Source: a virus
IMG/VR virus record: IMGVR_UViG_3300027899_000075
Span: 1 to 22,300 of that record
Strand: one strand, 5' to 3'
Length of the DNA stretch: 22,300 bases
A program made the translations under genes and the position numbers. The notes under the pieces were generated by a model, which was not told where the DNA came from, ran no database searches, and was given only the letters and a program-made list of their open reading frames with translations. Positions 1-22,300 of this stretch are shown here, piece after piece (position 1 is the stretch's first letter; each line of letters begins with the position of its first letter).

Positions 1-210
1 CCTCTAACAATACCGCTAGTCATAGCAATACCTCTAACAATACCGCTAGTCATAGCAATACCTCTAACAATACCGCTAGTCATAGCAATACCTCTAACAA
101 TACCGCTAGTCATAGCAATACCTCTAGTCATAATAATACCTCTAGTCATAGCAATACCTCTAGTCATAATAATACCTCTAGTCATAATAATACCTCTAGT
201 CATAATAATA
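1..210 (+). repeat. Tandem 30-bp repeat x4 followed by an 18-bp derivative x5
   Basis: Positions 1-120 are four exact copies of a 30-bp unit (CCTCTAACAATACCGCTAGT plus ten bases) coding for SNNTASHSNT. Positions 121-210 are five 18-bp units, CCTCTAGTCATAATAATA with one variant, coding for SSHNNT-type hexapeptides. The 18-bp unit looks like an internal deletion of the 30-bp unit. Both lengths are multiples of three, so copy number can change without breaking the frame. The array may continue left of the window. Confidence 0.97.
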
Positions 211-3200
211 CTAATAATAGCAGAATAGAAAGAGGCAAAGCAAATAATGCTGCTAAAGCTGCTGCTAATGCTGCTAAGAAGATTGCTCGTAATTCACAGA
301 ATCCGGATTCTAAGACATTCGTAGGACCACATCAAGAACCAGTAGTAGGACCACCAGCACCAAAACCAGAACCAAATCCAAATGCTGGAACAATAAGAAC
401 TGATGGTTCTGATTGGGGCCCCGATGTAGATGATAGCGGTAAACCATTATCCATCAACAGCGATGGTTCCTTTAATATTTCACAAAAGACTCTAGACCAA
501 GCACAAACAAACAGAGACGCAATCAGTAATGCTAGAACCCAAGATGCCGAGCATAGCAGAAGATTAAATGTTTCACCTAACCAACGAGTCGAGGGATTTG
601 ATTCCACTGGCAAGACATCTAAAGCAAATCCAAATTTCAATTACAAGAATCCAAACTCACCAGAGGGTAGACTACTAGCAGACGACACCATTAATCCAAA
701 TGGGACAATGAAGGACACAGATAAGTTTGGACCTAAGACACTTGATGCTGCTAAACGATTGGCAAAGGAAGATACAGCAAGGGTTGAGGGTGAACTAAGA
801 GCAGCAGATATTAAGCAAAATGGTCCAATGCCAATTGATGTCGCTGGCGTTGAAGGCACTAAACCAAATATTTCAGCGACTACTAATAATGATAATAATG
901 AAACCAACAACGAAACTAATAATCAATCAACTACGAATGCGCCTTCTTCATCTCACACTACCAATATAACCAACGAGGTTACCAATCATCATTATATCAA
1001 TCCAAATTCACCAGAGGGTAGGATTGCTGGTATAGACAAACCACAATTTAGTGTTGGAAGAAGTTCAACTGGAACTCCAATGGTAACTGGAGGTTCTTAT
1101 AAGAATCCCAATAGTCCAGAAGGAAGACTACTAGCAGACGACACCATCAATATAGATGGGACAATGAAGGATACCGATAAGTTTGGACCAAAGACATTTG
1201 ATGCTGCTAAACGATTGGCAAAGGAAGATACAGCAAGGGTTACGAAGGAAGTAACTCCTATTGTTGAAAACCAATTAAAGAAAGAAGCAGCAGATGTTAA
1301 GAAAAATGGTCCAATGCCAATTAATGTCGCTGGTGTTGAAACTCCTACACCAAATATTTCAACGACTACTAATAATGATAATGATGAAACCACCAACGAA
1401 ACCAATAATCAATCAACAACAAATACCCCTTCTTCATCGAATACAACTAATATAACCAACGAGGTTCACAATCATAATTATGTAAATCCGAACTCACCAG
1501 AGGGTAGGATTGCTGAAGTAAACAAACCACAATTTAGTGTTGGAAGAAGTTCAACTGGAACTCCAATGGTAACTGGAGGTTCTTATAAGAATCCCAATAG
1601 TCCAGAAGGAAGACTACTAGCAGACGACACCATTAATCCAAATGGGTCGATGAAGGATACCGATAAGTTTGGACCAAAGACAATTGATGCTGCTAAACGA
1701 TTGGCAAAGGAAGATACAGCAAGGGTTACGAAGGAATTATTAGAAAAAGAAGCAATTAAATCAGACCCTCGCACTGCTGCTTCTGTTGTTCCTACTGCTC
1801 CTACTGCTACTCCTACTACTGCTCCTGCTGCTGTTACTCCTGTTGTTCCTACTCCTACTCCTACTGCTAATATACCAAAAGCAACAGGACCCATGGCAAC
1901 CGCTCCATTATCTCTAGAAACAGATAACCTTGTTCCTACTGCTTCAGTTGCTCCAGTTGTTCCTATTGATATTGGTGGTGTTGAAAGCACTAACTCAAAT
2001 ATTTCAGCAACAACTAATGTTAATGAAACAAATAGCGAAAGCACCACTGAACCAAATAATCAATCAACAACTAATATATTTCCTGGTAGTCCAGCATCCA
2101 TAATTTCTCAGTTAGCATTTTCTTCTGTATTATCAAGTGAAGGTGTTCCAAACAACAATACTACTAATTCCAATATTACACCAACTTCTTCGCCAACTAC
2201 AATCAACACCAATGTTGGTGGCAATACTATAAATGTTGGTGGAAATACAACCAATATCAATAACATCAGTAATAGTGATTCACCTATTAGCGGAAATACA
2301 ACAAATACAAATACAAATACCTCCAATCAAAATTATGCCAACAATGACGAATCGTTATCGATGTATAGCAACACTGCGCAATACAGCGACCCAAGTGAAA
2401 CATATAATCAGTTATCCAATATTGATTACACCAATACCGATAATGAATATACAAACAACAATACCCAAGTAGACTCAACTGCCTTCATCGACTCTTATAC
2501 GCAGGGAGATGCCACTGACTTCAATGTAAATCTAAATTCTAATTCATCAGATACAACCATTGAAGGTATATCAAACGATGTCAATATGAATTCAATATCT
2601 AGACCATATACTGATAATATACTAGATGACGGCAGCAGCAACAGCGAATCGAACACTTCATCCACATCATCATCTCCTGTTTCTTCTGTATCGTCATCAT
2701 CACAACAAAATAATAATACAACGATAAACAATGGAAATCAAAACATCAGTAATACCTCTTCTAATATTACTAATGGTAATGTAACCATAAATCAATCGAC
2801 TACACAACAGAACACTACGAACAATACAGGTGGCACAACTAATTCCACATCAACTAGTGGAACTATGCTTAATGGATTTAATCAGAACAATAGTGTTGAT
2901 AGTATCAGCAATAGTAATCAAACCTATGGAAACATTCGACATAATACAACCATCAATGCCATGCTTGGTGGGCAATCAACCACACACGCTCTATTAAGTT
3001 CATACAATGATAACATAGGAATAGACAATTCTGAATCAAATCAAACGAATATCAGTAACAACAGCACAGACACATTTACCGATAATTCACAATCCAATCA
3101 ATCATCATTCAACAACAATCAATCGGCATCTAGTAATACAAGTAATCCATCGTATACGAACAATAATTTTAATTCAAATCAAACATCTTATACGGGAGAT

Positions 3201-3575
3201 ACCAATAATACAACCAATAGATTTTCTAATTCCGTGGAATTCGACGGGATTAACAATTTATTCAAATCGGATTATTCTACAAAGATATCAAACATATCTC
3301 GTTCATCAACATTAACTGATACTAGCGAAAATATAAAACAAATAATCAGAGAAATAATATCTGAAGAATCAGAAAAGACCAAAGAAAATGAAGAGTCTTT
3401 ATATACAGATATGGATATACCAACACCCTCTGAAGGTGATGATGTTCAATTTATGGACAATCAGTCAGCAGCTACTGATAATATCAATACTAATCTTGTT
3501 AATGACTATAGTTCATTGATGGATATAATGGAAAAAATAAGCAGTCCCCCGATTTGGAGGACTGCTATTGGTTGA
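1..3575 (+). CDS. Giant repetitive Asn/Thr/Ser-rich protein (5' end outside window)
   Basis: The reading frame is open from position 3 to the stop at 3573-3575, so the gene starts before the window; at least 1190 codons are visible. The product is dominated by low-complexity Asn, Thr and Ser. It starts with a tandem SNNTASHSNT repeat, then an Ala/Lys segment, then three near-identical 47-residue modules (NPNSPEGRLLADD ... DAAKRLAKEDTARV), a Pro/Ala/Thr-rich linker (about 1780-1900), and about 500 residues of Asn-rich sequence with GGNT-type repeats. The last 80 residues are more charged and could form a helix (IKQIIREIISEESEK). No enzymatic motif is seen. Repetitive Asn/Thr-rich proteins of this size in tailed phages are usually fibres or other surface structures, but that is inference here. 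Its 3' end converges on the gp32 gene and carries that gene's terminator. Confidence 0.85.
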   Translation, partial: SNNTASHSNTSNNTASHSNTSNNTASHSNTSNNTASHSNTSSHNNTSSHSNTSSHNNTSSHNNTSSHNNTNNSRIERGKANNAAKAAANAAKKIARNSQNPDSKTFVGPHQEPVVGPPAPKPEPNPNAGTIRTDGSDWGPDVDDSGKPLSINSDGSFNISQKTLDQAQTNRDAISNARTQDAEHSRRLNVSPNQRVEGFDSTGKTSKANPNFNYKNPNSPEGRLLADDTINPNGTMKDTDKFGPKTLDAAKRLAKEDTARVEGELRAADIKQNGPMPIDVAGVEGTKPNISATTNNDNNETNNETNNQSTTNAPSSSHTTNITNEVTNHHYINPNSPEGRIAGIDKPQFSVGRSSTGTPMVTGGSYKNPNSPEGRLLADDTINIDGTMKDTDKFGPKTFDAAKRLAKEDTARVTKEVTPIVENQLKKEAADVKKNGPMPINVAGVETPTPNISTTTNNDNDETTNETNNQSTTNTPSSSNTTNITNEVHNHNYVNPNSPEGRIAEVNKPQFSVGRSSTGTPMVTGGSYKNPNSPEGRLLADDTINPNGSMKDTDKFGPKTIDAAKRLAKEDTARVTKELLEKEAIKSDPRTAASVVPTAPTATPTTAPAAVTPVVPTPTPTANIPKATGPMATAPLSLETDNLVPTASVAPVVPIDIGGVESTNSNISATTNVNETNSESTTEPNNQSTTNIFPGSPASIISQLAFSSVLSSEGVPNNNTTNSNITPTSSPTTINTNVGGNTINVGGNTTNINNISNSDSPISGNTTNTNTNTSNQNYANNDESLSMYSNTAQYSDPSETYNQLSNIDYTNTDNEYTNNNTQVDSTAFIDSYTQGDATDFNVNLNSNSSDTTIEGISNDVNMNSISRPYTDNILDDGSSNSESNTSSTSSSPVSSVSSSSQQNNNTTINNGNQNISNTSSNITNGNVTINQSTTQQNTTNNTGGTTNSTSTSGTMLNGFNQNNSVDSISNSNQTYGNIRHNTTINAMLGGQSTTHALLSSYNDNIGIDNSESNQTNISNNSTDTFTDNSQSNQSSFNNNQSASSNTSNPSYTNNNFNSNQTSYTGDTNNTTNRFSNSVEFDGINNLFKSDYSTKISNISRSSTLTDTSENIKQIIREIISEESEKTKENEESLYTDMDIPTPSEGDDVQFMDNQSAATDNINTNLVNDYSSLMDIMEKISSPPIWRTAIG
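645..1727 (+). repeat. Three copies of a 141-bp coding module (645-785, 1101-1241, 1587-1727)
   Basis: The 141-bp module, 47 codons, occurs at 645-785, 1101-1241 and 1587-1727 with only scattered, often synonymous differences. Between copies, a second shared block (about 999-1100 and 1485-1586, containing KPQFSVGRSSTGTPMVTGG) is also duplicated, giving a period of 456 then 486 bp. The high nucleotide identity suggests recent in-frame duplication, or gene conversion between the copies. Confidence 0.95.
3541..3565 (-). terminator. Rho-independent terminator of the gp32 gene, inside the convergent gene
   Basis: GCAGTCC at 3541-3547 pairs with GGACTGC at 3559-3565, with two more inner GC pairs after one mismatch and a 5-nt loop. 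Read on the minus strand, the hairpin is followed by TTATTTTTTCC, a good U-tract. On the plus strand nothing T-rich follows. It therefore terminates minus-strand transcription coming from the gp32 gene, about 27 bases after its stop codon, while coding for SSPPIWRTA in the plus-strand gene. Confidence 0.8.
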
Positions 3576-3591
3576 GAAATCTAAAGGTAAT

Positions 3592-4479
3592 TTAGCTATC
3601 TGCTAATTTTTGAAAGTAACTGAGAGCATCAGTTTCTTCATCAACATCATCTTCGACTGGTTTCTTGGACTTGAAGGAAGATTTCTTTTCCCCCATGCTT
3701 TCAGAAACATCTTCAATGGTCTTCTGAGTTGGAGTAGAATTACGAATATCTCCACCAAGAACTTCATTCAAACGAGTCTTGAGTTCATCATAACTCTTGA
3801 AGTTCGCTGCTTCAGTAAAGGGAAGAAGTGGATGTTGTGACTTCCAAATCTTTTCCATCTTGGAATCATCATCTAAAAGAGGAGTCTGAGAATCAAACTC
3901 CGACTTATCATAATTGGTGAATCCACCAACCTTACGAATCTTGATGCGGAAGTTAGCACCCTTCCAGAAATCAAATGGATTGATTGGTTCTTCATCCTTG
4001 AATTCTGGTTTCATCGCTTCTTCAATCTTCTCATAAATCTTGATACCATACTTGTATAGAAACACCTTACCCTCATTTTGAGGATTAGCTGGGTCTGATA
4101 CCACATAGATATTTGAAATATAAGTTAACTTGCGCTTACGAATTCGTGCCAAATCCTTATCGGATTCCAATCCAGAATTCCAAAGTTGACTATTCATCTC
4201 TGAAACTGGATCCTTTTGAGCAATGGTGGTCAAAGAATTCTCGATATACCAACCACCAGTTCCTTGGAATGCGTGGTTATATACCTTATTCCATGGAACT
4301 TCTTCGCCATCTATAGGAGGAAGGAAACGAATAATCGCAAATCCGTTACCAGACTTATCCTGCTCAGGTCGCCAAAAACGATCATCCTTATAATCCTTGG
4401 TCTTCGTCTGGTCTTCCATCTTCTTAATTAAATCTTCAATACCAGACTTGGACTTCTTCTTTAAATCATTAAAACCCAT
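3592..4479 (-). CDS. 32: T4 gp32-like single-stranded DNA-binding protein
   Basis: 295 residues, close to the 301 of T4 gp32. The N-terminus has a basic KKKSKS stretch (residues 7-12) like the LAST motif used for cooperative binding. The core follows T4: NGFAIIRFLP (45-54), NHAF..GGWYIE (68-80), KRKLTYISNIYVVSDPANPQ (115-134), NEGKVFLYKYG (135-145), FWKGANFRIKIRKVGGFTNY (171-190). The acidic C-terminus (277-295, DDVDEETDALSYF) matches the tail that recruits replication partners. It should coat single-stranded DNA during replication, recombination and repair. Unlike T4 gp32 it has no cysteine at all, so the Cys ligands of the T4 zinc site are absent. The SD TAGGAG lies 2 bases before the ATG. 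A consensus sigma70 promoter lies upstream and a terminator downstream, so it is a single-gene unit with optional readthrough from the gp33-like gene. Confidence 0.95.
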   Translation of the reverse strand: MGFNDLKKKSKSGIEDLIKKMEDQTKTKDYKDDRFWRPEQDKSGNGFAIIRFLPPIDGEEVPWNKVYNHAFQGTGGWYIENSLTTIAQKDPVSEMNSQLWNSGLESDKDLARIRKRKLTYISNIYVVSDPANPQNEGKVFLYKYGIKIYEKIEEAMKPEFKDEEPINPFDFWKGANFRIKIRKVGGFTNYDKSEFDSQTPLLDDDSKMEKIWKSQHPLLPFTEAANFKSYDELKTRLNEVLGGDIRNSTPTQKTIEDVSESMGEKKSSFKSKKPVEDDVDEETDALSYFQKLADS

Positions 4480-4493
4480 AACTCCTACTTTCC

Positions 4494-4536
4494 CCGAAGT
4501 TCTCCTTCGGACTTATTATTAGTGGGAACTCCCCAC
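4494..4536 (-). promoter_or_regulatory. Structured gp32 leader: two hairpins, candidate autoregulatory operator
   Basis: Between the predicted start of transcription (about 4538) and the gp32 SD, the minus-strand leader holds two perfect hairpins. The first is GTGGG-gagtt-CCCAC (4522-4536), almost at the 5' end. The second is CCGAAG-gagaa-CTTCGG (4494-4510), ending 4 bases before the SD region. T4 gene 32 mRNA has a leader pseudoknot that nucleates gp32 binding and represses translation. These hairpins are in the right place for that role, but only the hairpins are seen; the function is inferred. Confidence 0.5.
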
Positions 4537-4544
4537 ATGATGAT

Positions 4545-4573
4545 ATTATACAATGATAAATATTACATGTCAA
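4545..4573 (-). promoter_or_regulatory. Consensus sigma70-type promoter for the gp32 gene
   Basis: On the minus strand: TTGACA (4568-4573), a 17-bp spacer, TATAAT (4545-4550). Both hexamers match the consensus exactly. The -35 box overlaps the stop codon of the upstream gp33-like gene, so gp32 can be transcribed alone. Confidence 0.88.
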
Positions 4574-4797
4574 CGAAAAGGTAATTTGTTTTTAACTTTA
4601 GGTAAGAAATTTAATTCTCTATATTCATTTTCCAATTTTTCCATTAGTGGTTGGTTTAGCAACTTAGGAGCAAGTGAAAAATCAAATGAATATTCCTCTA
4701 GCAACAATAGAATAGTCTCCATGTAGGAGGTGTTCTTGTCCTGAACATATTTTTCGACTTTTTTAGAAAATTCTTCTTTTGATATTGTGTGTAGCAT
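4570..4797 (-). CDS. 33: gp33-like late-transcription accessory protein
   Basis: 75 residues. The middle (about 24-66: SYMETILLLLEEYSFDF..APKLLN...MEKLENEYRELNFLP) matches the pattern remembered for the conserved helical core of T4 gp33 (SYLEATTAFLEE...KFIP...EKIQSEA...NLL). gp33 binds host RNA polymerase and, with sigma gp55 and the sliding clamp, activates T4 late promoters. T4 gp33 is 112 residues; this one lacks the long N-terminal extension and ends in NKLPFR, without the hydrophobic clamp-binding LDFLL-type tail. Its place next to gp32 agrees with T4, where 33 lies close to 32. The ATG is only 6 bases from a -10 box and has no SD. The short length and missing tail leave some doubt about the identity. 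Confidence 0.62.
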   Translation of the reverse strand: MLHTISKEEFSKKVEKYVQDKNTSYMETILLLLEEYSFDFSLAPKLLNQPLMEKLENEYRELNFLPKVKNKLPFR

Positions 4798-4803
4798 GAC
4801 ACT

Positions 4804-4831
4804 AGTATACCATCATTTTAAAAAACATCAA
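4804..4831 (-). promoter_or_regulatory. Promoter for the gp33-like gene, probably giving a leaderless mRNA
   Basis: Minus strand: TTGATG (4826-4831), 16-bp spacer, TATACT (4804-4809). The -10 ends 6 bases before the ATG at 4797, so transcription would begin at or next to the start codon. No SD is present. Confidence 0.5.
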
Positions 4832-4869
4832 GCATATCATTATATATACAAATAAAGGATAATTTACAC

Positions 4870-6132
4870 ATGGCGATAGATACTACTAGTAATATTGACG
4901 TTACAACAAGAGAAACCGGTCTTAACTATGCTTCACTAGCAACCGATTATGGAACTTCTGGCTATAATTTATTGGCTACCCATGTGCCATTACAAAAAAT
5001 AGCATGGGGAGATTATTCAACTTCAAATAGAGTTACTGCTGACTATCCTCTTCCTGTGAGAATATATGGTCAATCGACTGCTATTCCTGTTTCTGGTAAT
5101 CTTTCTGCCAGTGGTTATTTTCCTGTTCGTGGTGTAACTGGTGTTCCATTAGTGGTCATTGGTTCTACTTTCGCAGCAGATGCTAAACTTGGTATTACCG
5201 GTACTATTCAAGGAATTGTAAATGGAACTCCAGTTGGAATTTCTGGTCCTGTTACTATATCAAATAGTGTTGCTGTATATGGTGTGAGTGGTGGAGTTGC
5301 CATGGGAATCACCGGCGGTCGAAGATTGAATAGTTCTTCAGACAGCGTGACGGTCGCTGGAGCAGTATCGATTAGTGGGATATCCATGTCGGCAGCTACT
5401 CATAGTGTTGCTGTATATGGTTCTGACCTCGGTAATAAGGTGCTTGCTAGAATGTATGCTAGTGATGGCACAACTCTAGGAATGTCGGGAGATGCTATTA
5501 AGGTTGCTCTTGTAAATCCTGGTATCAATTTCAGTGTTTCCTATACCGCAACCGTTGGTGTTACCAACGCTTCCGAAGGAGCACTCAGAGTTCAGGGATA
5601 TACTGCTGGTGGAACTCCTATAACAATCAAAGGTTCGCTTGCTGGTGGTGCTGTTGAAATTGGTGCTACAAGTCCAGTTCCTGTCTCAGTATCTGGTACG
5701 GTAACAATTGATGACACCGATATCGTTAGTTCTTTAGAAAATACCAATAAACCATTAATTGGTGCTCTCACAACAATATCATCGAATACATTAGCGATTC
5801 AAACGATATCCAATCAATTGACCAGCACATCTGGCGCAAATGTAACGATTAAAGAAATCAAAAGAGCAAGCACGATATTACATGGACAGACAACAGCAAC
5901 TACAACTCCAACACCAATCACAACTGGATCTATAAAAACTGGTGTCACTATTAAAGCATTACGAGCTAATACAGGACCTGTCTATATTGGAAATGGTGGA
6001 ACATTGACAACTTCAAATGGTTATGTTCTTGATGCGGGAGATAGTGTGTTTCTTGAAGTTGATGATTTAAAGAAAGTGTTCATCAGAACCGATACCAATA
6101 TAAGAGCTATAGTTTCATATATCGCATCATGA
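4870..6132 (+). CDS. Probable virion structural protein, beta-strand-rich
   Basis: 420 residues. The sequence is rich in short alternating strands of the type PVxVSG / VxISG (for example near residues 60-80, 122-150 and 270-285) and in Gly, Thr, Ser and Val, with no Cys and no enzymatic motif. The C-terminal 60 residues (GVTIKALRANTGPVYIGNGG ... DAGDSVFLEVDDLKKVFI) look like the beta-sandwich found at the end of many phage fibre, decoration or head-surface proteins. Structural role is inferred from composition and from its company with the next gene, with which it shares an ATGA stop/start overlap. The SD AAAGGA lies 11 bases before the ATG. TACAAATA just upstream differs at one base from the late box TATAAATA. 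Confidence 0.8.
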   Translation: MAIDTTSNIDVTTRETGLNYASLATDYGTSGYNLLATHVPLQKIAWGDYSTSNRVTADYPLPVRIYGQSTAIPVSGNLSASGYFPVRGVTGVPLVVIGSTFAADAKLGITGTIQGIVNGTPVGISGPVTISNSVAVYGVSGGVAMGITGGRRLNSSSDSVTVAGAVSISGISMSAATHSVAVYGSDLGNKVLARMYASDGTTLGMSGDAIKVALVNPGINFSVSYTATVGVTNASEGALRVQGYTAGGTPITIKGSLAGGAVEIGATSPVPVSVSGTVTIDDTDIVSSLENTNKPLIGALTTISSNTLAIQTISNQLTSTSGANVTIKEIKRASTILHGQTTATTTPTPITTGSIKTGVTIKALRANTGPVYIGNGGTLTTSNGYVLDAGDSVFLEVDDLKKVFIRTDTNIRAIVSYIAS

Positions 6133-7187
6133 GAAATTCAGTTCAAAATACCACAAATTATAAGCAGTCTACTACTGCTGAGAAATTGATATTGGTTAGA
6201 ACCAGTGTGATGTATGGATTGTCATATGAAATAGTAAAACAAGAAACCATATCCTACAATAGTGGAATCACTTCAATTCCAACTATTATATTCATTAATA
6301 ATAATACTCAATGCTTCTTGGATTTTTCAAATCAAACTAATGCTGATACCGAAACGAAAGTAAAATCATTCTTTTCAAAATTTGCCATAGGAACTACATT
6401 CTACATTCATAATGGATTGTATTCCAATTCAAATACTGAAGATACTGCTGATTTGAGTGGAGAATTTACCTTCGCAGAATACTTTAATGGAATCATAAAG
6501 GCAAATGTAACCAGTGTTACTACCTTGAATGCTGATATCGTCAGATATGATAAGAAATACTTCGAAGAAATACCATTGATTGTCGCTAGTTCAATAATTT
6601 CAAGTGAAACCAATCAAATAACCATTGTTAGAAATCTATTTGGGTATAATACAAAGAACTCCTTTAATCGTATCGGAGCAAAGGTCGGAGATTTCATATC
6701 ATTCAGTGAGGTTTCAGGAAAGTATGAGATACTTGAAATATCTCTAGACCCAAATGGCGTAGAGTCCATGAAACTAAATGGAGTTATACCTGTAAAATCG
6801 ATTATCGATGAAAAGGTATTAGTGAGTATATACATCAGAACTACCGATACATTCACACAAGACGCTGATGTAAATGAAACTCAATTAGGTTCATGTGTTC
6901 AGAGTCAAGATGGTGTAGTGATATCATGTACTGACAATCATACATCATCTCAATGCCGCTTTAGGTCAAGTCTTGTTAATAATATTACATCTACCATAAC
7001 ATTTGGAAGTTTCTGTGTCACACCCGAGACAGATACCGCAGTAGAGATATCAACCACAGATAAATTGGTAACAATAACAAACCTATTGGCATCCAACATA
7101 GCGTTGGCATCTTCTAATATTGCCAATGTTGCTGGCCCTGTGAATCGTAATGGAAATTCCAAGACTGGATTCTATGGTAGGGGTTAA
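6129..7187 (+). CDS. Unknown protein, probably virion-associated
   Basis: 352 residues; the ATG overlaps the stop of the preceding gene (ATGA), so translation is probably coupled. No family recognised. The N-terminal two thirds alternates short hydrophobic strands with polar turns. The C-terminal part (about 262-305) holds four cysteines (GSCVQ, VISCTDN, SSQCRF, SFCVTP), which could form disulfides or a metal site. The end (NVAGPVNRNG...TGFYGRG) is Gly/Asn-rich. Cotranscription with a fibre-like protein suggests a tail or capsid component. No signal peptide or transmembrane segment is visible. Confidence 0.75.
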   Translation: MRNSVQNTTNYKQSTTAEKLILVRTSVMYGLSYEIVKQETISYNSGITSIPTIIFINNNTQCFLDFSNQTNADTETKVKSFFSKFAIGTTFYIHNGLYSNSNTEDTADLSGEFTFAEYFNGIIKANVTSVTTLNADIVRYDKKYFEEIPLIVASSIISSETNQITIVRNLFGYNTKNSFNRIGAKVGDFISFSEVSGKYEILEISLDPNGVESMKLNGVIPVKSIIDEKVLVSIYIRTTDTFTQDADVNETQLGSCVQSQDGVVISCTDNHTSSQCRFRSSLVNNITSTITFGSFCVTPETDTAVEISTTDKLVTITNLLASNIALASSNIANVAGPVNRNGNSKTGFYGRG

Positions 7188-7402
7188 ATGTGTTTTGTGT
7201 GTTCTGGTAGTAACCCAAATCTAAAATGTAAAGACTTACTGAGTGTAGTAAATGCTTCCATGTTTTCATATAAAACAGAAAGGGTTACGGTGTCTGTTGA
7301 AACACCGTAACCCAATATTTTGCAATCTACTTTAGATTCTAAAAATCGTTTAGGTTTACCACTTAATTCTAAAAAGGAGTAAATATAAGTTGTTTTTATC
7401 AT
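7184..7402 (-). CDS. Possible small late protein of unknown function
   Basis: 72 residues, starting MIKTTYIYSFLELSGK. No family recognised. In favour: an exact TATAAATA late box lies 6 bases upstream of the ATG, and there is no other minus-strand gene for it to serve before the convergent stop. Against: no SD, the strong 12-bp hairpin lies in its middle, and a plus-strand ORF shares the DNA. It overlaps the end of the 6129-7187 gene by 4 bases. Confidence 0.4.
   Translation of the reverse strand: MIKTTYIYSFLELSGKPKRFLESKVDCKILGYGVSTDTVTLSVLYENMEAFTTLSKSLHFRFGLLPEHTKHI
7188..7310 (+). CDS. Possible 40-residue Cys-containing small protein
   Basis: The ATG directly follows the TAA of the preceding gene (TAAATG), with GGGG 5 bases upstream. 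The product starts MCFVCSG and has a third Cys (LKCKD). The stop TAA lies inside the 3' arm of a 12-bp hairpin. It is collinear with the structural operon and would be its last gene. A minus-strand ORF (7184-7402) covers the same bases and competes with this call, so confidence is low. Confidence 0.3.
   Translation: MCFVCSGSNPNLKCKDLLSVVNASMFSYKTERVTVSVETP
7282..7313. terminator. Strong 12-bp hairpin, probable bidirectional terminator
   Basis: GGGTTACGGTGT (7282-7293) and ACACCGTAACCC (7302-7313) are a perfect 12-bp inverted repeat with an 8-nt loop. On the plus strand it is followed by AATATTTTGC, on the minus strand by TTTCTGTTTTATAT. It sits just after the plus-strand structural genes and faces the minus-strand block, the usual place for a convergent terminator. 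The U-tracts are imperfect. Confidence 0.6.
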
Positions 7403-7408
7403 CCAATA

Positions 7409-7416
7409 TATTTATA
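7409..7416 (-). promoter_or_regulatory. T4-type late promoter box TATAAATA
   Basis: Exact TATAAATA on the minus strand, 6 bases before the ATG of the 72-residue ORF. In T4 this octamer alone specifies late promoters read by gp55/gp33 polymerase. In AT-rich DNA a chance match is possible. Confidence 0.45.
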
Positions 7417-7420
7417 TCTT

Positions 7421-7738
7421 TTACTTCTTAGAACGAGTAGATTCACGATTGAGATCTCTCACAAGACGAATTTCATCACGAAGATCCCGCGCACTATCGT
7501 CAATGTGCCGATAGACCGCATCAAAGTCACGACGAATTGCATCGCGCTCATAATCCTTATCCTTTGTGCATGGTTGTGACCACACATTGAGAATGAATGC
7601 ACAGAAGAGAGTGATAACTGAAGCAGCATTGAATGCCTCAATGTAATTCTGCTTGAGCGCACCTGCACAAATTAGAGGGAATACTTGCGTTGCGAGTCCT
7701 ACAAATGCAAGTCCGATAATAACACTACGATTCTTCAT
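7421..7738 (-). CDS. Small membrane protein with charged C-terminal helix
   Basis: 105 residues from the ATG at 7738, chosen because AAAGGA lies 9 bases upstream; a longer in-frame extension to 7921 overlaps the HNH gene and is unlikely. Two hydrophobic stretches, about residues 6-27 (IIGLAFVGLATQVFPLICAG) and 37-53 (NAASVITLFCAFILNVW), are probable transmembrane helices. The rest (58-105) is strongly charged, with a heptad-like run (RDFDAVYRHIDDSARDLRDE) that could be a cytoplasmic coiled coil. It may insert into the inner membrane. No family recognised; role unknown. Confidence 0.75.
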   Translation of the reverse strand: MKNRSVIIGLAFVGLATQVFPLICAGALKQNYIEAFNAASVITLFCAFILNVWSQPCTKDKDYERDAIRRDFDAVYRHIDDSARDLRDEIRLVRDLNRESTRSKK

Positions 7739-7856
7739 GATTTTAGTTCCTTTCGATTTGAAATAATAATAATTGTTCACCGCACGATGGTGAGATGGAT
7801 ACCACTCCCATTTATTGCCTCTGATCCTGAGTTCCCACAAGAGTTGATTTGAAACT

Positions 7857-8234
7857 CTATGAATTAATGTATTGTGTTTGTTCATATATACTTTCGTGTA
7901 TTTCTCTGTGACAGTTAGCACAAACTAAAATACATTTTGATAATTCTTTCTTGAGTTTATTTTCACTCAACATTCGCATTTTTGACCATTCATATGTTTT
8001 AGAATCTTTGTCTAGGTGATGCAATTCTAAAGCAGACATTGATTTGTTATATCCACACTTACTACAACATCCACCCATTTCATTCACTACTTCAATTTTT
8101 CTAGTTTTCCATCTATCCATACAATAGCGATTGAAACAATCTTTACAATACGAATATGAATTTTTTCTTCCTTTTCTAGAATAGAATTGATCTTGCGTTT
8201 TTTCTACAGAACATTTAGTACATTTTTTTATCAT
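7857..8234 (-). CDS. HNH endonuclease, free-standing homing type
   Basis: 125 residues. The N-terminus has two Cys pairs, CTKC (5-8) and CKDC (30-33). The nuclease core follows: GGCCSKCG (54-61), the HH pair (72-73) in ALELHHLDKD, and CANCHREIH (105-113). The Cys pairs hold a structural zinc; the first His of HH and the later His bind the catalytic metal. Small HNH genes of this kind are common in T4-like genomes, where they often move as homing endonucleases between phage genes. It lies between a tRNA-Arg and a small membrane protein gene. No SD is visible before the ATG. A 6-bp hairpin (7840-7858) overlaps its stop. Confidence 0.9.
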   Translation of the reverse strand: MIKKCTKCSVEKTQDQFYSRKGRKNSYSYCKDCFNRYCMDRWKTRKIEVVNEMGGCCSKCGYNKSMSALELHHLDKDSKTYEWSKMRMLSENKLKKELSKCILVCANCHREIHESIYEQTQYINS

Positions 8235-8267
8235 GGTATAGATATATATAATCTAACCATTTTTAAA

Positions 8268-8339
8268 CAACCCCACCAGGAATCGAACCTAGAATAACAG
8301 CTTAGAAGGCTGTAGTTATATCCATTTAACTATGAGGTC
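8268..8339 (-). tRNA. tRNA-Arg (anticodon UCU)
   Basis: 72 nt. Acceptor GACCTCA pairs with TGGGGTT with G-U pairs allowed. D-stem GTT/AAC; anticodon stem ACAGC/GCTGT with loop CTTCTAA, giving anticodon TCT (codon AGA). T-arm CTAGG-TTCGATT-CCTGG; discriminator G. CCA is not encoded. It begins about 4 bases after the predicted start of a consensus promoter, so the transcript needs almost no 5' trimming. Confidence 0.93.
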
Positions 8340-8349
8340 TTATGCCCCT

Positions 8350-8378
8350 ATTATACCATAGGACGATCACAATGTCAA
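8350..8378 (-). promoter_or_regulatory. Consensus sigma70-type promoter for tRNA-Arg
   Basis: Minus strand: TTGACA (8373-8378), 17-bp spacer, TATAAT (8350-8355), preceded by TATGG so that an extended -10 TG is present. Exact match in both hexamers. Confidence 0.88.
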
Positions 8379-8381
8379 GAG

Positions 8382-8702
8382 TTAAACTGAAAGTTTCAGG
8401 TTAGACCCTGCTAGAGGATCAACAATTTTCTTGCCAGGAATGACAAGATTATTGACAACAACCGTTGTGTAATGGTCCGCCAAATCCTTTTGAGGTTCAA
8501 CCACAAACATGACTTGTGTGATTGGAATTTCAATTCCATCCTCTGGATGTTTGGCATATGGTAGCCAACGAGCAAGAAGGAGTTTACCTTCTTGTGACGG
8601 AATGAGAACCGCTGGATCCTTTATGGTAGCAGTCTTTCCCGTTACCTTATAATTACAAATAATCTCTTCACCACTATTCAATCGAATTATCTTAACTTCC
8701 AT
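8382..8702 (-). CDS. Sm/LSm-like beta-barrel protein
   Basis: 106 residues. The start MEVKIIRLNSGEEIICNY resembles the Sm1 motif of small Sm-like proteins reported in T4-related marine and freshwater phages: a strand, then SGE-I, then a strand. A long middle strand region (ITQVMFVVEPQ, 60-70) would be the Sm2 half. Sm-like folds form rings that bind RNA or serve as scaffolds; no specific RNA partner can be inferred here. The SD AAGGAG lies 8 bases upstream. It follows the 75-residue gene 25 bases upstream, so the two may be cotranscribed from the promoter at 8965-8992. Confidence 0.72.
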   Translation of the reverse strand: MEVKIIRLNSGEEIICNYKVTGKTATIKDPAVLIPSQEGKLLLARWLPYAKHPEDGIEIPITQVMFVVEPQKDLADHYTTVVVNNLVIPGKKIVDPLAGSNLKLSV

Positions 8703-8727
8703 GATTTACTCCTTATAGTAAATAATT

Positions 8728-8955
8728 TCAACACACACGAAATAACCATCTCCAAAATGTACATTTTCTTGGAGCCTCTTGTATCAGTTTTGGTTCACAA
8801 TATTTAGGTGTCACCAACAACGAATTCTTTGGATCTGATGAACGAGTCATAGCTCTTTTGATTTCTTTTTCAGTTAAAAGCATATCGACAGATTGACACT
8901 CTAGTGTCCACTGCACATAAATCAATCGAGTTCGATCCACTTCGGTTCGTTGCAT
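8728..8955 (-). CDS. Small protein of unknown function
   Basis: 75 residues, starting MQRTEVDRTRLIYVQW and ending in an aromatic, Cys-containing segment (CTFWRWLFRVC). No family recognised. The ATG lies 9 bases after a consensus -10 box, with AGAGGT in between, so the mRNA leader is only one to three bases or absent. This gene and the Sm-like gene downstream form a probable two-gene unit. Confidence 0.65.
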   Translation of the reverse strand: MQRTEVDRTRLIYVQWTLECQSVDMLLTEKEIKRAMTRSSDPKNSLLVTPKYCEPKLIQEAPRKCTFWRWLFRVC

Positions 8956-8964
8956 GTGACCTCT

Positions 8965-8992
8965 ATTATATCGTATATATAATCGTTGTCAA
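8965..8992 (-). promoter_or_regulatory. Consensus promoter overlapped by an inverted repeat
   Basis: Minus strand: TTGACA (8987-8992), 16-bp spacer, TATAAT (8965-8970). An inverted repeat TCGTTGT-CA-ACAACGA at 8983-8998 covers the -35 box, as an operator for a dimeric repressor would. The repeat is seen; repressor binding is inferred. Confidence 0.78.
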
Positions 8993-9012
8993 CAACGAAT
9001 TGTCTATTTTTA

Positions 9013-9624
9013 TCAATTTGAAGAATGCAACAGCATTCCTATGGAATCTCTAGTTGAAATTATCATATTCATCTTTTCTACAGACATGGATGTTGGTATT
9101 GTTTCCCACTCAATAGACATATATCCATGTATTAAAAGATTATTATCGCCATATATGGGCAATAATGAAATTGCATTGGTATTATTCATAGAATAGAAAC
9201 TTTTGGTATTACATTCCGTATGAGTAATAGGATTCCTAATTCTTGGACAATTATGTTGCAGAATAGAAATCAATTCTATGAATCTGGTGACTAATGTGTC
9301 CTGCATCAACGCAGCAGTAGACCAGGTGTTAGAATGATATGTTTGATGAGTGATACTCATCTTGCGCATGGAAGAACCATCCATGAATTTCCCACCATTG
9401 TGAAATTGAACGATTGAAACCCTTGATGCTTCCAATTCAGTTCGCAAATCAGTTATCAATTTCCAAATTTTTATATTAGAAAGGGAGAACTCAGATTCTT
9501 TTTTGATTGCGGTATAGACTTTTTTGGCATTTCTATACTTTATCATCCCAATCGCCACACCAGTCAATATAGCAATGGATGCTAGTCCCAATTCATACGA
9601 TTCTTTAAGGTCGCCTATAGACAT
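9013..9624 (-). CDS. Membrane-anchored GAF-like domain protein
   Basis: 203 residues. A hydrophobic segment near residues 13-28 (LASIAILTGVAIGMIKY) is a probable N-terminal membrane anchor. The rest resembles a phage family with a GAF-like fold: LRTELEASRVSIVQFHNGGKF (60-80), then the MSITHQTY segment, and a C-terminal strand pair (ISLLPIYGD, GYMSIEWE). GAF domains bind small ligands, but no ligand residues can be assigned, and some of these phage proteins have no known function. A good SD (TAGGAGTTAATTGAATG) is seen, and a 44-residue membrane protein gene ends just before it, so the two are probably cotranslated. Confidence 0.8.
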   Translation of the reverse strand: MSIGDLKESYELGLASIAILTGVAIGMIKYRNAKKVYTAIKKESEFSLSNIKIWKLITDLRTELEASRVSIVQFHNGGKFMDGSSMRKMSITHQTYHSNTWSTAALMQDTLVTRFIELISILQHNCPRIRNPITHTECNTKSFYSMNNTNAISLLPIYGDNNLLIHGYMSIEWETIPTSMSVEKMNMIISTRDSIGMLLHSSN

Positions 9625-9638
9625 TCAATTAACTCCTA

Positions 9639-9773
9639 TTAATGTATAATTAATATCATTACTATTATACTTAATATAAAAATGATAAGAACAATTATAC
9701 CAAAATATAAACTTAATCGTACATCTAAATCGTGCTCTTCGTCTTGCCAATCGTCATCATAGTCAGAATTCAT
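9639..9773 (-). CDS. 44-residue single-span membrane protein
   Basis: The first 17 residues are very acidic (MNSDYDDDWQDEEHDLD) and residues 22-43 are an unbroken hydrophobic run of Ile, Leu, Val and Phe, clearly a transmembrane helix. The TAA is followed at once by TAGGAG, the SD of the 203-residue membrane protein downstream. Acidic N-terminus with a C-terminal helix fits an N-in tail-anchored protein. No family recognised; function unknown. Confidence 0.7.
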   Translation of the reverse strand: MNSDYDDDWQDEEHDLDVRLSLYFGIIVLIIFILSIIVMILIIH

Positions 9774-9833
9774 TATTAACTCATAATATTATGTATAAGT
9801 AGGGTATACTACCCAATAACTAATCCTATATTA

Positions 9834-10148
9834 TCAAGGCTTGTTTATAAATTCTTGTAGCACACCAGTGACTTTACGGAGAGAAGACTGAGCAATTGTT
9901 ATTTCGTTGGCAACTCGCTGTAATTGCTTGTTAGTTTCCCCAATAATGACGTTTTTGTCTAGATGCGCTGCATTATAGAAATTCTCCATCTCTGAAATGT
10001 CAAATTCAGATGGGAAGTGCTTGAGTCGATCCCTAGCTTTCTTTCGGATATCCGTTGGAACCTTTGGGGTTGCCTTTGGATCCAACAGATCCACCATGAA
10101 CATCCGTGCGTTTCGTATAGCGTTGAACATCTCGTCGGGCATCGTCAT
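9834..10148 (-). CDS. Conserved phage protein, BPSL0761-like N-terminus
   Basis: 104 residues. The first 50 (MTMPDEMFNAIRNARMF, then KATPKVPTDIRKKARDRLKHFPSEFDI) match the remembered pattern of the BPSL0761-type small proteins of bacteria and phages: MTMPDE, a helix, basic IRKKAR, then HxPS. The remainder is helical (QLQRVANEITIAQSSLRKV). Function is not known. It follows the methyltransferase with a 6-base gap and no strong SD, so its translation may depend on the upstream gene. Confidence 0.72.
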   Translation of the reverse strand: MTMPDEMFNAIRNARMFMVDLLDPKATPKVPTDIRKKARDRLKHFPSEFDISEMENFYNAAHLDKNVIIGETNKQLQRVANEITIAQSSLRKVTGVLQEFINKP

Positions 10149-10154
10149 AATAAG

Positions 10155-11093
10155 TTATTCCAAAATAGAGGCAAGTGTATTCGGTATCTCGTGAGCGATT
10201 CTCTTCTCTGCCAACTTGATGTAGTCGGGATTTAGTTCAGTTCCCACAAAGTTTCTATTATTCTCAAGAGCAACAACTGCTGTGGTTCCACTACCAGTAA
10301 AGGGATCGAGAACATTTCCACCTTCGGGACAACCAGCAAGAATACAGGGAAGAATAAGATTCTTTGGATAGACCGCGAAATGCGCTCCCTTGTAACCTTT
10401 GGTATTTACCTTCCACACAGAACGCTTGTTCTTTTTTTCAACAATTGCCCTGAATGGAAGTTGTCCTGGTAGAGGCTCACCCTTTGCATTGAAACTGCCT
10501 TTCTTGGCGGATGGTCTACCACAATCAGCATACTTTGCATCTTCCTTGATAGCTTCATGGTCGTAGTAGTAGTGAGACTTCTTGGAAAGAAGAAAGATAT
10601 ACTCATGTGCTTTAGTGCAACGATCCTCGACTGATTCAGGCATAGGATTTGGTTTATGCCAGATGATGTCCTGACGCAACCACCAACCATCCGCTTGCAG
10701 GGCAAATGCAACCCGCCACGGGATGCCTATGAGGTCTTTGTGCTTCAGTCCCTTCTGCTCCCTACGATTACCAGGAATCGTTGTAGGCATATCCCGCTGC
10801 CCCCCGATTGTCTGTGGTGGTGGTGCTACATTCTTCTGAGACATATAGGAATCACCAAGGTTCAACCACAAAGTGCCATCAGGACGAAGACAGCGACGAA
10901 CTTCTCGGAACACATCAACCATTGCCTTGACATACTCATGGACTTCCTGCTCGGATCCGATTTCATCATCTCCTCCGTTGTATGAACGAAGTCCGAAATA
11001 TGGAGGTGAGGTAACGCAAGTATGAATAGATTCATCTGCAACTTGTTTGAGTGCTTCACGGCAGTCTCCTTGAATGATTCTGTGAGTATTCAT
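10155..11093 (-). CDS. DNA methyltransferase, beta class (TSPPY)
   Basis: 312 residues. Motif IV TSPPY is at residues 28-32 and the SAM-binding motif I DPFTGSGTT at 263-271, followed by GTELNPDY (284-291). Catalytic motif before SAM-binding motif is the beta-class order. SPPY is more usual for N4-cytosine enzymes, DPPY for N6-adenine, so N4-methylcytosine is somewhat favoured, but this is not decisive. The target site lies in the region between the motifs and cannot be read. There is no restriction gene next to it, so this is an orphan phage enzyme, probably masking sites from host nucleases or for regulation. Its ATG overlaps the stop of the SAM decarboxylase gene (TAATG). Confidence 0.93.
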   Translation of the reverse strand: MNTHRIIQGDCREALKQVADESIHTCVTSPPYFGLRSYNGGDDEIGSEQEVHEYVKAMVDVFREVRRCLRPDGTLWLNLGDSYMSQKNVAPPPQTIGGQRDMPTTIPGNRREQKGLKHKDLIGIPWRVAFALQADGWWLRQDIIWHKPNPMPESVEDRCTKAHEYIFLLSKKSHYYYDHEAIKEDAKYADCGRPSAKKGSFNAKGEPLPGQLPFRAIVEKKNKRSVWKVNTKGYKGAHFAVYPKNLILPCILAGCPEGGNVLDPFTGSGTTAVVALENNRNFVGTELNPDYIKLAEKRIAHEIPNTLASILE

Positions 11094-11479
11094 TATTGAA
11101 ATTTAACACCCCTTTCAATGTAATGGTCTTCGTAAGAAGTAAATTCAAAATTCTTCTTGGCAAATTCCAAGACGATATTCTGATCGAATTTATTACAAGA
11201 ATATACATCAAGTGTAATAAAACGAGTAGGTTCCAATGTGTGAATCTGAATACCAGATTCGATCAAGGGAACCCATCCACTGATTCCTGCTTTATCAGGA
11301 TAAATCTCAATGCCATTCTTGTCAGTCGGTCCATGCATAACAACTGGTTGACTCATACGAGTCATTCCTATATTATCCACTAACTTTTCTAGAAATCGGT
11401 ATACCAATTCTAAATTATCTGCTGAACCTTTACGGCAGCCATACATATCCAACAAATACGAGTATCCAAATGGTTTCAT
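11093..11479 (-). CDS. speD: S-adenosylmethionine decarboxylase proenzyme
   Basis: 128 residues, the length of the short prokaryotic form. The family makes the aminopropyl donor for spermidine by decarboxylating SAM, using a pyruvoyl group made by self-cleavage. The key residues of the Thermotoga enzyme (Ser63, His68, Cys83) are all present at the same spacing: S75 in LIESG, H80 in QIHT, C95 in LDVYSC. Cleavage would be between Glu74 and Ser75. The His usually next to the pyruvoyl Ser (SH) is Gly here. The N-terminus GYSYLLDMYGC fits the family. SD TAGGA lies 10 bases upstream, after tRNA-Thr. It is directly coupled to the SAM-using methyltransferase. Confidence 0.88.
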   Translation of the reverse strand: MKPFGYSYLLDMYGCRKGSADNLELVYRFLEKLVDNIGMTRMSQPVVMHGPTDKNGIEIYPDKAGISGWVPLIESGIQIHTLEPTRFITLDVYSCNKFDQNIVLEFAKKNFEFTSYEDHYIERGVKFQ

Positions 11480-11493
11480 AATATATTTTCCTA

Positions 11494-11566
11494 AGCCACT
11501 TACTGGATTTGAACCAGCGACAAGTAATTTACAAAACTACTGCTCTACCAACTGAGCTAAAGTGGC
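11494..11566 (-). tRNA. tRNA-Thr (anticodon UGU)
   Basis: 73 nt. Acceptor GCCACTT/AAGTGGC; D-arm AGCTCAGTTGGTAGAGC; anticodon stem GTAGT/ATTAC with loop TTTGTAA, anticodon TGT (codon ACA); T-loop TTCAAAT; discriminator T; no encoded CCA. First of three adjacent tRNAs when read from the left. Confidence 0.94.
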
Positions 11567-11569
11567 GAA

Positions 11570-11642
11570 CTCTCTGAACTGGACTTGAACCAGTGACATG
11601 CGAGTTAACAGCTCGCAGCTCTACCAACTGAGCTATCAGAGA
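11570..11642 (-). tRNA. tRNA-Asn (anticodon GUU)
   Basis: 73 nt. Acceptor TCTCTGA/TCAGAGA; D-arm AGCTCAGTTGGTAGAGC; anticodon stem GCGAG/CTCGC with loop CTGTTAA, anticodon GTT (codons AAC/AAU); T-arm ACTGG-TTCAAGT-CCAGT; discriminator G; no encoded CCA. Asn codons are heavily used by the giant repetitive protein in this window. Confidence 0.94.
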
Positions 11643-11643
11643 A

Positions 11644-11724
11644 TGGATGATGAAGGACTTGCACCTACGAAGTTTAAAACAGCAGATTTACAATCTGCCC
11701 CCGTTGCTACTTGGGTAATCATCC
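11644..11724 (-). tRNA. tRNA-Tyr (anticodon GUA)
   Basis: 81 nt, class II with a long variable arm as in bacterial tRNA-Tyr. Acceptor GGATGAT/ATCATCC; anticodon stem GCAGA/TCTGC with loop TTGTAAA, anticodon GTA; T-loop TGCAAGT region; discriminator A; no encoded CCA. One base separates it from tRNA-Asn. Confidence 0.92.
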
Positions 11725-11733
11725 AAAAGTTAA

Positions 11734-12090
11734 TCATTTGAGTGTGAGTAGATACTTAGTGTGATGCATTAAACTGAGCATATCGTCACGAGTATTGAGA
11801 AGGTCTGTATTTCCTTGAACCAAGCTATCCAACTCATTTGTTAGAAACGAAATAGCATCATCTATAACTTGCTTTGGTCCACCAGCATCATAATTTGAAA
11901 GAGAAATGTCAAATGTCTTGGTTGCTCTGCGAACCCCATTTGTTCCAAAATAAGTTTCTACGAAAGAATCGATTAAATCATCTAATCCCGCGTATGCTTC
12001 TCCAAGAGCTTTATGCTCTGAGAATGATTTGGTCTGCCAATGAAAGATACGAAGTTGATTTTGAATTTCTAGAAATTTTGTAATGAACAT
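11734..12090 (-). CDS. DUF5856-like helical (ferritin-like) protein
   Basis: 118 residues from the ATG at 12090; the SD AAGGAG lies 7 bases before it, and the longer in-frame extension runs into tRNA-Glu. The sequence FHWQTKSFSEHKALGEAYAG (res 18-37), LDDLIDSFVETYFG (38-51), then two more helices, matches the pattern of T4-like phage DUF5856 proteins, which resemble Dps/ferritin four-helix bundles (H-W-T and E-H-x-A-L-G). Iron binding is not demonstrated. It is preceded by an exact TATAAATA box, so late expression is likely, and followed 9 bases on by tRNA-Tyr. Confidence 0.82.
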   Translation of the reverse strand: MFITKFLEIQNQLRIFHWQTKSFSEHKALGEAYAGLDDLIDSFVETYFGTNGVRRATKTFDISLSNYDAGGPKQVIDDAISFLTNELDSLVQGNTDLLNTRDDMLSLMHHTKYLLTLK

Positions 12091-12110
12091 AGGAGTACTC
12101 CTTCTATTTT

Positions 12111-12118
12111 TATTTATA
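12111..12118 (-). promoter_or_regulatory. T4-type late promoter box TATAAATA
   Basis: Exact TATAAATA on the minus strand, 20 bases before the ATG at 12090 and just after tRNA-Glu. The transcript would start within about 15 bases of the start codon, just before the SD. That SD lies in a 12-base palindrome, AGGAGTACTCCT (12091-12102). Confidence 0.62.
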
Positions 12119-12151
12119 ATAGTATGGGAATACCATGCTACATTACAAAAA

Positions 12152-12225
12152 TGACCTTGGGGGAATTTGAATCCCCGTAGCAACCTTGAAAGGGTTGAGT
12201 CCTAACCAGACTAGACGACAAGGCC
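12152..12225 (-). tRNA. tRNA-Glu (anticodon UUC)
   Basis: 74 nt. Acceptor GGCCTTG/CAAGGTC with one G-U pair; D-stem GTC/GAC; anticodon stem CAACC/GGTTG with loop CTTTCAA, anticodon TTC; T-arm GGGGA-TTCAAAT-TCCCC; discriminator A; no encoded CCA. Confidence 0.94.
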
Positions 12226-12237
12226 TTAGATATAGAA

Positions 12238-12310
12238 TGAGGATGGTGGGACTCGAACCCACACTGGATTGATTTTGAGTCAATTAACTCTGCCATTGGT
12301 CTACATCCCC
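12238..12310 (-). tRNA. tRNA with CAA anticodon, class I shape (nominal tRNA-Leu)
   Basis: 73 nt. Acceptor GGGGATG/CATCCTC; short D-stem GAC/GTT; anticodon stem ATTGA/TCAAT with loop CTCAAAA, so the anticodon reads CAA (Leu, codon UUG); T-arm GTGGG-TTCGAGT-CCCAC; discriminator A; no encoded CCA. Leu tRNAs normally have a long variable arm, yet here it is only 5 nt. Folding is clear; the amino acid identity is uncertain. Confidence 0.85.
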
Positions 12311-12316
12311 GCAATA

Positions 12317-12384
12317 CGCCGTTCCAGTAACGCTCTGGCTTGAGATTGTTATAAGCAACCCTGCGAAACTTTCCGCCCACGGCG
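12317..12384 (-). ncRNA. Cloverleaf-like RNA at the head of a tRNA operon
   Basis: A 68-nt segment between the promoter start site (about 12388) and the CAA tRNA folds by eye into a closed four-way junction. Closing stem CGCCGT/ACGGCG; arm 1 GCGG-aaagtt-TCGC; arm 2 GGTTG-cttataa-CAATC with a 7-nt loop that would give anticodon TAT; arm 3 CCAG-agcgtta-CTGG. All stems pair perfectly. Arm sizes mimic D, anticodon and T arms, but arm 3 lacks the TTCRANY T-loop. It is therefore a tRNA-like structure or a degenerate tRNA-Ile rather than an ordinary tRNA. Function unknown. Confidence 0.5.
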
Positions 12385-12394
12385 CGTAGATTGT

Positions 12395-12423
12395 ATTATA
12401 TCAGAATCAGTGCGTAATGTCAA
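12395..12423 (-). promoter_or_regulatory. Consensus sigma70-type promoter for the tRNA operon
   Basis: Minus strand: TTGACA (12418-12423), 17-bp spacer, TATAAT (12395-12400), exact in both boxes. It overlaps the 3' end of the 103-residue gene. It should drive the cloverleaf RNA and the CAA and Glu tRNAs, and possibly read on into the genes and tRNAs down to the methyltransferase. Confidence 0.87.
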
Positions 12424-12718
12424 GCTCTTCGTCTGAAGTTGCGAGAGATTTCATCGCTTCAAGTTGTTCCATCTTGGGAACAACAATCTTTGATTTCTTA
12501 TTGTTCACATGACCATTGGAGTCTTTCTGAAAATAATTACTCTTCTGGCGATCCTCATCGTGTCCTAGACGATAATTAATTTCCTCGACACCAATAGCAT
12601 TGAGGAGAATTGCGTCGGTATCTACATCTGCCAAGATACCTAGAATTTGTTGAGATGCCATTAGAGCGTCTTCTTCAGTCATGTTGAGTGGAATGTCAAT
12701 GTGTAGTCGAAATGGCAT
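12407..12718 (-). CDS. Conserved-looking small protein of unknown function
   Basis: 103 residues. Starts MPFRLHIDIPLNMTEEDALM, with a helix (ASQQILGILADV, 22-33) and a charged C-terminal half. The N-terminal pattern resembles small unnamed proteins of T4-like phages, but no function is known. The ATG lies 2 bases after the stop of the 50-residue gene, with AGGA 8 bases upstream, so it is part of the same minus-strand unit as the deaminase-like gene. Confidence 0.75.
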   Translation of the reverse strand: MPFRLHIDIPLNMTEEDALMASQQILGILADVDTDAILLNAIGVEEINYRLGHDEDRQKSNYFQKDSNGHVNNKKSKIVVPKMEQLEAMKSLATSDEELDITH

Positions 12719-12720
12719 AG

Positions 12721-12873
12721 TCAGTCCTGTAGAAAATGTAAAAGGTCTTCTTTAGCAACATCCATGCGTTGACCAGACTCAGTCTGAATCTTACACATTT
12801 CATCGCCAAATAAATCGGTAAAGGTTTCAACGATCACGCAAGTTTCTTTTGTTTCTTTTAGTACATATTTCAT
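12721..12873 (-). CDS. 50-residue protein of unknown function
   Basis: Starts MKYVLKETKETCVIVETF and ends LLHFLQD; the pattern of strands followed by a short helix suggests a compact fold. It sits between the deaminase-like gene (4-base gap, GGA upstream) and the 103-residue gene (2-base gap), filling the only space in a continuous gene chain. No family recognised. Confidence 0.68.
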   Translation of the reverse strand: MKYVLKETKETCVIVETFTDLFGDEMCKIQTESGQRMDVAKEDLLHFLQD

Positions 12874-12876
12874 GAG

Positions 12877-13245
12877 TTATTCCAATCTTTTGATTCCTTC
12901 GTTGTCGGTATAGTATATAGAGTCAAACACCTCACGACACCAAGGCGTACAAAGGTCACACGGACGCGACATACGAAGTTGACGAAAACGATTGAATCTT
13001 ACATTCACGAGAATCAATTTCAATCCACGATATTTCTTTGGAAGTTTCTGATATGCGTCGAGTTCAGAATGCATCTCTTCATATGGATATCCAATCTTCT
13101 TTGCTTCTGGATGTGTCTTGAAACAATTCCTTCCAATAGAGAGTAGTTTCTTCTTATGAAAGATGAGAGATAGATGCTTCTTCTGTCTCTTGATTTCAAG
13201 ACACAGAGGATAGGCGAAATTTAAGATTGTATCAGAGTCTGTCAT
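12877..13245 (-). CDS. Cytidine/deoxycytidylate deaminase-like protein
   Basis: 122 residues from the ATG at 13245. This start is preferred because the upstream in-frame ATG lies inside a terminator hairpin. Zinc-dependent deaminase motifs are present in order: H59-S60-E61 (EMHSELDAY), the HxE motif with the catalytic Glu, and P95-C96-DL-C99, the PCxxC zinc ligands, with a further C103. The fold family includes CMP/dCMP and cytidine deaminases and nucleic-acid editing enzymes. The substrate cannot be told from these motifs. No SD is visible. It heads a unit with the 50- and 103-residue genes. Confidence 0.85.
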   Translation of the reverse strand: MTDSDTILNFAYPLCLEIKRQKKHLSLIFHKKKLLSIGRNCFKTHPEAKKIGYPYEEMHSELDAYQKLPKKYRGLKLILVNVRFNRFRQLRMSRPCDLCTPWCREVFDSIYYTDNEGIKRLE

Positions 13246-13251
13246 AAAACA

Positions 13252-13277
13252 AAGGTGTGGCATTTCTGCCACACCTT
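13252..13277 (-). terminator. Rho-independent terminator after the HTH gene
   Basis: A perfect 11-bp stem, AAGGTGTGGCA / TGCCACACCTT, with a 4-nt loop, followed on the minus strand by TTGTTTTATG. It closes the HTH gene transcript, and the ATG of the deaminase-like gene overlaps the end of the U-tract, 6 bases past the stem. Genes downstream would be reached by readthrough or a separate promoter. Confidence 0.9.
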
Positions 13278-13299
13278 CGCGAATATTAAGTTGTTACGA

Positions 13300-13587
13300 T
13301 CAAGCGTTGTTGCTGATCATGAAGCGCGAACCATCCTTACGGAACCCATAGGTGCGACTACCTGGGTGAGTGTCGCGCATGAAGTAGCGAGTGGTGCGAC
13401 CGCTCTCGACAGACTCAATCTCCCAATTGCCGTACTGCTCGACCTGCTCACGAATGTCGCTCATGGTAGCGCGGAGGTTCTGAACTCCGTACTTGGTCTT
13501 TGCTTCACGCGAGTCGATACCCCAACCACGGGAGAGATGATTGATGACCTGACGCTTCTTGGAGAGAGTGATTGTGCTGTTTGCCAT
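13300..13587 (-). CDS. Helix-turn-helix DNA-binding protein (HTH_39-like)
   Basis: 95 residues. The N-terminal half (TLSKKRQVINHLSRGWGIDSREAKTKYGVQNL split over residues 7-38) has the pattern of the small HTH domain found in many phage proteins: helix QVINHL, then DSREAKTKYGV as the turn and recognition helix. It continues with MSDIREQVEQYGNWEIE (42-58) and a strand-rich tail (GRTTRYFMRDTHPGSRTYGF). It probably binds DNA as a regulator. The gene is visibly more GC-rich than its neighbours, which may indicate later acquisition. Its own promoter and terminator make it a single-gene unit with an 80-base leader. Confidence 0.85.
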   Translation of the reverse strand: MANSTITLSKKRQVINHLSRGWGIDSREAKTKYGVQNLRATMSDIREQVEQYGNWEIESVESGRTTRYFMRDTHPGSRTYGFRKDGSRFMISNNA

Positions 13588-13676
13588 AATGATAATATTC
13601 CTTTTCTGTCGTTTCTTTGACTCTTGAAACCATCCGAATCGTCGTGAGTCTTTTCGTCGTTCGGTTAACTGGGTAT

Positions 13677-13704
13677 ATTATAACATATCCCTACCCTTTG
13701 TCAA
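13677..13704 (-). promoter_or_regulatory. Consensus sigma70-type promoter for the HTH gene
   Basis: Minus strand: TTGACA (13699-13704), 16-bp spacer, TATAAT (13677-13682), with TG two bases before the -10. Leader of about 80 bases; it contains complementary segments GACTC/GAGTC and CCGAA/TTCGG that could fold. Confidence 0.87.
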
Positions 13705-13746
13705 GCCCCTTGGACGCTTTCCCAGCGAAATTCCTAAATATCTTAT

Positions 13747-14316
13747 ATGATTTTTGAATCATTTTTCAATTATTTAAACTTTAAAAATAAGAATGAGCTA
13801 TTAGCCTCAACTGAGGAGCATGGCGAGCTAAAGCTCATAAACAAAGGAATCAGGTGTGGAGTCCACCTATGGCATTACGATGTAGAAATTATCGGAATGG
13901 AAGGTAAGTCAGATAATTGGAATATATCGTTAGCAAATTACAAACATAAACCAAAGGAAAGCATATCTGTTATCGGATTTGCTCGTAATGGTGATTACTT
14001 TGGTAAGTCCACAGATTTTGCTGCGAGTGGTCCAAACTTTTTAAGATATGTTCTTCCCAAAGCACTAGCACATCACCATAGAACAATGAGTGAAAGTGGT
14101 ATACCCCTTACAACATTTTCCATGGGAGCAGAGGATGTAAATCCAGATATGGTTAAAAGAAAGCAACGAGTGTATCAATCAATGTTCAGTGATTTTGAAC
14201 ATGATGATTCACCCGAATCGGTAATAGCAAATGAACTATTTAATAGAATGTCAGGAAGGGGGCAATCCCTTCCCATGATGTCATTCCGTATTCCGAGGCA
14301 TCTTACGATACTTTAA
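13747..14316 (+). CDS. Unknown protein on the opposite strand to its neighbours
   Basis: 189 residues. Starts MIFESFFNYLNFKNKNEL; no family recognised. Notable segments: GIRCGVHLWHYDVEIIG (34-50), SVIGFARNGDYFGKSTDF (73-90), and a His-rich LAHHHRTM (107-114). The reading frame uses phage-like codons and has no close competitor on the minus strand over its first 530 bases. Its 3' end overlaps the metallopeptidase gene by 36 bases, tail to tail. No SD precedes the ATG, so the start may lie elsewhere. Promoter not clear; CCTAAATA upstream only partly resembles the late box. Confidence 0.65.
   Translation: MIFESFFNYLNFKNKNELLASTEEHGELKLINKGIRCGVHLWHYDVEIIGMEGKSDNWNISLANYKHKPKESISVIGFARNGDYFGKSTDFAASGPNFLRYVLPKALAHHHRTMSESGIPLTTFSMGAEDVNPDMVKRKQRVYQSMFSDFEHDDSPESVIANELFNRMSGRGQSLPMMSFRIPRHLTIL
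14254..14273 (-). terminator. Hairpin after the metallopeptidase gene, possible terminator
   Basis: GGAAGGG (14254-14260) pairs with CCCTTCC (14267-14273) around a 6-nt loop, 8 bases past the minus-strand stop. The following minus-strand sequence TGACATTCTATT is only modestly T-rich. Like the gp32 terminator, it lies inside the end of a convergent plus-strand gene. Confidence 0.4.
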
Positions 14317-14583
14317 CTTCCACAACGCTTTAGCGATGGTCGTAGCGGTTTCTAGTACAGCTTCTTCAGATAACTCTGGACGAATAGCATGAAGCACTTC
14401 ATGGATGATAGTATCCATCATATCAATTGGTTTGAGACTTCTCTTAACCCAAATTTCTGGTTTGGCATAGGTTGGATGATCGCATTCGCCATATGAAGCA
14501 GCAGCAAGGTCGGTAGATTTTACAATCTTCACCTTCCACATCTTGTTATTGATTTTAATTTTTATTTCTTCTTCCGGAATCAT
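14281..14583 (-). CDS. Small zinc metallopeptidase-like protein (HExxH)
   Basis: 100 residues. HEVLH (HExxH) lies at residues 61-65 in TIIHEVLHAI, followed after about 8 residues by LSEEAVLETA, where a Glu could be the third metal ligand. The N-terminus is a short beta region (EIKIKINNKMWKVKIV). This is the layout of the small SprT/ImmA-like putative peptidases of phages, which consist of little more than the metal site. Substrate unknown. The SD GGAG lies 7 bases upstream. It is the last gene of the overlapping chain that begins after tRNA-Gly. Confidence 0.82.
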   Translation of the reverse strand: MIPEEEIKIKINNKMWKVKIVKSTDLAAASYGECDHPTYAKPEIWVKRSLKPIDMMDTIIHEVLHAIRPELSEEAVLETATTIAKALWKLKYRKMPRNTE

Positions 14584-14601
14584 GATAATTCTCCATATAT
14601 T

Positions 14602-14736
14602 TCATTTTATGTTATTGCTACAAATTGCTGTCGGTGGTATGTTTGTTGTTATTTTAATTCTAGGAGGCAAGAACAAAAGAGCTAATATACTAAAAGATAA
14701 TATAATTCTCGATATGGTGATGTCGCGGTTACCCAT
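14602..14736 (-). CDS. 44-residue hydrophobic small protein
   Basis: Starts MGNRDITISRIILSFS; residues 9-24 (SRIILSFSILALLFLP) could be one membrane helix, followed by a polar Thr/Asn-rich tail. Its ATG overlaps the stop region of the preceding membrane protein by 8 bases (ATGGGTAA), and its stop is followed by the SD of the metallopeptidase gene, so it fits the minus-strand chain. A plus-strand ORF (14609-14755) covers the same DNA but has no SD and no collinear neighbours. Confidence 0.48.
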   Translation of the reverse strand: MGNRDITISRIILSFSILALLFLPPRIKITTNIPPTAICSNNIK

Positions 14737-14896
14737 CCGTTACGATCCAATATAATATCGATACTGCTATGATACCCAACACAATTAATGTATTCAATAT
14801 CACAATGGCATTGACTACTTTAATTTCATAAAGTATTTCTTTGAAATTTTCATTGACTTCTGATTTCTTTGGGGACTTTGGGCTGGTTGTAGTCAT
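14729..14896 (-). CDS. 55-residue single-span membrane protein
   Basis: The first 27 residues are polar and Lys-rich (MTTTSPKSPKKSEVNENFKE...). Residues 28-51 (VNAIVILNTLIVLGIIAVSI and on to LYW) are a clear transmembrane helix, ending in IVTDG. Its ATG overlaps the stop of the preceding 42-residue gene (TAATG), a strong sign of translational coupling. No family recognised. Confidence 0.7.
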   Translation of the reverse strand: MTTTSPKSPKKSEVNENFKEILYEIKVVNAIVILNTLIVLGIIAVSILYWIVTDG

Positions 14897-15024
14897 TAAT
14901 CTGATCCGTTCTTGTTGGTATTTAGCAATACCATGTAATAATCATGCTCATGCTGATTTTCGCGTTGAGCTTCTCGTCTTTTTTGCCGTTCTATGTAAAA
15001 CTTTACTTCTGTGTCGCTTGCCAT
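14896..15024 (-). CDS. 42-residue charged small protein, overlapping frame
   Basis: Starts MASDTEVKFYIERQKRREAQ and is strongly charged and helical, ending NTNKNGSD. The start is placed at 15024, with AAAGGA about 12 bases upstream. The first 77 bases overlap the GKGDKPR-type gene in another frame. The stop overlaps the ATG of the next gene, which supports this frame being translated. Alternatively, it is reached by frameshifting from the upstream gene. Function unknown. Confidence 0.55.
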   Translation of the reverse strand: MASDTEVKFYIERQKRREAQRENQHEHDYYMVLLNTNKNGSD

Positions 15025-15139
15025 TGTTGGGTTTATCCTTTTTACCGAAAATTCTATCCCAATTCTCTGACCATTTTTGGTAGTCCATTGTTCTAGGTTT
15101 ATCACCCTTGCCAGCAGAATGTTTTCGATTATCACTCAT
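14948..15139 (-). CDS. Small conserved phage protein of the KHSAGKGDKPR type
   Basis: 63 residues. The N-terminal segment RKHSAGKGDKPRTMDYQKWS (5-24) followed by ENWDRIFGKKD is a pattern remembered from many short phage proteins of unknown function (GKGDKxR, then NWDRIFG). The rest is very basic (KRHRSKVLHRTAKKTRSSTR) and may bind nucleic acid. Its ATG lies only 2 bases after the last base of tRNA-Gly, so there is no room for an SD outside the tRNA itself; processing of the tRNA 3' end would leave a leaderless mRNA. It overlaps the next gene out of frame by 77 bases. Confidence 0.72.
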   Translation of the reverse strand: MSDNRKHSAGKGDKPRTMDYQKWSENWDRIFGKKDKPNNGKRHRSKVLHRTAKKTRSSTRKSA

Positions 15140-15141
15140 AA

Positions 15142-15212
15142 AGCGGAATACGGGAATCGAACCCGTTTAACTGGTTTGGAAAACCAGGACATCACCAATA
15201 TGCTAATCCCGC
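15142..15212 (-). tRNA. tRNA-Gly (anticodon UCC)
   Basis: 71 nt. Acceptor GCGGGAT/ATTCCGC; D-stem GCA/TGT; anticodon stem CTGGT/ACCAG with loop TTTCCAA, anticodon TCC (codon GGA); T-arm ACGGG-TTCGATT-CCCGT; discriminator T; no encoded CCA. A protein start codon follows 2 bases after the discriminator. Confidence 0.93.
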
Positions 15213-15228
15213 AATAATGTATATAGAA

Positions 15229-15300
15229 TACCCCCAGCAGGGATTGAACCTACGACCATTAGCTTAAAAGGCTATTACTCTACCGCTGAGTTATGGGGGC
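15229..15300 (-). tRNA. tRNA-Lys (anticodon UUU)
   Basis: 72 nt. Acceptor GCCCCCA/TGGGGGT; D-arm ACTC-AGCGGTA-GAGT; anticodon stem TAGC/GCTA (outermost pair is A-A) with loop CTTTTAA, anticodon TTT; T-arm GTAGG-TTCAATC-CCTGC; discriminator A; no encoded CCA. A terminator-like hairpin with its U-tract directly abuts the 5' end. Confidence 0.92.
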
Positions 15301-15332
15301 AAAATAAAACAGGGGGTGGCGAGTCCCCCGTT
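15301..15332 (-). terminator. Terminator hairpin directly upstream of tRNA-Lys
   Basis: On the minus strand AAC-GGGGG-actcgcca-CCCCC-t-GTT (15308-15332) is followed by TTATTTT, ending where tRNA-Lys begins. Such a strong GC stem with a U-tract should stop much of the transcription from the promoter at 15520-15547, so the two tRNAs downstream would get only readthrough. Confidence 0.7.
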
Positions 15333-15513
15333 GTGTTTAACGCCTAGTTTCGTATGTAAGAGCGTATTAGAACCTATAAGGATACGCAATGATGATTTTC
15401 TCTAAATCATCAAACTCATTACATTATAATATAACTGGCTCTAATCTGACATTTTTTTAAATATTAATCATTGTCATATCCTTCATAATGTGTGAAGAGC
15501 ATCTTCCTGTTAT
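15301..15513 (-). ncRNA. Candidate ~210-nt structured small RNA
   Basis: A strong promoter (start near 15513) and a terminator (15301-15332) enclose 180 bases with no long ORF. Within it are a 9-bp hairpin TGATGATTT-agaga-AAATCATCA (about 15390-15412), a hairpin with stem GCGTAT/ATACGC and inner CCT/AGG (about 15363-15388), and the terminator stem. A 12-codon ORF with AGGAAG in front of it (MLFTHYEGYDND) begins near the 5' end and could be a leader peptide. The unit is either a regulatory RNA or an attenuated leader of the tRNA-Lys/tRNA-Gly operon. Only the boundaries and hairpins are seen. Confidence 0.45.
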
Positions 15514-15519
15514 ATTCAT

Positions 15520-15547
15520 ATTATACCATAACTGGAGCGTTTGTCAA
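15520..15547 (-). promoter_or_regulatory. Consensus sigma70-type promoter before the candidate small RNA
   Basis: Minus strand: TTGACA (15542-15547), 16-bp spacer, TATAAT (15520-15525) with TATGG just before it (extended -10). It overlaps the last codons of the 172-residue gene. Confidence 0.87.
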
Positions 15548-16039
15548 GCCCTCTGTATACCAATCTGGAATTTTTGTATATTTCCATTTGGCAAACTTGG
15601 ACTTTACCCCAATATAATATTTACGATACGCAGATACACCATTTCCATGAACTTTAAATTCATCTGGCATTGCCTGTGCGAATGGTGTCAAATCCCCATC
15701 AGGAGTTCTGAGTGGATAATACTTGGAGAACCACTTAGACATTTGTTCACACGAATGTATCTTGCCATACCTTCGTGTGTATTCATGGCAGAGTTCAAGC
15801 GTGTGGTCTGCCAACCACATATAGTTCTCTTTGGTCTGCCTTGCCCATATAGTGCAAGGATGATTGGCAAATGCTTGCTTGTATAGATTTACAGGAACAT
15901 TATATACAACATCACTGCCAGATAGACGATGATTTGTGGAGAGCATCTGACAGCCCTCCACAATCATCTTAACTATATGTTTATCGCACATCATCTGTGC
16001 GGAGATACACGGATCTTTATCAAGAATGAATATGTTCAT
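15521..16039 (-). CDS. Phage protein resembling the Pyr_excise-type family
   Basis: 172 residues. The opening MNIFILDKDPCISAQMMCDK and the pattern CDKHIVKMIVEGCQMLST (18-35), NHPCTIWARQTKENYMWL (59-76), LCHEYTRRYGKIH (83-95), TPFAQAMPDE (117-126), AYRKYYIGVKSKFAKWK (136-152) is well remembered from T4-like phages and from bacterial proteins grouped with pyrimidine-dimer DNA glycosylases (Pfam Pyr_excise). The glycosylase role is uncertain and rests on that family label; conserved His, Cys and Trp would suit a nucleic-acid enzyme. The ATG overlaps the stop of the preceding 54-residue gene (ATGA). It ends a four-gene overlapping chain. Confidence 0.8.
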   Translation of the reverse strand: MNIFILDKDPCISAQMMCDKHIVKMIVEGCQMLSTNHRLSGSDVVYNVPVNLYKQAFANHPCTIWARQTKENYMWLADHTLELCHEYTRRYGKIHSCEQMSKWFSKYYPLRTPDGDLTPFAQAMPDEFKVHGNGVSAYRKYYIGVKSKFAKWKYTKIPDWYTEGLTNAPVMV

Positions 16040-16200
16040 AGTCCAAGTCGGTGATAGAGGAATTTTGGAAGACGATCTTGCTTATACAATTCTTCTAGAG
16101 TCTTCTTTTTGGCATTCGCAAGACTTTCATGTGCTCTCGCCTTGCGACGATTCTTTGCCTTGCGATGTTTATGAGAAACATCTGTCATTGGAGCATTCAT
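16036..16200 (-). CDS. 54-residue basic protein
   Basis: Starts MNAPMTDVSHKHRKAKNRRK; residues 10-34 are rich in Lys and Arg, then a helix (KKTLEELYKQDRLPKFLYHR). Probably binds nucleic acid or a ribosome, but no family is recognised. Both ends overlap neighbours by ATGA, and AAGGA lies 6 bases before the ATG, so expression is coupled along the chain. Confidence 0.72.
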   Translation of the reverse strand: MNAPMTDVSHKHRKAKNRRKARAHESLANAKKKTLEELYKQDRLPKFLYHRLGL

Positions 16201-16334
16201 GAGTTTTCCTTTTTGTTAGCGGTAGTTCCAATTAGGTTCTTTTTCCTATTTAATGTCTTTAACGCCATCTCGTCCCTAAGTTTTCGTTGAGTTCTCGAAC
16301 TTAATCCACGACTTGAATCTTTATTACGCGCCAT
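16197..16334 (-). CDS. 45-residue basic protein
   Basis: Starts MARNKDSSRGLSSRTQRKLR and ends TTANKKENS; highly basic with a short helix (RTQRKLRDEMALKTLN). Its start overlaps the stop of the SH3-like gene (TAATG) and its stop overlaps the next start (ATGA). No family recognised. With the 54-residue protein it forms a pair of small basic proteins inside one translationally coupled chain. Confidence 0.68.
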   Translation of the reverse strand: MARNKDSSRGLSSRTQRKLRDEMALKTLNRKKNLIGTTANKKENS

Positions 16335-16939
16335 TATTTCTTATCCTTTCGTTTAAGTGCTTCCGCACGGAGTCTATTGAGAATGTGTGTCGCATTCTCC
16401 CTATCTTTCTTGTGTTTTTCGTATTGTTCGGTAATACTACTTCTTGTGTTTCTTGGTAATTTCGCGCTACGAGTATTAATTCTATTTACTGGATCAACAT
16501 CTTTCTCGTCGCGACTCTTATCAAAGAATTTATTTGATTTTTGCTGACTGGATTCAAGATTTTTCTTCTTATTATCATCCATATCCTGAATATCATCAGC
16601 ATCTTTATTATTTTCGTCTACTTTTTCATGTTTTTGCTTATTATCGGGAGTATTCTTTGTCAATTCTTTGGCATTAATGAATAATTCAACACTATTTACA
16701 TAGAAACTCTTCCATGCGCCTTGTGTTACATCCCAAAATGGTAAAATATCAACTTTGGCATCGGGAAGAAATATCTTATCGACTGCCTTTGTGTATTGTG
16801 ATGGAATCAAATCGTAATTTAGTGTTGCCAATGCTATACGAAGTGTTCCATCTCGCTTGACAAATGCTATCTTACAGATTCCTTCTACGAGGAAGTCCAA
16901 TAGAATTGTTCTTGTTATCTCGTTTTTGTGTAGTGGCAT
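16334..16939 (-). CDS. SH3-like beta-barrel protein with long charged tail
   Basis: 201 residues. The N-terminal 90 residues match the SH3-type beta-barrel proteins of T4-like phages: LVEGICKIAFVKRDGTLRIA (17-36), the motif LNYDLIPSQY (40-49), then ILPFWDVTQGAWKSFYVNSV (64-83). The remaining 110 residues are low-complexity and charged (Asp, Lys, Asn), probably disordered, ending in a basic helix (ILNRLRAEALKRKDKK). Function of this phage family is not known. The SD AGGAG lies 6 bases upstream. The gene overlaps the upstream 65-residue gene by 68 bases. Confidence 0.8.
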   Translation of the reverse strand: MPLHKNEITRTILLDFLVEGICKIAFVKRDGTLRIALATLNYDLIPSQYTKAVDKIFLPDAKVDILPFWDVTQGAWKSFYVNSVELFINAKELTKNTPDNKQKHEKVDENNKDADDIQDMDDNKKKNLESSQQKSNKFFDKSRDEKDVDPVNRINTRSAKLPRNTRSSITEQYEKHKKDRENATHILNRLRAEALKRKDKK

Positions 16940-17069
16940 CTTTTTCTCCTGGAAGTAGTTTAGGTAATCCTAACATACCCCGTAATTTTTCACGATAGTA
17001 TTCTGGACTACCATGAGTATAATCGCTAGCTATTTTAATGTCAAGTTCTTTCCAATTAGGTTTGTTCAT
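16872..17069 (-). CDS. 65-residue protein of unknown function
   Basis: Read from the ATG at 17069 (MNKPNWKELDIKIASDY); an upstream GTG at 17099 would add 10 residues but lies in the divergent gene's leader. Contains a possible helix (SPEYYREKLRGMLGLP) and a basic C-terminus (GLPRRRNL). It overlaps the SH3-like gene by 68 bases in another frame and contains that gene's SD and a probable promoter. No SD of its own; GATAAATA, one base off the late box, lies 5 bases upstream. Confidence 0.62.
   Translation of the reverse strand: MNKPNWKELDIKIASDYTHGSPEYYREKLRGMLGLPKLLPGEKDATTQKRDNKNNSIGLPRRRNL
17016..17044 (-). promoter_or_regulatory. Internal promoter for the SH3-like gene chain
   Basis: Minus strand: TTGACA (17039-17044), 17-bp spacer, TATACT (17016-17021), inside the 65-residue gene. 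One mismatch to consensus. Transcription would start near 17009, about 70 bases before the SH3-like ATG. Confidence 0.55.
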
Positions 17070-17100
17070 ACATATATTTATCTTTGGAGATTTAATCACA

Positions 17101-17321
17101 TGTCAGACAAATACACAATAGCATTTCCAATTACAACAGCTGGTTATACTGGAAGCATATCTGGATTTATCAGCACAGCAGAAACTGCTCATAATGTCGA
17201 GTTTATTCCAGCAAGAGGATCAACCGCGCGAGTGACAATAAAAGCACTAGCTGGAGTAGTATATCCAATTGTTTGTTCCACTATAAAACCATCAACATCC
17301 ACTATATTGGGACTCAATTAA
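17101..17321 (+). CDS. Small beta-rich protein, possibly virion-associated
   Basis: 73 residues from the ATG at 17101, chosen because GGAGA lies 9 bases upstream; a longer in-frame start at 17013 has no SD and crosses the divergent gene. Sequence MSDKYTIAFPITTAGYTGSI... with VEFIPARGSTARVTIKALAG (33-52) and VVYPIVCSTIKP (53-64) alternates strands and turns, like a small beta-barrel or decoration domain. It resembles in style the C-terminal domain of the 420-residue structural protein (VTIKALRAN). Its stop overlaps the convergent gene's stop by 3 bases. Confidence 0.72.
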
Positions 17322-17707
17322 CTCTTGAAAGCATTTTGCTTTCGCAGATTATGATCTAGCCAGTAATCCTTCCAATCATATCGTGTGCGATTCTTGAACC
17401 GATAATTATCTGGTCCAATTGAGATATAGGAATCGTCCACATCATGGAAGTGGCAATAATAATATGGACGATGTGATATTGGATCGCCATATTCTCGTTT
17501 AGTTGCTGATCCACCAATATGCTTTTCGGTATATTCACGCAACGAACCAGGAAGAGCGTGAATATTGAAGAAATACTTGATGATATCTGATTCTGTAGCA
17601 CTATTCCACCATGAAACGAATTCATCTTCGTTCATGTTTGGTCGCCATATCCAACACTTATATCCATACTCTTCATTTAAAAAAACTTCAATCGTATTAT
17701 CACGCAT
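17318..17707 (-). CDS. Unknown protein rich in aromatic residues
   Basis: 129 residues. Starts MRDNTIEVFLNEEYGYKCWI; Trp, Tyr and His are frequent (WIWRPNM, FVSWWNS, HRPYYYCHFHD, YDWKDYWLDH). HFHD with nearby Cys (CHFHDVDD, about 84-91) could bind metal, which is speculation. No family recognised. It follows the 71-residue gene with a 3-base gap. Confidence 0.75.
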   Translation of the reverse strand: MRDNTIEVFLNEEYGYKCWIWRPNMNEDEFVSWWNSATESDIIKYFFNIHALPGSLREYTEKHIGGSATKREYGDPISHRPYYYCHFHDVDDSYISIGPDNYRFKNRTRYDWKDYWLDHNLRKQNAFKS

Positions 17708-17710
17708 TAT

Positions 17711-17926
17711 TTAATCTTCTTCTGTTATATGGTTAATAATTGATTTGAGAAAACGATATTCTGAATCAAGAAATGTTCCTGACGCATTGTCTCGTAATAA
17801 CTTTACTGCTAGCTCAGATGCCTTAGTCCACACCACATTACTTTCTTCATACAATCTATCATAGGCATATTCTTCCGACTGCCGACTTAATCTACGACAT
17901 TCTTCGATTTGTTCGGATATGATCAT
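17711..17926 (-). CDS. 71-residue helical protein of unknown function
   Basis: Read from the ATG at 17926 (MIISEQIEECRRLSRQSEEY); an upstream TTG at 17938 overlaps the previous gene. The sequence is mostly helical with alternating charges and hydrophobics (AYDRLYEESNVVWTKASELA), so a helical hairpin is likely. It lies 8 bases after the acidic-protein gene and 3 bases before the 129-residue gene, in one unit. Confidence 0.7.
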   Translation of the reverse strand: MIISEQIEECRRLSRQSEEYAYDRLYEESNVVWTKASELAVKLLRDNASGTFLDSEYRFLKSIINHITEED

Positions 17927-17934
17927 TTTTGACT

Positions 17935-18216
17935 TCAAGATTGTTGTTGATCGTCATCATAATCGTCATCGTCATCATCGTCGTAATCATCATCATCATC
18001 ATCATCGTCATCGTCATCGTCGTCATCTTCGTCATCAGAATCAAAATCGTCAAATTCATCTTCTTCGTCTTCGTCTTCGTCTTCGTCTTCGTCTAATTCG
18101 TCTTCGTCATCATATTCTTCATCTAATTCATCTTCGTCTAATTCGTCTTCGTCATCATCATCAATATTAGAATTGACCATTGGTAAATATGCCTTTATAA
18201 TAGTTTGTGCGTCCAT
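17935..18216 (-). CDS. Extremely acidic Asp/Glu-repeat protein
   Basis: 93 residues from the ATG at 18216; the longer in-frame start at 18270 lies in the promoter. Only the first 17 residues are ordinary (MDAQTIIKAYLPMVNSN). From 18 to about 89 nearly every residue is Asp or Glu, first ELDEDELDEE-type repeats, then runs of Asp with a few Tyr, ending QQQS. The DNA is a run of GAT/GAC/GAA/GAG codons and is prone to length change. Such a polyanion could mimic nucleic acid, bind cations or basic proteins; none of these is shown. Own promoter with a leader of about 20 bases. Confidence 0.75.
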   Translation of the reverse strand: MDAQTIIKAYLPMVNSNIDDDDEDELDEDELDEEYDDEDELDEDEDEDEDEEDEFDDFDSDDEDDDDDDDDDDDDDDYDDDDDDDYDDDQQQS

Positions 18217-18241
18217 AAGTACTTCGCTTTCTGATATTAGT

Positions 18242-18270
18242 ATTATACCATACAGGACTATGTATGTCAA
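18242..18270 (-). promoter_or_regulatory. Consensus sigma70-type promoter for the acidic-protein gene
   Basis: Minus strand: TTGACA (18265-18270), 17-bp spacer, TATAAT (18242-18247), with TATGG before it (extended -10). Same layout as the promoters at 8350 and 15520. Confidence 0.87.
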
Positions 18271-18304
18271 TACCTATATGAGAGATACTCATCCTATTAT
18301 ATCT

Positions 18305-18565
18305 TCATATAAGTTTTGTGTTGGAATTGGATGTTGGAGATTTAGATGGGGTTGGATTAGAAGATGTTGCTGTATCAGCACTCATATTGGTGCTAGAATC
18401 AACATTTGTATTCTTTTTATTCACTATCTTAGTTTTTGTGGGTTCTCTGGTTTTATTTCCAGAATAACTAAGAGTATTTACTTTAGTATTTGGGGGATCG
18501 GTTATTTCAGATGGAAGAACGGAAGATGGTTCCCCTTCTAGGATATATTGTTTAAAGTTTTTCAT
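18305..18565 (-). CDS. Predicted internal head protein, Ser/Thr/Asn-rich
   Basis: 86 residues. Begins MKNFKQYILEG, which fits a T4-type capsid-targeting leader: MK-x-(F/Y)-x-x-(F/Y)-I-x-E, with cleavage by a gp21-like protease after ILE (residues 8-10) before Gly11. The mature part is low-complexity Ser, Thr, Asn and Pro, likely disordered. In T4, leaders of this type bring internal proteins into the prohead and are then removed. The ATG overlaps the stop of the signal-peptide protein (ATGA). A TATAAATA box lies 68 bases upstream, inside that gene. Confidence 0.7.
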   Translation of the reverse strand: MKNFKQYILEGEPSSVLPSEITDPPNTKVNTLSYSGNKTREPTKTKIVNKKNTNVDSSTNMSADTATSSNPTPSKSPTSNSNTKLI

Positions 18566-18852
18566 ATTTTTATTATTACATTTCCATGCCAGATTCGTAT
18601 GCTCTGAGCATCAGGATATTCTTCCCATATCATATTTATAATATTTCTCTCTATTTCCCGTTTGGACTTTCTCGTTATTTTCTTGGGTGTCTCTAACACA
18701 ACCTCACCATTGATCGCTGCACCAAGATTGAACTTGGGAGCGTTGGTAAAGTTAGGAACCTCATATAGAAGGTCTTGAACGGGAAGAATTATAGTCTCTC
18801 CCATAGAAGGACGAGTGAACAAAAGAACCAGAACAAGTATTAAGTATTTCAT
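18562..18852 (-). CDS. Secreted or membrane-anchored small protein with signal peptide
   Basis: 96 residues from the ATG at 18852, chosen because AGGA lies 8 bases upstream; an ATG at 18861 would add MSF and overlap the previous stop (ATGA). Residues 1-20 (MKYLILVLVLLFTRPSMGET) are a typical signal peptide with a possible cleavage after SMG. The mature part (IILPVQDLLYEVPNFT ... KKITRKSKREIERNIINMIWE) is unknown, ending in a strand pair (IRIWHGNVIIKI). It is the only member of this late block without a capsid leader; it may act in the envelope. No family recognised. Confidence 0.72.
   Translation of the reverse strand: MKYLILVLVLLFTRPSMGETIILPVQDLLYEVPNFTNAPKFNLGAAINGEVVLETPKKITRKSKREIERNIINMIWEEYPDAQSIRIWHGNVIIKI
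18633..18640 (-). promoter_or_regulatory. T4-type late promoter box TATAAATA inside a gene
   Basis: Exact TATAAATA on the minus strand, 68 bases upstream of the 86-residue capsid-leader protein and inside the signal-peptide gene. It would allow extra late transcription of the last gene of the block. A chance match cannot be excluded. Confidence 0.42.
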
Positions 18853-18857
18853 GAAAC

Positions 18858-20045
18858 TCATCCTATTGGTATATTGGCGATATGCTCTCGCTTGATATGA
18901 ACCAGATTGGTTGCGCCATTCGCCTTGCCTTCAAAATATTTAGACCCATGTACATGTTGTAGCATGTAATACAGATATTTTGGATCCAATGTATCTGGAT
19001 TCCGAATGGTCACTCCAAAGTGATGTTCAGAGAATTCGTTGGTAGGAGTTCCTACTGATTTAGTGGACCCGCTTCGAGTGACCCATACATGTGCCTCTGG
19101 ATCATTCAATTTAATACTAACATGATCACCAAGAGTCTGTTGTTTTTTCTCTTCCTGTATAAAGGATGAAAATGATCGTAGAGGTTGGTAGGAGTCTCCA
19201 AGTTTTCTCATATTATTCCATATAGCCTGTGGCACTACAGAATCAGCTGGTGGAGTCTTTGGAATAAGGTCCCGAATCTCTGTGGAATTAGGAATGCGTG
19301 GTGTTTCAGGAAGAGTTCCAATTCTATCGCGTGATTTTCTTTGAAACTCTTCGTATCTCGGGGGAGGGGATGCTATGAAATCATCTATATCCTCTACCGA
19401 TTTCAATCTATGTCTAGTATGAGGGGTAAATGATAATCCAAATCCTCCCGCTCCACCATGTAAATCAATCATCACCTGATCAGTTGGAGTATTCATGTGC
19501 TTAGTGATATTATTTCGTATATGCTTAAGAGGTTCCACAAAGGATGAATTGTCTCCATTCCAACCATGATGAGAAACGCTATAAACATGATATACATCAA
19601 TGTCATTTGGTTGAGATGTATCAGGATGTGTAATTGAGTTATTGGCAACTCGAAGAAACCCCTTCTTACCAATATGCTCCATTATTTTATTCGACCATGT
19701 GCCATGTGCTGCCAAAGGGTCAAGGCCTTCTAATTCTGTATGAGTGGTATCAAAGAATTCGGGGTTGCTCAATATCGTGTGAATATGATGATCAGGAGAC
19801 GAAACTTTTTTGTATTCTCCCCTCGCTCCCATCCATGATTTAGTCGCTATGTCTTTTCTCATCCCAATCTCATGTAACACCGCTTTGTGTTCTACAGCCA
19901 TTCGATCTTTATATTCGAGATGATTTAAGTTTGGAGGTGAAGGTGGAGTTGTCTTTTTTCCTGGAAAACGCGCTGGTGGTGGATCAGCAGCAATATCAGG
20001 TTCGCTAGAATCTGCCTCCCACAATATTTGTTTAAAGGATTTCAT
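18858..20045 (-). CDS. Predicted internal head protein with HsdS-like C-terminal domain
   Basis: 395 residues. N-terminal leader MKSFKQILWEA, with a gp21-type site LWE|A after residue 10, then a Pro-rich linker (22-40). The central region (about 40-230) is an unknown domain rich in His, with IDLHGGAGGFGLSFTPHT (193-210). Residues 290-298 (RSFSSFIQE, then E) look like a second leader and cleavage site. The C-terminal domain (305-395) has the style of a type I restriction S-subunit target-recognition half: VGTPTNEF (331-338), DPKYLYYMLQ (354-363), GATNLVHIKREHIANIPIG (377-395). It should be packaged in the capsid and delivered with the DNA. The domain match is by eye and could be a general phage fold. 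Ends coupled by ATGA on both sides. Confidence 0.75.
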   Translation of the reverse strand: MKSFKQILWEADSSEPDIAADPPPARFPGKKTTPPSPPNLNHLEYKDRMAVEHKAVLHEIGMRKDIATKSWMGARGEYKKVSSPDHHIHTILSNPEFFDTTHTELEGLDPLAAHGTWSNKIMEHIGKKGFLRVANNSITHPDTSQPNDIDVYHVYSVSHHGWNGDNSSFVEPLKHIRNNITKHMNTPTDQVMIDLHGGAGGFGLSFTPHTRHRLKSVEDIDDFIASPPPRYEEFQRKSRDRIGTLPETPRIPNSTEIRDLIPKTPPADSVVPQAIWNNMRKLGDSYQPLRSFSSFIQEEKKQQTLGDHVSIKLNDPEAHVWVTRSGSTKSVGTPTNEFSEHHFGVTIRNPDTLDPKYLYYMLQHVHGSKYFEGKANGATNLVHIKREHIANIPIG

Positions 20046-20812
20046 TGAATGCTTTCCTTCTTGGGAAGAACCACAAGACGAGTAAAGACTCTAGTGACAC
20101 CAGGTCGATGCTTGGGATTCTCGGGGTCTATGTGGTTAAACATTCTTGGAACACTGGATGTGTTTCCTTTTTTTCTTGTGCTAACATCAAGATTATAGGC
20201 ATCCTGAAAATTTCTTGGAGTGATTCTTCCAATCATCTGATATGAACTGGCGAATCTTGGACCTAGTTCATGTATAGATTCAACAGAGTGACCTGTTTCG
20301 TGTCCATGACGAACTGCTTTTCTCCACATGTTGACTCCACCCTTAGTTTGACTTCCACCAGACATGATGCCAACACCAGTAGCATTCACAATAGCATGAA
20401 AGAAATTCTTAGGAACTTTAACAACACCTCGACGAACATCAGTTCTCGCTTTTTGGGGAGTTCCGCTATACATTTCCACCTTCTTGCCATCTGGTGTTGA
20501 AATAGTTTCTTGGGGATCATGACTCGCGTGATAAGTCATCAATGGTGACTTTTCATGACCAGGTTTACTGGACATCAGACGAACTGCCATTCTACCCAGT
20601 TCTTTGTCATGGTCTATGTGAATATGATGATTATCATCCAACTTCAATGTTTGAGTAGTTTCAGTTGGAGAAAATACATTTCCTATCTTGGCAACCAATG
20701 AGTTCAGATTGGGGATTAATGATCCTTTTTTACGATGAATACTAATGGTGCTATTGGGGTCATGACCACCCATTATATCATCTTCGGTAATGAATTGCTT
20801 AAAGGATTTCAT
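20042..20812 (-). CDS. Predicted internal head protein, unknown function
   Basis: 256 residues. N-terminal leader MKSFKQFITED, nearly identical in pattern to T4 internal protein leaders (MKTYQEFIAEA), with cleavage expected after ITE at residue 10. The mature protein is basic and His/Lys/Arg-rich. It includes LDDNHHIHIDHDKELGRMAV (58-77), a Gly/Ser loop (GVGIMSGGSQTKGG, 146-159) and a basic helix (WRKAVRHGHETGHSVESIHE, 162-181). A basic, DNA-compatible internal protein fits the role. No enzymatic family recognised. The stop overlaps the next ATG (ATGA); the previous gene ends 3 bases before its start. Confidence 0.75.
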   Translation of the reverse strand: MKSFKQFITEDDIMGGHDPNSTISIHRKKGSLIPNLNSLVAKIGNVFSPTETTQTLKLDDNHHIHIDHDKELGRMAVRLMSSKPGHEKSPLMTYHASHDPQETISTPDGKKVEMYSGTPQKARTDVRRGVVKVPKNFFHAIVNATGVGIMSGGSQTKGGVNMWRKAVRHGHETGHSVESIHELGPRFASSYQMIGRITPRNFQDAYNLDVSTRKKGNTSSVPRMFNHIDPENPKHRPGVTRVFTRLVVLPKKESIQ

Positions 20813-20815
20813 CTC

Positions 20816-21064
20816 TTACTTTTTGTTGCGAAGAATCTTGAAATCCTGTCCATCCAGTTTGCCGTTTTTATTCTGGTCAAGCTTCGACTGATTTCCCTTG
20901 AGGTCCTTTTGACCATCGCTCTTGATGCGGTCAGTCTCTTTTCGTATATTCTCGTTGCCTGGACTTGCGTCCTTGACTTTCTTAACTGAAACCATTGGTT
21001 TTGGTCCACAACCCTCATTTAGTTGAGAATTAAGTTTTTGTTTAAAGTATTCTTTTAAGTTCAT
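20816..21064 (-). CDS. Predicted internal head protein with EF-hand-like loop
   Basis: 82 residues. Begins MNLKEYFKQKLNSQLNEGCG, with a gp21-type site LNE|G after residue 17. The mature part is Lys/Asp-rich. Residues 63-74 (DQNKNGKLDGQD) fit the EF-hand or dockerin calcium loop: Asp1, Asn3, Asn5, Gly6, Asp9, Asp12. Similar short proteins with a D-x-D/N-x-D-G loop are remembered from T4-like cyanophages. First gene of the late block, about 30 bases downstream of a TATAAATA box. No good SD; GGAAAAATAAT precedes the ATG. Confidence 0.72.
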   Translation of the reverse strand: MNLKEYFKQKLNSQLNEGCGPKPMVSVKKVKDASPGNENIRKETDRIKSDGQKDLKGNQSKLDQNKNGKLDGQDFKILRNKK

Positions 21065-21094
21065 ATTATTTTTCCATTCGGGGTTATATAAGAC

Positions 21095-21102
21095 TATTTA
21101 TA
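21095..21102 (-). promoter_or_regulatory. T4-type late promoter box TATAAATA of the internal-protein block
   Basis: Exact TATAAATA on the minus strand, upstream of the first of five collinear genes with overlapping or near-touching ends (21064 to 18305). Late timing is what head internal proteins need. Confidence 0.7.
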
Positions 21103-21243
21103 CATCCAGAAATTTTTTTGAAATTTTTTTACAGAAAACACTTTCAGAAAAGCTTTCAGATCTGTAAACAAGGAATCAGAATGAAGCTCTGTAGGACTCT
21201 GTAGTGCTTTGTAAATCACAGAGGGGGAAACTGAGTGGACTGC

Positions 21244-21325
21244 GAAACCTCTGCGAACCTCTGAGGAATTCTGTTGAACCTCTGAGGAATTCTGTTGAAC
21301 CTCTGCGAACCTCTGAGGAATTCTG
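21244..21325. repeat. Iteron-like array of GAACCTCTGAGGAATTCTG
   Basis: A 21-bp unit (GAACCTCTGAGGAATTCTGT plus T) begins at 21255 and 21276, with a further 19-bp copy at 21307. Shorter 10-11-bp pieces (GAAACCTCTGC at 21245, GAACCTCTGC at 21297) fill the gaps. Each long unit contains the palindromes CCTCTGAGG and GAATTC. Direct repeats with internal dyads next to a DnaA box are typical of replication-initiator or regulator binding sites; here only the repeats are seen. Confidence 0.85.
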
Positions 21326-21414
21326 CGGACATCCGGAAATAATTGCTAGCCCCTAACAGGGTGGGAGTCCCTTTGACCGAATTTCATTGTAGCGTGACCG
21401 ATACACGGGAAGAG

Positions 21415-21423
21415 TTATCCACA
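21415..21423 (+). promoter_or_regulatory. Perfect DnaA box TTATCCACA
   Basis: Exact match to the bacterial DnaA consensus. The following bases AATCCA are shared with the second box at 22083, giving an identical 15-mer TTATCCACAATCCA(C/T)-type element ahead of both early promoters. Confidence 0.6.
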
Positions 21424-21525
21424 ATCCACCCCCAATACCCCATATCACCCCGTATCGCATAACCACCGGCTACGCCATGACTTAGAACAAAGTGAGAATA
21501 TAATCGGATTCATCGCCTCAAGGGG

Positions 21526-21553
21526 TAGACAACAATGCGCGACTTGCTATAAT
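21526..21553 (+). promoter_or_regulatory. Early-type promoter giving a probably leaderless mRNA
   Basis: TAGACA (21526-21531), 16-bp spacer, TATAAT (21548-21553). The -10 ends 6 bases before the ATG at 21560, so transcription should begin at the start codon. Confidence 0.72.
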
Positions 21554-21559
21554 TAACGC

Positions 21560-21826
21560 ATGAAGAACAAGAACAGCAACGGAATGACCAAGACCGCAAC
21601 CTCAACCAAGTCCCGCAAGGGCCCACGACCGATCATGACCATCGCCATGCTTCGCGAGAAGCTTCTGAAGGAAATGCTCGTCAAGGAGCTGCGCAAGATC
21701 GAGAACAAGTACGGTAAGTTGCTTCGTCGCAAGCAGCTGATGCAAGACAAGGTTTACAACCTTGAAACCCAGCTCGACAACCTCAAGTCGATGCGTACCG
21801 AATACGCTGCGGAGGTGAATGCCTAA
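21560..21826 (+). CDS. Small basic coiled-coil protein
   Basis: 88 residues. The N-terminal 25 are Lys/Ser/Thr-rich and probably flexible (MKNKNSNGMTKTATSTKSRK). Residues 28-85 form a long amphipathic helix with heptad-like Leu and Met (LREKLLKEMLVKELRKIENK, then LETQLDNLKSMRTEY), so a coiled-coil dimer is likely. No family recognised. The codon use is more GC-rich than the genes left of 21100. No SD; the promoter -10 box is 6 bases from the ATG. The next gene begins in its stop codon (TAATG). Confidence 0.72.
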   Translation: MKNKNSNGMTKTATSTKSRKGPRPIMTIAMLREKLLKEMLVKELRKIENKYGKLLRRKQLMQDKVYNLETQLDNLKSMRTEYAAEVNA

Positions 21827-21894
21827 TGGGTCACGAACCGAATCCATCAACCGACATTGACTTCCTGAACATCAACGACCAACGGAGTATCTAA
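21826..21894 (+). CDS. Possible 22-residue peptide
   Basis: Starts in the stop codon of the preceding gene (TAATG) and has a full-length SD, GGAGGTGA, 8 bases upstream. The peptide is MGHEPNPSTDIDFLNINDQR plus SI. It ends 1 base before the next ATG, whose SD (GGAG) lies inside it. The strong SD and tight packing support translation; it may mainly serve to couple the two flanking genes. Confidence 0.5.
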   Translation: MGHEPNPSTDIDFLNINDQRSI

Positions 21895-21895
21895 C

Positions 21896-22081
21896 ATGAC
21901 CGACGACATCGTCAAACAACTTCGGGATTCTGCGCTACGGCATGGCAACTATTGTCGTTGCCAAGAGTGCAATCGAAACAAGGCCGCGGCTGATGAGATT
22001 GAGCGGCTGCGCACTGAGCTCGCGAAGGTGAATGAGAAGCTCGAGGAAATGCTCGATAACCATCGCGGATCCTTCTGCTGA
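21896..22081 (+). CDS. Small Cys-containing coiled-coil phage protein (AADEIERLR type)
   Basis: 61 residues. Starts MTDDIVKQLRDSALRHG; then YCRCQEC (19-25), three Cys that may bind zinc, and AAADEIERLRTELAKVNEKL (30-49), a coiled coil. The DIVxxLRD...AADEIERLR pattern is common in short early proteins of many phages, whose function is mostly unknown. GGAG lies 8 bases upstream. It ends 1 base before a second DnaA box. Confidence 0.8.
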   Translation: MTDDIVKQLRDSALRHGNYCRCQECNRNKAAADEIERLRTELAKVNEKLEEMLDNHRGSFC

Positions 22082-22082
22082 C

Positions 22083-22091
22083 TTATCCACA
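22083..22091 (+). promoter_or_regulatory. Second perfect DnaA box TTATCCACA
   Basis: Exact match, again followed by AATCCA as at 21415. It lies 27 bases before the -35 box of the next promoter. Confidence 0.6.
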
Positions 22092-22118
22092 ATCCATTCA
22101 CACTCGCGAATGACCAGC

Positions 22119-22147
22119 TTGACACAGCCTAACCAAACGACTATAAT
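22119..22147 (+). promoter_or_regulatory. Consensus promoter giving a probably leaderless mRNA
   Basis: TTGACA (22119-22124), 17-bp spacer, TATAAT (22142-22147), both exact. The ATG at 22155 starts 7 bases after the -10 box and has no SD. Confidence 0.85.
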
Positions 22148-22154
22148 GACACAC

Positions 22155-22300
22155 ATGAACAACAACCAATACTTTATCGACAAATCCATCGCCATGCTGC
22201 AAGAGATGAATGAGGAAGACTGCGCAATTGCGATTGACGAATTGCGCAACGAGCTCGAGCGTGTCAAGGGTATCGCGCGGGATCGACTCGCAACGATTGC
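22155..22300 (+). CDS. Small helical protein (3' end outside window)
   Basis: 48 residues visible, frame open to the window edge. Starts MNNNQYFIDKSIAMLQEMNE, followed by ELRNELERVKGIARDRLATI: mostly helical, with a likely coiled coil. It is driven by its own consensus promoter with the start codon at the expected start of transcription. No family recognised. Confidence 0.7.
   Translation, partial: MNNNQYFIDKSIAMLQEMNEEDCAIAIDELRNELERVKGIARDRLATI

Follow-up and report, generated by a model that had tools for sequence, protein, structure and literature searches.

A phage tRNA-Ile(UAU) with an alternative elbow, and coupled D-loop and T-loop substitutions in other phage tRNAs

A tRNA-Ile(UAU) gene stands first in a tRNA operon of a 22.3-kb virus record (the window, that is, the whole stretch of DNA analysed here), and its elbow has changed from G18-G19 / U55-C56 to A18-G19 / G55-C56. 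It is very probably an unusual tRNA doing an ordinary job: a new structural variant of tRNA, belonging to a wider set carried by phages. Both a review of T-loop nucleotides (PMC7912444) and a study of synthetic tRNAs (PMC6337575) regard G18-U55 and G19-C56 of ordinary tRNAs as conserved or invariant. A literature search that covered few subscription journals and preprints turned up no description of this elbow for phage tRNAs; the closest precedent is a remark of Burks et al. 2005 on Gs in the T-loops of tmRNA from Caulobacter and Reclinomonas (PMC1168896). The wider set, in which phage tRNAs carry compensated changes at the elbow, is apparently undescribed.

Fold and limits of the element

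An earlier note on this DNA had described a cloverleaf with tRNA-like arms at 12317-12384. The minimum-free-energy fold of this segment on the minus strand is indeed a cloverleaf (-20.7 kcal/mol), and the centroid fold is identical. A plus-strand reading was discarded: the cloverleaf is absent from the plus-strand fold, and the operon runs on the minus strand. Compared with shuffled sequences the folding energy is unremarkable (z -1.06); as this is not significant, we leave energy out as evidence. We obtained no cloverleaf of full tRNA geometry from 20,000 dinucleotide shuffles of the surrounding 100 nt, nor from 100 shuffled versions of the window. Together with strong covariation among homologues, this confirms that the cloverleaf of 12316-12385 is real and not due to chance.

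The acceptor stem, previously read as a 6-bp closing stem, has 7 bp (GCGCCGU/ACGGCGU) with an outermost G·U pair, which sets the limits of the element at 12316-12385 of the minus strand, two bases beyond those first given. The other arms needed smaller corrections. The D arm, taken for 4 bp, consists of 3 bp and a G·U, and its loop is also devoid of the usual GG; the anticodon arm keeps the anticodon UAU, the 7-nt loop and the 5 bp assigned to it and gains an outer G·U; the T arm has the 4 bp and the loop AGCGUUA originally described, to which a mismatched 49-65 pair is added. Base 73 is A (12315), and no CCA is encoded.

The element thus shows the general architecture of a tRNA, with a 7-bp acceptor stem, a D arm, a 5-bp/7-nt anticodon arm and a T arm closed by a 7-nt loop, and has U33, a purine at 37 and G53-C61. 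It departs from it at G18-G19 of the D-loop, at U54-U55-C56-R57-A58 of the T-loop, which in its family is AGCGU or GGCAG with C56 and R57 retained, and at U8, also absent. We carried out the Rfam check that had been proposed: the tRNA model RF00005 gives no match to the element, neither at the gathering score nor at E up to 10, and the ARAGORN listing of the window likewise omits it.

The consensus promoter and the two downstream tRNAs that had been noted around the element are both there. The promoter ends 9 nt upstream of the tRNA-Ile gene, with its TATAAT aligned at the same position in close relatives, and the tRNA-Leu and tRNA-Glu genes follow on the same strand (Table 1).

Table 1. Features of the tRNA-Ile(UAU) gene and of its surroundings in the window.
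Feature	Position	Strand	Remarks
Whole cloverleaf, tRNA-Ile(UAU) gene with alternative elbow	12316..12385	-	Fold, 15-sequence alignment, covariation, covariance-model match of 86.6 bits
Acceptor 5' strand GCGCCGU	12379..12385	-	Pairs with 12316-12322; 7/7 pairs in 15/15 sequences
Acceptor 3' strand ACGGCGU	12316..12322	-	Pairs with 12379-12385; 7/7 pairs in 15/15 sequences
D arm GCGG-AAAGUU-UCGC	12363..12376	-	A18-G19 at 12370-12369 instead of GG
Anticodon arm, loop CUUAUAA	12343..12361	-	Anticodon UAU at 12353-12351
T arm, T-loop AGCGUUA at 12334-12328	12323..12339	-	G55-C56 at 12333-12332
Promoter TTGACA-17-TATAAT, TG before the second hexamer	12395..12423	-	12/12 consensus match
Second operon gene, tRNA-Leu(CAA), with ordinary elbow	12238..12310	-	ARAGORN
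Third operon gene, tRNA-Glu(UUC), with ordinary elbow	12152..12225	-	ARAGORN
tRNA-Tyr(GUA), G55, T-loop UGCAAGU, D-loop without GG (AAGUAGCAAC)	11643..11725	-	Second such tRNA of the window

Homologues and exchange with the ordinary gene

Searching viral contigs by flanking proteins and by sequence patterns, we collected 15 distinct sequences including that of the window, all from metagenomic contigs and many present on several. The anticodon loop CUUAUAA, A18-G19 of the D-loop and G55-C56 of the T-loop are invariant in 15/15 while the stems vary; those members that were retrieved by one of the patterns had been selected in part on the D-loop. In the 15-sequence alignment, 97% of cells are paired on the family structure. 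Compensatory changes occur in all four arms, with 14 of the 22 pairs changed on both sides; none of 500 shuffles scored as high for covariation, and sliding the pairing lowers the score from 0.54 to 0.09 or less. Pairing is complete (100%) across the acceptor, D and anticodon stems. The D stem changes jointly from GCG/CGC to GAG/CUC, and both sides have changed in 5/6 pairs of the anticodon stem and in 4/5 of the T stem, where a 49-65 mismatch is found in ten of the 15 sequences. All members have A73, and 14/15, the window among them, have C4-G69; two bases separate the acceptor and D stems, and the variable region has 4-5 bases.

A covariance model built from the family, R1, gives scores of 83-95 bits to the members themselves, against 43-65 bits for most ordinary tRNA-Ile(UAU) genes of phages; run on whole carrier records, it gives a single match per record. 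The exact sequence of the element has no match in the viral contigs, its BLAST search against isolate phages gave chance pieces only, and a pattern with the anticodon left open retrieved from the viral contigs only records already known with the UAU form. The searches of bacterial genomes were run without a positive control. There, an anticodon-free pattern had three matches in 84,980 bacterial species, none with the UAU loop or a tRNA outline; R1 had none in 398 Pseudomonadota genomes, a weak result for want of that control; AGCGUUA with CCA had one match, which is not tRNA-like. GGCAGYA with CCA had 34, mostly one recurrent sequence, of which the four instances checked in Rfam are all alphaproteobacterial tmRNA.

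The element is a tRNA-Ile(UAU). The isoleucine determinants are A73, the anticodon and C4-G69 (PMC9976931), and the window gene possesses A73, UAU and C4-G69 alike. Contig L002 matches the window at 61/62 positions upstream and is essentially identical to it through tRNA-Leu and tRNA-Glu, but its Ile gene is identical at only 40/75 positions and carries an elbow of the ordinary kind, GG / UUCGA. Among 41 loci with the neighbouring gene for a 103-aa protein, 30 carry an ordinary and 11 an alternative tRNA-Ile(UAU); none carries both and none neither. Mapped on the tree of the 103-aa protein, these two states require five changes, three of them forced by strongly supported branches. On the simplest reading, the ordinary and alternative forms are interchangeable AUA decoders: they occupy the same slot, exclude each other and occur once per record, in carriers rich in AUA (its share of the Ile codons is 32% for the window and 31-46% for other carriers).

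Ordinary phage tRNA-Ile(UAU) genes (e.g. L002:63-137, L024:4332-4406) resemble the element in their slot, CUUAUAA loop, G8-G9, extra base before the anticodon stem, A73 and lack of an encoded CCA. They differ from it by GG in a longer D-loop and by the T-loop UUCGANN, and ARAGORN finds them. The earlier note had proposed a degenerate tRNA-Ile: the isoleucine assignment stands, but degenerate is the wrong word, because the departures are conserved and compensated in 15 sequences and the gene replaces an ordinary tRNA-Ile(UAU) one for one.

Coupled elbow substitutions in phage tRNAs

ARAGORN-based counts of elbow types are biased toward GG; we scanned 2.15 Mb of phage DNA for cloverleaves by geometry, U33 and purine 37 only. 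With U55-C56 in the T-loop, 249 of 251 tRNAs have GG in the D-loop; with G55-C56 only 4/35 do, and the other 31 have AG without GG. The association persists when Ile(UAU) is excluded (GG in 4/17 of the remaining G55-C56 tRNAs; Fisher 5.5e-17). Since D-loops often contain AG in any case, we relied on permutation and on the absence of GG as criteria. The rule tested (U55 with G18, G55 with A18, and a Watson-Crick 19-56 pair) owes its 18-55 part to the Ile family, with other tRNAs serving as the test, while the 19-56 classes other than G-C were recognised in the course of inspection. It holds in 29/31 tRNAs of a tRNA-rich phage (permutation mean 20.6, maximum 28 in 100,000) and in 126/131 CCA-encoding tRNAs overall (mean 97.9, maximum 112 in 20,000). 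For the non-UC tRNAs alone the permutation signal is weaker, the observed count of 29/32 being attained in 36 of 20,000 shuffles. Altogether, the D-loop and T-loop substitutions are shown statistically to be coupled, in a survey of mostly metagenomic contigs. Besides G-C, the 19-56 pairs seen in phages are C19-G56, U19-A56 and A19-U56; position 54-58 is U-A, A-U, G-G or C-A. An antiparallel pairing of a D-loop GY with a T-loop GC was dropped, because the coupled 18-55 change across isotypes fits the ordinary register better.

The alternative elbow extends across many isotypes, and most such tRNAs encode their CCA. In related phages tRNA-Lys(UUU) combines GGCAGUA with AG, and in another phage tRNA-Phe combines AGCGUAA with AG. 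Three contigs have a tRNA-Ile(UAU) with AGCGUUA, AG in the D-loop and an encoded ACCA (L179:3630-3700, L184:468-537 and L186:4680-4750), that of L184 with an otherwise ordinary tRNA body. One phage group (contigs L159, L162, L163, L168 and L191-L196; records G028-G031), for which no close isolate was found, has about 31 tRNAs covering most amino acids; their CCA is encoded, and almost all of them deviate from the standard elbow. The alternative elbow is also found in a cultured phage, Pseudomonas phage 16Q (OR001909), in tRNA-Ile(GAU) and tRNA-Pro(UGG) (L204:2494-2563 and 2974-3043). A Pakpunavirus tRNA-Phe (L156:1494-1565) has the T-loop AUCGUUA with a normal GG D-loop, that is, the 54-58 swap alone, so the 54-58 and 18-55 swaps are separable.

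Two kinds of tmRNA share these features. Alphaproteobacterial tmRNA (RF01849; L209-L222) has the T-loop GGCRGUA and a D-loop UAG or CAG, with A18-G19 as in the GGCAGYA members of the family; in the general permuted-tmRNA model the corresponding sequences are UUCGAUU and UGG. A permuted tmRNA on a phage contig (L033:5367-5676; RF04321, 59.6 bits) has UGCGAAU and AAG, again A18/G55. In alphaproteobacteria, then, an RNA known to act on the ribosome already has the alternative elbow. The element itself is not read as tmRNA: no tmRNA covariance model matches in the window, and tmRNA, unlike the element, has no anticodon arm, carries a tag frame and is charged with alanine.

tRNA-Pyl, together with synthetic tRNAs built on its scaffold, is another relative in shape: like the element, it does without a G18-U55 / G19-C56 elbow with U55, and has a small D-loop and a 6-bp anticodon stem (PMC6337575). 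However, its acceptor and D stems are separated by one base or none, its variable region is 3 bases long and it has U54-A58 (PMC6337575), whereas the element has two bases there, a variable region of 4-5, A54-U58 or G54-G58 in its family, and a retained G19-C56. The spacer and the variable region rule out a tRNA-Pyl.

Proposed function and competing readings

We consider it highly probable that the segment is a functional elongator tRNA-Ile(UAU) with which a T4-like phage reads its frequently used AUA codons. The operon's own consensus promoter would transcribe Ile, Leu and Glu in that order. Host tRNA-processing enzymes would then excise the tRNA and, as its gene encodes no CCA, one would be added; the host isoleucyl-tRNA synthetase would charge it by way of A73, C4-G69 and the anticodon loop. 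The molecule would adopt the usual L fold, with A18-G55 in place of G18-U55, G19-C56 kept and A54-U58 instead of U54-A58. AUA usage is consistent with the decoding we infer. Having neither U54 nor U55, the RNA cannot receive the m5U54 and pseudouridine 55 that are usual in tRNAs.

Why the elbow changed is a separate matter. It is possible, at somewhat under even chances, that the tRNA is functional and the change merely tolerated, by neutral and compensated drift in tRNAs that serve for one infection; this overlaps with the function proposed above. In its favour, several compensated solutions coexist (A-G at 18-55; G-C, C-G, A-U and U-A at 19-56), and most tRNAs of the window phage have kept the ordinary elbow. 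Against it, AGCGUUA and GGCAGYA turn up again and again as T-loops of isotypes and phages that are unrelated, and in one phage group most of the about 31 tRNAs are changed, so the change looks favoured rather than random. Tentatively, and as a rather unlikely possibility, phages may have rebuilt the elbow repeatedly (A18-G55 with any Watson-Crick 19-56 pair), keeping translation while evading such enzymes of the host, or such defence nucleases, as recognise the universal G18-U55 elbow; the extreme phages would be those with nearly all their tRNAs converted. A further candidate cause is a way of folding that does not depend on modification. Phage tRNAs known to evade host nucleases also depart from the host sequence, but they do so in the anticodon loop, the D-loop, D-arm and T-arm going unmentioned (PMC10264068), while the element keeps its anticodon loop invariant and alters the elbow.

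The earlier note had also considered a tRNA mimic, an RNA keeping the tRNA outline to bind a synthetase, a processing enzyme or a defence nuclease, with no role in translation. The missing GG and U54-U55 and the silence of the Rfam tRNA model would suit such a decoy, and so would the invariant anticodon loop. Yet a mimic is not needed as an explanation for a gene that stands, one for one, in the place of an ordinary tRNA-Ile(UAU), although this is also expected of a decoy requiring the same anticodon; with the alternative elbow spread over many isotypes, mostly with encoded CCA, and with carriers rich in AUA, we judge a decoy quite improbable. Least credible of all is a decaying pseudogene recognisable by its shape alone, for which one may cite a close relative, the unannotated tRNA-Ile(GAU) of the cultured phage KIL1 (L203:2490-2559), where G19 is lost and decay may be under way, but which fits poorly with an element present on many contigs, with compensatory changes, invariant loops and full acceptor, D and anticodon stem pairing in 15 sequences. 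The last earlier proposal, a new structured RNA family, is right in that general tRNA models miss a structured variant; the variant is nevertheless still a tRNA, with an elbow common to other phage tRNAs.

Should a functional tRNA be the correct reading, phages would supply many natural, compensated alternatives to the invariant G18-U55 / G19-C56, and evolution would thereby have tested which contacts of the elbow are truly required for translation: at 19-56 a Watson-Crick pair is nearly always retained, whereas two forms are found at 18-55. It would also suggest that phage tRNA repertoires are under-annotated, as standard gene finders often miss alternative-elbow tRNAs. Such tRNAs would be natural scaffolds unable to carry the usual T-loop modifications, and the elbow as well as the anticodon would perhaps be contested between phage tRNAs and their hosts.

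The source phage appears to be T4-like, to judge by its genes for a T4-type gp32 and a late-transcription coactivator; the relatives listed as nearest to its gp32 are cyanophage proteins, at <60% identity. Beside the gp32 gene, at 708-3575 of the plus strand, lies a 955-aa open reading frame very rich in Asn, Thr and Ser, with repeated blocks GPKTxDAAKRLAKEDTARV. Finally, an S-adenosylmethionine decarboxylase (PF02675, E 1.2e-17) is encoded at 11093-11479 of the minus strand, adjoining a DNA methylase gene.
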